Assembly: GCF_038449125.1 (NCBI RefSeq) | Contig: NZ_CP151800.1 | Coordinates: 158,406-222,405 of the forward strand | Direction of reading: 5' to 3' | Source of the DNA: Kosakonia sp. BYX6 | Lineage (GTDB): Bacteria; Pseudomonadota; Gammaproteobacteria; Enterobacterales; Enterobacteriaceae | Length of the DNA: 64,000 nucleotides | In this document: piece after piece, positions 1 through 64,000 of the stretch | Position numbering within the stretch: the first letter of the stretch is position 1 | How the letters are laid out: every line of letters starts with the position of its first letter | Notes under the pieces: model-generated | Told to the model about the DNA's origin: nothing | What the model saw: the letters and a program-made list of their open reading frames with translations, nothing else | The model's database searches: none | Made by a program: the position numbers and the translations under genes

Positions 1-1138
1 GCGGCAAGCGTTTATCGCCATCCTGCCAGAAAAGATGCAGTGCGTTGCTGTCGCTATTGAAGCCTTGATTGGATTGCGAGACATCATTGGCGCAAATCAA
101 ATCGAGGTTTTTGCGGGCGCGTTTCTGCCGGGCATATTCTTCCACATTATTTGTTTCGGCGGCAAACCCAACAACATAAGGGCGATTTTCTGAAAGTGCG
201 GCTACGCCCGCCACGATATCTGGGTTTTTCACCATTTTTATCGTAATTTCATCGCCTTGCTTTTTAATTTTTTCATCAGCGATGTGGCTGGCGCGGTAAT
301 CCGCTACCGCTGCACAGCCAATAAAAATGTGCTGTTGCCGAGCACCATTTTTTACGGCGGCTTCCATTTCCAGCGCGGTGGTCACATTCACACGCTGAAC
401 AAATGCGGGTGTTGGCAGCGACACCGGGCCAGAAACCAATGTGACATTCGCCCCGCGTTTAGCGGCGGCGGCGGCAATGGCGAAGCCCATCTTACCGGAA
501 CTGAGATTGGTGATGTAACGCACCGGATCCAACGGCTCGCGGGTTGGACCGGCGGTAATCATGATGTTCAGATGTTGCAGATCTTTGACAGGCGAGAAAT
601 GCGCGGCAGCCATATCGACAATGGTCAGCGGATCCAACATACGCCCTGGACCAATATCGCCACAGGCCTGGCTGCCGCTGTCCGGCCCCCATAACAACAG
701 GCCACGCGAAGCCAGCACCTGCAAATTATGCTGTGTGGCGACGGCACGATACATTTGTTGGTTCATCGCTGGAACCACCGCGACAGGCGCTGGGGTGGCG
801 AGGCAAATCGTGGAAACCAAATCGTTGGCCATCCCGGCGGCGACACGGGCAATTAAATCGGCAGTGGCAGGTGCCAGAATCACCAAATCGGCCCATTTAC
901 CGAGTTCGATATGGCCCATTGCCGCTTCGGCTGCGGGGTCCAGCAGGCTGTCGGAAACCGGATAGCCCGAAACGGCTTGCAGGCTCATCGGCGTGATAAA
1001 GGCTTTGGCGGCCTCGGTCATTACCACGCGGACTTCCGCTCCGCGATCGCGCAGGCGACGTACCAGCTCAGGTGCTTTATAAGCTGCAATGCCGCCGCTT
1101 ACGCCGAGGACAATTTTTTTACCCGCCAGACTGATCAT
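1..1138 (-). CDS. coaBC: CoaBC, bifunctional phosphopantothenoylcysteine decarboxylase/synthetase (3' end outside window)
   Basis: Makes 4'-phosphopantetheine in coenzyme A synthesis: the C-terminal CoaB half joins cysteine to phosphopantothenate using CTP, and the N-terminal CoaC half (an FMN flavoprotein) decarboxylates the product. Translation from the ATG at 1138 begins [21 protein letters not shown], the flavoprotein start of the family. An N-P-containing segment of the CoaC domain ([10 protein letters not shown]) and the [18 protein letters not shown] entry to CoaB are readable. About 379 codons are present in one open frame; the E. coli protein has roughly 406 residues, so about 27 C-terminal codons lie before position 1. 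It diverges from radC, the usual enterobacterial arrangement. Identity is certain and only the end is missing. Confidence 0.95.
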
Positions 1139-1309
1139 GATTCTTTCCTGTTGGATTTCACCAGAAGTTGGGCATTTTATCACAATCCTGATGTTGTCGT
1201 GCTTTTGCCCGTGAAGCACTTTGCGAGGCATTACGCAGAGATAAGAATTCGCTGTCGAAGGGGAGAAGTGGAGTGTGGCAGCATTTAGGCGAGACAGGGA
1301 GGAATGGAC

Positions 1310-1981
1310 ATGGACATTGTTTTTATACCCCAGAAACCGCGCGAAAAGATGCTGAAATTAGGCATTGAGTCCCTTACCGACGTGGAACTATTGGCGCTGT
1401 TTTTGCGCACCGGGACACAGGGGAAAAGTGTGCTCACCGTGGCGCGTGAAATGCTGAAACACTTCGGTTCGCTGTATACATTACTCTCTGCCGATTTTGA
1501 GGACTTTAAAGATATTCCCGGTATCGGCATCGCCAAATATGCGCAGCTAAGGGGCATCGGCGAACTGGCTCGACGTTCTTACAACGCGCGTATCGTCGTG
1601 GAAGAAAGCCCGCTGCTCAGTCCTGAACTCGCCAGGGAGTTTTTGCAAAGCCAGCTGTCGAGTGAAGAGCGCGAGATCTTTATGATAATCCTGATGGATA
1701 ACCAGAACCGGATCATCAAGCACTGCCGGCTCTTTAGCGGCACTATCAATCATGTGGAAGTGCATCCGCGAGAAATTTTGCGTGAAGCGTTAAAAGTGAA
1801 TGCAGCCGCCGTGATCCTCGCGCATAATCACCCTTCGGGTAACGCTGAGCCGAGTAAAGCGGATAAATTAATCACCGAACGGGTGGTGAAATGCTGCCAG
1901 TTCATGGACATTCGGGTCCTTGATCATCTGGTTATTGGCCACGGAGAGTACGTTTCTTTTGCAGAACGTGGTTGGATTTAG
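1310..1981 (+). CDS. radC: RadC family JAB1/MPN-domain protein
   Basis: A member of the RadC (YicR) family; the old DNA-repair role is not well supported and its biochemical job is unsettled. A helix-hairpin-helix-like stretch ([19 protein letters not shown]) lies in the first 90 residues. The C-terminal half carries the JAMM metal-binding signature HNHPSG followed by an Asp 11 residues after the second His. The frame extends to an ATG at 1304, but the Shine-Dalgarno AGGGAGG (1296-1302) abuts that codon. The second ATG at 1310 is 7 bases from it and gives 223 residues, close to the 222 of E. coli. It sits between coaBC (divergent) and rpmB, as in E. coli. Confidence 0.93.
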
Positions 1982-2023
1982 ACCACTTTGCGCGATCCAT
2001 CGGGATCTTTGTCTGTTCGGGAC

Positions 2024-2052
2024 TTGAGCACACCGCCGACTCAGCGTATACT
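2024..2052 (+). promoter_or_regulatory. Sigma-70 promoter of rpmB-rpmG
   Basis: TTGAGC (2024-2029) and TATACT (2047-2052) are separated by exactly 17 bases, about 145 bases before the rpmB start. This is a near-consensus pair suited to a strongly expressed ribosomal protein unit. The spacer is GC-rich and no other good match lies nearer. Confidence 0.8.
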
Positions 2053-2176
2053 ACGCCACCTTTGAGAATCTCGGGTTTGGCATTTGGGCCTGGCAATCGA
2101 GTGTTCACATAGAACTGCGATGACCGGGCTGTAAAGCCTGACGAGGCGCCGATACCCCATACGAAGCTCGAGCTAA

Positions 2177-2434
<258 letters not shown>

Positions 2435-2451
2435 GTACTTAAAGGATATAA

Positions 2452-2622
<171 letters not shown>

Positions 2623-2639
2623 TTTTAGTTTTCTTGAAC

Positions 2640-2668
2640 AAAAACCCCGCATTGTCGGGGTTTTTGCA
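2640..2668 (+). terminator. Rho-independent terminator after rpmG
   Basis: The stem AAACCCCG / CGGGGTTT with a short CATTGT loop is followed by a T run. It lies 18 bases after the rpmG stop and 35 bases before mutM, so it probably ends most rpmBG transcripts while letting some reach mutM. Confidence 0.85.
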
Positions 2669-2700
2669 TTTCTGATAACCCGCAAAAAGCCGGAGACGAG

Positions 2701-3510
2701 ATGCCTGAGTTACCTGAAGTCGAAACCAGCCGCAGAGGCATTGAACCGCATCTGGTCGGCGAAACCATTCTTCACGCGGTAGTACGCAACGGACGATTAC
2801 GCTGGCCTGTTTCCGAAGAAATCCACAGCCTGAGTGATAAACCCGTGCTCAGTGTTCAGCGCCGAGCTAAATACCTGCTGTTGGAACTGCCTGATGGTTG
2901 GATCATCATTCATCTGGGAATGTCTGGTAGCCTGCGTATTCTTCCCCATGAGCTGCCGCCTGAAAAACATGATCACGTTGACCTGGTGATGAGCAACGGC
3001 AAAGTGTTGCGCTACACCGATCCCCGCCGTTTTGGCGCGTGGCTATGGACTAAAGAGCTGGAAGGTCACAATGTGCTGGCACATCTTGGCCCGGAACCGC
3101 TAAGCGACGCCTTTGACGCAGACTATCTTCAGCAAAAATGTGCGAAGAAAAAAACCGCCATTAAACCCTGGCTGATGGATAACAAGCTGGTGGTCGGTGT
3201 GGGAAATATTTACGCCAGCGAATCGCTGTTCGCTGCCGGGATCCATCCCGATCGGCTGGCTTCATCGCTTTCACAACAGGAGTGTGAAATTCTGGTGCGT
3301 GTTATTAAAGCGGTGTTGTTGCGGTCTATTGAGCAGGGCGGAACAACGTTAAAAGATTTTCTGCAAAGCGACGGGAAGCCGGGATATTTCGCGCAGGAGC
3401 TACAGGTGTATGGGCGGGAAGGGGAACCTTGTCGCGTATGCGGTACGCCGATTATTGCAGCGAAACACGCGCAGCGTTCAACGTTTTACTGCCGGCATTG
3501 CCAAAAGTAA
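2701..3510 (+). CDS. mutM: Formamidopyrimidine-DNA glycosylase (Fpg)
   Basis: Excises 8-oxoguanine and formamidopyrimidines opposite C and nicks the abasic site. The catalytic N-terminal MPELPEVET (Pro2 as Schiff-base nucleophile, Glu3) is present. The C-terminal zinc finger is present as CRVCG...YCRHC in the last 30 residues. At 269 residues it equals the usual length. It is downstream of rpmBG beyond a terminator and convergent with coaD, from which a REP-like palindrome separates it. Confidence 0.97.
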
Positions 3511-3511
3511 G

Positions 3512-3545
3512 TGTGGCCGGAAAAGGCGAAGCCGCCATCCGGCAC
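3512..3545. repeat. REP-like palindromic unit between mutM and coaD
   Basis: On the minus strand the stretch reads GCCGGATGGCGGCTTCGCC followed by TTTTCCGGCC, the layout of an enterobacterial repetitive extragenic palindrome: GCCGGATGGCGG arm, TTCG-type loop and complementary arm. It lies between the convergent stops of mutM and coaD, where REP elements usually sit and can stabilise mRNA 3' ends. Only this single good copy was recognised here. Confidence 0.7.
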
Positions 3546-3550
3546 TAAAA

Positions 3551-5316
<1,766 letters not shown>

Positions 5317-5588
5317 AGTACTTTGCTGGCTTAGGAATGTGCTGGGGATTTTAAGTATTTAGCACAGCCATTGCTATTACTTTTGCCGAAATCAGCTAAA
5401 TTCGCCCCTTATCGCGCCAATAATATCGGGCAACTATGTTTTTTTGCATTCTTAGCCATTTTATTGATGATTCAAGATTGGCCGGATTCTGATTTTTGCA
5501 AAAGGGCATGTTTATATGATTTTGATATTTAATGGTTTTATGATCAATTTACCGAAAAGTGCTTGATGTCGGATTGGCGAGCAAGAAG

Positions 5589-5597
5589 TGGTACAAT
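5589..5597 (+). promoter_or_regulatory. Extended -10 promoter of the waaQ operon
   Basis: TGGTACAAT is an extended -10 (TGn TACAAT at 5592-5597) about 107 bases before the GTG start of waaQ and just ahead of the JUMPStart. No good -35 stands 17 bases upstream, as expected when an extended -10 is used. Distance and position fit the long leader known for this operon in E. coli. The AT-rich bases between the waaA start and this element hold no gene. Confidence 0.55.
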
Positions 5598-5621
5598 GAA
5601 GGATCTATAAGTGCGCAGTAT

Positions 5622-5661
5622 CAGTGTTCAGGTAGCTGTCGAGCCTGGGGCGGTAGCGTGC
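5622..5661 (+). promoter_or_regulatory. JUMPStart/ops element (RfaH recruitment) in the waaQ leader
   Basis: The stretch matches the roughly 40-base JUMPStart consensus. It begins CAGTGTTCAGGTAGCTGTC and ends with the ops core GGCGGTAGCGTG (5649-5660). In E. coli and Salmonella the transcribed ops pauses RNA polymerase and recruits RfaH, which suppresses termination across long LPS, capsule and toxin operons. The E. coli waaQ leader region is also described as the source of the RfaH-interacting RNA RirA. The element lies between the extended -10 and the waaQ start, so it is in the 5' untranslated RNA. Confidence 0.9.
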
Positions 5662-5703
5662 CTGTCGTTTTTTTCCGGATATCACCACCAAAAAGAGCCG
5701 ATT

Positions 5704-6774
5704 GTGGAAAAGCCATTTAACCGAATTTTGGTCATTAAAATGCGTTTTCACGGAGACATGCTGTTGACCACGCCGGTCATTAGCACGTTGAAACGTAATT
5801 ATCCTGACGCGAGCATCGATATGCTGCTGTACAAAGACACGATGCCGATCTTATCTGAGAATCCCGAAATTCATGCTCTTTATGGAGTGAGTAATAAAGG
5901 GGCATCGTTGAAGGAAAAAATACAAAATTTCCTCAGTTTGGTTAAGCAGTTACGCAAGAATAATTACGATCTGATTGTCAATCTGACGGATCAACACATC
6001 GTGGCGCTATTGGTAAGATGCCTGGCGGCGAAAGTGAAAATCTCACAGGATTACGCCCATCGCCAATCATCATTCTGGAAAAAAAGTTTCACGCATTTGG
6101 CTCCCTTTGCGGGCGAACACGCCGTGGAGCGAAATTTATCGACGCTTCTTCCGCTGGGTATTACGGATTTTTGCCGCGATACCACAATGAGTTACGCCCC
6201 TGAACATTGGCATCATATGCGAAGCGCATTGGATAAATTAGGTGTCGGAGAGCATTACGTCGTGATCCAACCGACAGCCCGACAACTTTTTAAATGCTGG
6301 GATAATGACAAATTTTCCCAAGTTATCGATGCGTTGCAATCCCGTGGCTATCAAGTTGTTTTGACATCCGGCCCGGGCGCTGACGACCTGGCTTGTGTCG
6401 AAGAGATTGCGAACGGGTGTAAACAAAAACCGATTACTGGTCTGGCTGGCAAAACGCGTTTTCCGGAACTTGGTGCTCTGATTGACCATGCCGCACTGTT
6501 TATTGGCGTCGATTCGGCTCCCGGACATATTGCTGCCGCGGTGAAAACACCGATCATTTGCCTGTTTGGCGCGACCGACCATGTGTTCTGGCGACCCTGG
6601 AGCGACAACTTTATCCAGTTCTGGGCAGGAAATTATCAGCCGATGCCTACACGACGTGAACTGGACAGGAACGAGAAATACCTGTCCGTGATCCCAGCCG
6701 AAGACGTCATCGCGGCAACGGAAAAAATGCTGCCGCAAACTTGGTCCGCGCCGGCTGTGGGTGTCTCATCATGA
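5704..6774 (+). CDS. waaQ: LPS core heptosyltransferase III
   Basis: GT9 enzyme adding the branch heptose (HepIII) to HepII of the inner core. The body matches E. coli WaaQ closely, for example the ILVIKMRFHGDMLLTTPVIS start region and VDSAPGHIAAAV near residue 270. The frame is open further upstream to a GTG at 5611, but that would place the JUMPStart inside the protein. The GTG at 5704 (VEKPFNRILVIKMRF) lines up with the known start, so 356 residues are called. It is first in the waaQGPBOJYZU operon and its stop overlaps the waaG start (ATGA). Confidence 0.95.
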   Translation: MEKPFNRILVIKMRFHGDMLLTTPVISTLKRNYPDASIDMLLYKDTMPILSENPEIHALYGVSNKGASLKEKIQNFLSLVKQLRKNNYDLIVNLTDQHIVALLVRCLAAKVKISQDYAHRQSSFWKKSFTHLAPFAGEHAVERNLSTLLPLGITDFCRDTTMSYAPEHWHHMRSALDKLGVGEHYVVIQPTARQLFKCWDNDKFSQVIDALQSRGYQVVLTSGPGADDLACVEEIANGCKQKPITGLAGKTRFPELGALIDHAALFIGVDSAPGHIAAAVKTPIICLFGATDHVFWRPWSDNFIQFWAGNYQPMPTRRELDRNEKYLSVIPAEDVIAATEKMLPQTWSAPAVGVSS

Positions 6775-7895
6775 TCGTTGCATTCTGCTTGTACAAATAT
6801 TTCCCGTTCGGCGGCCTGCAACGCGATTTTATGCGCATCGCGCAAACTGTGGCGGGGCGAGGCCATCATGTCCGCGTTTACACGCAATCCTGGGAAGGTG
6901 AAGAACCTGATAATTTCGAACTTATTCGTGTGCCGGTGAAATCGCATACTAACCACGGTCGTAATGCTGAATATTACACTTGGGTGCAAGCGCACTTGGC
7001 GCAACATCCGGCCGATCGGGTTGTTGGCTTCAATAAAATGCCGGGTCTGGATGTCTATTACGCGGCGGATGTGTGCTACGCCGAAAAAGTGGCTCAGGAA
7101 AAAGGTTTCTTCTATCGCCTGACGTCTCGTTACCGGCATTACGCTGCGTTTGAGCGCGCAACCTTTGAACAAGGGAAAACGACGCAGCTACTGATGTTGA
7201 CGGATAAGCAAATCGGCGACTTTCAAAAGCATTATCAAACCGAAGACGAACGATTCCATATATTGCCTCCTGGCATTTATCCCGACCGAAAATACAGCCA
7301 GAAAATACCTAACAGTCGGCAAATCTACCGCGAGAAAAACGGTGTCGCCGAACATCAGTATTGGCTGCTTCAGGTGGGTTCCGATTTCAGCCGCAAAGGT
7401 GTCGACAGGAGTATCGCTGCCGTTGCCGCGTTACCCGAAGCGATCAAGAAAAATACATTGCTGTTTGTCGTGGGTCAGGATAAACGGGGGCGTTTTGCTG
7501 CGCAGGCGGAAAAGCTGGGTATCAAGGATAACGTGCAATTCTTTTCCGGGCGCAATGATGTCTCGGAACTGATGGCCGGTGCAGATTTGCTGGTGCATCC
7601 TGCCTATCAGGAAGCGGCTGGCATTGTGTTACTCGAAGCGATAACGGCAGGTTTGCCGGTGCTTACCACTGCGGTTTGTGGTTATGCTCATTACATCGCG
7701 AAGGCGCAATGTGGTGTTGTCATTGATGAGCCTTATTCACAAAAAGCTTTTGATGATGCGCTCCGTGTTGCTTTGCAAAATAGTGCAGTACGAAACGGTT
7801 GGGCGGAACAAGCGCGACACTTCGCGGATACTCAGGATCTTTATAGTCTGCCGGAAAGAGCGGCGGATATTATTACGGGTGAAGTGCATGGTTGA
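6771..7895 (+). CDS. waaG: LPS core glucosyltransferase I
   Basis: GT4 (GT-B fold) enzyme that transfers the first glucose of the outer core from UDP-glucose to HepII. The start [20 protein letters not shown] and the C-terminal donor-binding motif [19 protein letters not shown] are those of WaaG. The 374-residue length equals E. coli. The start is the ATG overlapping the waaQ stop; an in-frame codon 30 bases upstream is inside waaQ and unlikely. The stop in turn overlaps the waaP start. Confidence 0.97.
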
Positions 7896-8685
7896 ATTGA
7901 AAGAGCCGCTGGCGACACTCTGGCGGGGAAAAGATGCGTTTGCTGAAGTCAAAAATTTGCAGGGAGAAGTTTTTCGCGAACTCGAAACGCGTCGCACCCT
8001 GCGTTTTGAACTCGCCGGGAAAAGCTATTTTCTGAAATGGCATCAGGGAACGGCATTAAAAGAGGTGGTCAAAAACCTGCTTTCGCTGCGTATGCCGGTG
8101 CTTGGCGCGGACCGGGAATGGAATGCCATTCACCGCTTGCATGATGTGGGCGTGGATACGATGCACGGCGTGGGGTTTGGTGAAAAGGGTGCGAATCCCA
8201 TCAATAAAACCTCCTTTATTATCACTGAAGATCTGACACCAACCATCAGTTTGGAAGATTACTGTGCCGACTGGCAGACAAACCCGCCAGAACCGCGAAC
8301 CAAACGCATGATTATCCGGCGCGTTGCCACCATGGTTCGAAAAATGCACCAGGCGGGCGTAAACCATCGCGACTGCTATATTTGTCATTTTCTGCTTCAT
8401 CTGCCGTTTAATGGCGATGAAAATGCGCTGAAAATATCAGTCATCGATCTTCACCGTGCCCAAATGCGCTCACATGTTCCGCAACGCTGGCGCGATAAGG
8501 ACTTGATCGGATTGTATTTTTCTTCTCTTAATATCGGCCTGACTCAGCGCGATATCTGGCGTTTTCTCACCGTCTACTTTGCCAAATCGCCACGAGAAAT
8601 CATGGCGCAAGAGGCCGGATTATTAGCTAAAACAAAAACAAAAGCGGAAAAGATTCGCGAGAGAACAGAACGTAAGTCTCTGTGA
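7888..8685 (+). CDS. waaP: LPS heptose I kinase
   Basis: Phosphorylates HepI of the inner core, a modification important for outer-membrane stability and resistance to hydrophobic compounds in Salmonella and E. coli. The kinase-like catalytic segment [13 protein letters not shown] and the metal-binding VIDLHRAQ are intact. The start MVELKEP at 7888 overlaps the waaG stop and gives 265 residues, the E. coli length; the longer open frame upstream belongs to the waaG region. In E. coli K-12 waaS follows; here waaB does. Confidence 0.96.
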
Positions 8686-8705
8686 ACAGATAAAGTGACG
8701 ACTCA

Positions 8706-9794
8706 ATGAAAATTGCATTTGTTGGCGAGGCCGTGTCTGGCTTCGGCGGTATGGAAACCGTGATCAAGGCTGTGATCGATTCGTTTCAAAAGAGTGACCA
8801 TTTCGCAGAGTGCGAAATGTTCTTTTTCTGTCGTAATGACAAAATGGATAAAACTTGGCTGAAAGGAATCACTGCTTCTTACTCTTTTTCGAACTTCAAA
8901 ATCTCTTCAATACGGCGAGCGATGCATATTCGAAACCTCTCGCATTGGTTGAAAGAAATAAAGCCGGATGCTGTTATCTGCATTGATGCGCTTTCTTGTC
9001 TGCTGGCGAATAAAGCTCGCGTGAAGAGTAAACAGCCGTTTTCTTTATTTTCATGGCCACATTTTTCTTTGGATCACAAAAAACACGCTGATTGTGTTAT
9101 TTATGCCGATCATCATCTCGCTATTAGCTCCGGCATCAAAAAACAGATGCTGGATCGCGGTGTATCAGCGAACAATATCAGCGTTATTTATAATCCAGTT
9201 TCCCCTCAATCCGGCACGATACCTGCTCCAGATAATAACGAAACTGCGACGTTTTTATATGTAGGACGAATGAAGTTTGAAGGACAGAAAAGAGTAAAAG
9301 ATCTACTTGATGGCCTTTCACAAGTTAACGGAACCTGGCATTTACATGCTATTGGAGATGGTTCTGATTTTGAAAAATGTCGGGCATATGCACGTCAGCT
9401 GAAAATAGACCAACAAATCACCTGGCATGGCTGGCAAGCAAAGCCTTGGGATATTGTCCGGAATGAGATAAAAAAAGTTTCTGCTTTGCTGCTTACTTCG
9501 GCATTTGAAGGGTTTGGCATGGTGTTACTCGAAGCGATGGCTTGGGGAATACCTTGTATTAGTGCCCGATGTGTTGCGGGTCCGGAAGATATTATTCGTG
9601 ATGGGGTAAATGGTTACCTCTATCCTCCGGGAGATATGAGCAAATTTGTTGTGTTACTGCAGCGGGCAATTGATCAACGCGGTGTATTTGACCCAATCGG
9701 CGTGAAGCACTCAATAAATCAATTTTACAGTGACACGTATAATAGAAATATGCGAGAGGCTATCCTCTCCGCCATGAAACAGAGTGATAAATGA
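8706..9794 (+). CDS. waaB: LPS core 1,6-galactosyltransferase
   Basis: GT4-family transferase that adds the galactose side branch to the first outer-core glucose in E. coli K-12 and Salmonella. The start MKIAFVGEAVSGFGGMETVI and the block FFFCRNDKMDKTWLK are close to E. coli WaaB. The donor-site motif TSAFEGFGMVLLEAMAWGIPCIS lies near residue 275. Length is 362 residues. The stop overlaps the next start by 4 bases. From here AT content rises clearly compared with waaQGP. Confidence 0.92.
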   Translation: MKIAFVGEAVSGFGGMETVIKAVIDSFQKSDHFAECEMFFFCRNDKMDKTWLKGITASYSFSNFKISSIRRAMHIRNLSHWLKEIKPDAVICIDALSCLLANKARVKSKQPFSLFSWPHFSLDHKKHADCVIYADHHLAISSGIKKQMLDRGVSANNISVIYNPVSPQSGTIPAPDNNETATFLYVGRMKFEGQKRVKDLLDGLSQVNGTWHLHAIGDGSDFEKCRAYARQLKIDQQITWHGWQAKPWDIVRNEIKKVSALLLTSAFEGFGMVLLEAMAWGIPCISARCVAGPEDIIRDGVNGYLYPPGDMSKFVVLLQRAIDQRGVFDPIGVKHSINQFYSDTYNRNMREAILSAMKQSDK

Positions 9795-10807
9795 GCCAAA
9801 CTTATTTTGATGAGAAAGACGTCATCCTTTCGATTAAAGATTATAACTATCTTCCGGATACGAACGTCAAAGCCTTCAATATCGCTTATGGGATTGACAA
9901 GAATTTTCTCTATGGCTGTGGTATTTCAATCGCATCTATTCTGTTAACTAATGATGATAAGACATTAACATTCCATGTGTTTACAGATTTTATAACTGAA
10001 GCTGATAATAAAAAGTTTTCTGCGCTAGCAGAACAATACCAATCCAGAATTATTATCTATTTAGTTAACTGCGACAAATTGAAATCACTGCCCAGTACAA
10101 AAAACTGGACGTATGCAACTTATTTTCGCTTTATCATTGCTGATTATTTCGCAGATAAAACAGACCGCGTGCTTTATCTGGATGCCGATATTGCATGTAA
10201 AGGAAATATTCAAGAGTTGATTGACCTTGAGTTTTCCGATCAGCAAATTGCCGCGGTTGTGACAGAGGGCAATACTGAGTGGTGGAAAAAACGTTCGGTA
10301 AGCCTCGCTACGCCGGGGTTAATCGATGGTTATTTTAATGCAGGATTTCTACTTATTAATATTCCTTGCTGGACGGTAAATAATATCTCACGAAAAGCAA
10401 TCGAAATGTTACGAGATCCTGCTGTGGTAAGCAAAATAACGCATCTCGATCAGGATGTTCTAAATATGTTGTTGGTTGGGAACGCGTTATATATTGATAA
10501 GAAATTTAATACTCAATATAGCATCAATTATGAATTAAAAGTGAGCTCAACAAATCCGGTGAATGATAGTACAATTTTCATTCATTATATTGGGCCGACG
10601 AAGCCATGGCATCAATGGGCTAATTATTCTGTTTCTCAGAGTTTTCTCAAGGCAAAAAGTCATTCACCATGGAACAATGATAAATTGTTAGAACCAACGA
10701 ATGCAAATCAATATAGATACTGTGCGAAGCACATGCTGCATCAGAAGAAGTTTATTAAAGGAATAATTAGTTATCTTTTCTATTTTCAAAAGAAAATCAT
10801 AAACTAA
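9791..10807 (+). CDS. waaO: LPS core GT8 glycosyltransferase, WaaO/WaaI type
   Basis: GT8 retaining transferase that extends the outer core after the first glucose. The DxD metal/nucleotide-sugar motif is visible in [11 protein letters not shown] near residue 133, with [13 protein letters not shown] and [13 protein letters not shown] further on. It resembles E. coli WaaO (adds glucose) and Salmonella WaaI (adds galactose). The two differ in donor, and sequence reading cannot settle which sugar is used, so the symbol is provisional. It has 338 residues and starts within the waaB stop. Confidence 0.85.
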
Positions 10808-10827
10808 AAAAACAGATAGGTGATGCA

Positions 10828-11850
10828 GTGGACTCATTTCCCGAAATCAAAATTACAGAATTCAAAAGTTATGATCACAGCGATAAAGAAATTACCGATG
10901 CGCTAAACATCGCCTATGGAATTGACCGCAACTATCTTGATTGGGTTGGTGTCTCAATCACTTCGATTGTGATCAATAACGATATTAATATTGAGTATCG
11001 CATCATTTCTGATGAATACAATGAGTGCTTTCTTGAGCGAATAGCCATTCTGGCAAAAAGATATAGTATTAAAATCACACTCTACTTGATTAATGCCGAA
11101 TGTCTTAGTGATCTTCCCAGCACAAAAATATGGTCGCGGGCAATGTATTTTAGATTATTTGCCTTTGAACACTTTAGTAATAAACTCGATAAATTACTGT
11201 ACCTCGATGCAGATGTGTTCTGTAAGGGGAGGCTGGATGAGTTAGCCAATTGCGAACTGAATAATGTTGCTGCTGCCGTTGTGAGAGATGTTGACTCTAT
11301 GCAAAATAAAGCAGCGGAAAGGCTCAAGGATACGGGACTAAAAGATAAATACTTCAATTCCGGCGTTGTCTTTGCAAACCTTCAGGAGTGGGTGAAAAAC
11401 GATTTAACAAAACGTACATTCTCTATTCTCTTAAGCGAAGATAGTTACGGAGTAAGATATAAATATCCGGATCAAGATGTATTAAATATCTTGTTGAAAG
11501 ACAATGTTATTTTTATGCCTCGTAAATTCAACACCATTTATACTATCAAAAGTGAACTGAAAGATCGTACTCATCAGCAATATAAAAAAATTATTCTCGA
11601 TGAAACCGTATTAATACATTATACCGGCGCCACCAAACCTTGGCACAAATGGGCTACTTACCCGTCAACTATTTATTATCAAAAGGCTTTGGCTGCATCA
11701 CCCTGGAAGGATCAACCTCCCCGTGATGCAAGAACGTTTATTGAATTCAAAAAAAGGTATAAACATCTGCTAATTCAACATAATTACTGCGCAGGACTTG
11801 TAGCAGGTTTTCAATACCTTTTGAGAAAATATTCTATCTATCAAAAATAA
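10828..11850 (+). CDS. waaJ: LPS core GT8 1,2-glucosyltransferase
   Basis: Second GT8 enzyme of the operon, adding the next outer-core hexose (glucose in E. coli K-12 and Salmonella). [11 protein letters not shown] holds the DxD motif; [13 protein letters not shown] and [14 protein letters not shown] are typical. The GTG start at 10828 gives MDSFPEIKI, lining up with the E. coli WaaJ start, and AGGTGA lies a few bases upstream. It is 340 residues and shares about the same architecture as the preceding gene, so the pair is an old duplication in the family. Confidence 0.92.
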
Positions 11851-11868
11851 AAAACACTGGTTTATTTT

Positions 11869-12567
11869 ATGAGTGACAAATATAAAATTGGAGATTATAA
11901 CGTTTTCACTAAATCTAATGGTGAAAAATATCTGCAAATATTTAATGATTTCCTGACGTATAACATAAATGTCCTGAAAGTATTTCGCAGTATTGATGAT
12001 ACTAAAGTATTGTTGATTGATACACAGTATGGGAAATTTATATTAAAAGTGTTTTCGCCGAAAGAGAAAAAGATTGAGCGTTTTCTCAAATCTATTTTCA
12101 AAGGTGATTATTATGAGGCATTATTTCACCAAACTGAACGAATGAGAAAAAATGGTGTAGATACCATCAATGATTTCTACTTGCTTGCGGCAAAGAAAAC
12201 TTTTCGCTTTGCACATTCATATATCATGTTGATTGAATACATTAAGGGCGTTGAGCTTGCTGATTACGAAGTGATAGATGACGATTTGAAGAACAAGATT
12301 AAAGCATCAATATCTGAGCTACATCAGAATGGAATGGTCTCAGGCGATCCACATAAAGGAAACTTTATTATACAGAACGGCGAAGTTCGTATTATTGATT
12401 TATCAGGAAAATCGCCCTCCTTACTTAGAAAAGCAAAGGATCGCATTGATTTGGAACGTCACTACGGCATTGCTAATAATATTAAAGATATTGGCTATTA
12501 TCAGTTTATCTATAAGAAAAAATTTAGAAATTTTGTTCGAAAAGTTAAAGGAAAAGAAATCCGCTAG
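11869..12567 (+). CDS. waaY: LPS heptose II kinase
   Basis: Phosphorylates HepII of the inner core, acting after WaaP and WaaQ. It is a 232-residue kinase-like protein with the catalytic-loop segment GMVSGDPHKGNFII and a DFG-like IIDLSGK. Start and length agree with E. coli WaaY. Coding DNA is very AT-rich. The following 230 bases before waaZ hold no gene but a 12-bp hairpin. Confidence 0.92.
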   Translation: MSDKYKIGDYNVFTKSNGEKYLQIFNDFLTYNINVLKVFRSIDDTKVLLIDTQYGKFILKVFSPKEKKIERFLKSIFKGDYYEALFHQTERMRKNGVDTINDFYLLAAKKTFRFAHSYIMLIEYIKGVELADYEVIDDDLKNKIKASISELHQNGMVSGDPHKGNFIIQNGEVRIIDLSGKSPSLLRKAKDRIDLERHYGIANNIKDIGYYQFIYKKKFRNFVRKVKGKEIR

Positions 12568-12625
12568 CAATTACCACATTCTTGTATACATAGCTCCCTC
12601 CCTGGTTATATTATCTTTTTAGCCA

Positions 12626-12656
12626 TGACAAATTGCATCTTTCTGCAATTATGTCA
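12626..12656 (+). repeat. Hairpin between waaY and waaZ
   Basis: TGACA-AATTGCA and TGCAATT-A-TGTCA form a 12-bp stem with one bulged base and a 6-base loop (TCTTTC). No T run follows, so it is not a standard terminator. It lies in the only long gap (233 bases) inside the waaQ operon. Its role, whether processing site, pause or transcript protection, is unknown. Confidence 0.6.
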
Positions 12657-12800
12657 GAGCATTAGCAGACGAAATCTTCTTTCATAACAAAACGTTAGTT
12701 GTCGCGAAGACTACATCTATTTCAAGAGGTTGCTCAGTATGTTAAACAATCATATTGTTAATCTGAATTAGTAATATGCATTAATCTCAATAGGTTTCTT

Positions 12801-13658
12801 ATGAATAATATAAAATATATTACACACGCCTGCGTTGAGCGCCTGATAAAGCATAGAAACTCAGAGGATGTAGTCATCTTTTTATCGGGTCCAACATCAA
12901 AGAAAACGCCACTGTCTATTCTGCGCAATAAGGATGTCATCGCGGTTAATGGTTCGGCTGCATACCTTATAGATAACAACATTACGCCATTTATCTATAC
13001 ATTGACGGATGCGCGGTTTCTGCTGCAACGACGTGATGATTTTTATAAGTTTAGTCGTAACAGCCGATTTACTGTCGTAAATACAGATGTTTATGAAGAG
13101 GCTTCAGAAGAAGATAAAAAGTATTTGCGCGAAAACTGCCTAATTTTGCAAGCATTCTATAAACGTGAAAAAGGTGGGATTTATAAGAAGCTTAAACTCT
13201 CATTAAAATCCCGATTGCATAAAAGCTTGCTGATCGATGTCCCATGGTCAAAAAAATCCCGACTGGTGGGTTTCAGCACGGATATTGCTATTGGGTATTG
13301 TTCCTGTCACACCGTTGCCTATACAGCGATTCAAATTGCTTATTCTTTGCAATATTCGTTGATTGTATGTTCCGGTTTAGATCTTACTAATACTTGCCGG
13401 CGCTTTTACGATGAAAGTGCCAGCCCTATGCCGTCGGAACTCAGTAACGATTTACATAAAATAATTCCTTTTTTCAAATATATGCGAGAAAAAGTTTCAG
13501 ATATCAATATTTATAATTTATCTGACGATACCGCTATAAGTTACGATATTATTCCTTTTATCAAACCGGATGAAATAGACAAGTTATGTTATCGCAGTAG
13601 CCAGAAATATAACGAAGATATAAATTTTGACCGCAAACTAGATACACTCGCTAATTAG
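12801..13658 (+). CDS. waaZ: LPS core biosynthesis protein WaaZ (KdoIII addition)
   Basis: WaaZ is needed in E. coli for adding a third Kdo to the inner core. The segments IFLSGPTSKKTPLSILR, VIAVNGSA and GYCSCHTVAYTAIQIAYSL agree with E. coli WaaZ. It is 285 residues long. It follows waaY after a 233-base gap and precedes waaU by 34 bases. In E. coli K-12, WaaZ acts together with WaaS (rhamnose on KdoIII), but no waaS is present in this cluster, so the third Kdo may stay unsubstituted. Confidence 0.9.
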   Translation: MNNIKYITHACVERLIKHRNSEDVVIFLSGPTSKKTPLSILRNKDVIAVNGSAAYLIDNNITPFIYTLTDARFLLQRRDDFYKFSRNSRFTVVNTDVYEEASEEDKKYLRENCLILQAFYKREKGGIYKKLKLSLKSRLHKSLLIDVPWSKKSRLVGFSTDIAIGYCSCHTVAYTAIQIAYSLQYSLIVCSGLDLTNTCRRFYDESASPMPSELSNDLHKIIPFFKYMREKVSDINIYNLSDDTAISYDIIPFIKPDEIDKLCYRSSQKYNEDINFDRKLDTLAN

Positions 13659-13692
13659 TTACTTCACTTCAAAAAATCTGTCGGTAGGGAAA

Positions 13693-14769
13693 ATGCGCCT
13701 TGGAAAATTTCATAAGAAAAAAAGGTATTTAATCAATCTAATTAAAATCAATATCCTTTCTTTCTTGTTCAAAAATAAACTCGGTTCGAGTATCGATGGT
13801 GCTTCTATAAAAAGCTGCTTGCTGATACATGACAATAATAAAATCGGTGATTTAATAATCCTCAGCGCGTTATACCGCATATTAGCCGCTAAAAATATTG
13901 AGTTATCTATTTTGTCTTGCAGCACTGGACACGATTTTCTGAAATCGCATCCGCATATCGCTCATTTCTTTATTAAAACATCAAATAGCGTTTCTGATAC
14001 GCTAAAACTCCGTAACGAGTTGAAGAAATATCATTTCGATGTGGTGTTAGACCCTTTCGAAACTTTCCCTTGTTTTAGTCATTCACTGCTACTTTCAGGC
14101 TTGAATACTTCATACGTGCTTGGTTTTGATAAATGGTACAAACGATATTATTCTCGTTACCATTCTCACGATGAGCACCTGAGTGAGCATATGTCGACAC
14201 GGACAAAGGTAATTGTTCAGCAGCTTTTTGGGCATGATGAAAATTATAATTATAGTTACGATCTCTTTATCCCTGCTGATATAGAAAAGTCGGTCAAGGA
14301 ATTTATTGGCGCTTCACAGGTCGTTGTTATTAATCCTTTAGGTGCTAAGAAAATTTGCAGGTTAACGGCCGAACAAATCAAGCTTGTGCATAGCTGGATA
14401 AGTGAGCATTACCCTGAGCTAAGAATTATTTATACGGGGCATCCTAATGATTTGCCTTCTATTCCCGTCGATAATATAGAAACCCTGCCGCAAAAGGATT
14501 TCATTTACACTGTCGCCCTGACAAGATTTTGCAAATACGTTGTCTCGGTAGATACAGCCCTTGTACATATTGCTTCCGCTTGGGATCGCCCTATGTTGGC
14601 ACTTTATCCACGAGCTCGTACCGCGGAATATCCATCGCCGTTAATTTGGTCGCCGAATAACGCAAACGCACTACAAATTATCTCACCGACATGTTTTGTC
14701 AGCGATATTGAGAACCATATTTTACTGGAAAGTCTTGAAAAACTTTTCGGAAGAGAAGTGAAACTGTGA
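13693..14769 (+). CDS. waaU: LPS core GT9 transferase, WaaU type (outer-core heptosyltransferase)
   Basis: GT9 protein like E. coli K-12 WaaU, which adds the terminal outer-core heptose. IHDNNKIGDLIILSALYR is the N-terminal acceptor domain, INPLGAKKICRL the central motif and VDTALVHIASAW the GT9 donor signature near residue 290. It has 358 residues. It is the last gene of the operon, followed after 9 bases by a strong terminator. The sugar added cannot be proved from sequence. Confidence 0.85.
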   Translation: MRLGKFHKKKRYLINLIKINILSFLFKNKLGSSIDGASIKSCLLIHDNNKIGDLIILSALYRILAAKNIELSILSCSTGHDFLKSHPHIAHFFIKTSNSVSDTLKLRNELKKYHFDVVLDPFETFPCFSHSLLLSGLNTSYVLGFDKWYKRYYSRYHSHDEHLSEHMSTRTKVIVQQLFGHDENYNYSYDLFIPADIEKSVKEFIGASQVVVINPLGAKKICRLTAEQIKLVHSWISEHYPELRIIYTGHPNDLPSIPVDNIETLPQKDFIYTVALTRFCKYVVSVDTALVHIASAWDRPMLALYPRARTAEYPSPLIWSPNNANALQIISPTCFVSDIENHILLESLEKLFGREVKL

Positions 14770-14778
14770 AAGAAGAAT

Positions 14779-14803
14779 GGCCACGTTGAGTGGCCTTTTT
14801 TTT
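14779..14803. terminator. Terminator between waaU and waaL
   Basis: GGCCAC GTTGA GTGGCC followed by eight T ends the plus-strand waaQ operon. waaL converges from the other side and stops 7 bases beyond. An A-containing stretch precedes the stem, so it may work weakly in both directions. Confidence 0.88.
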
Positions 14804-14809
14804 ATTGTT

Positions 14810-16066
14810 TTACTGCTCGCTACGTTTTTTATTGAATAGCAAAAGAATAGCAATGCCACAGATAATAATGATAGGTATGCTTCTCGCCCAAATGATCACG
14901 TCGCTTAAACCTGTACCAATGATAGCCAGTGAATAAGCAAACAAGCCTAGCGATTTGAAATAATAAACAGAAAACATCAGTGCGACGTAAAACGCCACGA
15001 TGGAAAACGCGCCGATAATGCCTTTGAGTGAGGCACTTTCAATGATTTCATTGTGTAAATGAATATTCGTAAATAAGCGTACAGGGCTTAATGTCTTGTC
15101 CTGAACAATCATCGCCTGAACTTCCCTTGATCGATCCTCGGCCGATCTCCATTTTAATGGCGAATCCTCAAATAAATTAATGCCAGACTCATACATAGCA
15201 AAGCGGGCGCCAAGCGATGTATTGCCGGAACCTTGTTGATACAAGTTGATGTCATTCATCGCCGCATTATAGCGCTTTGCTATCGGTTGGCTGAAAATCA
15301 ACCCGAGAACAATAAGCAGCGTCAGGAATCCGCATATTGCCAGAAAAAGTCTCTTAGGATTTTTGAGGTAATAGGTAACGATTGTAATACAGCAAATCAC
15401 TGGAAAAATGAGAATTGAAGAGCGAGTTCCTGTCATGATCAGTGCGGAAAAAACCATCACTGCATTTATTACGAATAAGAATGGATGACTTTTTGGCGTA
15501 TTAAGAATGGATATGGCACTGATCAGACCAATAAGCATAATGGAGTAAGCCGCGCCCGTAGAAGTCCCTATGCCAAAGTCAATCCTGCCCATTCCAATAA
15601 CAAATTTCTGTACCGCTGCATAGCCTAAAATAATAAAAGAAACGGTGTAAAGTAGATAAAGAATGGCCGTATTTTTATACTGTATTTTTGATGTGGCCGC
15701 CAACGTTACGATGAACACCCCGAAAATGAATACTCGCGCCGTATTAATATAGTTATGATAGGTTGCTTTGAAAGGGGAATTATCGACTTTAAATAATTCG
15801 TACCAAATGAGATTAATGATACCAATAAAAAGAATGGATGCGGGTAACGCAGCAATTTTCCAGTTAATAGCCGTTGATTTCCCTTTTAAAAGCAATGTTA
15901 GTATTGCCAGAATGCCGCTAATATTAAACAGCTTCATACTCAGATTATTATCAACCATCGCAACGAGCAGTGTGGCTGCGCTCAACAGAAATGTTGCCTT
16001 TTCCAAAATGGAAGATGCCTTTGACGGGTAACTCTTCCAGTTTTGCCGCGTAATAGAGACTGACAT
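14810..16066 (-). CDS. waaL: O-antigen ligase
   Basis: Inner-membrane ligase that moves O-antigen from undecaprenyl-diphosphate onto the lipid A-core in the periplasm. It is a 418-residue hydrophobic protein with about ten to twelve membrane segments. A long periplasmic loop near residues 270-330 contains NIHLHNEIIESASLKG, the Wzy_C ligase motif with its key His. The start is the ATG at 16066 with AAGGA upstream; a TTG one codon earlier is less likely. It is last in hldD-waaF-waaC-waaL. The sequence is AT-rich like the variable core genes, and WaaL varies with core type. Confidence 0.93.
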   Translation of the reverse strand: MSVSITRQNWKSYPSKASSILEKATFLLSAATLLVAMVDNNLSMKLFNISGILAILTLLLKGKSTAINWKIAALPASILFIGIINLIWYELFKVDNSPFKATYHNYINTARVFIFGVFIVTLAATSKIQYKNTAILYLLYTVSFIILGYAAVQKFVIGMGRIDFGIGTSTGAAYSIMLIGLISAISILNTPKSHPFLFVINAVMVFSALIMTGTRSSILIFPVICCITIVTYYLKNPKRLFLAICGFLTLLIVLGLIFSQPIAKRYNAAMNDINLYQQGSGNTSLGARFAMYESGINLFEDSPLKWRSAEDRSREVQAMIVQDKTLSPVRLFTNIHLHNEIIESASLKGIIGAFSIVAFYVALMFSVYYFKSLGLFAYSLAIIGTGLSDVIIWARSIPIIIICGIAILLLFNKKRSEQ

Positions 16067-16076
16067 CAAATTTCCT

Positions 16077-17039
16077 TTAATTTAGATTTTTAATCGCGCT
16101 CAATACTGTATCCGCATGCAAATGAGCTAAATCCCGGTCAGTCGAGCAGCAAATATTTTGATTCTTCCCATACCCGCCAATCAACCCCGGATCGGTCGGT
16201 CCGTATAGCGTGATATTAGGTCTATCCAGTGCTGCTGTCAGATGGCTCAAACCGGTATCAACCGACACCACAAATTTCGCCCCGGCAATTACCTGGGCTA
16301 CTTTCTCCAGGCTCAAGCGCGGCAACACTTCCACGTAATCAAACCCTTCTGCCAGCCGCTTCGCACGGGCTTCTTCGTGCGGCGCGCCCCACGGCAATTT
16401 AATCTTCAGCCCTGAATCTTTTAACAAACCAATCAACGTGCGCCAGTGGCTTTCAGGCCAGTGCTTATCGTCACGGGTTGTGGCGTGTAAAAATACAGCA
16501 TATTGCGTATCCAGCGTGCCAGGAGCAGTGAGAAAGTGCTGCGAAATGGCGTAATTGCCCTGCGTCTGTGGTTTGGTATAACCCAAGCTTTTGGCGAACA
16601 GTTCGCGGGTGCGTTCGACGGCATGTTGCTGTTTTGCAATGTGGTGCCGACGATTGTAGAACAGGCTCGCCAGCGGCTCGCGCACTGTGCCCCAGTCCAT
16701 ACCGTGCTTCACACCATGCGCCAGCCGGGTGACCAGCGCGGCGCTTTTCACCAGCCCTTGCGCGTCAATAATCGCATCATACTCCTCGGTCCGCACCGCT
16801 TCGCGAAACGCTTTGCGCTCTGCGGCAATGGGCGCGGAGAACCAGGCTTTACGCCAGCGACGAATCGCGACCGGGATCACGCGGTCGACAGCGGCATGCC
16901 AGGAAGGTATCTGTGCGAAACCCTCTTCAACGACCCAATCGAAGCGGAGCCCCGGAATGGCCTGCGCGGCATCAGTCAATGCTGGCAGCGTATGCAAAAC
17001 ATCACCCATGGAGGAGGTTTTAACAATCAGTACCCGCAT
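16077..17039 (-). CDS. waaC: LPS heptosyltransferase I
   Basis: GT9 enzyme adding the first L-glycero-D-manno-heptose to Kdo from ADP-heptose. MRVLIVKTSSMGDVLHTLPAL and VSVDTGLSHLTAALDRPNITLYGPTDP are diagnostic. The ATG at 17039 gives 320 residues; the frame opens one codon earlier at a TTG. The C-terminus is shorter and different from E. coli after NQNIC. It starts 3 bases after the waaF stop. Confidence 0.96.
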   Translation of the reverse strand: MRVLIVKTSSMGDVLHTLPALTDAAQAIPGLRFDWVVEEGFAQIPSWHAAVDRVIPVAIRRWRKAWFSAPIAAERKAFREAVRTEEYDAIIDAQGLVKSAALVTRLAHGVKHGMDWGTVREPLASLFYNRRHHIAKQQHAVERTRELFAKSLGYTKPQTQGNYAISQHFLTAPGTLDTQYAVFLHATTRDDKHWPESHWRTLIGLLKDSGLKIKLPWGAPHEEARAKRLAEGFDYVEVLPRLSLEKVAQVIAGAKFVVSVDTGLSHLTAALDRPNITLYGPTDPGLIGGYGKNQNICCSTDRDLAHLHADTVLSAIKNLN

Positions 17040-17042
17040 CAA

Positions 17043-18089
17043 TTATCCTTCCGCATCCAGCAACAGGCAGTTCAACTCTTCCAGCACTCGCTGCGGCGTA
17101 ATGTCAATCAAGCTTTGGTGATACCCTTCAGCTGCTTCCCCTTTACGCACTTTGTGGTAACCGGAGATAAGGCGGATAACGCGTGCTTTGTGCGACAACG
17201 GCGGAGTGAAATCCGGGCTGCTCGGGCCGTACAGCGCCACCAATGGGCGGTCAAGTGCGGCGGCGACATGCATCAGGCCGGAGTCGTTGCTGACCACGGC
17301 TTTGCATGCGGCGATTAACACAACCGCTTGTTCCAGCTGTGTTTCCCCGGCTAGATTGCGGCACCATGCCTGCTGTTCGGTGCTCAGCGAGGCCATAATC
17401 TGATTACCGGCTTCATGATCTTTTGCCGACCCGAACAACAGCACTTGATAACCTTCGTCAATCAGTTGCTTTGCCAGTTCGGCATAGTGATAGTGCGGCC
17501 AGCGCTTGGCCGGGCCAAACTCCGCGCCAGGACAAAAGCCAATCATCGGGCGTTCGGCGGCAAGATCAAACGTGGCGCAAGCCTGTGATTTTTCACCGTC
17601 ATTCACTTGCAATTGCGGCCACAACAGCGGCTGCGGCAGATCTCTCGCCGAGCGCATTACGCCTTTGTCATATGCCAGCGCCACATAGCGTTCCACCATC
17701 AACGGCCAGGCTTGTTTGTCCAGCACTCGTGCGTCGTTAAGCAGGCCATAGCGCATTTCACCGCGCCAGCCAGTACGGTGAGGAATACCGGCAAAAAATG
17801 GCACAAGTGCGGATTTAAACGAGTTTGGCAGAACATATGCGCGATCATAACGCCGTTCACGCAGACTGTGGCCCAGCTTACGACGCGCGCTAATCTCCAG
17901 TGCACCGTGACCAAGCGGCATGGGAATAGCTTCGTTGACTTCCGGCATACGGGATAAAAGCGGACGGCACCACGCGGGTGCCATCACATCGATAATTGCC
18001 TGGGGAAAACGCGCTTTCAGCGTGCGATAGAGACTCTGCGACATCATCATGTCGCCCACCCAGGACGGGCCAATGACCAGAATTTTCAT
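17043..18089 (-). CDS. waaF: LPS heptosyltransferase II
   Basis: GT9 enzyme adding the second heptose to HepI. MKILVIGPSWVGDMMMSQSLY at the start, GFCPGAEFGPAKRWPHYHYAELA in the middle and VSNDSGLMHVAAALDRPLVALYG at the donor site identify it. It has 348 residues, as in E. coli. It lies 2 bases after hldD and is translationally linked with it. Confidence 0.97.
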   Translation of the reverse strand: MKILVIGPSWVGDMMMSQSLYRTLKARFPQAIIDVMAPAWCRPLLSRMPEVNEAIPMPLGHGALEISARRKLGHSLRERRYDRAYVLPNSFKSALVPFFAGIPHRTGWRGEMRYGLLNDARVLDKQAWPLMVERYVALAYDKGVMRSARDLPQPLLWPQLQVNDGEKSQACATFDLAAERPMIGFCPGAEFGPAKRWPHYHYAELAKQLIDEGYQVLLFGSAKDHEAGNQIMASLSTEQQAWCRNLAGETQLEQAVVLIAACKAVVSNDSGLMHVAAALDRPLVALYGPSSPDFTPPLSHKARVIRLISGYHKVRKGEAAEGYHQSLIDITPQRVLEELNCLLLDAEG

Positions 18090-18091
18090 AC

Positions 18092-19024
18092 TTACGCGTC
18101 GCGGTTCAACCAGGCCATGTATTCGGTGACGCCTTCGGCGACGGTTTTGAATGGCTTGTCGTAGCCTGCGGCGCGCAGGTTAGTCAGATCCGCCTGGGTG
18201 AACGCCTGGTAGCGGCCTTTCAGTTTGTCCGGGAATGGAATGTATTCGATGCTGCCTTTTTTGTGGAAGGCGAGGGTGGCATCGGCAACTGCCTGGAAAG
18301 ACTCCGCGCGACCGGTGCCCAGGTTAAAGATGCCAGAGACGCCGTTTTCCCAGAACCACAGGTTGACTGCCGCCACATCGCCAACGTAAACGAAATCGCG
18401 TTTAAAGTTGTCGCTGCCTTCAAAGAGCTTCGGGCTTTCACCGTTGTTCAACTGAGTGTTGAGGTGGAAAGCCACGCTCGCCATGCTGCCTTTGTGGCCT
18501 TCGCGCGGGCCGTAGACGTTAAAATAACGGAAGCCGACAATCGGCGAATCCGCTTCCGGCAGAATGCCGCGCACGTACTCATCAAACAGCATTTTTGAGT
18601 AGCCGTAGACGTTCAGCGGTTTTTCGTATTCACGGGATTCAATAAAGTCCGACGTGCGACCGCCATAGGTGGCGGCGGAAGAGGCGTACAGGAAAGGAAT
18701 TTCGCGCTCCAGACAGTAATGCAGCAGCTCTTTGGAGTACTGATAGTTATTATCCATCATGTACTTACCGTCCCATTCGGTGGTGGAAGAACACGCACCT
18801 TCGTGGAACACCGCTTCAATATCGCCGAACTCTTCCCCGGAAATAATCTGGATCAGGAAATCTTCTTTATCCATATAGTCAGCGATATGCAGGTCGACCA
18901 GATTGACAAATTTGGTGCCGTCTTTCAGGTTGTCCACCACCAGAATGTCGGTGATGCCTTTATCATTCAGGGCCTTAACGATGTTGCTACCGATAAAACC
19001 CGCGCCGCCGGTGACGATGATCAT
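18092..19024 (-). CDS. hldD: ADP-L-glycero-D-manno-heptose 6-epimerase
   Basis: Converts ADP-D,D-heptose to ADP-L,D-heptose, the donor for WaaC, WaaF and WaaQ. It is a short-chain-dehydrogenase epimerase: NADP-binding GGAGFIGSN at residues 6-14 and the catalytic YGYSK (Tyr-x-x-x-Lys) near residue 140. It has 310 residues, as in E. coli. It heads the minus-strand hldD-waaF-waaC-waaL operon. An extended -10 TGGTATGAT is read on the minus strand at 19079-19087, 55 bases upstream. Confidence 0.97.
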
Positions 19025-19078
19025 AACTGTACCTTTGAAAAATGGAGCGCTGAGACAATCTCAGACACGAATAACTTT

Positions 19079-19087
19079 ATCATACCA
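19079..19087 (-). promoter_or_regulatory. Extended -10 promoter candidate for hldD operon
   Basis: Minus strand TGGTATGAT is an extended -10 (TGn TATGAT) about 55 bases before the hldD ATG. The E. coli gene also has heat-shock promoters, which I could not place with confidence here. The plus-strand kbl promoter would lie in the same 214-base gap. Confidence 0.45.
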
Positions 19088-19238
19088 TCACATTGACAGC
19101 CCTTCAGCCATTCCCCGGTCAACGGCGTAGCTATGCGTGATTTATGCTACAAAATGGATAAGGAATGATGTGTCATCTCGTATCAACGTATAGCTTTGGG
19201 TAATATGTGCCGAAATTTGCCCAGTCTGGAGAATTGCG

Positions 19239-20435
19239 ATGCGTGGGGACTTTTATCAACAGTTAACGAACGATCTGCAAACCGCCCGTGCGGAGGGGTT
19301 GTTCAAAGAAGAACGCATTATCACATCGGCGCAGCAGGCCGATATCACCGTGGCGAATGGTAGCCACGTCATTAATTTCTGTGCCAATAACTATTTGGGT
19401 CTGGCTAATCACCCGGATCTGATCGCGGCGGCAAAAGCCGGCATGGACAGCCACGGCTTCGGCATGGCGTCAGTGCGTTTTATCTGCGGAACTCAAGACA
19501 GCCACAAAGTGCTGGAGCAGAAGCTCGCCGAGTTCCTTGGCATGGAAGATTCCATTCTTTACTCCTCATGTTTCGACGCCAACGGCGGGTTGTTTGAAAC
19601 CCTGCTGGGCGCGGAAGACGCCATTATTTCCGACGCACTGAATCACGCTTCTATCATTGATGGCGTGCGGCTGTGTAAAGCGAAACGCTACCGTTATGCC
19701 AATAACGACATGCAAGAGCTGGAAGCGCGCCTGAAAGAAGCGCGTGAAGCGGGTGCGCGTCATGTGCTGATTGCCACCGACGGCGTGTTCTCAATGGATG
19801 GCGTGATCGCCAACCTGAAAGGCGTTTGCGATCTGGCGGACAAATACGATGCGCTGGTAATGGTGGATGATTCGCACGCGGTCGGTTTTGTTGGTGAAAA
19901 TGGTCGTGGCACCCATGAATACTGCGAAGTGATGGGGCGCGTCGACATTATCACTGGCACGTTGGGCAAAGCACTGGGCGGCGCGTCGGGCGGCTACACC
20001 GCGGCGCGTAAAGAGGTCGTGGAGTGGCTGCGTCAGCGCTCGCGCCCGTACCTGTTCTCTAACTCTCTGGCACCGGCAATTGTCGCCGCGTCTATCAAAG
20101 TGCTGGAGATGCTGGCTTCTGGTGATGAGCTGCGTGAGCGTCTGTGGACGAACGCGCGTTTGTTCCGTGAACAAATGACTGCCGCAGGTTTCACGCTGGC
20201 GGGCGCCGATCACGCCATCATTCCGGTGATGCTGGGCGATGCGGTGGTGGCGCAAAACTTTGCGCGTGAGCTGCAAAAAGAGGGGATTTACGTCACCGGA
20301 TTCTTCTTCCCGGTGGTGCCGAAAGGTCAGGCGCGTATCCGCACGCAGATGTCCGCTGCGCATAGCCCTGAACAAATTGAACGTGCGGTAGCAGCCTTTA
20401 CCCGCATTGGTAAACAACTGGGTGTGATCGCCTGA
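19239..20435 (+). CDS. kbl: Glycine C-acetyltransferase (2-amino-3-ketobutyrate CoA ligase)
   Basis: PLP enzyme that splits 2-amino-3-oxobutyrate with CoA to glycine and acetyl-CoA, the second step of threonine breakdown. The PLP lysine motif [14 protein letters not shown] is near residue 244. It has 398 residues, as in E. coli. GGAGA lies 7 bases before the ATG. tdh follows after 9 bases, so the two enzymes of the pathway are co-expressed and the unstable intermediate can be passed on. In E. coli the operon is controlled by Lrp and leucine; I saw no operator to name. Confidence 0.97.
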
Positions 20436-20444
20436 GGACGTGAA

Positions 20445-21470
20445 ATGAAAGCGTTATCCAAACTGAAAGCGGAAGAAGGCATCTGGATGACCGACGTGCC
20501 GAAACCGGACGTCGGACATAATGACCTGCTGATTAAGATCCGCAAAACCGCCATTTGCGGTACCGATGTCCACATCTACAACTGGGATGAATGGTCGAAA
20601 AAAACCATTCCAGTGCCGATGGTTGTCGGGCATGAGTATGTGGGTGAAGTGGTTGGCATCGGTCAGGAAGTGAGAGGCTTTAAGATTGGCGATCGCGTTT
20701 CTGGCGAAGGCCATATCACTTGCGGCCACTGCCGCAATTGTCGCGCGGGACGCACGCATCTGTGCCGCAACACCGTTGGCGTGGGTGTTAATCGCCCTGG
20801 CTGCTTCGCTGAGTATCTGGTGATCCCGGCGTTCAACGCCTTCAAAATCCCGGACAATATCTCTGACGATCTGGCATCGATTTTCGACCCGTTTGGCAAC
20901 GCGGTACACACCGCGCTCTCCTTCGATTTGGTGGGTGAAGATGTGCTGGTCTCCGGCGCAGGCCCGATCGGCATTATGGCGGCGGCGGTGGCAAAACACG
21001 TTGGCGCACGTCATGTCGTCATCACCGATGTGAATGAGTATCGCCTTGAGCTGGCGCGCAAAATGGGCGTGACCCGTGCGGTTAACGTGGCTAACGAGAG
21101 CCTCACCGATGTGATGGCAGAATTGGGCATGACCGAAGGGTTTGATGTTGGCCTGGAGATGTCTGGCGCGCCGCCTGCGTTTCGTACCATGCTCGATACC
21201 ATGAACCATGGCGGTCGCATTGCCATGTTGGGTATTCCACCGTCTGATATGTCTATCGACTGGAACAAAGTCATCTTCAAGGGGCTGTTTATTAAAGGGA
21301 TTTATGGCCGCGAGATGTTCGAAACCTGGTATAAGATGGCAGCGCTGATTCAGTCGGGTCTGGATCTCTCGCCGATTATCACTCATCGCTTCGGTATCGA
21401 CGATTTCCAAAAAGGCTTCGATGCGATGCGCTCGGGCCAGTCTGGAAAAGTTATTCTCAGCTGGAATTAA
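20445..21470 (+). CDS. tdh: L-threonine 3-dehydrogenase
   Basis: NAD-dependent zinc enzyme oxidising threonine to 2-amino-3-oxobutyrate. Catalytic zinc ligands lie in [11 protein letters not shown] (Cys38) and GHEYVGEV (His63, Glu64). The structural zinc cluster is [15 protein letters not shown] and the nucleotide-binding GAGPIG is near residue 170. It has 341 residues, as in E. coli. It is last in kbl-tdh and followed by a terminator. Confidence 0.97.
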
Positions 21471-21475
21471 CAATA

Positions 21476-21507
21476 AATAAGGGTCGTAAACCGGCCCTTA
21501 TTTTTTC
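21476..21507 (+). terminator. Terminator after tdh
   Basis: AATAAGGG ... CCCTTATT with an 11-base loop, running into a T tract, starts 6 bases after the tdh stop. It separates kbl-tdh from waaH. Confidence 0.8.
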
Positions 21508-21551
21508 TACGATAAATCTTAAAGCCTTCCATTAATTGTAAAGTTTTGTCG

Positions 21552-21569
21552 GCGACATAAAACCTACAT
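21552..21569 (+). promoter_or_regulatory. Possible Pho box upstream of waaH
   Basis: GCGACATAAAACCTACAT resembles the PhoB box CTGTCATAAAACTGTCAT at about 12 of 18 positions, with the two ACAT half-sites exactly 11 bases apart and the AAAAC core intact. E. coli waaH (yibD) is a known PhoB target. It lies 190 bases before the ATG, rather far, so a promoter just downstream is assumed. The rest of this 288-base gap is AT-rich and holds only the tdh terminator. Confidence 0.45.
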
Positions 21570-21758
21570 ATTTGCGCAATAATCTTATTACCTGAATCTG
21601 TCTCTGCAGCTAACCTTCAATTAATATTCCGATGCCATGAAACTTAGCTGAAGAAGACGTGTCTGACTCTTTACATAATAAATAAGCACTATCTTAATTC
21701 TTTCTTAAGTAAAGCAGCTTCAAAATAGTCACGACCATTACAATTAATCAGGTAATTA

Positions 21759-22793
21759 ATGATGAATAGCCCTGGGAAACTTAGCGTTATCATTCCGCTC
21801 TACAACGCGGGTGATGAATTTATACCTTGCATGGAATCGTTGTTATCGCAAACCTGGACTGCACTTGAAATCATCATCGTCAATGACGGTTCAACCGATC
21901 ATTCTGCTGAATTAGCAGAGGGTTACGCAAAGAAGTATCCGCACATTCAGCTTATTCATCAGTGTAACGCTGGCGCTTCTGTCGCACGTAACCGTGGGCT
22001 GGAATATGCAACGGGTGAATATGTTGCCTTTGTGGATGCCGATGACATCGTCTACCCGCAAATGTATGAAAAGCTGATGAAAATGGTGCTGGAAGATAAT
22101 TTGGATGTCGCGCAATGTAATTCGGATTGGTGCGATCGCCAGACAGGAAGCACCTGGCAGTCGATTCCGACCGATCGCGTGCGTTCCACCGGGGTGCTCA
22201 GCGGGCCAGATTGGCTGCGTAAGGCGCTGGCGTGCCGTCGCTGGACGCATGTCGTGTGGATGGGTGTTTATCGTCACGACGTCATTAAACAAAATAACAT
22301 TTCTTTTATTCCGGGTTTACATCACCAGGATATTATTTGGTCGACCGAATTTATGTATAACGCCAAACGTGTGCGATATACCGAACAATCGTTATATAAA
22401 TATTTCCTTCACGATTGTTCTGTTAGCCGTTTAAAACGTAGTGGGCAGAAAAATCTGGCTTATCAACGCCATTACATGAAAATTACCCGCCTACTTGAAA
22501 AATTAAATCGCGATTATTCCGATCGCATAACGATATATCCCGAGTTTCATCAGCAGATTACTTATGAAGCATTGCGCGTATGTCATTCGGTACGCAAAGA
22601 ACCCGATGAGGAAATTCGCAGACGTATGATTGCGGAGATTTATACCTCAGGCATGTTCAAAAGAATGATCACGAATGTGCGCAGCGTAAAACTCGCTTAC
22701 CAGACCTTACTGTGGTCCGCGCGTCTCTACAAATGGCGGGACAAAACCGTGTCGCATCATCGTCTTGCCCGCAAGGCGCTGAAAATCTACTAA
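21759..22793 (+). CDS. waaH: LPS HepIII glucuronosyltransferase, GT2 family
   Basis: GT2 (GT-A) transferase matching E. coli WaaH (YibD), which adds glucuronic acid to the branch heptose HepIII under phosphate limitation. LSVIIPLYNAG is the GT2 start, VDADDIVYPQMYE carries the DxD motif near residue 95, and HHQDIIWSTEFM is the acceptor region. It has 344 residues. It converges with yibQ, with 7 bases between stops. It works on the core whose HepIII is added by WaaQ. Confidence 0.93.
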   Translation: MMNSPGKLSVIIPLYNAGDEFIPCMESLLSQTWTALEIIIVNDGSTDHSAELAEGYAKKYPHIQLIHQCNAGASVARNRGLEYATGEYVAFVDADDIVYPQMYEKLMKMVLEDNLDVAQCNSDWCDRQTGSTWQSIPTDRVRSTGVLSGPDWLRKALACRRWTHVVWMGVYRHDVIKQNNISFIPGLHHQDIIWSTEFMYNAKRVRYTEQSLYKYFLHDCSVSRLKRSGQKNLAYQRHYMKITRLLEKLNRDYSDRITIYPEFHQQITYEALRVCHSVRKEPDEEIRRRMIAEIYTSGMFKRMITNVRSVKLAYQTLLWSARLYKWRDKTVSHHRLARKALKIY

Positions 22794-22800
22794 GTTCAGC

Positions 22801-23727
22801 CTACTTCCGGCCCCAGCCTTGCCACTGGTGCTGGAAGTATTGCACCAACATGCTCTCGCTGACACTTTCACCTACCACGCTAAAGAAGCGGCTGGCATAA
22901 ACCGGCTCAGGCCTCTGCTTCGCTTTACACACTTTCACTCCATGGAACGGGTTACGCGGCGGTTGTGGCGGCTGCGGCTGATTTGGTGTCGACATATCGA
23001 CTTGCGGTTCATTGAGCAGGTCGCTCGGGCGAACCAGGGTAATGTCTTCAGGCAAGCTCGCCAGCTCTTGCTGCAATACGCGAACAGTTGACGGGTGCGG
23101 ATGGCCAATGGCGATCGCGGAGCCGTTGCGGCGCGCCAGCGCGACAGCGCGATTGAACTGGCGGCGGATATCGCCTTCGTTTTGCGTATCGTCGAGGAAC
23201 ACTTTGCGTTTAATCACTTTCACACCGGTTCCTGATGACGCGCGCATCGCCTGGCTGTTGCCGATGGTCATACTGTCGAGAAAATAGAGATTGTAACGCT
23301 CCAGCGCTTGCATCACTTTCTGCATGCCGAACAGGCTGGAGGTCATGGCGCTACCCATATGGTTATTCAGCCCCACAGCGTACGGCACCTTACTGACGGC
23401 ATCGCTAATAATGCGTTCGATTTCCGCGCTGCTCATCTCCGGGCGCAGGGTGTCTTTTTCCAACGGTTGTTTACTGAGGGGGGCCATCGGTAAATGGATC
23501 AGTACTTCGTGGCCGCTATTATGGGCTTTGGTCGCCATTTCATGGGCATGCGTTGCGTTGGGCAAAACCGCGACGGAGACCGCTTTCGGCATTGCCAGCA
23601 CCTGGTTTTCCGCTTGTGGGCGGTAGCCAAAATCGTCGATAACGATGGCCAGTTTTCCGGCGAAAACCGGCGAGGAGAACGCCAGCGCGCTGGCAAGAGT
23701 AAGAACGATACGGCGAAATTGAAGCAA
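22801..23727 (-). CDS. yibQ: Divergent polysaccharide deacetylase family protein YibQ
   Basis: Exported protein with an NodB-like (divergent polysaccharide deacetylase, DUF610) domain; enzyme activity is not established. A signal peptide (FRRIVLTLASALAFSSPVFA) precedes KLAIVIDDFGYRPQAENQVL with the Asp-Asp pair; LIHLPMAPLSKQ and GHPHPSTVRVL supply further conserved residues. The C-terminal tail is Pro-rich, then ends in FQHQWQGWGRK. The TTG at 23727 is chosen: GGAAG lies upstream, it matches the E. coli start, and it avoids overlap with envC. It gives 308 residues. It is last in gpmI-envC-yibQ. Confidence 0.9.
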   Translation of the reverse strand: MLQFRRIVLTLASALAFSSPVFAGKLAIVIDDFGYRPQAENQVLAMPKAVSVAVLPNATHAHEMATKAHNSGHEVLIHLPMAPLSKQPLEKDTLRPEMSSAEIERIISDAVSKVPYAVGLNNHMGSAMTSSLFGMQKVMQALERYNLYFLDSMTIGNSQAMRASSGTGVKVIKRKVFLDDTQNEGDIRRQFNRAVALARRNGSAIAIGHPHPSTVRVLQQELASLPEDITLVRPSDLLNEPQVDMSTPNQPQPPQPPRNPFHGVKVCKAKQRPEPVYASRFFSVVGESVSESMLVQYFQHQWQGWGRK

Positions 23728-23729
23728 AC

Positions 23730-24995
23730 CTATCTTCCCAACCACGGTTGTGGATTGACCGCCTGACCCTGACGGCGAATTTCGAAATAGAGTGAAGGTC
23801 GGCCCTGACCGCCACTGCTCCCAACGAGAGCTATCGGCTGACCCGCGCGCACCTGCGTGCCGACGCTCACCAGGGCACTTTGGTTATAGCCATAGAGGCT
23901 CATATCGCCTTTGCCGTGTTCAACCACCACCACCAGGCCATAGCCTTGCAGCCAGTCGGCCAGGATCACGCGCCCATCGGAAATGGCTTTAACTTCGCTG
24001 CCTTCAGACGCACCGATAACAATCCCTTTCCAACGTAGCTCACCCTGCAACTGTTCGCCATAGCGATGCAGTAATGGGCCGCGAACCGGCCAAATCGCCT
24101 GGCCGGATGGCGAACCTAATCCGCCGGTACGGGACATCAGCGAACGTTCGCTTTCGGTGGGTTTGTACGTGGTGCCTTTGCGGCTGGCTTCTTTCTGACG
24201 ATCGCGCACCGCCTGTGCTTCACGCGCTTCGCGCTCGGCACGGGCTTTGGCGGCGGCCTCCGCACGGGCAAGGCGGTCGCGCAAACGCGATTCGTTGGCG
24301 CGCATTTCGCTCAGTTGCTGCTGCCCTTCCTGAATGGAGGACTCCAGCCCTGCGAGGGTTTTTTGCCGCTCGCTGCGAGCTTGCTCCAGCTTCGCCTGCT
24401 GCGCTTTTTGCTCATACAGCAGCGTTTGTTGCTGGCTCTGTTTCTCTTCCAGCTCGCTTTTCTGCGTGGCAACTTCTTCGCGCGTTTGTTTCAACTGGGC
24501 GATAGTTTCCTGCCGCGCCTGGTTGAGATAACCGAAATAGGCTTGTAAACGTTGGCCGCGCTGGCTCTCTTCACCGCTCAAAATCAGTTGAATACCCGTG
24601 TGTTCGCCCTGGCGAAATGCGGCATCAAGCTGCGCCGCAAGATTGTGCTCCTGCGTCGCGCGCTGGCGTTCCAGTTTGGCGATCGAGGCATTCATCTCGT
24701 TGATTTGTTTATCGAGCTGAGCAAGGGTGTTTTGCGTTTCGTGAAGTTGGCGAGCAGCGGCAGAAATAGCCTGTTCCTGTGCTTTCAATTGCGCGAGAAG
24801 GCTGGAGCGTTGCTGTTGTTGCTGACGTACCGCGCGCTCCTTGGCGGCGATATCGGCCTGAATAGATTTAAGCTGGTCGCGGTCATCCGCGTGGGCGGGA
24901 ACAGCGCACAGCAATGCGCCAGCGCTGAGTGCGCTGGCGCAAAGCAGAGGTCGAATCCCGACCCATGTAATTGAAAAAATCGCCTTTCCCCTCAT
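23730..24995 (-). CDS. envC: Murein hydrolase activator EnvC
   Basis: Periplasmic factor that, through FtsEX, activates the amidases AmiA and AmiB during cell separation. It has a signal peptide (cleavage after PAHA), a long Gln/Glu/Arg-rich coiled coil from about residue 40 to 280, and a C-terminal LytM (M23) domain that is degenerate and lacks the usual HxH metal ligands (VVVEHGKGDMSLYGY, RPSLYFEIRRQG). The 421-residue length is that of E. coli. It lies 9 bases downstream of gpmI. Confidence 0.96.
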   Translation of the reverse strand: MRGKAIFSITWVGIRPLLCASALSAGALLCAVPAHADDRDQLKSIQADIAAKERAVRQQQQQRSSLLAQLKAQEQAISAAARQLHETQNTLAQLDKQINEMNASIAKLERQRATQEHNLAAQLDAAFRQGEHTGIQLILSGEESQRGQRLQAYFGYLNQARQETIAQLKQTREEVATQKSELEEKQSQQQTLLYEQKAQQAKLEQARSERQKTLAGLESSIQEGQQQLSEMRANESRLRDRLARAEAAAKARAEREAREAQAVRDRQKEASRKGTTYKPTESERSLMSRTGGLGSPSGQAIWPVRGPLLHRYGEQLQGELRWKGIVIGASEGSEVKAISDGRVILADWLQGYGLVVVVEHGKGDMSLYGYNQSALVSVGTQVRAGQPIALVGSSGGQGRPSLYFEIRRQGQAVNPQPWLGR

Positions 24996-25004
24996 GGGGA
25001 GCGA

Positions 25005-26549
25005 TTATTCCACGATGAACAGCGGCTTACCAGTCATCTCTTGCGGGATTTCCATGCCCATCAGCGTCAGCATGGTTGGCGCGATGTCGGAAAGTTTACC
25101 GCCTGCGACGGCTTTCACGGCTTTATCACCGACGTAGATCAGCGGTACCGGCAGGTTGGTGTGCGCGGTATGCGCCTGGCCGGTTGACGGGTCGCGCATT
25201 TGTTCGGCGTTACCGTGGTCGGCGGTGATCAGCAACTGACCGCCAACGGATTCCACGGCTTTCGTCACTTCTGCAACGCAGCTGTCCAGCGCTTCAACGG
25301 CCGCTACGGCTGCGTCAAACACACCGGTGTGACCCACCATATCGCCATTCGGGTAGTTACAGATGATGGTGTCGTATTTGCCGCTGGTGATTGCGCCGAC
25401 CAGTTTTTCGGTCAGCTCGGCGGAGCTCATTTCCGGCTGCAAATCGTAGGTGGCAACCTTCGGCGAGTTGATCAGAATACGATCTTCGCCCGGGAACGGC
25501 TCTTCAACACCGCCGTTAAAGAAGAAGGTGACGTGGGCATATTTTTCCGTTTCGGAAATACGCAACTGCGTTTTGTTCTTCTTCGCCATCCACTCGCCCA
25601 GCGTGTTCGCCAGTGAAGCTGGTGGGTAGGCAACCGGGGTTTTGATATCGGCGGCATATTCGGTAAGCATGACGAAATCAAGCTTAACCACTTTCTTACG
25701 TGCGAAGCCGTCGAAATCCGCGTTAACGAACGCGCGAGTGATTTCGCGGGCGCGGTCGGCGCGGAAGTTCATGAAAATCAGCGCATCGCCATCTTCCATT
25801 GCTGCATCGGCCTGGCCCGCAGCGCGAATCACGGTCGCTTTAACAAACTCATCGTTTTCATCACGCGCGTAAGCCGCTTGCAGACCGGCAACCGCGCTAT
25901 CGAAAGTGAACTCGCCTTTGGCCTGGGTCATCAGGTCATAAGCTTGTTCAACGCGATCCCAGCGGTTATCGCGGTCCATTGCGAAGTAACGACCAATAAT
26001 GGTCGCAACGCGGCCTTTACCCAACGCGGCAAATTTCTCTTCGAATTTTTTCAGTGAAGATTCTGCACTACGCGGCGGCGTATCGCGGCCATCAAGGAAA
26101 GCATGCAGATAGATTTTGTCCGCGCCACGTTCGGCGGCCAGTTCAACCATCGCCATAATATGGTCTTCATGGCTGTGCACGCCGCCTGCGGAGAGCAGAC
26201 CCATAATGTGCACGGCTTTGCCGCCAGCCACGGCTTTATCAACCGCGCCACCGAGGACTGGGTTGGTAAAGAAGGTGCGTTCTTTGATTTCGACATCCAG
26301 GCGAGTCAGATCCTGGTAAACGATACGGCCAGCGCCAAGGTTGACGTGCCCAACTTCGGAGTTGCCCATTTGGCGATCCGGCAGACCCACTTCGAGGCCG
26401 GAGGCATCAATCAGGGTATGCGGACGGTTTGCCCACAGCTGGTCCATTACCGGGGTCTTTGCGTTGAAAATAGCGTTATCCTGCTGGTCTTCACGGTAGC
26501 CGTAGCCATCCAGAATCACCAGTACCATAGGTTTTTTAGAAACCGACAT
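25005..26549 (-). CDS. gpmI: 2,3-bisphosphoglycerate-independent phosphoglycerate mutase
   Basis: Glycolytic interconversion of 3- and 2-phosphoglycerate with two Mn ions. The phosphoserine region is [15 protein letters not shown] near residue 62, and metal ligands include DGYGYR (N-terminus), HSHEDHI and ADHGNAE. It has 514 residues, as in E. coli. It heads gpmI-envC-yibQ and diverges from yibN. Confidence 0.97.
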
Positions 26550-26795
26550 TGCGACAACCTCTGCTCTGAAGACAAAAAAATTTTGCGTAATTTTACTACA
26601 GCTGAATCGATAAAATAGCCGCAGAAGATCAAAGAAAGCGGTCGGGCAGGGGGCTGATTTCCCCGCGTTTGTTTATTTTTTTCGTAACACTCCGCAGAAA
26701 ATGCATTCCATCGCGCTCGCTGGCTGTATTTGCCACCCTGCGCAGGTATACTCCTTGCTGGTTTTTAATCACTCAGTCGGGAGTTATTACCCCAG

Positions 26796-27227
26796 ATGCA
26801 AGAAATTATGCAATTTATTGGACGCAACCCGATCCTCTGTATCGGCTGGATTGCGTTGTTCGGCGCAGTATTATTCACCACTTTCAAAGGCATTGCGTCG
26901 AAAGTGAAAGTGATTTCCCGGGGCGAAGCCACACGCCTCATCAATAAAGAAGATGCGGTGGTTGTGGACTTACGTCAGCGTGATGATTTCCGTAAAGGTC
27001 ACATCGCAGGCGCGTTGAATTTGCTGCCTAACGAAATCAAAGCCAATAATGTAGGTGAGCTTGAGAAACACAAAAGCGCACCCATTATCGTTGTTGATGG
27101 TACTGGCATGCAGGCGCAGACCCCGGCAAATGAGCTGGTAAAAGCCGGTTACGAGAAAGTCTTTGTGTTGAAAGATGGCATCTCTGGCTGGATCGGCGAG
27201 AATCTGCCATTAGTTCGCGGCAAATAA
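26796..27227 (+). CDS. yibN: Membrane-anchored rhodanese-like protein YibN
   Basis: One N-terminal membrane helix (about residues 10-30, [16 protein letters not shown]) followed by a cytoplasmic rhodanese-like domain ([23 protein letters not shown], then [10 protein letters not shown]). At the usual active-site loop it reads [12 protein letters not shown]. There is no Cys in the domain, the only one being in the membrane helix, so classical sulfurtransferase activity looks unlikely. It has 143 residues. TATACT at 26747-26752 may be its -10. It leads yibN-grxC-secB-gpsA-cysE. Confidence 0.92.
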
Positions 27228-27273
27228 TTTACCCGGTGGGCTGCGGCCCACGGGGGAAATCGGGAGAAAAGTA

Positions 27274-27525
27274 ATGGCCAATATTGAGATCTACACTAAA
27301 GCAACCTGCCCTTTTTGCCACCGCGCGAAAGCGCTGCTGAGCAGCAAAGGTGTCGCTTTTGCTGAGTTGCCGATTGATGGCGACATGGTAAAACGTGAAG
27401 AGATGATTCAACGTAGTGGCCGTACGACGGTTCCGCAGATTTTTATTGATGCACAGCACATTGGCGGCTGTGACGATTTATATGCGCTGGATGCGCGTGG
27501 CGGATTGGATCCGCTGTTACGTTAA
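27274..27525 (+). CDS. grxC: Glutaredoxin 3
   Basis: An 83-residue thioredoxin-fold protein with the dithiol motif CPFC at residues 12-15. TVPQIFIDAQHIGGCDD holds the cis-Pro and glutathione-binding stretch. It reduces disulfides and mixed disulfides with glutathione in the cytoplasm. GGGAGAAAAG lies before the ATG. It lies between yibN and secB, as in E. coli. Confidence 0.97.
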   Translation: MANIEIYTKATCPFCHRAKALLSSKGVAFAELPIDGDMVKREEMIQRSGRTTVPQIFIDAQHIGGCDDLYALDARGGLDPLLR

Positions 27526-27564
27526 TGCTTTTAGAGCACTACAACACTTAAGGGTTATTCACTC

Positions 27565-28032
27565 ATGTCTGAACAAAACAACACCGAAATGACTTTCCAG
27601 ATTCAGCGTATCTATACGAAAGATATCTCTTTCGAAGCGCCGAATGCGCCACACATCTTCCAGAAAGAGTGGCAGCCGGAAGTGAAGCTGGACCTCGACA
27701 CTGCCTCCACCCAGCTGGCAGATGGCGTTTATGAAGTGGTTCTGCGCGTTACAGTAACCGCATCTCTGGGTGAAGAAACCGGCTTCCTGTGTGAAGTTCA
27801 GCAGGGTGGTATCTTCTCAATCGACGGTATCGAAGGAACGCAGATGGCGCACTGCCTGGGTGCATACTGCCCGAACATTCTGTTCCCGTATGCCCGTGAG
27901 TGCATCACCAGCCTCGTTTCCCGCGGTACATTCCCGCAACTGAACCTTGCGCCGGTCAATTTTGATGCGCTGTTCATGAACTACCTGCAACAGCAGACTG
28001 GCGAAGGTGCCGAAGAACATCAGGATGCCTGA
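27565..28032 (+). CDS. secB: Protein-export chaperone SecB
   Basis: Homotetrameric chaperone that holds presecretory proteins unfolded and hands them to SecA. The protein is 155 residues, acidic, with the conserved core [20 protein letters not shown] at the N-terminus and [13 protein letters not shown] in the C-terminal half. It overlaps gpsA by one base (TGATG), as in E. coli, pointing to translational coupling. Confidence 0.98.
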
Positions 28033-29042
28033 TGAACGCACTTAATGCTGCAATGACTGTGATCGGTGCCGGCTCTTACGGCACCGCTCTTGCCATCACA
28101 CTGGCAAGAAATGGCCACCCGGTTGTGCTGTGGGGCCATGACCCAAAACATATCGCGACCCTGCAACACGATCGTTGCAACGTGGCGTTTCTTCCCGATG
28201 TGCCTTTCCCCGACACGCTCCAGTTGGAAAGCGATCTCGCACGTGCGCTGGCCGCCAGCCGTAACATTCTGGTCGTTGTGCCAAGCCATGTTTTTGGCAC
28301 TGTGCTGTCGCAAATCAAACCGCTGATGCGCGACGATGCGCGTATCGTCTGGGCGACGAAAGGGCTGGAAGCGGAAACCGGGCGTCTGTTACAAGACGTC
28401 GCGCGTGACATCTTAGGTTCGGCGATCCCGCTGGCGGTGATTTCCGGACCCACCTTTGCCAAAGAGCTGGCGGCAGGTATGCCGACGGCGATCTCTCTGG
28501 CTTCTACCGATCCGCAATTTGCGGAAGATCTTCAGCAGCTGCTTCACTGTGGCAAAAGTTTCCGCGTTTACAGCAACCCTGATTTCATTGGCGTGCAGCT
28601 TGGCGGCGCGGTGAAAAACGTGATTGCCATTGGTGCGGGCATCTCCGATGGCATCGGTTTTGGCGCGAATGCCCGCACGGCATTAATCACCCGCGGCCTG
28701 ACCGAAATGTCGCGCCTTGGCGCGGCGCTGGGCGCCGATCCGGCCACCTTTATGGGCATGGCTGGCCTGGGCGATCTGGTGCTGACCTGTACCGACAATC
28801 AGTCGCGTAACCGTCGTTTCGGCATGATGCTTGGCCAGGGCATGGACGTGCAAGGCGCACAGGACCAGATTGGTCAGGTGGTCGAAGGTTACCGCAATAC
28901 CAAGGAAGTGCGCGCTTTGGCGCACCGGTTTGGCGTCGAAATGCCAATAACCGAGGAAATTTATCAGGTATTGTATTGCGGAAAAAATGCGCGCGAGGCA
29001 GCATTGACCCTGTTGGGCCGTGCTCGCAAGGAAGAGAAGTAA
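28032..29042 (+). CDS. gpsA: Glycerol-3-phosphate dehydrogenase [NAD(P)+]
   Basis: Reduces dihydroxyacetone phosphate to sn-glycerol-3-phosphate for phospholipid synthesis. The dinucleotide-binding [14 protein letters not shown] is at the N-terminus, [18 protein letters not shown] and [21 protein letters not shown] hold the catalytic Lys residues, and NTKEVR contacts NADP. It has 336 residues. The ATG at 28032 overlaps the secB stop. cysE follows 84 bases downstream. Confidence 0.97.
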
Positions 29043-29126
29043 TCGGTTAATCGCAGGGACTCTGCAAAACATCACGTTAAGGCAGGCAAAGACCGGCCTG
29101 TCATATTATCTCGTCTGGAGTAAGCA

Positions 29127-29948
29127 ATGCCGTGTGAAGAACTGGATCTGGTCTGGAACAATATCAAAGCCGAAGCCCGCGCGCTGGCGGACTGTGAACC
29201 CATGCTGGCCAGTTTTTACCACGCAACCTTACTCAAGCATGAAAACCTGGGCAGCGCGCTGAGCTATATGCTGGCGAACAAACTGGCTTCGCCGATTATG
29301 CCTGCCATCGCGATTCGCGAAGTGGTGGAAGAAGCCTACGCTGCCGACCCGGAAATGATCGCGTCTGCCGCCTGTGATATCCAGGCCGTGCGCACGCGCG
29401 ATCCGGCAGTGGATAAATACTCCACGCCGCTGCTCTATTTAAAAGGTTTCCATGCCTTGCAGGCTTACCGCATCGGCCACTGGCTGTGGAATCAGGGCCG
29501 CCAGGCGCTGGCGATTTTCCTGCAAAACCAGGTGTCGGTCAGCTTCCAGGTGGATATTCACCCGGCGGCGAAAATTGGCCGTGGCATTATGCTCGACCAT
29601 GCGACCGGTATTGTGGTGGGGGAAACCGCCGTTATCGAAGATGACGTGTCAATTTTGCAGTCGGTCACCCTCGGCGGGACCGGCAAAACCAGCGGCGATC
29701 GCCACCCGAAAATCCGCGAAGGCGTGATGATTGGCGCCGGTGCGAAGATCCTCGGTAATATCGAAGTAGGTCGCGGCGCGAAAATTGGTGCGGGTTCCGT
29801 GGTGTTACAACCGGTACCGCCGCACACCACCGCCGCAGGCGTTCCGGCGCGTATTGTTGGAAAACCGGAGAGCGATAAGCCGTCGATGGATATGGATCAG
29901 CATTTCAACGGGATCAACCACGGTTTCGAATACGGAGATGGCATTTAA
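29127..29948 (+). CDS. cysE: Serine O-acetyltransferase
   Basis: First step of cysteine synthesis: acetyl-CoA plus L-serine to O-acetylserine, feedback-inhibited by cysteine and able to bind CysK through its C-terminal tail. The N-terminal half is helical; from about residue 140 a left-handed beta-helix of hexapeptide repeats follows (IHPAAKIGRGIMLDHATGI, VTLGGTGK). The C-terminus ends in Ile (EYGDGI), which is required for CysK docking. It has 273 residues, full length. Confidence 0.97.
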   Translation: MPCEELDLVWNNIKAEARALADCEPMLASFYHATLLKHENLGSALSYMLANKLASPIMPAIAIREVVEEAYAADPEMIASAACDIQAVRTRDPAVDKYSTPLLYLKGFHALQAYRIGHWLWNQGRQALAIFLQNQVSVSFQVDIHPAAKIGRGIMLDHATGIVVGETAVIEDDVSILQSVTLGGTGKTSGDRHPKIREGVMIGAGAKILGNIEVGRGAKIGAGSVVLQPVPPHTTAAGVPARIVGKPESDKPSMDMDQHFNGINHGFEYGDGI

Positions 29949-30051
29949 TTTTCTGGCAGGACAGTGCTCAAAATCCTCACGTACTGCGTGTACGCTCCGG
30001 TTTTTCCGCACTGTCCGTGTTCAATCTGCCTTCGCCAATAACGCCAGAAAA
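29949..30051. repeat. Nested inverted-repeat element between cysE and trmL
   Basis: Three layers of inverted repeat are readable. The outer arms are TTTTCTGGC (29949-29957) and GCCAGAAAA (30043-30051). Inside are GGACAGTGC (29959-29967) and GCACTGTCC (30008-30016), perfect over 9 bp. The centre has AAAATCC/GGTTTTT with one mismatch and CGTAC/GTACG. The inner 58 bases could fold into one long hairpin or cruciform. A further small hairpin, GTGAGT-N6-ACTCAC, lies at 30060-30077. It may act as a terminator for cysE or be a dispersed intergenic repeat. Confidence 0.7.
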
Positions 30052-30130
30052 ATTGATGCGTGAGTATTAGGACTCACGAAAATCCAAATCCAAGGCGTCG
30101 CCGCCATCCGACAATCCAACCTACACGCTG

Positions 30131-30604
30131 TCAACTACGCAGTACTGCCCCCGGATAACCTAACTGACGCCAGGCCTCATAGACCACCACGGACACCGCG
30201 TTCGACAGGTTCATGCTGCGGCTGTCTGGCATCATGGGAATGCGGATTTTCTGCTCGGGCGGCAGCGCGTCAAGAATCGTCGCTGGCAGGCCGCGGGTTT
30301 CCGGGCCAAACATCAAATAATCCCCATCCTGAAAACTCACCGCGCTGTGCGCAGGCGTGCCTTTGGTGGTGAGTGCGAAAAGGCGCTGCGGCTGCTCGGC
30401 GGCTGCAAACGCGGCGTAATCAGGGTGGCGCTGCACGGCGGTGAATTCATGGTAATCCAGCCCTGCACGGCGCAGGCGTTTATCGTCCCAGGTAAAGCCC
30501 ATCGGTTCGATGATATGCAGACGAAAGCCAGTGTTGGCGCACAGACGGATGATATTCCCGGTATTGGGTGGGATTTCAGGTTCGAATAAAACAATGTTTA
30601 GCAT
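30131..30604 (-). CDS. trmL: tRNA (cytidine/uridine-2'-O-)-methyltransferase TrmL
   Basis: SPOUT-family methyltransferase that 2'-O-methylates the wobble base 34 of tRNA-Leu isoacceptors. [21 protein letters not shown] is the family start. The C-terminal trefoil-knot residues are in FGPETRGLP and [22 protein letters not shown]. It has 157 residues. It lies downstream of lldD on the same strand, as in E. coli. Confidence 0.96.
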
Positions 30605-30636
30605 GCAGCCCCCTTAATTGCGGGGGCAGAATAGCA

Positions 30637-30666
30637 CTCTCCCCAGGGCGGGGAGAGGATTTTTTG
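30637..30666. repeat. Hairpin between lldD and trmL
   Basis: CTCTCCCC AGGGC GGGGAGAG is an 8-bp perfect stem just after the lldD stop. The T run (30660-30665) is on the plus-strand side, so on the strand that is actually transcribed it is a stem without a T tract. It may stabilise the lldPRD transcript 3' end or reduce read-through into trmL. Confidence 0.55.
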
Positions 30667-31854
30667 TTACGCCGCGTCGCCGTGCGTCAACGGTGCCAGC
30701 GCGGCAGGCAATTCGCTTAACGCCTGCACCAGCGAGTCTTTACTGATTTCGCTAATGGATTTCGCACCGGTCAGCGTCATGGCCACCTTCATCTCTTTCT
30801 CAATCAGATCCAGCAAGTTCGCCACGCCCTGGCGACCGTGGGTTGCCAGCGCATACAGATAGGCACGACCCAGCAGAACAGAATCCGCGCCAAGCGCAAT
30901 CATGCGCACCACATCAAGGCCATTGCGGATCCCGCTGTCCGCCAGAATCGTAATATCGCCTTTCACCGCGTCGGCAATCGCGGGCAGCGCACGCGCTGAA
31001 GAGAGTACGCCGTCAAGCTGGCGCCCGCCGTGGTTGGAAACCACAATGCCGTCCGCGCCGAAGCGCACCGCGTCGCGGGCATCTTCCGGATCGAGGATCC
31101 CTTTGATCACCATCGGCCCATCCCAAAACTCGCGGATCCACTCCAGGTCTTTCCAGGAGATCGACGGATCGAAGTTGTTTGCCAGCCAGCCAATGTAATC
31201 TTCCAGCCCGGTCGGCTTGCCGAGATAGGTCGAGATATTGCCCAAATCATGTGGGCGCCCGTTGACGCCGACATCCCACGCCCACTGCGGATGCGTCACC
31301 GACTGCCAGTAACGGCGCAGCGCCGCATTCGGGCCGCTCATGCCGGAATGCGCATCGCGATAACGCGCGCCGGGCGTCGGCATATCCACGGTAAACACTA
31401 GCGTTGAGCACCCCGCCGCTTTCGCGCGCTCCAGCGCGTTACGCATAAAACCGCGATCGCGCAGTACATACAGCTGGAACCACATTGGGCGCTTGATCGT
31501 CGGGGCGACTTCTTCAATCGGGCAAACGGACACCGTCGACAGCGTAAACGGAATGCCTTTCGCATCCGCTGCACCGGCGGCCTGAACTTCGCCGCGTCGG
31601 GCATACATGCCGCACAACCCTACCGGCGCGAGCGCAACGGGCATCGACAATTTTTCATTGAACAGCGTGGTGTCGAGGCTCAGGTCGGACATATTTTTCA
31701 GCACCCGCTGGCGCAGTGCCACCAGCGACAAATCCTCGACGTTGCGGCGTAAGGTGTATTCGGCATACGCGCCGCCGTCCATATAGTGAAACAAAAACGG
31801 TGGCAGAATGCGTTTTGCCGCTGCGCGGTAGTCGCTGGCTGCGGAAATAATCAT
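30667..31854 (-). CDS. lldD: L-lactate dehydrogenase (quinone-linked, FMN)
   Basis: Membrane-associated flavoenzyme oxidising L-lactate to pyruvate and feeding the quinone pool. It belongs to the alpha-hydroxy-acid oxidase family: [17 protein letters not shown]-like start, [11 protein letters not shown] with the catalytic His near residue 275, and [19 protein letters not shown] for phosphate of FMN. It has 395 residues. The ATG overlaps the lldR stop (ATGA-type). It is third in lldP-lldR-lldD. Confidence 0.97.
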
Positions 31855-32627
31855 GCTTTCTTCTCCCTGCTATAAGTGTGCTGCTCGTCGGGCAGGCGGG
31901 TAATGCGCGCCTGGCGAGCCCTTTCTTCGTCGAACTGGCGAATCGTGGTGTGAACGAAAGCGAGGTGCGCCATCATGGCCTGACGGGCTCCCTCGGCATC
32001 GCCCTCAAGAATGGCATTCATCACCGCGCGATGTTGCTCGGTAAGCTGGGCAAAAACGGGCGGCACAAGGTACATGCGCTGACGGCTCTGTTTGACGGAC
32101 GATTGCAGCAGGTCGAAAAAACCGCGCATCGTTTGCAGCAGCACCACGTTATGTGAGGCTTCGGCAATCGCCAGGTGAAAACGCACATCCGCTTGCGACG
32201 CCAGATCCGGGTCGTCAGACTGCGAAGCGTCAAAACACAGCGCAATCTTCTCTTTATCGGCTTGCGTCGCGCGCATCGCCGCATGCCAGGCGGTGCTGGC
32301 TTCAATGGCGTGACGCGCCTCCAGAATGTCGAAGCTGTAATCCGGGTCGTCATTCAGCAGCGTTTTCAGCGGCTGGACGATGTTTTGCTCTGACCAGTCT
32401 TCATGCTGCCAGCGCACAAAGGTGCCGCCGCCGCGCCGGCTCAGCAGCACGCCTTCACTGACCAGTTTCGCCAGCGCCTCGCGTAATGAATTGCGCGATA
32501 TGCCGAGCTGTACGGCAAGCTGACGCTCGGCGGGCAACTTCATGCCCGCTTCCAGTTGTTGCTCTGCAATCAGCGCCCGCACACGATCGGCGACATCGTC
32601 TGTCAGGCGTCTGGGTAACACTTTCAT
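31851..32627 (-). CDS. lldR: GntR/FadR-family regulator of the L-lactate operon
   Basis: N-terminal winged helix (about residues 10-75, with [19 protein letters not shown] as recognition region) and a C-terminal all-helical FCD ligand domain. In E. coli LldR represses the operon without lactate and helps activate it with lactate. It has 258 residues. It overlaps both lldP and lldD by 4 bases. Two LldR-type palindromes lie ahead of lldP, so it autoregulates. Confidence 0.96.
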
Positions 32628-34279
32628 GGAATCATCCAGGTAAGAACATATGCCTGAAGTGTAGTAATTACCCCCACCATGCAGGTGAAAATCAGGCTGT
32701 GTTTAACGGTAAAACGGAACAGGTCTGACTCTTTACCGACCAGCCCCACCGCCGCACAGGCAATGGCGATCGACTGCGGCGAAATCATCTTGCCGGTCAC
32801 GCCGCCGGTGGTATTGGCTGCCACCATCAACACGTCCGAAACGCCAATCTGTTGCGCGGCCGTGGCTTGCAATGCGGCGAACAGCGCATTTGACGAGGTA
32901 TCCGAACCGGTAAGAAACACGCCCAGCCAGCCGAGGAAGGGCGAAAAGAAAGTAAAGGCGCTGCCGGTATGCGCCAGCGCTAATGCCAGCGTCGACGACA
33001 ACCCTGAATAGTTCGAGATAAAGGCAAACGCCAGCACCATACCGATGGAGTAAATCGGCAGCGCCAGCTCTTTCAGCGTGCTGGCAAAGGTACTGATGGC
33101 CTCTCTCGGTTTCATGCGTAGCCAAATAATCGACAAAATGGCCGCGAACAGAATGGCGGTGCCAGTCGCTGAGAACCAGTCGAATTTGTACACCGCCGCG
33201 TAAGGCGTGGCGGCGCTGACCACCGGCGGCATGCGCGCTACCAGTTTGTCGAGGTGCGGCACAGAAATGTTAAACACCCAGTCGTACAGCGCGCCGTCCG
33301 GCGCGAACAGCGCTTTAAACGGCGGCACGCTCCACAGCGTGACGGTGGCGGTGAGGAACAGAAACGGCGACCAGGCGCGCAGGATCTGCCCGGCGTTGTA
33401 TTTGGTGCGCTGTAAATCCAAATCAACCTGCGAAGCGCCCATATCGCCAAAGCGGAAAATACGCACCGGCTTCCAGCGTTTGAGGAACAGCGTCAGGCAC
33501 ACCAGCGAAACCAGCGACGAGATGATGTCCGGCAACTCCGGGCCGATAAAGTTAGAACTCAGATATTGTGCAATCGCGAACGAACCGCCCGCAACGAGCA
33601 CCGCAGGCCACGTCTCTTTCACCCCGCGCCAGCCGTCCATAATCGCCATGATCCAGAACAGCACGATGATGGTCAGGAAGGGCAACTGGCGTCCCACCAT
33701 TTGGCCGATTTCAAAGCTGTCCAGCCCGGTGACTTGCCCGGCGACCAGAATTGGAATCCCCATCGCGCCAAAGGCCACCGGCGCGGTGTTAACGATCAAA
33801 CACAGGCCAGCGGCATACAGCGGGTTAAAACCCAGCCCAACCAGCAGCGCGGCGGTGATGGCAACCGGTGCGCCAAACCCAGCTGCCCCTTCCAGAAATG
33901 CGCCGAAAGAGAAGCCGACAATCAGCATTTGCAGGCGCTGGTCTGGCGTGATGGAGAGGATTGAAGAACGAATGACGTCGAACTGGCCGGTTTTGACCGA
34001 AATCTTATACACGAAGACGGCGGCGATGATTATCCAGGCGATCGGCCACAAGCCATAGAAAAAGCCATACACCACCGATGCCAGCGCGTTGTCCAGCGGC
34101 ATATCGTAAAACAGCAGCGCAACGCCCAGGGCGATTGCGACCGTCCAACTGGCGGCGACATAGCCTTTCAGTTTGAGTTTGATGAGCGCGAAAAAGAAAA
34201 ACAGGATCGGCAGCGAGGCAATCAAGCTGGAAAGCCAGAGGTTGCCAGCCGGGTCGTAATTCTGTTGCCAGAGGTTCAT
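32624..34279 (-). CDS. lldP: L-lactate permease
   Basis: Inner-membrane lactate:proton symporter of the LctP family with about twelve or more membrane helices. It starts [21 protein letters not shown] and contains [27 protein letters not shown] and [19 protein letters not shown], typical of the family. It has 551 residues, as in E. coli. It is the first gene of the operon. GGAGACC lies ahead of the ATG. Confidence 0.97.
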
Positions 34280-34354
34280 GCAGGTCTCCTGAGAACCACC
34301 GCAAAACCCGTGAGCGGTAAGTCTGTGCTTCGCTCTGCATCACAAGTTTTGTAA

Positions 34355-34370
34355 AAGTGGTCCTGCCAGT
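34355..34370 (-). promoter_or_regulatory. LldR operator O2-like site, near lldP
   Basis: The core TGGTCCTGCCA is an imperfect palindrome of the LldR type (TGGTNNNNCCA). It lies about 75-90 bases ahead of the lldP ATG, close behind the likely transcription start; on the minus strand TTGCCA and TAACCA, 16 bases apart, precede it. It matches the position of the second operator described for E. coli. Confidence 0.65.
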
Positions 34371-34480
34371 GCGGATGTGTAGGGGTTGTGATAACGAATG
34401 GTTATCTAAATGTTGCGCTCTGGCAATAAACGTGTGACTGGATTTAGTGAATCTGTGAACCACGGAGAAAATTCAGGGGT

Positions 34481-34497
34481 AATTGGTAGGGCCAATT
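34481..34497 (-). promoter_or_regulatory. LldR operator O1-like palindrome, distal
   Basis: AATTGGTAGGGCCAATT has perfect 6-base arms (AATTGG/CCAATT) around a central TAGGG and holds the core TGGTAGGGCCA. It is the upstream partner of the site near 34360, about 124 bases away. This separation is close to the two-operator arrangement described for E. coli lldPRD, where DNA looping by LldR was proposed. Confidence 0.75.
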
Positions 34498-34532
34498 AAA
34501 GCAGCCCTGCACCTGGGAAAGGCAAGGGCTGC
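34494..34532 (-). terminator. Terminator after yibL
   Basis: On the minus strand GCAGCCCT...AGGGCTGC is an 8-bp stem (34501-34532) followed by TTTAATT. It is just downstream of the yibL stop and touches the distal LldR operator. The T tract is short, so efficiency is uncertain. Confidence 0.6.
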
Positions 34533-34542
34533 GGGAGAGGGA

Positions 34543-34905
34543 TCAGAACTCGCTTTTGGCAAAGCCGGTCATGGCATCAAGTTCCATTTCGCGGCCCAGC
34601 GCGGTCATCGGGTGCACCACCACCAGGCCACGCACGCTTTTTTTCAGCTTGCCGAGGTCAGCCTGCTCTTTCTTGGTGATCGCACGGCGATACGGCATTT
34701 GCATCAGTTTCTGCGCTTCTTTACTCAGCTTCTGACCATATTGTTCACGCAGACGGGTGATTTCCGCTTCCAGCGTGGTTTTCTCTTTTTCCAGCTCGGC
34801 GTATTTATCCGCAGCCTCAACTAAAGAGAGGTCCGCCTGCTGGTGGCGGATGGCGTCGAGACGGTCGCTCAGACGTTTGATTTCGTTTTTTTCGACTTCT
34901 TTCAT
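34543..34905 (-). CDS. yibL: YibL family ribosome-associated protein
   Basis: Small basic protein with a predicted coiled coil (about residues 1-55, [20 protein letters not shown]) and a conserved C-terminal half, [21 protein letters not shown]. coli YibL has been found with ribosomes, but its function is unknown. The frame opens further upstream, but the Met at 34905 lines up with the E. coli start and gives 120 residues. It lies downstream of mtlR on the same strand with 67 bases between. Confidence 0.9.
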
Positions 34906-34972
34906 GGTGCTCAGTTTCATTGGGGAATTAAGCAGCAAGGATACAACATTTATGACGACGTTATGGCGAAGG

Positions 34973-35563
34973 TTACTTCTGGAATGCTTTTTTTAAGCTG
35001 ATTCGGGAAATCAGCTCGGTCAATGACAGCACCATCGTGGAGCGAACCACCTGCTGGTAACGCTGTTTTTGCATGGCGAAAAGGTCGGCGTCGCTGGTAT
35101 CGAAGGTTGGCATTGGCGGCAGGGCGGCGACACAGTGCAGCTCGCCAAAAGGCCCGAGGATCTCATCATCGGTAAAGGCGTATTCCGTGCCGTCGTGATT
35201 CAACTCTTCACGCAGCGCCATCAATAGCTCCGCGTCTTCGTACTCCGGGCGGGAAATTACCCCAAGCCCGTAAATCAGCTTTAAACGCACGGACAAGTTG
35301 CCCAGCGGCCCATCTCCGTCAAGCAGTGGCTCTACAGCATATTTCACCGCGTAATCGTCTTTGCGAAACACCTGTAGCACCAGAATGTTGATAGCTTCAT
35401 TGAGCAAATCAACGGCGGCTATCAAAAAACTTCGCACGGTTTTGCCCGCATTCAGACGCTCGAGTACACGGTTTTCGAAAGCCTGCGTTTGTTCCATTAT
35501 TGCCTGCATATCTGACAATTTCGTTAGCTGGCGCGGGGGTTCCCGCGCCAACGTCGGCATCAT
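34973..35563 (-). CDS. mtlR: Mannitol operon repressor
   Basis: All-helical MtlR-family regulator with no recognisable DNA-binding domain; in E. coli it lowers mtlAD expression. The core [20 protein letters not shown] onwards is very close to E. coli MtlR; only the first 18 residues differ. It has 196 residues. The start codon overlaps the mtlD stop (ATGATG), as part of mtlA-mtlD-mtlR. Confidence 0.95.
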
Positions 35564-36708
35564 GCCTGGGTGTTATAAGCGGTAACGGCTTCGTTTACGA
35601 CCGGGCTGTTTGCCTCCAGGCCGGAAACCTGAGCCAGCGCCGCTTGCGGGCCTTTCTCTTCGATAAGCTGCGCCAGTTCCTGGGCCTGCGGGTCCTGCTC
35701 GCTGCGATAATGCATCGCGGCGGCAATGCCTTTTACCAGGTTGGCGTGCGGCAGGTTGTATTCCAGCGTGCCAAGCAACGGTTTGATCAGACGATCGCCC
35801 GCGCTCAATTTACGCAACGGTTGGCGGCCGACGCGCTCAACATCGTCTTTCAGGTACGGGTTTTCAAAACGGCCGAGGATTTTTTGAATGTACGCCGCAT
35901 GCTTGTCAGCATCAAAACCATAACGCTTGATCAGCACAGCGCCGCTCTCTTCCATCGCGCCTTTCACCACCGCACGGATATTGGCGTCGAGGATGGCGTC
36001 GCGAATGGTTTGATGGCCGGTCTGCTTGCCCAAGTAGGCGGTGATTGCGTGACCGGTATTCAGCGTGAACAGCTTACGTTCAACGAATGCCATCAGGTTG
36101 TCGGTCAGTTCCATACCAGGAATGTTCGGCAGCGCGCCTTTGAACTGGGTCTTATCAACAATCCACTCGCTAAAGGTTTCCACCGTCACTTCCAGCGGAT
36201 CGTGGGTGGCAGATTCAGACGGTGGAACAATACGGTCAACGGCAGAGTCGACGAAGCCAACATGCTCTTCAACCCAGGCTTTGTCAGCATCCGCCAGCGC
36301 GGCGATCACATGGCCTTTCAGTTGGGTGGTGCCGCGCACCATATTTTCACAGGCGATAATGTTCAGCGGCGTGTTAACGCCCTGCGCTTTACGTTTTGCC
36401 AGACCTTTCGCGATAGCCGGGGCGATGCGCTCCAGCACGACCGGGCCGACTGCCGTCGTCACCAAATCAACCTGCGCAATCAGGTCGACCACCTCGTCGC
36501 CGATGCTGCTGACAGCATTGACACCGGAGACGGTATCGACCTGCTCTTTTTCACCAACAACATGAACCTGATAGCTATGACGGGCATTCAGGGCGTCGAG
36601 AACCACCTGATTCACATCGGCGAAAGTCAGCTTAATCCCCGCGTCGGCCAACAGCTTGCCGATAAAGCCACGTCCGATATTACCTGCGCCAAAATGTAAT
36701 GCTTTCAT
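35560..36708 (-). CDS. mtlD: Mannitol-1-phosphate 5-dehydrogenase
   Basis: NAD-dependent oxidation of mannitol-1-phosphate to fructose-6-phosphate. The dinucleotide-binding [20 protein letters not shown] is at the start; the catalytic Lys is in the [16 protein letters not shown] region of the C-terminal domain. The ATG at 36708 gives 382 residues, as in E. coli; the frame is open about 23 codons upstream into a palindrome. It is second in the mtl operon. Confidence 0.97.
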
Positions 36709-36737
36709 AGTATTAACCTTCATCAATGTTTTTACCC

Positions 36738-36789
36738 GAGAGGGCTGGGGTGAGGAACCGCCTACAGTTTCCCTCACCCGAGCCCTCTC
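36738..36789. repeat. Long hairpin between mtlA and mtlD
   Basis: GAGAGGGCTGGGGTGAGG and CCCTCACCCGAGCCCTCTC are complementary arms of about 17 bp with two mismatched positions, around a 15-base loop. It fills most of the 106-base gap after mtlA. Such stems in PTS operons can protect the upstream message and lower expression of the downstream dehydrogenase. No T tract follows. Confidence 0.7.
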
Positions 36790-36814
36790 CCCCGAAGAGG
36801 AGAGAGCTTAAGTC

Positions 36815-38731
36815 TTACTTGTTCAGCAGTTCCAGCACTTCTTCAACGCTGGTGGTCTGCGTCAGACGCTGAATTACTGTCTCATCATCCAGGGCGTTGG
36901 TCAGGCTGGTAATCACCTGAATGTGCTCATTGTTGCGCGCGGCGATGCCGATCACCAGACGGGCGATGTCATCTTCCCCTTCGCCGAAGCGTACACCTTG
37001 TGGGTACTGGCAGAACACGACGCCGGTTTTCAGCACGCGATCTTTCGCTTCAACGGTGCCGTGCGGTACCGCGATAGACTCACCCAGATAGGTCGGGGTC
37101 AGTTTTTCACGTTCCAGCATGGCGTCAACATATTCCGGCTGAACGTAGCCGCCTTTCACCAGTTGCTCACCGGCAAAACGGATAGCTTCTTCTTTGTGGC
37201 TCGCGCTGCAACCCAGGAAGATGTTCTCTGCGCCCAGTTTGAACAGGTGGCTGTTAGACGTATCGATGCTGTCTTGCAGGCTGCTGTTAACTTTCGCGGT
37301 GGTGTTGTCCGTGTGGCGCTGTGCGGCAACCAGACGCTCAGTCAGGCCAGTATACAGGCCGCTGTCCAGGAAGTTGGTCAGCGAAATATGCTGGGCTTGT
37401 GGCGCCTGGCGCATCGCGCGCTCGGTCAGATCGCGGTGCGTAATCACCAGGTCAACGTCAGACGGAAGGCTGTTGATGGCGCTGTTGGTCACAGAGATGT
37501 TGGTCAAACCCGCATCCTGCACTTTTTTGCGCAGTACGCCTGCACCCATGGCGCTGGAACCCATACCGGCATCACATGCCACGATGATTTTACGCACATG
37601 GCTCAGATCGCCCGTCACGTCGCCCGTTGCCTGCGCCGCCGCGCCTTTAGATTGGGCTTTCATGTCTTTCATACGACGGGTCGCTGCTTCGATATCTTCT
37701 TCTTCTTCGTCTTTCACTTTGCTGGTTTTCAGCAGGATAGCGGCGATCACGAAGGAGACAATCAGCGCTGCGAAGATCGCCGCGAGGTTAGCGAAGTAGG
37801 TACCTTTTGGCGTCATTGCCAGCACCGCCAGGATAGAACCCGGAGAAGCCGGAGACACCAGGCCGCCGTTCAGCACGCTCAGGGTGAACACGCCGGTCAT
37901 ACCACCGAGGATAACGGCGAGCAGCAGACGCGGGTTCATCAGCACGTACGGGAAGTAAATTTCGTGGATCCCCCCCAGGAAGTGGATGATTGCCGCGCCG
38001 CCAGCAGACTGTTTAGCACTGCCGCGACCAAAGAACATGTACGCCAGCAGAACGCCCATACCCGGACCCGGGTTCGCTTCAATCAGGAAGAAGATGGACT
38101 TGCCGAGGTCATGAGACTGCTGAATACCCAGCGGCGAGAAGATACCGTGGTTGATGGCGTTGTTGAGGAACAGGATTTTCGCCGGTTCAACAAAGATAGA
38201 CGCCAGCGGCAGCATGTCATGGACAACCATGAAGTTAACGCCAGCAGCCAGTACTTTAGACAGCACTTCAACCGCCGGGCCAATGCCGAGGAAAGCCAGA
38301 ATGGCGAGGATCATACCGATGATGCCAGCGGAGAAGTTGTTCACCAGCATTTCGAAACCGGATTTGATCTTACCGTCTACGGACGCGTCAAATTTCTTGA
38401 TGCAGTAGCCGCCCAGCGGGCCTGCGATCATTGCGCCGAGGAACATCGGCATATCCGCACCGACGATAACACCCATTGTGGTGATCGCGCCGACGACACC
38501 GCCGCGATCGCCGCCAACCAGACGACCACCGGTAAAACCGATGAGCAGCGGCAGTAGATAAGTAATCATTGGACCAACGAGTTTCGCCAGCGTCTCGTTT
38601 GGTAACCACCCTGTAGGAATAAACAATGCGGTGATGATCCCCCACGCGATAAACGCGCCGATGTTGGGCATCACCATATTGCTGAGAAAACGACCAAAGC
38701 TTTGCACTCTGATCTTGATATCGGATGACAT
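36815..38731 (-). CDS. mtlA: PTS mannitol transporter subunit IICBA
   Basis: Phosphorylating mannitol transporter. The N-terminal membrane EIIC domain spans about residues 1-335 (with GGIHEIYFPYVLMNP), EIIB has its phosphocysteine in VACDAGMGSSAMG near residue 385, and EIIA has its phospho-His in GESIAVPHGT near residue 555. It has 638 residues, one more than E. coli, with a linker of Lys/Glu/Ala between C and B. It is first in mtlA-mtlD-mtlR and strongly controlled by CRP (sites upstream). Confidence 0.97.
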   Translation of the reverse strand: MSSDIKIRVQSFGRFLSNMVMPNIGAFIAWGIITALFIPTGWLPNETLAKLVGPMITYLLPLLIGFTGGRLVGGDRGGVVGAITTMGVIVGADMPMFLGAMIAGPLGGYCIKKFDASVDGKIKSGFEMLVNNFSAGIIGMILAILAFLGIGPAVEVLSKVLAAGVNFMVVHDMLPLASIFVEPAKILFLNNAINHGIFSPLGIQQSHDLGKSIFFLIEANPGPGMGVLLAYMFFGRGSAKQSAGGAAIIHFLGGIHEIYFPYVLMNPRLLLAVILGGMTGVFTLSVLNGGLVSPASPGSILAVLAMTPKGTYFANLAAIFAALIVSFVIAAILLKTSKVKDEEEEDIEAATRRMKDMKAQSKGAAAQATGDVTGDLSHVRKIIVACDAGMGSSAMGAGVLRKKVQDAGLTNISVTNSAINSLPSDVDLVITHRDLTERAMRQAPQAQHISLTNFLDSGLYTGLTERLVAAQRHTDNTTAKVNSSLQDSIDTSNSHLFKLGAENIFLGCSASHKEEAIRFAGEQLVKGGYVQPEYVDAMLEREKLTPTYLGESIAVPHGTVEAKDRVLKTGVVFCQYPQGVRFGEGEDDIARLVIGIAARNNEHIQVITSLTNALDDETVIQRLTQTTSVEEVLELLNK

Positions 38732-38877
38732 AAAACACCCCTTCTTATGTTTGCTATCGCACAGGCCGGAAGCCCGAGGTTTGTTGTTAACGAGGCGGCA
38801 GAGGTAGCCGGACCTGGGTTATCTGTGACGCGAAATCTCGCACCGAATCACTCACCTGTCCAGATGGCGCTCATTAA

Positions 38878-38893
38878 TGTGATGTTTATCACA
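38878..38893 (-). promoter_or_regulatory. CRP site 1 of mtlA
   Basis: TGTGATGTTTATCACA is a perfect TGTGA-N6-TCACA palindrome about 150 bases ahead of mtlA. It is the one nearest the gene of a series of four good sites. Confidence 0.85.
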
Positions 38894-38921
38894 CTAAGGC
38901 AGGGGGTAACCTGTCACTTAG

Positions 38922-38937
38922 CGTGATATTGATCACA
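38922..38937 (-). promoter_or_regulatory. CRP site 2 of mtlA
   Basis: CGTGATATTGATCACA matches TGTGA-N6-TCACA at 9 of 10 positions and is 44 bases from site 1, roughly four helical turns. Confidence 0.75.
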
Positions 38938-38994
38938 AAAGTTCGGTGTAAAAAAAGTACAAAGAACAAAATCTAAGCGTTACAGGCCTGTAAG

Positions 38995-39010
38995 TGTGAT
39001 GTTATTCACA
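38995..39010 (-). promoter_or_regulatory. CRP site 3 of mtlA
   Basis: TGTGATGTTATTCACA is a perfect TGTGA-N6-TCACA palindrome, 73 bases from site 2 (about seven turns). Confidence 0.85.
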
Positions 39011-39038
39011 TTTAAGGCCTGGTACTTTGTTATTTATT

Positions 39039-39054
39039 TGTGATCTAAGTCACA
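39039..39054 (-). promoter_or_regulatory. CRP site 4 of mtlA
   Basis: TGTGATCTAAGTCACA is a perfect TGTGA-N6-TCACA palindrome, 44 bases from site 3. A weaker fifth candidate, TGTGATCAACAGCAAA, lies at 39081-39096. Five CRP sites are described for E. coli mtlA, so the array is conserved. Beyond it, up to 39408, is AT-rich DNA without a convincing gene. Confidence 0.85.
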
Positions 39055-39408
39055 AGAAATTTTTTCGAGAAAAATCCGAATGTGATCAACAGCAAATTGT
39101 GCATTTAAGCACCAGCCAACCTGTAACCCTCTTTCACCCTTTGCAAAGGTAATAATCCTGGGTCGCGGAGTTTGCATTCTGATGAATCGACCTGGAAAAA
39201 ATGCGCAGCCCTTATCGCTTCAGCGTTTATACGCGTTCGCCTCTTTTTCTCGCTTTTTCAATTTATTAAGCAGGCATAATAATTGGTTGTTAGCATATAT
39301 ATAATTAAGATAAGTGAATCATCTTTACAGTAAATATATTAACGCTGAGTACTTATCTGCCGTGAATAATTAAAAGGTTATTTAAAATTAAGGTCGGAAA
39401 AATAATAA

Positions 39409-39437
39409 TTGAATCCGGTTAATACAATTGGTAATAA
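39409..39437 (+). promoter_or_regulatory. Sigma-70 promoter of the double-glycine peptide gene
   Basis: TTGAAT (39409-39414) and TAATAA (39432-39437) are 17 bases apart, 46 bases before the ATG, in very AT-rich DNA. It is the best hexamer pair near the gene and gives a leader of about 40 bases with a strong AAGGAG. Confidence 0.6.
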
Positions 39438-39482
39438 TTAAAAACGTTCAGTAGTAATCATCTTTAAAAAGGAGCTTTAAAA

Positions 39483-39800
39483 ATGCGTGAATTAAATAAT
39501 GTTGAACTGGAAGAAGTAAACGGCGGTATCGGTCTGGGTTTTGGCCAGGAAGCGGGTGGTCTGCTGGGTGGGGGTATCGGTGCCGTTGTTGACTGGAGCA
39601 ATGGTTCTAACACCGGCGCAGCTAACGTAGGTGCTCTGCTGGGTGGCGGCATCGGCGCGGTTGTTGATGCGAGCGTTGCAGGTCTGACTTCTGTTGCTGA
39701 ATGGGGTGTCGGCCTGGGCGGTTATATCGCCAGCACTGTGGGTAAAGGCATCTCCGATATTGGCAACGCCATTATCGGCATGTTCAACCCGTTTAAATAA
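39483..39800 (+). CDS. Double-glycine leader peptide, class II microcin/bacteriocin-like
   Basis: A 105-residue peptide with a 15-residue leader MRELNNVELEEVNGG, the consensus double-glycine leader (conserved Leu and Val, then GG) cleaved by C39 peptidase exporters; colicin V has the same kind. The predicted mature part (residues 16-105) is Gly/Ala/Val-rich, Cys-free, with many GxxxG-type patterns and an internal duplication, LLGGGIGAVVD at 27-37 and again at 52-62. It ends GMFNPFK. AAGGAG stands 8 bases before the ATG. It is convergent with a CvaB-like exporter. Class II microcins act on related bacteria, but no target or activity can be inferred, and no immunity gene is recognised. A signalling role is the alternative. 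Confidence 0.85.
   Translation: MRELNNVELEEVNGGIGLGFGQEAGGLLGGGIGAVVDWSNGSNTGAANVGALLGGGIGAVVDASVAGLTSVAEWGVGLGGYIASTVGKGISDIGNAIIGMFNPFK
39561..39668 (+). repeat. Internal duplication in the double-glycine peptide gene
   Basis: Codons 27-37 (39561-39593) and 52-62 (39636-39668) both encode LLGGGIGAVVD; the next residues are WS and AS. The copies start 75 bases apart and differ only at third positions, so the protein is kept identical while the DNA has drifted. This points to an old duplication under selection. Confidence 0.85.
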
Positions 39801-39828
39801 TCGTATTGCAATACCCTCTGAATAATTT

Positions 39829-39864
39829 AAAAGCACCGCTTGTTTAAGCGGTGCTTTTATTTTT
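39829..39864. terminator. Strong terminator between the peptide gene and the exporter gene
   Basis: AAAAGCACCGCTT GTTT AAGCGGTGCTTTT is a perfect 13-bp stem with a 4-base loop followed by ATTTTT. It ends the peptide transcript 29 bases after its stop. On the minus strand the stem's own T's and an AT-rich tail could also end the exporter operon, whose stop is immediately adjacent. Confidence 0.9.
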
Positions 39865-41963
39865 CACATCGTAATGATTCTATCGGCGAGCAGAATTGTG
39901 GATTCGCGATGAGCAATAATAACGCGGGTAATGTTCAATTGTTTTATTGCCTGATTCACAAATCCTTCGCTGATACTGTCCAGCGCGCTGGTCGCTTCAT
40001 CCATAAAAAGAATTTTCGGTTTGCGGTATAGCGCGCGCGCAATAAATAAACGCTGCTTTTGCCCGCCGGAAAGCCCTTCACCCAGTTCACCGATCAGCGT
40101 TTCATAGCCCATTGGCATTTTCATAATAACATCATGGATATAGCTCGCTTTCGCGCACTCTACCATCCAGTTGTCATCCATCTGTTCCGTAAAACCGCAA
40201 ATATTCTCGCGAAGGGAACCCGAAAAGAGCCGGTCGTCCTGCATCACGCTGGCAATCATCTTGTGATAATTGTTCACCCCGAGTTGCTGGATATCGGTAC
40301 CGTTTGCCAGCACTACGCCCGCATCCGGCATTGATAACCCGCAGAGCACTTTCATCAATGTCGTTTTTCCCGCACCTGACACGCCCGTTATCGCCACGCT
40401 CTCGCCGGGTTGAATGCTAATGCTGAGATTGCTAAACACGGGTGCCGACTGGCTATCATAGCGGTAGCTAAGATTTCGCGTTTCCAGTGCGAGCGCCCCG
40501 GTTTCCGCTTCTATTGCCATGTCCGGCTTTTTGGCTTCCTGCTCATGCAGCGCAATATCGGCGATACGTTCGTTGTGCAGCGTCATCATCCGTAGCTGGA
40601 GCAAAAAGTTGGTCAGGGAAGAGACGCGATCGGAGAATTGCCCGCGAAATACGCCGAACGCCACAAACATCCCGATGGTCATCTCGTTACCGATCACCAG
40701 GCTGGAACCTAGCCACAAAATCACTATCTGATCGCAGGCGGTAATAAAGGTATTGATACCCCCGAAAAGCATATCCATTTTGCTAACCCGGATGCCGGTA
40801 TTGATGGCGTCAATTTTCAGGTTCAACCAATGTGCGCCCCGGCGTTCGCCCATGCCCTGCATCTTGACCGTCGCGATGCCGTACAACGTTTCCATAAAGT
40901 AGGAGGTTGCGCGGGCGTTTCTGATCAGCCGCTCTTCCGAAAGTTGCCGATAATAGCGGTAGGTCAAAATGCGTATCAGCACATAAATAGAGGTAAAGCC
41001 GAGCACCACCCAGGTTAGCCAACTGCCATAAAGCACCAGCATAATCAGCACGCCAATGACCATCACGCCATCGATAATCGCGCCGACTACGCTTGTGGTG
41101 AATGTGGTGCGTAGGGAATCCAGAGAACCAAAACGGGAATGGACATCGCCCATTTTGCGCCGTTCAAAATAGCCCAACGGCAACTGCAACAAATGCCGAA
41201 ACAGCCCTGATTGCCACTGCACATCGATAAGCGTTCCCATCACCAACGATGTCCAGGCGCGCAGCATGCTGATGGCCGAACGCAGCAAGATAAAGAACAT
41301 CAACCCGGCGCAAATAAGTGTTAACAGGCCACGATCGCCAGCGGGAAGGGCGTGGTCCATCACCAATTGCGTGCCGATCGGCATCACCAGGTTGATGCTT
41401 TCTATCACCACAGACAGGCAGAATACCTTCATCAGCGTGCTCTTCAGACCATGCACGCTGCCAATCAGTGTTCTCAGGCTCAGCATGTTTTTTACCGTTT
41501 CCGCTTTGAATTCGCTGCCTGGCCAGGCCTCAAGTGCGACGCCGGTAAAGTTTTGCGACATTTCCGCCAGCCCGACGGTTCGGCGCCCGCGCGCCGGGTC
41601 GTGAATCACAAAGCGGTTGCCGCGCACGCTCACCAGCACCACAAAATGGTTAAAGTCCCAATGCAAAATGCACGGCGTTTTGAGCGCGCTGATCTCATGC
41701 AAATCAAGGGTTAACGCCCGCGTCGCCATGCCCAGTTGTGCGGTGATGCCCGTCAAACCGCCCAGCGTAGATCCCCGCGCGGAGAGATTGAATTGTTGGC
41801 GAAGTGAAATCAGGTCGATGTTTTTGCCATAAAAGCCGCAAACCATGGCGACACAGGCCAACCCGCACTCTGAGGATTCTGTTTGATGCACGACAGGCAC
41901 GCGCTGGCGTAAGCCTAAATCCAGTTTGTTGATGATTGCGCGAAAGGTCATTTTGTTAAGCAT
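39864..41963 (-). CDS. Peptidase-containing ABC exporter, CvaB/C39 type
   Basis: Inner-membrane exporter that cuts double-glycine leaders and pumps the peptide out. The N-terminal C39 peptidase shows the triad Cys33 ([10 protein letters not shown]), His106 (WDFNHFVVL) and Asp122 (VIHDPARG). About five or six membrane helices follow at residues 175-450. The ATPase has Walker [10 protein letters not shown] (527-535), signature LSGGQKQR (about 631) and Walker [13 protein letters not shown] (about 650) with an H-loop His in IIAHRES. All key residues are intact in 699 residues. It overlaps the upstream membrane fusion gene by 8 bases. Its obvious substrate is the convergent double-glycine peptide. 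TolC would complete the channel. Confidence 0.93.
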
Positions 41964-43230
41964 TGATCGGCCCCGCTACGCTGTGCTTCATGTCGTAAAA
42001 CGGTGAAAGCATCCATTGGTATATTTTCCTTTTTTCCAGAAACAGGGTGATCTGCGCTTTCATGCCGTTTTGCAGTGCCATGTTTTTGCCGGCATAGCCG
42101 ATCGCTTGCTTATCGAGTTTTACCTGCACTTTGTAATAGGGAACGGATGTGCCCGCAGTGCTTTGCGGCGCACCGTGGTAGCTCGCCATTTCTTGATGGG
42201 AGGCTGGTGTCTTTGCTAATGCGGTAATGGTGGCGGAAAATTGTCCGAACTTCTCAGCGGGAAACGCGTCGTAGCGGACATTGACCCTATCGCCCTGGGA
42301 AATATAAGGCCGCGCGTCATTGGGTACCCAAACGACCAGATAATGCTCGACAATTTTTTCAGGAATTATCTGTGCCAGGCTGTCGCCAGGGTTGACCATC
42401 TGTCCGACCGTTACGCTTAATGAATCAATTTTTCCGGCGGATAACGCACGAACAATTACCTCGCCATTGGCATCGGTATTCACTAATTCTTTGCGCAATT
42501 CATAACGCTGTAATTCGAGTTGATTAATCCGATTATCAAACTCTGTCGCCTGTGTGCGCATTTGGCTGGTGAGCGTATCGACCTGCAAGGCATTCTGTTC
42601 ATTCTGCCCGCTTAGGTTAAGAAAATTATTGTGTTGTTGATAATAAAGGGCAATTTGGTTGGTCAGTTGATCTTTATTAATTAACCCGCGCTCATGATAT
42701 TGGCGATAATTATCCATATTCTCTTTCATGATTTTGATGCCATTTTCCGCGCGTTTAATAATCGCCGAGGAGCGCGCTAATGCATCGGCATAATGACTTT
42801 TCTGCTGTTCCAGCGAGGCAAGCGTGTTTTTTTTATTCTCTTGCAAAAGCGCAATCATTTCGTCCAGCCGCGTTAACTGGCTGGAAATCTCATTTCGTTG
42901 ATTTTCATTAACAATCCCGTTGCGAGTACTTTTGCTGACGTCAACCAAATAAACCGGATCGCCTTTTTTGATGGCTTGCCCGCCGGAGACAAATTGCTTA
43001 ACGATAAACCCCTGAACCCCGGATGAAATATTGATAGCTCTCGGCAAGGTGGTAATTTCGCCAGTGACATTCACGCGCCGAGTATATGTGCCTGTGATAA
43101 CAAATAATAAGAACGCCACAATAAAAAGCGTACAGCCGGATATTGTCAGCCAGACTGGAATGCCGGGCAGTAAAATAGCGCGTCCGCGCCATCGCATTTT
43201 TCTATTTTCTAACGCTTCTCGTCGAAACAT
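41956..43230 (-). CDS. HlyD-family membrane fusion protein, CvaA type
   Basis: Periplasmic adaptor joining the ABC exporter to an outer-membrane factor, probably TolC. A single N-terminal membrane helix lies at about residues 25-50 ([21 protein letters not shown]). It is followed by a lipoyl/biotinyl half ([20 protein letters not shown]), a long coiled-coil hairpin (about 105-260) and the second lipoyl half with a beta-barrel region. It has 424 residues, near CvaA. AAGGAAAGG lies ahead of the ATG. It diverges from yibF with a 306-base gap that contains a small ATCCTG/CAGGAT hairpin and no further gene. Confidence 0.92.
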
Positions 43231-43536
43231 CTCAACCTTTCCTTAGTTAAAAAACGGCTCGCGATCCTGAGATAACAGGATGGCGTTTCCCTAATTTATG
43301 ACTGCTCTGAAATAGATCTGTTATTTGCGAAATGAATATTTAATGGCAATGCTTAGTCATTAATAAAATACGCTTTTTACGGCGGCGTAATAATACTGAA
43401 TCACTTTGTGTTTCTGAAAGGGTTTTTAATTCTTCTATAACTATTCCGAGATATATGCAGCGGCGGTGGCTGTACAAAGATGGCGCTTAACGTACACTCT
43501 TTTTAATCCCTGCGATAAAACCTAAAGGACAAGGCT

Positions 43537-44145
43537 ATGAAACTGATTGGCAGCTACACCAGCCCTTTTGTACGCAAAATCTCCGTGATACTGCTGGAAA
43601 AAGGTATCACCTTCGAATTTATTAATGAGCAGCCCTACAACGCCGTCAATGGCGTGGGGCAATACAACCCGCTTGGCAAAGTGCCCGCGCTGGTAACCGA
43701 CGAAGGCGAAGTCTGGTACGACTCGCCAATTATCGCGGAATACATTGATTTGCTGGGTATTGCGCCCGCCATGTTGCCCACCGAGCCGAAAGCGGCGCTT
43801 AAAATCCGCCAACTGGAAGCATTGGCTGACGGCATCATGGACGCCTCGTTGGTCTCCGTGCGCGAGCTGGCGCGCCCGGTTGAGCAACAATCGGAAACCG
43901 AACTGCTGCGCCAGCGCGAAAAAGTGGCGCGCGGGCTGGATGCGCTGGAAAGCTACCTGCAAGACGGCACGCTGCGCGTTGATGAACTGAACCTGGCGAC
44001 CATCGCCATTGCCTGCGCCATTAGTTATCTCAACTTCCGCCGTGTCTCGCCGGGCTGGTGCGTTGATCGCCCATTGTTGGTGAAGCTGGTGGAAAATCTG
44101 TTCCAGCGCGAGAGCTTCGCGCGCACTGAACCGCCAAAGGCTTGA
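43537..44145 (+). CDS. yibF: Glutathione S-transferase family protein YibF
   Basis: Cytosolic GST-fold protein: N-terminal thioredoxin-like domain ([19 protein letters not shown] with the Ser of the SPF motif; [25 protein letters not shown] with cis-Pro and the ES/DS glutathione motif) and an all-helical C-terminal domain. E. coli YibF binds glutathione but its substrate is unknown. It has 202 residues. It precedes selA-selB, as in E. coli. Confidence 0.95.
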
Positions 44146-44238
44146 TGACCCATATGTCCGCCTGATGAAAGTCGCTGTACAATCCCCTCACGTCAATCCC
44201 CCTGACGGGAGGGGGCAAACCCACAGACGGGCCATTTC

Positions 44239-45615
44239 ATGACAACTCTTTATAGCCAGATCCCTTCTACCGACCGCTTGTTACGTGACGAGGCGTTCGC
44301 CACGTTATTAACCACTTTCGGTCACAGCCGCGTGACTCAAACGCTCCGCCAGTTGCAGGACGAGGCGCGCGAACAGATTCGTCACGCCCAGGCGCTGCCC
44401 GACTGGTGTCAGGACTGGGCGCAGGCCACGCTTTCGCGTCTGGAATTGAGCAACAGCAGTGCGCTGCGCCCGGTGTTCAACCTTAGCGGCACGGTGTTGC
44501 ACACCAATTTAGGCCGCGCGGTGCAGTCGCAGGCGGCCATTGAGGCAGTCACGCAAGTGATGGGTTCGCCCGTCACGCTGGAATACGATCTCGACGGCGC
44601 CGGGCGCGGGCATCGCGATCGCGCGCTGGCGGCGTTGCTCTGCCAACTGACCGGCGCGGAAGACGCCTGCATCGTCAATAACAACGCGGCGGCGGTGCTG
44701 CTGATGCTGGCGGCAACGGCGGCAGGGCGTGAAGTGGTGGTTTCGCGCGGCGAGTTGGTCGAAATTGGCGGCGCGTTTCGCATCCCGGATGTGATGCGCC
44801 AGGCGGGCTGCGTGCTGCATGAAGTGGGCACCACCAATCGCACACATGCCAAAGATTACCGCCAGGCGATCAATGACAATACTGCGCTGCTGATGAAAGT
44901 TCACACCAGCAATTATCATATTGAAGGCTTCACCAAAGCGGTGGATGAAGCGGCGCTGGTGGCGCTGGCGCAAGATGCGGGCTTGCCGGTGGTGGTCGAT
45001 CTTGGCAGCGGTTCGCTGGTGGATCTGAGCCAATATGGTTTGCCGCACGAGCCGATGCCACAAGCACTGATTGCCGCAGGCGTCAGCCTGGTGAGTTTCT
45101 CCGGTGATAAACTGCTCGGCGGCCCGCAGGCCGGGATTATCGTCGGGAAAAAAGCGCTGATTGCCCAGTTGCAGCAGCACCCGCTCAAACGTGCATTGCG
45201 GGCAGACAAAATGACGCTGGCGGCGCTGGAAGCCACGTTGCGTCTTTATCTGCACCCGGAAAAACTGCCGCAAAACTTGCCGACGCTGCGTTATCTGACG
45301 CGTCCGGAGCCGGAAATCCGCGAGCAGGCGCAACGTCTATGCCGCGCACTGGCAGCGCATTACCCTGAATTCGCTGTGCGCGTGGAGCCGTGCTTGTCGC
45401 AAATCGGCAGTGGTTCGCTGCCTGTGGATCGGTTGCCGGGCGCGGCGTTAACTTTTACCCCGCATGACGGCAGTGGTCGTCGGCTGGAAACGCTGGCAAC
45501 GCAGTGGCGGGCGCTGCCGCAGCCGGTGATTGGCCGTATTTACGATGGCCGCCTGTGGCTGGACTGTCGCTGTCTTGATGATGAATCCCGCTTGTTGGAG
45601 ATGTTGCTGAAATGA
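44239..45615 (+). CDS. selA: L-seryl-tRNA(Sec) selenium transferase
   Basis: PLP enzyme that converts Ser-tRNA(Sec) to Sec-tRNA(Sec) with selenophosphate. The PLP lysine motif [14 protein letters not shown] is near residue 290 and [14 protein letters not shown] in the N-terminal half. It has 458 residues, close to E. coli (463). The last codons overlap the selB start (ATGA). selC (the tRNA) is not in the window. Its presence implies selenoproteins such as formate dehydrogenases elsewhere in the genome. Confidence 0.97.
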
Positions 45616-47462
45616 TTATCGCCACTGCCGGGCATGTCGACCACGGCAAAACGACCCTGATTGAGGCCATTACTGGCGTGAATGCCGACCGTTTGCCGGA
45701 AGAGAAACGGCGCGGCATGACTATCGATCTTGGCTATGCCTACTGGCCGCAGCCGGACGGTCGCGTGCCGGGCTTTATCGATGTGCCAGGGCACGAGAAG
45801 TTCCTTTCCAATATGCTGGCGGGCGTCGGCGGTATCGATCATGCGCTGCTGGTGGTGGCCTGCGACGATGGCGTGATGGCGCAAACTCGTGAGCATCTGG
45901 CTATTTTGCAATTGACCGGCAACCCGGCGCTGACCGTGGCGTTGACCAAAGCCGATCGCGTGGATGAGGCGCGCATCGCGCAAGTGCGCGACGAGGTGGA
46001 AAACACCTTGCAGGCCTTTGGTTATCCGCAGGCGACGCTGTTTGTCACCGCCGCCACCGAGCAGCGCGGCATTGCTGAATTGCGCGAGCATCTGTTGCAG
46101 TTGCCGGAGCGCACGCACCCGGAGCATCAGCGTTTCCGGTTGGCGCTTGATCGCGCATTTACCGTTAAAGGCGCAGGGCTGGTGGTGACCGGAACGGCGC
46201 TTTCCGGCGACGTGCGCGTGGGCGACACCTTGTGGCTGACTGGCGTGAATAAGCCGATGCGTGTGCGCGGTTTGCATGCGCAGAACCAGCCCGTTGACCA
46301 TGCGCACGCCGGGCAGCGAATTGCGCTGAACATTGCCGGTGACGCCGAAAAAGAGGCGCTAAATCGGGGCGACTGGCTGTTGTCACAGGAGCCGCCGGTG
46401 CCGACCGAGCGCGTGATTGTCGCCGTGCAAAGCCATACGCCGCTGACCCAGTGGCAGCCTTTACATATTCACCACGCAGCCAGCCATGTCACCGGGCGCG
46501 TGTCGCTGCTGGAAAATGATCTGGCGGAGCTGGTGCTGGATACGCCGCTGTGGCTGGCGGATAACGATCGTCTGGTGCTGCGCGATATCTCCGCGCGCAC
46601 CACGCTTGCGGGCGGGCGCGTCGTCACGCTGAACTCGCCACGGCGCGGCAAACGCAAAGCCGATTATTTGCAATGGATAGCGGAGTTGGCGCAGGCCGCT
46701 GACGATGCGCAGGCGCTGTCGGTGCATTTATCGCGCGGTGCGGTCGATCTCAGTGAATTTGGCTGGGCGCGGCAGTTAAGCACCAGCGGGCTGAACGCGT
46801 TGTTGGATAACCCGCGTTTTATTCGTGCCGGGAATAACCTGCTGGATGCGCCCGTAGCGGCATGCTGGCAGCGCAAATTGCTGGAAACCCTGGCGATTTA
46901 CCATCAGCAGCACCGTGATGAGCCCGGTCCAGGGCGCGAGCGTTTGCGGCGCATGGCCTTGCCGATGGAAGACGAAGCGCTGGTGTTAACGCTGATTGAA
47001 CGCATGCGCGAAAGCGGCGATATCCACAGCCATCACGGCTGGCTGCATCTGCCGGATCACAAAGCGGGCTTTAGCGATGAACAGGCGCAGCTGTGGGAAA
47101 AAGTGGCTGGGTTGTTTGGCGATGAACCCTGGTGGGTGCGCGACCTGGCGCGGGAAACCGGCGTTGACGAACAGATGATGCGCAGCGTATTGCGTCAGGC
47201 GGCGCAGCAGGGGTTGATCACCGCGATCGTCAAAGACCGGTACTACCGCAACGATCGCATTGTCACCTTCGCCAGCATGATCCGCGATCTGGACGAGGCG
47301 CGCGGATCGACCAGCGCGGCGGATTTCCGCGATACGTTAAATGTCGGGCGCAAACTGGCGATTCAGATCCTCGAATACTTTGACCGCATTGGCTTTACCC
47401 GTCGGCGTGGCAACGACCATATCTTGCGCGACAAAGCGTTATTTGTTCACGAAAAGGGTTAA
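45612..47462 (+). CDS. selB: Selenocysteine-specific elongation factor
   Basis: GTPase that brings Sec-tRNA(Sec) to UGA codons marked by a SECIS hairpin. EF-Tu-like domains come first: G1 [16 protein letters not shown] at the N-terminus, G3 DVPGHEKF, G4 TKAD. The C-terminal part (from about residue 370) carries four winged helices that bind SECIS RNA. It has 616 residues. It overlaps selA by 4 bases. No terminator was clear before ysaA, 121 bases on. Confidence 0.97.
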
Positions 47463-47583
47463 GGCATCTCGCCAGAAATGTTTATGCGAATGACAAATCT
47501 GGCGACTTTCCCTGCCGCGATCAAAGCGCGGCCACGGTTTTTTCTGGCACTCTCGCGTTTTTGGCATTCAGGCGGAGTAGACA

Positions 47584-48057
47584 ATGAACCGATTTATCAT
47601 CGCCGACCCGGCAAAATGCATCGGCTGCCGTACCTGTGAAGTGGCCTGTGTGGTCTCGCATGAAGACAATCAGGACTGTTCCGTCGTCACCCCCGCGACC
47701 TTCTCCGCCCGCATTCGCGTCGTGAAAACCGGCGCATTTTCTACGGCGGTCACCTGTCATCATTGTGAAGATGCGCCCTGCGCCCGGGTTTGCCCGGTCG
47801 GTGCCATCAGCCCGCAAAATGGCGCGGTCATCGTTGAACAATCCCGCTGTATTGGCTGTAAAAGTTGCATGATCGCCTGCCCATTTGGCGCCATGCAGGT
47901 CACGGTGATGAATGAGCGGGCGCAGGCGCTGAAGTGCGATTTGTGCCAGCACCGCGAAAACGGCCCGGCCTGCGTCGACGCCTGCCCGACCAAGGCGATT
48001 CAGTGTGTAAGCCCTGCGCGGCTGCGCGAAACTCGCCTGCAAAGCCTGCTAATTTAA
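47584..48057 (+). CDS. ysaA: 4Fe-4S ferredoxin-type electron carrier YsaA
   Basis: A 157-residue polyferredoxin with four Cys clusters: CIGCRTCEVAC, CHHCEDAPCARVC, CIGCKSCMIAC and CDLCQHRENGPACVDAC, enough for four 4Fe-4S centres, as in HydN and the electron-transfer subunits of formate dehydrogenases. It matches E. coli YsaA (YiaI) from MNRFIIADPAKCIGC on. In E. coli it is next to avtA; here it stands directly after selB because the yia-aldB block is absent. No catalytic partner is encoded beside it. Its 3' end overlaps the convergent transporter gene by 9 bases. Confidence 0.88.
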   Translation: MNRFIIADPAKCIGCRTCEVACVVSHEDNQDCSVVTPATFSARIRVVKTGAFSTAVTCHHCEDAPCARVCPVGAISPQNGAVIVEQSRCIGCKSCMIACPFGAMQVTVMNERAQALKCDLCQHRENGPACVDACPTKAIQCVSPARLRETRLQSLLI

Positions 48058-49767
48058 ATCGTTAAAATTCCATGTCACCGTCAGGCTGTAGCGCCAACTG
48101 CGTTTATCGCTGTCGTAGGGTTTATCGCCGGTGGGGCGCGCCGCCTCCAGCGACAACGAGTAGTGGCGGTTATCCCCGAACATGACCCCGGCGGCAACGG
48201 AGCTCAAACGCTGCTGCCGGTAACCCGGTTGGTTGAACCTGGTGCGCGCGCTGTCCGCCAGAATGTACGGCTGCACGGTCGCCAGCCACTTGCTCTCTTT
48301 GCGCATATGCAAGTAACGCAGTTCAAGCTGGCCGCCATAACCATAATCGCCGCTCGCTTCGCCGTCCTGATAACCGCGCCCGAAACGTTGTGCGCCAAAG
48401 TTGGTGCGTTCCGCTTCGGGCAAATTATTATCCGACCAGTCGCCTTCCAGCGAGGTGGATAAACGCCATGTTTCGGCGGGCAACCAGGCGGCGTCGACTG
48501 TGGCTTTCCAGCGCGTAAAATCCAAATCAATGCCGCTGCCGGGTGAGGTGTCCGCACCCGCGCCGTCGATCCCCTGGCGCAAGGTCAGGTTCCCCGCGAG
48601 GCTCGTTTTCTCGAAACCACGAAAACCGCTCACCCCGAATTCCAGCGCCGGGTAGCGGGTGTTCTGTCTCTGCTCGCCGAGATCGCGCGTTTGCCCAAAA
48701 CCGCGCGCCCGCAGGCGGTAGTCATTGCGCCTGTCCGTATAATCCACGCCACCTAAAACGCTGACCTGTTTTTGCCGGGTCAGCAACAGCGGGTAACCAA
48801 AACTGATGCCGCCGTTGTATTGCGTGCTTTTTTGCCGCGCATCGACCGCAATACCGCCAGGCAAGTAGAGCAGGGGATCGTAGTCGTTTGGGTCATCGCG
48901 ATAAAGGCTACCTTTCACCTGCATGCTCAGCCCTTCGTCGTTGAGAAACTGCTGATAGTTCATGCCGAGATAGCGCTGTTCGCTGCGCTTACCGAGCGGC
49001 AAAAACGCGGCGATGCCAAGTTGATCGCCATAACTTGTGAGGTTGCTTAGCGAGCCGTTAACCAGCGCCAGGTTCTGCCCTTTGCGGGTGTCCAGCGTTG
49101 AAGAGATATCCCAAATATGCGGCTGGGTGGCGATGGCTTGCATCACGGCGGCGCCGTAAATGTTTTTCGGCAATTGCGCGTTAACGTCGACTTTCGTGCC
49201 GGGCGTGCGCGTCATTAGTTGGCTGTAGCGATCAAACGTGTCCTGCGACAGCGGCTTTTCATCCATCACCTTTTTCGCCAGGCGTTTTAAGCGTTCCGCA
49301 CTGTTCGCGTTGTCGCTTTTGATGTTGCTGCGTGCGATATAGCCCTCCACCAGAATGATTTTTATCGTGCCACCGTGAAAATTATTATCCGGCAGCCAGG
49401 CGTAAGAGAGCGGGTAGCCATCCTCGCGATAACGTGCGGTGATCGCATTGGCGAGGTCGATGATGGTTTTGAGCGGCACCGTTTTGTTGGCGTAGGGCGC
49501 AAAGGGAATAAGCAGCGATTTCAATGGGTAGACCGTGCCACCGATAAACTGGATATGTTTCACCAGCACTGGGGTTTCTGGCGTCAGTGTGCTGTCGGGT
49601 TTCGCAACCGTCACTTTGGGCGCAGGGGCAGGTTCGGCATTCGGTTCAGGGATATTTTTCGACGGCTTCGACGGATTGGCCGAATCGACAATCGAAGGCA
49701 GCGTATCCGCGCGGGCAATGGCCAGCAAAGCAGTGCACAGCACTACGGCGCAAAATGGGCGTTTCAT
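48049..49767 (-). CDS. Two-partner secretion (ShlB/FhaC/HecB-type) outer-membrane transporter
   Basis: Omp85-superfamily TpsB-like pore. A signal peptide (MKRPFCAVVLCTALLAIARA) is followed by a Pro/Ala-rich linker with Glu-Pro repeats. Then comes a POTRA domain (VKHIQFIGGTVYPLKSLL to KIILVEGYIARSNI, about residues 65-150) and a 16-strand barrel region to the end; GFRGFEKTSLAGN-like and MFGDNRHYSLSLEAAR segments fit the C-terminal strands. The ATG at 49767 is taken for its signal peptide and GGGA 7 bases upstream; it gives 572 residues. It lies 87 bases downstream of the repeat lipoprotein gene on the same strand, so the lipoprotein is the likely cargo or partner. No conventional TpsA with a TPS domain is nearby. 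Confidence 0.85.
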   Translation of the reverse strand: MKRPFCAVVLCTALLAIARADTLPSIVDSANPSKPSKNIPEPNAEPAPAPKVTVAKPDSTLTPETPVLVKHIQFIGGTVYPLKSLLIPFAPYANKTVPLKTIIDLANAITARYREDGYPLSYAWLPDNNFHGGTIKIILVEGYIARSNIKSDNANSAERLKRLAKKVMDEKPLSQDTFDRYSQLMTRTPGTKVDVNAQLPKNIYGAAVMQAIATQPHIWDISSTLDTRKGQNLALVNGSLSNLTSYGDQLGIAAFLPLGKRSEQRYLGMNYQQFLNDEGLSMQVKGSLYRDDPNDYDPLLYLPGGIAVDARQKSTQYNGGISFGYPLLLTRQKQVSVLGGVDYTDRRNDYRLRARGFGQTRDLGEQRQNTRYPALEFGVSGFRGFEKTSLAGNLTLRQGIDGAGADTSPGSGIDLDFTRWKATVDAAWLPAETWRLSTSLEGDWSDNNLPEAERTNFGAQRFGRGYQDGEASGDYGYGGQLELRYLHMRKESKWLATVQPYILADSARTRFNQPGYRQQRLSSVAAGVMFGDNRHYSLSLEAARPTGDKPYDSDKRSWRYSLTVTWNFNDLN

Positions 49768-49854
49768 CACGTCGTCCCTTTGATGTTCCCTCCACGGGAG
49801 GGCGAAAGTGTTGCTGTGAAGAGGTGCCCCCAGGCGGGGGCACAAAAGTACTGA

Positions 49855-50991
49855 TTACTGAGCGGGTCTTAGAATGCCGCCAACCAGACCGGACAAACCG
49901 CCGGTCGGGCTGGTGGTGGTTCCACTGGTGTTGGTATTGCTTGTCACGCCCGCCGTTAACCCGGCGGTCAGGCTATTGACGGTGGTATTCACATTCGCCA
50001 GCACGCCGGTTTTGTTGGCATCAACTGACGCATCCGCTGAAATGCCGCCGTTGCTGGCTGTGCTGCCCGATGTGGTTGTCGGTTTCACTAACCCGCCAAC
50101 GTCCGTGACGGTCTGGCCGACATTTTGCACCACCTGGCCGACGCCATTCAGGCCGGAATTGCTGCCGCTGATGTTAGTGCCCACACCGCTCACGCCGTTG
50201 CCCACAGTGGTCAGCAGATTATTGACCGGTGTGCCGAGTCCGGTTTTGGTGCCGACGCCTTGCGTCACGCGTTCCACGCCGCCGACGGTGTTGTTCACAA
50301 GCGTTGTTGCGCCCGTAGTGACACGCGCCACATCGGGGCTGGCGACCACATTGGTCAGCGAGTTGCCGGTGGTGGTCACCACCTGGCCGGTACTGTCAAC
50401 GATCGCGCCCGCGGCGGCGGTCACCGGGCTAAGACGAGAGTTCGCAGTCGTGCTGGCGAGGTTGGTACCGACACTGGAAACGGTGTTACCGACTACCGCG
50501 AGGGTGTTGGTCGCGCCTTGTACGGTCGTGCCGACGCCGTTCGGGTTGTCAGGATCGCCGATACCGCTCGCGACCCCGTTACCGGCCGTTTCAACGGCGG
50601 CGCCAAGACCACTGACGGTGGTGGAAACGGTCGAGGTCACCGGGTTGTCGTTCGGTAACTGGCTGCCGAGGCTGGACAATGTGCCGCCGACGCTGTTGAC
50701 GGTCGAACCGGTGTCGCTGATCAGCGTGCTGACGGCAGAAGTGGAGGCGGTTGAACCACCGTCTGTCCCCCCTGTGCCGTCCGTGCCATTGTTGCCACCG
50801 CTGCTGCCATTCCCGGCAGTACTTCCATCAGAACCGCTTCCGGTGGAGCCTGAAGAGTCAGTACCGGTGGTTGGGTCGTTATTGGCTGACGAATGGGATC
50901 CGCCGCCACTCCCGCTACAGGCTGATAATGAGAAAGCGAGAAGTACCGCCACCGCAATGACATTGAGGTGGCTAATTTTATTAGTAGCCAT
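49855..50991 (-). CDS. Predicted lipoprotein with Gly/Thr/Val/Asn-rich repeats (collagen-like annotation family)
   Basis: Not assigned a function. The ATG at 50991 with GGAG upstream starts a lipoprotein signal ending in the lipobox LSAC, Cys25 being the only cysteine; Ser at +2 suggests sorting to the outer membrane. Residues 26-100 are a Gly/Ser/Asp/Asn-rich linker. From about 105 to 375, imperfect repeats of about 20-30 residues follow, of the type TTVxxxGxxVxxxGNxV and VGTNL/VGTNI. There are no aromatic residues in this stretch. This looks like an extended repetitive surface structure rather than an enzyme. Directly downstream is a TpsB-type transporter, which could move it to the cell surface. 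Confidence 0.75.
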   Translation of the reverse strand: MATNKISHLNVIAVAVLLAFSLSACSGSGGGSHSSANNDPTTGTDSSGSTGSGSDGSTAGNGSSGGNNGTDGTGGTDGGSTASTSAVSTLISDTGSTVNSVGGTLSSLGSQLPNDNPVTSTVSTTVSGLGAAVETAGNGVASGIGDPDNPNGVGTTVQGATNTLAVVGNTVSSVGTNLASTTANSRLSPVTAAAGAIVDSTGQVVTTTGNSLTNVVASPDVARVTTGATTLVNNTVGGVERVTQGVGTKTGLGTPVNNLLTTVGNGVSGVGTNISGSNSGLNGVGQVVQNVGQTVTDVGGLVKPTTTSGSTASNGGISADASVDANKTGVLANVNTTVNSLTAGLTAGVTSNTNTSGTTTSPTGGLSGLVGGILRPAQ

Positions 50992-51013
50992 AATGAGACT
51001 CCACTGAATAAAA

Positions 51014-51027
51014 ACGCCGGACGGCGT
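51014..51027 (-). repeat. Small GC hairpin in the leader of the repeat lipoprotein gene
   Basis: ACGCC GGAC GGCGT, followed on the minus strand by TTTTTATT, lies 23-36 bases ahead of the lipoprotein ATG. It resembles a short intrinsic terminator within the leader, which would make it a possible attenuator. The stem has only 5 bp, so this is uncertain. Confidence 0.4.
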
Positions 51028-51077
51028 ATTAAAAAGTGTAAGTCGCATTTTCGGACCGGCAATGTCGACCTGTTAAT

Positions 51078-51099
51078 ATTTTGCAAAAAATTGCAAAAT
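51078..51099. promoter_or_regulatory. Perfect palindrome upstream of the repeat lipoprotein gene
   Basis: ATTTTGCAA AAAA TTGCAAAAT is a perfect 9-bp inverted repeat around 4 A's, 87 bases before the ATG, in a 401-base AT-rich gap between the lipoprotein gene and avtA. It has the size and position of an operator. The binding protein is unknown. The remaining gap holds only the avtA terminator and AT-rich DNA. Confidence 0.5.
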
Positions 51100-51356
51100 T
51101 ATGATTATTCCTAAAAATTTAACAGGTGTTCGTATAATATATTTTTATTTTCAATAAGATATGCATTACTGCCAAGCGTGCGTTGTAGCTAACTTCTTTT
51201 AATTAAAGCTATTTTCTTTACGATTTGAATAACGCGACGCGTCACGCCATTAATATTTGTTAAACGCATTAATTTTATTCTGCAGAATATATCCATGAAA
51301 AAACATCACGCTATTTTAAATAGCCGCAATGTTCGTGTAGTTAATCATTTGACGAT

Positions 51357-51381
51357 AAAAAAGCCATCATGACGATGGCTT
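51357..51381 (-). terminator. Terminator after avtA
   Basis: Minus strand AAGCCATC GTCAT GATGGCTT followed by TTTTAT is an 8-bp stem with T tract, 12 bases beyond the avtA stop. Confidence 0.85.
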
Positions 51382-51392
51382 GATTTTTAATT

Positions 51393-52649
51393 TCAGGCGC
51401 TGTGTTCTTGCCAGGCCTTCTCAATTTCTTCGGCAAGGATTTTCACTCCCGCTTCGATCAGGTCCGGTTCTGGCACGTAGTTCATCCGCATGCACTGATG
51501 CGTGTGCGGCCAGGGTTTATCAAGGCCAGGGAAGAAGTAGTTGCCCGGCACCATCAGCACGCCGCGTTTTTTCAGGCGCTGATACAGCAGCTCGGTGCTG
51601 ATCGGCAGATCTTTAAACCACAGCCAGAGGAAAATGGCGCCCTCAGGTTTGTGAATCAGGCAGCGCTCCTCCGGGAGATAACGGCGCAGCGTGGCGATAG
51701 TTTCCTGCACCCGCTGGTAGTAAAACGGCTTGATCACCTCTTCGGACAGGCGCAGCAGATCATTACGGTTGATCATCTCGCACATCATGGCAGGCCCGAT
51801 GCCGCCAGGTGCCAGGCTAATAATGCCGTTCATATTACGGATCGCGGAGATAACTTTGTCATTGGCGATGATAATGCCGCAGCGGCTGCCCGGCAGGCCC
51901 AGCTTCGATAAGCTCATGCAGAGAATGATATTCGGGTTCCACAACGGGCGCGCTTCGCTAAAGATAATGCCAGGGAAGGGCACGCCGTAGGCGTTATCAA
52001 TAACCAACGGAATGTTGTGTTGATTGGCCAGCACATCCAGCTTCATCAACTCTTCGTCGGTGATGACGTTGCCCGTTGGGTTGGTGGGGCGCGAGACGCA
52101 AATCATGCCGGTCTCTTCGCCAATGTGCAGATGTTCGAAATCGACGTGATATTTGAACTGGCCTTCCGGTAGCAGTTCGATATTCGGGCGCGCCGAGACG
52201 AACAAATCCTCTTCTAGCCCGGAATCGGCGTAGCCAATGTACTCCGGCGCCAGCGGGAACAGCACTTTTCTGGAGCTTCCATCGGCGCGGCGGCCAGCAA
52301 ACAGATTGAACAAGTAGAAAAACGCGCTCTGGCTGCCGTTTGTCAGTGCAATATTCTGCGGTTCAATATCCCAACCTAATTCTTCACGAAGCATAGCGGC
52401 CAGGGCCGTTAATAGCTCGGTTTTGCCTTGCGGGCCGTCATAATTGCACAGCGCATCAGTCGCTTTGCCGTTTTCCACCATCTCCTGGAGCAGGTTGTGG
52501 AAGTAATCGGTCATGGCCGGGATTTGTGCCGGGTTTCCGCCGCCAAGCATGATGGCGCCAGGGGTGCGTAAACCGTCGTTGAGATCCTCCATCAGGCGCG
52601 TAATGCCTGAGTGGCGGGTAAATTTGTCGCCGAAAAGTGAAAATGTCAT
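51393..52649 (-). CDS. avtA: Valine-pyruvate aminotransferase
   Basis: PLP class I aminotransferase (transaminase C) making valine from 2-oxoisovalerate and alanine. It matches E. coli AvtA from MTFSLFGDKFTRHSGITRLM. SRPTNPTGNVI and the PLP-lysine segment CMSLSKLGLPGSRCGI are intact. It has 418 residues. It is a single gene with its own terminator, downstream of malS in the same direction with 148 bases between. Confidence 0.95.
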   Translation of the reverse strand: MTFSLFGDKFTRHSGITRLMEDLNDGLRTPGAIMLGGGNPAQIPAMTDYFHNLLQEMVENGKATDALCNYDGPQGKTELLTALAAMLREELGWDIEPQNIALTNGSQSAFFYLFNLFAGRRADGSSRKVLFPLAPEYIGYADSGLEEDLFVSARPNIELLPEGQFKYHVDFEHLHIGEETGMICVSRPTNPTGNVITDEELMKLDVLANQHNIPLVIDNAYGVPFPGIIFSEARPLWNPNIILCMSLSKLGLPGSRCGIIIANDKVISAIRNMNGIISLAPGGIGPAMMCEMINRNDLLRLSEEVIKPFYYQRVQETIATLRRYLPEERCLIHKPEGAIFLWLWFKDLPISTELLYQRLKKRGVLMVPGNYFFPGLDKPWPHTHQCMRMNYVPEPDLIEAGVKILAEEIEKAWQEHSA

Positions 52650-52797
52650 TGCTACTGCCTGTCGGGCTGCGGGTCAAAGTGGCTAACCATAGCGCTCTCA
52701 ACGGCGGGGTGCAAATCACGCTTCGGCGGAGTTTATCCCCGTTAGTTCCTGGAAATTCTGATTTTACAGAATAATGTCCTGAAATTTGCTTTATCAC

Positions 52798-54834
52798 TCA
52801 GCGCGGCGCCAGCCCGGCCCAGACGACCATCACTTTGTCCTCGCCGTGTTCGCGAACAAAACCGTAACCCTGCGGTAAATCAAGCGTGGTTTGCTTACCT
52901 GCGCCGAGCGCGGGGTGGCGCGCGCGGAACTGGCCCAACGTTTGCCAGTGGCGCAGGCTGGCGGCGGCTTTGCCGTTCAGATCGTCCCAGTTCATGTCCG
53001 ATCGCGTGCCTTGCAAAGGATCCGATCCGGTTGCGCCAAAGGGACGTGCGGATTCGTCGCCGTAAAAGATCTGCACCGCGCCGGGCGCCAGCAACAACAG
53101 TTCCGCCGCTTGCTGGCCGCCTTCGCGGAACAGGCGCGTATCGTGCGACGAAAGATAACTGAGGATGTTAAAGCGTTGCAGCTTGTCGGCCATTTGCTGC
53201 CAGACACTGTCCATATTGGCGAGGCAAGATACCGCGCTGGCAGCCTGTTCCTGATAATCGAAATTGATCATCGCGTCGAAACCATGGCCGTAGTAAGCGC
53301 TTTGCATAACGCCGTGGCCCCAGGATTCACCGGTCATCCAGAACGGCGCATCATCGATTTTTTTCTGCGGGTTGGCCTTTTTCCACGCGGCCAGCGCTTG
53401 AGTCGCCTGCGTTTTTAGCTGCTGCCAGGCGTCCAGTTCGACATGTTTGGCGGTATCCACGCGAAAACCGTCAATGCCGTAATCGCGCACCCATTGGCTC
53501 AGCCAGTGGGTCAGGTAATCGCGCGGTGTGTACCCGGCGATTTCCCGCGCGGCAGTATCGGGTTTATGGCGATAAAAAACAGGTAGCCCGGAAGGCGTGG
53601 TGGATTCGGTTTTCAGATCCGGTAAAAAGGACAGCGACAGGGTCAGATCGTCAAAACCGGGGTTGTCGTAATCGCCAATATCGGTGCGGATCCAGTTTTT
53701 GCCCCACCAGTTTTGCCACGCCGTTTTATCGCTGAAGTTGATGTAATCATTAAAGCTGTGCCAGCTCTGCCCGGCACCGGGTTTCCAGTCCGTCCAGTGC
53801 TCGCCGAGGATTTTCTGGCGTTCCTCCTCTTTCAGATACAGCGCGCCAAACTGATACGTTTGCATATCGGCAAGCGTGGCGTAGCCGGTGTGATTCATTA
53901 CGACATCAAACAGCACGCGAATGCCGCGCCGGTGCGCTTCATCGACTAATGTGCGCAGGTCATTTTCGTCGCCCATATTGGCGTCAAGACGTGTCCAGTC
54001 CAGCGTGTAATAACCGTGGTACGCGTAATGCGGGAAGTCGCCTTTGGTGCCGCCGCCCACCCAACCGTGGATCTGCTCCAGCGGCGAGCTTATCCACAGC
54101 GCGTTAACGCCAAGCTGCTGCAAATAATCGAGTTTGCTGGTCAGGCCTTTCAGATCACCGCCGTGAAACGTGCCGATCTCCTGCATACCGTCTTTGTGCC
54201 GCCCGTAGTTGTTGTCATTCGACGGATCGCCGTTTACAAAACGGTCGGTAAGCACGAAATAGACCGTGGCGTTATGCCATTGAAACGGTGCCGCACTTTG
54301 CGTTTGCGCGTTTTCCAGCAGTAAAAGCCCGTCACTTTCTGGCGCGGGTTGCAGGGTGATTTTCCCGTCGCGCACGGTTGCGGTTTGCTGGCTGTAAAAA
54401 TCGCGCACCACGCTGCCTTCCGGGAAGGTGTCACCCACCGACACGGTCAGCGGTTTATCACTGCGAACCGGGCACTGGCGCGCAACAGCGGCGGGAGTCT
54501 CCGTTGTTGACGTTTTGACACTCAGCAGCAACGTCGGTGTACCGGAGCGGGTATCGACCTGCACCTGGTATTCGCCATCGCGGAAAATCCGCCATTGTGG
54601 CGCGCTGTCATTGCAAGGCATCAGCGAGAGCATCTGGTTCAGTTTGATGCCGTTGGCAGGCTGCCAACACTGCTGGCCTTGTTGCAGGGTGATGGGCTGC
54701 GATCCTCTTTTCAGTGCCGCCTGGCTGCGCCAAACGCCGGTGCCGTCATCGCTCAACGGGGGAAAACCGGTAGCGGACCAGTCGGCGCAAGCAAGGCCTG
54801 GCAGCAGCAACAGCAGAAAAGCGGCGTGTTTCAT
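52798..54834 (-). CDS. malS: Periplasmic alpha-amylase
   Basis: Splits maltodextrins in the periplasm, releasing mainly maltohexaose. A signal peptide (MKHAAFLLLLLPGLACA) is followed by an N-terminal non-catalytic region to about residue 185. The GH13 barrel follows with VLFDVVMNHTG (region I), DGFRVDTAKHVE (nucleophile Asp, region II), TGESWGHG (acid Glu, region III) and YLSSHDTRL (region IV). It has 678 residues, close to E. coli (676). Belongs to the maltose regulon; possible MalT boxes lie upstream. Confidence 0.96.
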   Translation of the reverse strand: MKHAAFLLLLLPGLACADWSATGFPPLSDDGTGVWRSQAALKRGSQPITLQQGQQCWQPANGIKLNQMLSLMPCNDSAPQWRIFRDGEYQVQVDTRSGTPTLLLSVKTSTTETPAAVARQCPVRSDKPLTVSVGDTFPEGSVVRDFYSQQTATVRDGKITLQPAPESDGLLLLENAQTQSAAPFQWHNATVYFVLTDRFVNGDPSNDNNYGRHKDGMQEIGTFHGGDLKGLTSKLDYLQQLGVNALWISSPLEQIHGWVGGGTKGDFPHYAYHGYYTLDWTRLDANMGDENDLRTLVDEAHRRGIRVLFDVVMNHTGYATLADMQTYQFGALYLKEEERQKILGEHWTDWKPGAGQSWHSFNDYINFSDKTAWQNWWGKNWIRTDIGDYDNPGFDDLTLSLSFLPDLKTESTTPSGLPVFYRHKPDTAAREIAGYTPRDYLTHWLSQWVRDYGIDGFRVDTAKHVELDAWQQLKTQATQALAAWKKANPQKKIDDAPFWMTGESWGHGVMQSAYYGHGFDAMINFDYQEQAASAVSCLANMDSVWQQMADKLQRFNILSYLSSHDTRLFREGGQQAAELLLLAPGAVQIFYGDESARPFGATGSDPLQGTRSDMNWDDLNGKAAASLRHWQTLGQFRARHPALGAGKQTTLDLPQGYGFVREHGEDKVMVVWAGLAPR

Positions 54835-54889
54835 CGGATGTCCCCGTGACGGCGATTTTCCCCAGTTTGCCAGCCTGTTGCGGTGGTTA

Positions 54890-54923
54890 ACTCATCCTCT
54901 TTGCGTTCTCGCCAGGGAGGAGA
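54890..54923. promoter_or_regulatory. Possible MalT boxes upstream of malS
   Basis: Minus strand GAGGATGAGT (54890-54899) and plus strand AGGGAGGAGA (54914-54923) each match the MalT box GGGGA(T/G)GAGG at 8 of 10 positions. They are in opposite orientation and 56-90 bases before the malS ATG. E. coli malS is MalT-dependent. The rest of this 316-base gap holds an extended -10 (TGGTACACT, 55072-55080) probably serving bax. Confidence 0.5.
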
Positions 54924-55150
54924 ACTCAGGGTGAGCGATAACGCACTTACTGTTGCTGTGGATTTGCGATAACAGCCACATTTATCGAAAGCTGTGCAAT
55001 TTATATGCAGTTTACCCGTGACATGGTTTCGGAATTGGATTATTTCTGTACGTGCTCTTACAGGGTAGTTTTGGTACACTTTGCGATTCAGCTCGCAAAA
55101 TCACGCATAAGAGAAGGTGTTGGAATGTTCATATCCGACCAGGAGACCTA

Positions 55151-55978
55151 ATGATATCGATACCCATGCGACGACCTGGGGCGACGATACTCATGTTTTT
55201 CACCCTGATATTTTCGGGTGGAGTGCTGGCAAAGACCCACACAGAAACAACGAGTTACGAAGCCCACGTCACTAAGGCAAGCGTAAATAAACAGGCAAGC
55301 AGTAAACAAGAGTATTCTCGCAATAGTGTAAAAAGCAGTTCACTTCCTGATTTGCGAAAATACCCTTCCGGAACACCAAGAAAAAAAGCGTTTCTCCGGA
55401 CAGTAATGCCTTATATCACCAGCAAAAACTCAGCGATTACCGCCGAGCGTAACTGGTTGCTTACCAAGCAATACGACAGCCAATGGTCGCCTGCCGAGCG
55501 CACGCGTCTGAAGGATATTGCCAAACGCTACAAAATCAGCTGGTCTGGCAATACACGCCGTATTCCGTGGAACACTCTGCTTGAACGGGTAGACATTATC
55601 CCGGACAGCATGGTCGCTACCATGGCGGCGGCGGAAAGCGGTTGGGGTACCTCCAAACTGGCGCGTAACAATAACAACCTGTTCGGCATGAAATGCGCAA
55701 AAGGGGCTTGTAAAAACGGGCCAGGTAAAGTGAAAGGGTACTCTCACTTTGAGACCGTGCAGGAGTCGGTAGACGCTTACGTGACCAACCTGAACACACA
55801 TGCCGCATACAACTCTTTCCGTAAGTCTCGCGCCCAGTTGCGCAAGGCAGACCAGGAAGTGACGGCGACCAATATGATTCATAAGCTGAAGGGTTACTCA
55901 ACCCGTGGCGCGAGTTACAACAACTACCTGTTTGCTATGTACCAGGACAACCAGCAGTTAATCGCCGCCCATATGTAA
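55151..55978 (+). CDS. bax: Bax protein, glucosaminidase-domain (FlgJ-like)
   Basis: Exported or membrane-anchored protein with an N-terminal hydrophobic segment (GATILMFFTLIFSGGVLA), a Lys/Ser-rich linker, and a C-terminal N-acetylglucosaminidase-type domain (MVATMAAAESGWGTSKLARN with the catalytic Glu; NNNNLFGMKC). It probably acts on peptidoglycan; in E. coli its exact role is unknown. The frame opens 33 codons earlier, but the ATG at 55151 has AGGAG upstream and gives 275 residues, near E. coli (274). Confidence 0.93.
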   Translation: MISIPMRRPGATILMFFTLIFSGGVLAKTHTETTSYEAHVTKASVNKQASSKQEYSRNSVKSSSLPDLRKYPSGTPRKKAFLRTVMPYITSKNSAITAERNWLLTKQYDSQWSPAERTRLKDIAKRYKISWSGNTRRIPWNTLLERVDIIPDSMVATMAAAESGWGTSKLARNNNNLFGMKCAKGACKNGPGKVKGYSHFETVQESVDAYVTNLNTHAAYNSFRKSRAQLRKADQEVTATNMIHKLKGYSTRGASYNNYLFAMYQDNQQLIAAHM

Positions 55979-55996
55979 TCATCTGATGCTGAAAAT

Positions 55997-56025
55997 AAAA
56001 CGCCTTCCAACCGGAAGGCGTTTTT
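55997..56025. terminator. Bidirectional terminator between bax and xylR
   Basis: AAAACGCCTTCC AACC GGAAGGCGTTTT is a perfect 12-bp stem with a 4-base loop, T's on one side and A's on the other. It serves both convergent genes, 18 bases after the bax stop and 8 bases after the xylR stop. Confidence 0.9.
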
Positions 56026-56032
56026 GTTTGCG

Positions 56033-57211
56033 CTAAATAAGGATTTCGCTATAGCGGTCGCGATAGTCTTTTGGCGTGCTGTCGTACTCTTTGCGAAACA
56101 CGGAATAGAAATATTGCAGCGACGGGTAGCCGCACATCTGCGAGATTTCGTTGATGGAGAGCGACGTGGAGATCAGCAGGCTGCGCGCTTTTTCCAGTTT
56201 CTCCGCGTGAATCACCGCGTGAATCGTCTCCCCCACCTCTTCTTTAAAGCGCTTTTCCAGGTTCGAACGTGAGATGCCCACCGCGTCCAGAACCTGATCT
56301 ACTTTGATACCTTTGCAGGCGTGGTTGCGAATGTAGTGCATGGCCTGGATCACCGCCGGGTCGTTGAGCGAGCGGTAATCCGTTGAGCGCCGCGCAACCA
56401 CCCGCACCGGCGGCACCAGCAAACGTTGCAGCGGCATGGCTTCGTTATCAAGCAGTCGATGAAGCAGTTTTGCCGCCTGGTAGCCCATTTGCCGCGTTCC
56501 CTGAGCAACGGAAGAGAGCGCGACGCGCGAGAGATAGCGGGTGAGTTCTTCGTTATCAATGCCAATCACGCACAGCTTTTCCGGCACCGGAATATGCAAA
56601 TGGTCGCAGACTTGCAAAACGTGGCGCGCGCGCGCGTCGGTCACGGCGATAATCCCGGTTTGCGGCGGTAGGGTTTGCAGCCAGTCCGCCAGCCGGTTTT
56701 GCGCGTGCTGCCAGTTTTCTGGCGCGGTAGTCAGCCCCTGATACACCACGCCACGGTATTTTTCCTGCGCCACGAGCTGGCAAAACGCGTATTCGCGCTC
56801 GGCAGCCCAGCGTTTGCCACTGGAGGCCGGCAGGCCGTAAAAGGCAAAACGGTGCACGCCTTTCTCTTTTAAATGCAGAAATGCGCTTTCCACCAGCGCG
56901 TAGTTATCGGTGGCGATGTAGTGCACCGCCGGGTAGTGGTCGGGGGTGTGATAAGAACCGCCGACGCCGACAATCGGCACATCGACATCCGCCAGCAGAT
57001 GTTCAATTTCACTGTCGTCGTAATCGGCGATCACGCCGTCGCCAAGCCACTCTTTGATGTTTTCGATGCGCGCGCGAAAGTCTTCCTCAATGAAAATATC
57101 CCACTCAGATTGCGACGCCTGCAAATACTCACCCACCCCTTCGACGACCTGGCGGTCATAGGCTTTATTTGCGTTAAATAACAATGTGATGCGATGGCGC
57201 TTTTCAAACAT
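56033..57211 (-). CDS. xylR: Xylose operon transcriptional activator
   Basis: AraC-family activator with a LacI/periplasmic-binding-like N-terminal domain (about residues 1-270) that binds D-xylose and a C-terminal AraC domain with two helix-turn-helix motifs (VDQVLDAVGISRSNLEKRFKEEVG and INEISQMCGYPSLQYFYSVFRKEY). It has 392 residues, as in E. coli. It is downstream of xylH with a 104-base gap that may hold its own weak promoter. Confidence 0.96.
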   Translation of the reverse strand: MFEKRHRITLLFNANKAYDRQVVEGVGEYLQASQSEWDIFIEEDFRARIENIKEWLGDGVIADYDDSEIEHLLADVDVPIVGVGGSYHTPDHYPAVHYIATDNYALVESAFLHLKEKGVHRFAFYGLPASSGKRWAAEREYAFCQLVAQEKYRGVVYQGLTTAPENWQHAQNRLADWLQTLPPQTGIIAVTDARARHVLQVCDHLHIPVPEKLCVIGIDNEELTRYLSRVALSSVAQGTRQMGYQAAKLLHRLLDNEAMPLQRLLVPPVRVVARRSTDYRSLNDPAVIQAMHYIRNHACKGIKVDQVLDAVGISRSNLEKRFKEEVGETIHAVIHAEKLEKARSLLISTSLSINEISQMCGYPSLQYFYSVFRKEYDSTPKDYRDRYSEILI

Positions 57212-57315
57212 GTTGGTTCGCTTCCTGACTTTGCATCAGTTCTGATTACCATATTCATGACACCGCCGGATAAAAATAATCCGGCAGTGTGACAGCGCCC
57301 GTATTCGCCTCCCCC

Positions 57316-58497
57316 TCAGGCCCGGCGTTTGGTGGCGGAATCCATCCACACGGCCAGCAGTAAAATGGCGCCTTTAACGATGTATTGCCAGAACGTCGGC
57401 ACGTCCATCATGCTCATGCCATTATCCAGCGAGGCCATAATGAATGCGCCCATCACGGCCCCGGCAACGCTGCCGATACCGCCCGCCAGGCTGGTACCGC
57501 CAATGACGCAGGCGGCAATGGCGTCCAGTTCCGCGATATTCCCCGCCGAGGGGGAACCGGCGCCGAGACGCGAGCTAAGGATCAAACCGGCAATTGCCAC
57601 CATCAACCCGTTGATGGCAAACACCGCCAGCTTGTTGCGCTCGACGTTAATACCGGAAAGCCGCGCCGCTTCGAGGTTGCCGCCAATCGCGTAGATGCGG
57701 CGGCCAAAAGCGGTACGCGTCGCCATAAACATCCCGGCCAGCAGCAGAAAAGCGAGCAATAACACCGGTGTCGGCACACCACGGTAATCATTCAGCAGCC
57801 AGATTGCGCCGAGCACGATCACCGCGATAATCGCCTGGCGACCCACCACGTTACTGGAGGACGAGGTTGCTAACCCCAGCGTCTGGCGGCGCATACGTCC
57901 GCGCCATTGCCAGAGCACAAAGGCGACCAGCCCCAACGCACCGACGCCAAAACCGATGCCGTCCGGCAAATAGCTCTGCCCGATTTGCGACATCGCCGCG
58001 CTGGTGGGCGAAACGGTGGTGCCGTTGGTGATACCGATCAGCACGCCGCGAAAGGCCAGCATCCCGGCGAGAGTGACAATAAACGACGGCACTTTACGGT
58101 ACGCCACCCACCAGCCATTCCACGCGCCGAGCAGCAGGCCGAGCACCAGCGTCACCACCACGGTAAGCGGCAGCGGCCAGCCCAGCCAGACGTCGAAAAT
58201 CGCCGCCGCGCCGCCCAGCAAGCCCATCATCGAACCGACGGAAAGGTCGATTTCGGCGGAGATGATCACAAACACCATGCCCACCGCCAGGATGCCGGTA
58301 ATGGCGGTCTGGCGCAGCAGGTTAGAGATATTGCGTGCGCTCAGGTAGGCGCCATCGGTCATGCCGGTAAAAAACAGCATGATCACCACAATGGCGGCAA
58401 GCATGACAAACACTTGCAGGTTGAGGGATTTCAGCCCGGAGAACGCCCCCGGCGATGCGGTGGTTAACTTAATTTCAGACGGGTTGCTTTTCGACAT
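57316..58497 (-). CDS. xylH: D-xylose ABC transporter permease
   Basis: Inner-membrane permease of the ribose/xylose (CUT2) family with about ten to twelve helices. It contains [26 protein letters not shown], the conserved permease loop, and ends in DSATKRRA. It has 393 residues, as in E. coli. The start overlaps the xylG stop by 23 bases, so the two are probably translated together. Confidence 0.96.
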
Positions 58498-60016
58498 GAT
58501 GTTCGCTCCTCAGCGCCGCTTCCATGACCTGCTCCTGGGTCAAATTACGATTGATGAGATCGGCTTTTAGCTTGCCTTCATGCATTACCAGTACCCGATC
58601 GCTTAAGCCCAGCACTTCGGGCAGCTCGGATGAAATAACAATGACGGCGATCCCCTGCTGCACCAGTTGGTTAATCAGTTTGTAGATTTCATATTTCGCG
58701 CCAATATCGATGCCGCGCGTCGGCTCATCCAAAATCAAAATGCGCGGGTTGAGTAACAGGCAGCGGGCGAGGATCGCTTTTTGCTGATTGCCGCCGCTCA
58801 GCCGACCAATCGCCAGTTCCGGCGACGACGTTTTCACCTTCAGGCGTTGAAGCGATTGCAGAATGCAGGCTTGCTCGGCGGCGTCATCCAGGCTGCTGAG
58901 CGCGCCGGTAAACTGGTTGAGCGCCGCGAGCGTAATGTTCTTGCCCACCGCCATCACCGGCACAATGCCGTCTTTTTTGCGATCTTCCGGCACCATCGCG
59001 ATGCCATGTTCGATAGCCTGCTGGCAGTGATTGATGTGTACGGGTTTGCCATCCAGAAAGATTTTTCCCTCCCAACGTCCCGGCCAGACGCCAAACAGGC
59101 ACTGCACGGCTTCGGTGCGCCCGGCACCCACCAGCCCTGCAATGCCGAGGATCTCGCCGCGTTTCAGGCTAAAGGAGATATCGTTGACGCGTTTGATATG
59201 GCGGTTAACCGGGTGCCAGGCGGTCAAATGCTCGACGCGCAGGATCTCTTCGCCTGTGGTATGCGGTTCGCTGGGGTACAGCGCGGTCAGCTCGCGACCC
59301 ACCATCATGGTGATGATGTCGTCTTCACTCATCCCGGCTGCGTCGCGCGTCCCGATATGCTGGCCGTCGCGAATCACGCAAATCACATCAGAAATCGCTT
59401 TCACTTCGTTAAGCTTGTGGGAAATGTAGATGCAGGCGATATCGTGGTTGCGCAGGTCGCGAATGATATCCAGCAGAACGGCGGTTTCTTGCTCGGTGAG
59501 CGATGCGGTGGGTTCATCAAGAATCAACAGCCGCACTTGCTTGTTCAGCGCTTTGGCGATTTCCACCAGTTGCTGCTGCCCAAGCCCTAAATCGCCGACG
59601 CGAGTATCCGGCGAAATCGCCAGGCTCACCTGTTTGAGCAGTTTCTCGCAGCGCAACGTCATCATGTCGTAGTCCATCACGCCGTGGCGGGTAATTTCCG
59701 TGCCGAGAAAGATGTTTTCCAGCACGGTCAGGTGCTTCACCAGCGCCAGTTCCTGGTGAATGATGGCAATCCCTTTGCGCTCGGTGTCGCGAATATGGCT
59801 GGCCTGCAAGGTTTCGCCTGCGAAGAGAATTTCCCCTTCATAGCTGCCCGCCGGGTAGATGCCACACAGCACTTTCATCAGCGTGGATTTACCAGAACCG
59901 TTCTCGCCGCACAGCGATAACACCTCACCGGCGTTAAGGTGCAGGCTGACATTATCAATCGCCTTTACCACGCCAAAGGCTTTGGTAATGTTCTTCATTT
60001 CGAGTAAATAAGGCAT
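58475..60016 (-). CDS. xylG: D-xylose ABC transporter ATP-binding protein
   Basis: Double-ATPase subunit of the CUT2 type. Both halves carry nucleotide-binding motifs: the first Walker A is [10 protein letters not shown] near residue 35 with [15 protein letters not shown] and [11 protein letters not shown]; the second half has GLVGAGRTE and [17 protein letters not shown]. The ATG at 60016 ([13 protein letters not shown] upstream) gives 513 residues, as in E. coli; the frame is open another 53 codons upstream. Shares the operon with xylF and xylH. Confidence 0.96.
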
Positions 60017-60070
60017 GGCTGCTCCACGTTGTTCGCTGGTCCGACAGCGCCTGAAAGGCAGGACGATCGG

Positions 60071-60095
60071 CGCGCCTGGTACAACTGCAGGCGCG
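60071..60095 (-). repeat. Hairpin between xylF and xylG
   Basis: CGCGCCTG GTACAACTG CAGGCGCG is a perfect 8-bp, very GC-rich stem in the 88-base gap after xylF, with no T tract. It is placed to protect the xylF part of the transcript and lower read-through, which would give more binding protein than ATPase. Confidence 0.6.
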
Positions 60096-60104
60096 TCGCG
60101 GGTT

Positions 60105-61097
60105 TCAGAGCTGGTTCTTCTGGTGGAAGCCGTCTTTGATGACCGTTGCGTCAATGTTGTCTTTGGTGACTTCAATCGGCGTCAGCAAACGGGCAGGGAC
60201 ATCTTTCAGGCCGTTGTTCAGCGAAGAGTCCGCTTTTGGCTGCTGGCCGTTACCCAGTTCAACGGCAATTTCCGCTGCGGTATTCGCCAATTGCGTAATC
60301 GGTTTGTAGACCGTCATCGTCTGGCTACCGTTAATCAGCCGTTTCACGCCTGCCAGGTCGGCATCCTGACCGGAAATCGCCACTTTTCCTGCCAGCCCCT
60401 GCGCGCTCAGTGCCTGAATCGCACCGCCTGCCGTGGCATCGTTTGAGGCGACAACCGCGTCGATTTTGTTGTTATTGGCCGTCAGCGCGTTTTCCATTAT
60501 TTTCAGCGCATTTTCCGGTAGCCAACCATCGACCCACTGGTCACCGACAATTTTTATTTTTCCGCTATCAACATAGGGTTTTAATACTTTCATTTGCCCG
60601 GCGCGGAACAGCTTGGCGTTATTATCCACCGGTGAGCCGCCCATTAAGAAATAATTACCCTGAGGAACTTTATTAACGAGGCTTTGCGCCTGTAATTCCC
60701 CAACTTTTTCATTGTCGAAGGAAATATAGAAATCGATGTCAGCATTATTAATCATGCGGTCATAAGCCAGGACTTTAATTCCTTCTTGCTTGGCTTCTTT
60801 AACGACATTACTTAATACCTGGCCGTTATAGGGAATAATAACCAGCACATCGACGCCGCGGTTAATCATATTTTCTATCTGCGACATCTGCGTTTCTTCA
60901 TTCCCGTTGGCGGACTGGACAAACACACTGGCGCCGAGCGATTCGGCTTTTTTAACAAAAATGTCGCGGTCTTTTTGCCAGCGCTCAAGGCGCAGATCGT
61001 CAATCGCCATGCCGATTTTGACCTCTTTGGCGTGGCCGACTACGCTGGCAAGCAGCAGGGAAGCGCAGAGTGTAAGGCAAAGATTCTTTATCTTCAT
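60105..61097 (-). CDS. xylF: D-xylose-binding periplasmic protein
   Basis: High-affinity xylose receptor of the xylFGH transporter. Signal peptide [23 protein letters not shown], then [20 protein letters not shown], a ribose-binding-protein-type fold with [14 protein letters not shown] and [15 protein letters not shown]. The ATG at 61097 gives 330 residues, as in E. coli; the frame opens 22 codons earlier. It is first in the minus-strand xylF-G-H unit, with xylR beyond, and diverges from xylA. Confidence 0.97.
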
Positions 61098-61238
61098 AAT
61101 AGTAATACCTTTTGTAGGGTGGTGAGCGAGATAAAAGAAACATGCACTGCTTTGGACGAGCAAATTCTTAACGCAGAATGGTGAGCTGGCAATTACAGAT
61201 TTTAATCCGGGCGTTACGTTTTTTGGTTTATTTGCTGA

Positions 61239-61260
61239 TTTATGACCTCGATCTTATTTT
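61239..61260. promoter_or_regulatory. CRP-like site in the xylF-xylA divergent control region
   Basis: ATTTATGACCTCGATCTTATTT resembles TGTGA-N6-TCACA at 6-7 of 10 positions and lies in the middle of the 349-base gap, where E. coli has a shared CRP site for both promoters. Confidence 0.5.
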
Positions 61261-61325
61261 AAAAAAAACAAAAATGGTTTTGCATAAAAAGCAGGAAAGC
61301 GCGCCGCAGCAACTGTTTCTGTTAT

Positions 61326-61390
61326 TTTGCGAGCTAGCGCACGTTTGCGCATTCTCTCAATGGCAGTGTGAAATAACGTAATTGAGCAAG
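61326..61390 (+). promoter_or_regulatory. XylR (I_A) activator region ahead of xylA
   Basis: The block from TTTTGCGAG to AATTGAGCAA follows the E. coli xylA promoter region closely; GTGTGAAATAACGTAATTG (61366-61384) is the most conserved part. In E. coli XylR binds here as direct repeats and activates xylA. The assignment rests on my memory of the E. coli sequence. Positions are approximate. Confidence 0.55.
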
Positions 61391-61446
61391 GCTCAGAGAG
61401 AATCCAGTATTAGCTCAGATATGTACACTCGCCAATGGAGCTCATT

Positions 61447-62769
61447 ATGCAAGCTTATTTCGACCAGCTGGAACGGGTTCGTTATGAAGGCCCAAAAACC
61501 ACGAATCCTTTAGCGTTTCGTCATTACAACCCGGATGAGTTAGTGCTCGGTAAGCGCATGGAAGATCACCTGCGTTTCGCCGCCTGCTACTGGCACACCT
61601 TTTGCTGGAATGGCGCGGATATGTTCGGTGTTGGCTCTTTTGACCGCCCGTGGCAGCAGCCAGGCGAGGCGATGGCGCTGGCGAAACGAAAAGCCGATGT
61701 CGCGTTCGAGTTTTTCCATAAGCTGAATGTGCCGTTTTACTGCTTCCATGACGTGGATATTTCCCCGGAAGGCGCCTCACTGAAAGAGTACCTGAACAAC
61801 TTCGCGCAAATGGTCGATGTGTTTGGTGAAAAACAGCAACAGAGCGGCGTGAAGCTGCTGTGGGGCACGGCGAACTGCTTTACTAATCCGCGTTACGGCG
61901 CCGGTGCAGCGACGAACCCGGATCCTGAAGTGTTCAGTTGGGCGGCGACCCAGGTGGTGAGCGCCATGAACGCCACCCATAAACTCGGCGGTGAAAACTA
62001 TGTGCTGTGGGGCGGTCGCGAAGGGTATGAAACCCTGCTGAACACCGATCTGCGCCAGGAGCGCGAGCAGATCGGCCGCTTTATGCACATGGTCGTTGAG
62101 CACAAACATAAAATTGGTTTTCACGGCACGTTGTTAATCGAGCCAAAACCGCAGGAGCCAACCAAGCACCAGTACGATTATGACGCCGCCAACGTGTATG
62201 GCTTCCTGAAACAGTTCGGTCTGGAAAAAGAGATCAAACTGAACATCGAAGCGAACCACGCGACGCTGGCGGGCCACTCTTTCCACCATGAAATCGCCAC
62301 GGCTATCGCGCTCGGGCTGTTCGGTTCGGTGGATGCGAACCGCGGCGATCCGCAGCTCGGCTGGGATACCGACCAGTTCCCGAACAGCGTCGAAGAGAAC
62401 GCGCTGGTGATGTATGAAATCCTCAAAGCGGGCGGTTTCACTACCGGTGGCCTGAACTTTGACGCCAAAGTGCGCCGCCAGAGTACCGATAAATACGATC
62501 TTTTCCACGGCCATATCGGCGCGATGGACACCATGGCGCTGGCGTTAAAAGTCGCGGCTCGCATGGTGGAAGATGGCGAATTAGATAAACGCGTCGCCAA
62601 GCGTTACGCCGGCTGGAATGGTGAACTGGGCCAGCAAATTTTGCAGGGGCAGCTTAGCCTGGCGGAGCTGGCGAAGTACGCTGAACAGCAGAACCTGGCA
62701 CCGCGTCATCAAAGTGGTCACCAGGAACAACTGGAAAATCTGGTCAATTATTATCTTTTCGATAAGTAA
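61447..62769 (+). CDS. xylA: Xylose isomerase
   Basis: Metal-dependent interconversion of D-xylose and D-xylulose. The catalytic His is in [11 protein letters not shown] (near residue 101) and metal ligands in [16 protein letters not shown] and [12 protein letters not shown], with [20 protein letters not shown]. The ATG at 61447 with GGAG 6 bases upstream gives 440 residues, as in E. coli; an in-frame ATG lies 12 bases earlier at 61435. xylB follows after 38 bases. Confidence 0.98.
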
Positions 62770-62807
62770 CCGGCGCTGCGCGGCAAAGTCAAAAAGGAGT
62801 GGTCACT

Positions 62808-64000
62808 ATGTATATCGGGATCGATCTCGGTACCTCAGGCGTGAAGGCGATCCTGCTCGGTGAGCAGGGCGATGTGTTGGCCTCCCATACGGAAAAACTC
62901 AGCGTATCTCGCCCACACCCGCTGTGGTCGGAGCAAGATCCTGAAAGCTGGTGGCAGGCGACAGACCGCGCCATTCAGGCGCTCGGCGCGGCGCATTCGC
63001 TTCAACAGGTGAAGGCGATGGGTCTGGCCGGGCAGATGCACGGCGCGACGCTGTTGGATAACGAAAATCGCGTGTTGCGTCCGGCCATTTTGTGGAATGA
63101 CGGTCGCTGCGGCGAAGAGTGCCAGCTTCTGGAAGCACAGGTGAAAAATTCCCGCGCCATTACCGGCAACCTGATGATGCCCGGTTTTACCGCGCCGAAG
63201 CTGCTGTGGGTTCAGCGGCATGAACCGGACATCTTCGCGAAAGTGGCGAAGGTCCTGCTGCCAAAAGATTTCCTGCGTCTGAAAATGACCGGCGTATTCG
63301 CCAGCGATATGTCAGACGCAGCGGGCACCATGTGGCTGGATGTGGCGAAACGCGACTGGAGCGACGACATGCTGGCGGCTTGTTCGCTCTCGCGCAGCCA
63401 TATGCCCGCGCTGTTTGAGGGGAGTGAGATCACCGGCGAACTGCTGCCAGACGTGGCCCGACGCTGGTCGATGCCGGTTGTGCCGGTGGTGGCTGGCGGT
63501 GGCGATAACGCGGCTGGCGCGGTGGGTGTTGGCATGGCGGATGCGGGTCAGGCGATGCTGTCGCTGGGAACCTCCGGCGTTTACTTCGCCGTCAGCGAAG
63601 GGTTTCTCAGTAAACCTGAAAGCGCGGTGCACAGCTTTTGCCATGCGCTGCCGGGGCGCTGGCATCTCATGTCGGTGATGCTCAGCGCGGCATCGTGCCT
63701 TGACTGGGCGGCAAAACTGACCGGTTTAGAGTCGGTGCAGGCGTTGATTAACGCGGCGGAACAGGCGGATGAAAACGCCGGGGATCTGTGGTTCTTACCT
63801 TATCTTTCCGGCGAGCGTACGCCGCATAACAACCCGCAGGCGAAAGGTGTGTTCTTTGGCCTGACCCATCAGCACGGGCAGGGGGAACTGGCCCGCGCGG
63901 TGCTGGAAGGCGTGGGTTATGCGCTGGCGGACGGCATGGATGTAGTGCATTCGTGTGGTGTCGCGCCGCAAAGTATTACGCTTATCGGCGGCGGTGCGCG
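62808..64000 (+). CDS. xylB: Xylulokinase (3' end outside window)
   Basis: FGGY-family kinase phosphorylating D-xylulose to xylulose-5-phosphate for the pentose phosphate pathway. MYIGIDLGTSGVKAILL is the phosphate-1 ATPase motif, MGLAGQMHGATLLD the sugar-binding loop, and VAGGGDNAAGAVGVGM holds the catalytic Asp. About 397 codons are present; E. coli has 484, so about 87 are missing. AAGGAG lies ahead of the ATG. Confidence 0.96.
   Translation, partial: MYIGIDLGTSGVKAILLGEQGDVLASHTEKLSVSRPHPLWSEQDPESWWQATDRAIQALGAAHSLQQVKAMGLAGQMHGATLLDNENRVLRPAILWNDGRCGEECQLLEAQVKNSRAITGNLMMPGFTAPKLLWVQRHEPDIFAKVAKVLLPKDFLRLKMTGVFASDMSDAAGTMWLDVAKRDWSDDMLAACSLSRSHMPALFEGSEITGELLPDVARRWSMPVVPVVAGGGDNAAGAVGVGMADAGQAMLSLGTSGVYFAVSEGFLSKPESAVHSFCHALPGRWHLMSVMLSAASCLDWAAKLTGLESVQALINAAEQADENAGDLWFLPYLSGERTPHNNPQAKGVFFGLTHQHGQGELARAVLEGVGYALADGMDVVHSCGVAPQSITLIGGGA

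What the first reader, a model, noticed from the sequence alone, without database searches (positions are those of the whole stretch)
39483..43230. Microcin-like double-glycine peptide with a dedicated CvaB/CvaA-type exporter, inserted between mtlA and yibF
The peptide has a textbook double-glycine leader. The neighbouring exporter has an intact C39 peptidase triad (Cys33, His106, Asp122) and an intact ATPase, and a CvaA-like adaptor completes it. The E. coli K-12 counterpart of this spot carries other genes (rhsA, yibH/yibI). The three genes thus look like a complete, self-contained peptide export unit. The peptide itself (Gly-rich, no Cys, GxxxG repeats) matches no named microcin that I recognise.
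Basis: partly seen in the sequence, partly recalled or inferred. Interest (0 to 1): 0.88.

Follow-up and report, generated by a model that had tools for sequence, protein, structure and literature searches.

The report
Microcin-V-like peptide cassette lacking immunity gene
A Kosakonia chromosome carries a small inserted gene set that makes a glycine-rich peptide and very probably exports it through a microcin-V-type pump; it belongs to a widespread, largely untested family of suspected bacterial weapons, and unlike the classic ones it has no recognisable self-protection gene beside it.

Summary
A 105-aa peptide with a 15-aa double-glycine leader (39483-39800, +) converges on a C39-peptidase ABC exporter (39864-41963, -) and an HlyD-type adaptor (41956-43230, -). 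The exporter is 73-75% identical to E. coli CvaB and MchF and groups with them, weakly supported. The genes form an insert of about 4.3 kb between mtlA and yibF in 2 of 15 Kosakonia genomes; the spot is empty in the other 13. The peptide is no isolate: relatives with the same leader and two glycine-zipper modules occur across Enterobacteriaceae, and 31 of 33 genomes with a short-ORF match also have a C39 domain, against 109 of 359 others. The cassette meets four published criteria for class II microcin candidates and most for Cdz-like proteins. What my tests do not find is an immunity gene: microcin V, with the same layout, keeps cvi directly upstream of the peptide gene; here, and in 16 of 20 loci tested, no such ORF was seen. 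Export is very likely; killing is inferred and untested. 'Complete, self-contained' is too strong. New member of a known kind, with one testable oddity.

The parts
39190..43468 (.). approximate extent of the insert between the mtlA promoter region and yibF
   Evidence: BLAST homology to empty sites of 13 other Kosakonia ends between 39063 and 39189 (in most near 39137) and, in two of them, resumes at 43469 or 43490
39483..39800 (+). 105-aa precursor peptide gene
   Evidence: dN/dS 0.14 against G400
39483..39527 (+). 15-aa double-glycine leader, hydrophobic at -4, -7 and -12
   Evidence: criteria in PMC11494933 (passages)
39528..39797 (+). predicted 90-aa mature peptide
   Evidence: cleavage inferred
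39555..39599 (+). glycine-zipper module 1
   Evidence: 45-nt direct repeat, 82% identical to module 2, spacing 75 nt; conserved in A1
39630..39674 (+). glycine-zipper module 2
39828..39859 (.). terminator-like hairpin between the convergent genes (14-bp stem, 4-nt loop)
39864..41963 (-). 699-aa peptidase-containing ABC exporter, CvaB/MchF type
41514..41900 (-). C39 peptidase domain of the exporter (residues 22-150)
   Evidence: Pfam PF03412 E 2.4e-37; triad intact
41956..43230 (-). 424-aa HlyD/CvaA-type periplasmic adaptor

Best explanation
A microcin-V-type secretion cassette, probably acquired at the mtlA-yibF spot by an ancestor of two Kosakonia species. The 105-aa precursor is recognised by its leader, cut after Gly14-Gly15 by the exporter's C39 domain, and leaves the cell through exporter, adaptor and the housekeeping TolC as a 90-aa acidic, cysteine-free peptide. 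Its two LGGGIGAVVD modules are predicted to form small-residue helices that oligomerise and insert into, or aggregate at, membranes of competing cells, as proposed for Cdz proteins and class II bacteriocins. Shown here: genes, motifs, exporter kinship, constraint between two species, distribution, and no immunity gene detectable by my tests. Inferred: single acquisition, cleavage, export, membrane action, and antagonism as the purpose.
For: Leader meets published class II microcin criteria: 15 aa, GG end, hydrophobic -4/-7/-12, 25.7% Gly, next to a PCAT gene. Exporter is 75% and 73% identical to MchF and CvaB and falls in a 13-row group with them (support 89/76, an open fork). Gene layout equals the microcin V locus: adaptor-exporter convergent with the peptide. 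dN/dS 0.14, 0.074 and 0.062 for peptide, exporter and adaptor against G400 (two sequences only). Present in 2 and absent from 13 of 15 Kosakonia at this spot. Peptide family co-occurs with C39 domains: 31 of 33 against 109 of 359 (Fisher p 3e-13). TolC present. Most features that the Cdz paper lists for Cdz-like proteins are met as I read them.
Against: No immunity gene by a test that does find cvi and mchI. Composition shuffles do not make the GxxxG count remarkable. The window peptide hits no bacteriocin model above cut-off (TIGR03949 19.5 of 21.5 bits; MccV E 0.23). 27 of 40 peptide regions of relatives show no exporter over 500 bits in the stretch. The structure prediction is uninformative (mean pLDDT 49). 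No activity data were seen for this peptide; in published screens only part of the candidates inhibit (12 of 23 in PMC13174018, abstract; 12 of 40 in PMC13101503, passages).
Confidence: 0.58

Rival explanations
1. Secreted but not a weapon: the glycine-zipper peptide aggregates on the producer's own surface or in the biofilm matrix (amyloid-like or surfactant-like), which is why no immunity gene is needed.
For: No immunity candidate at the window locus. Six different zipper peptides in one locus in three other Kosakonia without convincing immunity genes. 10 of 21 relatives resemble Pfam PSMbeta at E 0.1 or better, below its cut-off (best 23.9 of 25 bits). CdzC forms surface aggregates (PMC5380434, passages).
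Against: PSMbeta likeness is sub-threshold and absent in the window peptide. Patchy presence and variable cargo fit antagonism better (inference). CdzC aggregates are linked to killing in the same paper.
Confidence: 0.22
2. A conventional bacteriocin whose self-protection is by other means: the exporter itself, an unlinked immunity gene, or a receptor difference.
For: Immunity proteins were harder to identify than the toxins for Cdz-like systems (PMC5380434, passages) and are difficult to recognise for microcins (PMC9746304, discussion part 1).
Against: Nothing seen points to a specific unlinked gene; none was searched for, since no query exists.
Confidence: 0.15
3. Signalling or autolysis peptide, as for the gonococcal Nap peptides, which have microcin features but do not kill competitors.
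For: Precedent only (PMC11798529, passages).
Against: That island has its own regulator and immunity-like gene; no such gene is seen in the insert, which holds three ORFs of 90 aa or more besides antisense frames.
Confidence: 0.05

Closest known systems
Microcin V (cvaA-cvaB-cvaC-cvi) and the microcin H47 exporter MchF
   Same: Exporter 73% (CvaB) and 75% (MchF) identical, adaptors 69%; 15-aa leader of the same type; microcin V has the same convergent gene layout.
   Different: Peptide core unrelated (alignment to CvaC covers residues 1-29 only, E 0.14), no Cys against 2 in CvaC, core 28% Gly against 17%; no cvi-like gene found.
Cdz-like glycine-zipper systems (CdzC/CdzD of Caulobacter)
   Same: 60-151 aa, leader ending G[G/A/S], glycine zippers bounded by charged residues, type I exporter within 10 kb (criteria in PMC5380434, passages).
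   Different: No CdzI-like immunity gene found; sequence kinship to CdzC/D not tested; exporter is of the microcin type.
Zipper-peptide arrays of other Kosakonia (G393, G397, G398; the last matches K. sacchari SP1)
   Same: Exporter 76%, adaptor 66-67% identical; same leader and zipper modules.
   Different: Six peptide genes, not next to mtlA, downstream of the exporter and in the same direction. PMC9746304 already reports microcin hits in the majority of K. radicincitans and K. oryzae assemblies (section 4 part 2).
Class IIb bacteriocins of the lactobin A/cerein 7B family (TIGR03949)
   Same: Leader and first zipper match weakly (E 6e-4; 5 of 21 relatives match at E 0.1, best 1.5e-6).
   Different: Window peptide is below the curated cut-off; a Gram-positive family as far as I recall.

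Membership tests
class II microcin (bioinformatic criteria of PMC11494933) | 15-18 aa leader ending GG or GA | tested here: met
   15 aa, GG
class II microcin (bioinformatic criteria of PMC11494933) | hydrophobic residues at -4, -7, -12 | tested here: met
   V, L, L
class II microcin (bioinformatic criteria of PMC11494933) | glycine content 12-26% | tested here: met
   25.7% of the precursor, 27.8% of the mature part
class II microcin (bioinformatic criteria of PMC11494933) | encoded near a PCAT gene | tested here: met
   63 bp apart, C39 triad intact
class II microcin (as verified examples) | adjacent immunity gene (usually a small membrane protein) | tested here: not met
   no same-strand ORF of 45 aa or more with a transmembrane-like stretch within 500 nt; the test finds mchI and cvi; it would miss soluble, opposite-strand or distant ones
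class II microcin (as verified examples) | antibacterial activity | not testable with these tools
   needs secretion and inhibition assays
class IIb microcin | C-terminal Gly/Ser-rich motif for siderophore attachment, with modification genes (PMC13101503, passages) | tested here: not met
   C-terminus NAIIGMFNPFK; no modification gene in the insert
Cdz-like protein (criteria of PMC5380434) | 60-151 aa with leader ending G[G/A/S] | tested here: met
   105 aa, GG
Cdz-like protein (criteria of PMC5380434) | one or two glycine zippers flanked, not interrupted, by Pro or charged residues | tested here: met
   GGLLGGGIG after E and before D; GALLGGGIG before D; judged by eye, and GxxxGxxxG is not above shuffles (p 0.09); an earlier GxxxGxxxG match (residues 21-29) contains E
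Cdz-like protein (criteria of PMC5380434) | short charged or polar C-terminus | tested here: inconclusive
   ends FNPFK, after an extension that most relatives in A1 lack
Cdz-like protein (criteria of PMC5380434) | type I secretion genes within 10 kb | tested here: met
   adjacent
Cdz-like protein (criteria of PMC5380434) | HMM similarity to CdzC/CdzD | not tested
   CdzC/D sequences were not in hand
Cdz-like protein (criteria of PMC5380434) | surface-bound, contact-dependent killing | not testable with these tools
   needs fractionation and co-culture
TIGR03949 lactobin A/cerein 7B | score over the curated cut-off | tested here: not met
   19.5 of 21.5 bits

The most novel reading that the evidence does not exclude
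The zipper peptides form a distinct class of microcin-exporter cargo that needs no dedicated immunity protein: the exporter clears them from the producer's membrane, or they act as self-assembling surface material, and loci can therefore gain extra peptide genes (up to six side by side) without gaining immunity genes.
Probability: 0.22. Interest if true: 0.65.

Novelty: new member of a known kind. Interest (0 to 1): 0.42.

Why it matters
It links a named secretion machine (microcin V type) to a broad, largely uncharacterised peptide family in Enterobacteriaceae. The missing immunity gene is a sharp, cheap question: delete the exporter alone or the cassette and see whether the producer is harmed. 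If the peptides kill, self-protection must work in an unfamiliar way; if they do not, many genome-mined 'microcin candidates' of this type are mislabelled.

Tried and rejected
Immunity gene: ORFs of 25 aa or more in 38701-43600 that overlap the known genes by less than 40% were listed. The only one with a hydrophobic stretch of 1.7 or more is 35 aa, TTG start, no Shine-Dalgarno, in the mtlA-side flank. A 45-aa ORF at 43340-43477 has frame-breaking gaps against G400. In 45 zipper peptides of 20 loci that I picked, 5 peptides (4 loci: L062, L067, L070, L122) had a same-strand candidate within 500 nt. By eye: the L122 one is itself a zipper peptide, the L062 one looks like the start of the next gene, the others look like out-of-frame ORFs. 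Against a clean absence: a wider scan (either strand, 30-150 aa, 700-nt margins) shows at least one hydrophobic ORF in 19 of 31 loci, mostly under 60 aa and without a Shine-Dalgarno, including the window's 35-aa one. Both tests miss soluble or distant immunity proteins. Of the four positive controls two (L111, L113) were chosen because I had already seen the neighbour gene; MccH47 and MccV are the independent ones.

Mobile element: the repeat finder over 39100-43560 showed no repeat pair at the two insert ends, and no transposase-like ORF was noticed. Fold: AlphaFold2 mean pLDDT 49, pTM 0.24, so no fold search was run. Peptide in plasmids and genome contigs: no match, although genome search finds relatives, so these searches are too strict for it or leave records out. 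Solved structures: the exporter has relatives titled ABC-type bacteriocin transporter, HlyB, ComA and P-glycoproteins; the peptide profile has one match at E 0.5, taken as chance. Promoter scan: 12 found against 7.8 (sd 2.8) in shuffles. PSM-beta likeness as a family: below cut-off in the relatives looked at, rejected as membership.

Rows dropped before counting: 7 of the 40 peptide-positive genomes (G075, G094, G153, G207, G270, G281, G365), whose matches lie in ORFs of 222-634 aa; two of them (G153, G270) have a C39 domain. With them the count is 33 of 40 against 107 of 352. Two kept genomes (G098, G209) have matches that run over stop codons. The two kept genomes without C39 are G343 and G358. 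Alignment A1 holds 21 relatives that I picked from those seen, not all.
Full report
What is there. The peptide precursor is 105 aa; its leader MRELNNVELEEVNGG has hydrophobic residues at -4, -7 and -12. The predicted product is 90 aa, 8.4 kDa, pI 4.1, without cysteine, with 25 glycines. An AGGAG ends eight nucleotides before the ATG. A 45-nt direct repeat (82% identical, spacing 75 nt, i.e. 25 aa) encodes two copies of the module G(G/A)LLGGGIGAVVD. The exporter has an intact C39 triad and intact ATPase motifs; the solved relatives that also cover the C39 part best are titled ABC-type bacteriocin transporter. A 14-bp hairpin separates the convergent genes.

Which organism. The genome is a single contig of 4.79 Mb. 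One genome of the same genus, G398, has a contig of 311,756 bases with the same locus as FOAY01000005.1, 311,756 bases, titled Kosakonia sacchari SP1. The genus is therefore Kosakonia; the species of the window was not determined.

Insertion. mtlA was found in 15 of 15 Kosakonia genomes. In 13 of 15, yibF follows at 513-654 bp; in the window genome and G400 the cassette lies between them. BLAST homology to the empty sites ends between 39063 and 39189 and resumes, in two of the 13, at 43469 or 43490, so the insert is about 4.3 kb with approximate edges. No repeat pair marks its ends. GC is 0.33 around the left end, 0.42-0.46 over the adaptor's 5' half and the right end, and about 0.50-0.57 over most of the exporter, against 0.53-0.64 in mtlA and selA. 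Synonymous divergence from G400 is higher in the cassette (dS 0.70 peptide, 0.84 exporter, 1.03 adaptor) than in mtlA, yibF and selA (0.26, 0.53, 0.60); dN/dS is 0.14, 0.074 and 0.062 for peptide, exporter and adaptor. These are two-sequence estimates; they say that all three genes are maintained, and the higher dS leaves open separate acquisitions. A 63-residue exporter fragment (70% identical) in a third species, G072, lies on another contig and was not followed.

Exporter kinship. The exporter is 75.1% identical to MchF and 73.4% to CvaB of E. coli, the adaptor 69.0% and 69.3% to the neighbouring adaptors. In a tree of 56 exporters the window pair sits in a 13-row group with MchF, CvaB and the Kosakonia array exporters, but the fork is weak (89/76). 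At E 1e-150, 726 of 72,556 plasmid records hold a protein-level relative; 766 of 5,426 E. coli genomes hold a DNA-level match, 669 of them over 80% of the gene. Many of the rows listed are annotated mchF, cvaB or 'peptidase domain-containing ABC transporter'; a few bear other names or none. The microcin V locus has the same layout: adaptor and exporter in one direction, peptide converging, with cvi directly upstream of and overlapping cvaC.

The peptide family. 40 of 392 genomes of the family have a match at E 0.01 or better; 33 remain after dropping seven whose matches lie in long ORFs. Of these 33, 31 have a C39 domain (E 1e-10), against 109 of the 359 others (Fisher p 3e-13; the two searches drew 392 genomes each with the same handles as far as listed). 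Of 40 peptide regions fetched, 13 have an exporter of more than 500 bits within the stretch and 27 do not; some stretches end at contig ends, one has a partial exporter (L106), and in one a C39 match lies just outside (G321). In an alignment of 21 relatives the invariant columns are L4, G14, G19, G29, G33 and F101 and the consensus is MRELNxxExxEVSGAG, then DAGxALGxGIGxIVD, then AGxxLGxGIGxVVEAG, then GGLFG. The window and G400 peptides carry an extension before the C-terminus that most of the others lack. Three Kosakonia (G393, G397, G398) have six peptide genes beside a 76% identical exporter and ten profile matches per genome, including pairs elsewhere without an exporter in the stretch. 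The window genome and G400 have one profile match each, G396 none. Within the genus the single-peptide search rings in 6 of 15 genomes at E 0.1, one of which (G394) is a weak match in a 271-aa frame.

No immunity gene found. Between mtlA and yibF no ORF looks like an immunity protein, and none is conserved between the window and G400. With one criterion (same strand, 45 aa or more, hydrophobic stretch, within 500 nt) mchI and cvi are found, while 40 of 45 zipper peptides, and 16 of 20 loci (window included), have nothing; the five exceptions are weak or are themselves a peptide. A looser scan is less clean: 19 of 31 loci show some hydrophobic ORF of 30 aa or more. The 20 loci are not independent: three are near-identical Kosakonia arrays. 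Exporters of the same kind with other cargo can show such genes, e.g. Serratia plymuthica L111 and Enterobacter L113 (chosen after seeing them). Class II microcins are described as encoded adjacent to their immunity protein (PMC13101503, passages), so this is the one general feature of class II microcins that was tested and not met. The Cdz paper reports that immunity proteins were harder to identify near Cdz-like systems (PMC5380434, passages), so the gap has been noticed before in general terms.

Mechanism. I commit to a secreted, membrane-active glycine-zipper peptide used in competition. Leader recognition, cleavage and passage through exporter, adaptor and TolC (two TolC-family genes over the cut-off) follow from the motifs and from the kinship to CvaB/MchF; the action on membranes follows only from the zipper modules and from analogy with Cdz and class II bacteriocins. 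Subthreshold likeness of 10 of 21 relatives to Pfam PSMbeta (best 23.9 of 25 bits) also points to membrane-active or aggregating peptides, but the window peptide lacks it. The structure prediction failed.

Known or new. Listings of searches for Kosakonia with microcin or bacteriocin, glycine zipper with bacteriocin or microcin, class II microcin surveys and phenol-soluble modulin with double-glycine showed no title on this peptide; the library holds open-licence papers only. The survey PMC9746304 reports microcin hits in the majority of assemblies of K. radicincitans and K. oryzae (section 4 part 2), and PMC5380434 marks Enterobacteriaceae branches among its Cdz-like systems (passages). I read sections or passages of these, not supplementary tables, so this very peptide may be listed there. 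It is a new member of a known kind; the missing immunity gene and the multi-peptide arrays are what deserve a bench test.

Noticed in passing
window 38732-43536; L252-L260: The mtlA-yibF spot is variable across the family: in 30 genomes looked at (window and one more Kosakonia included) yibF is within about 1.5 kb of mtlA in 14 and not in 16; K-12 has rhsA to yibI there; nine of the 16 were read further and show, among other things, yibI-yibH, a sugar-uptake-like cluster, or what looks like a VgrG piece (by eye).
   Followed up: partly
L062, L066, L067: Arrays of six different glycine-zipper double-glycine peptides beside one exporter in three Kosakonia genomes.
   Followed up: partly
L065:7504-8410, L069:6947-7800: Zipper peptides without an exporter in the stretch, perhaps served by an exporter elsewhere in the genome.
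   Followed up: no
L068 (G396:C38): A different type of Gly/Ser-rich double-glycine peptides with a 38% identical exporter and small membrane-protein-like ORFs beside them, one of 78 aa.
   Followed up: no
L131:5035-5575: Enterobacter asburiae: two extremely Gly/Asn-rich double-glycine peptides next to a 69% identical exporter.
   Followed up: no
L218 (G072:C24 near the contig end): A 63-residue fragment 70% identical to the exporter, perhaps a remnant or a contig-end artefact.
   Followed up: no
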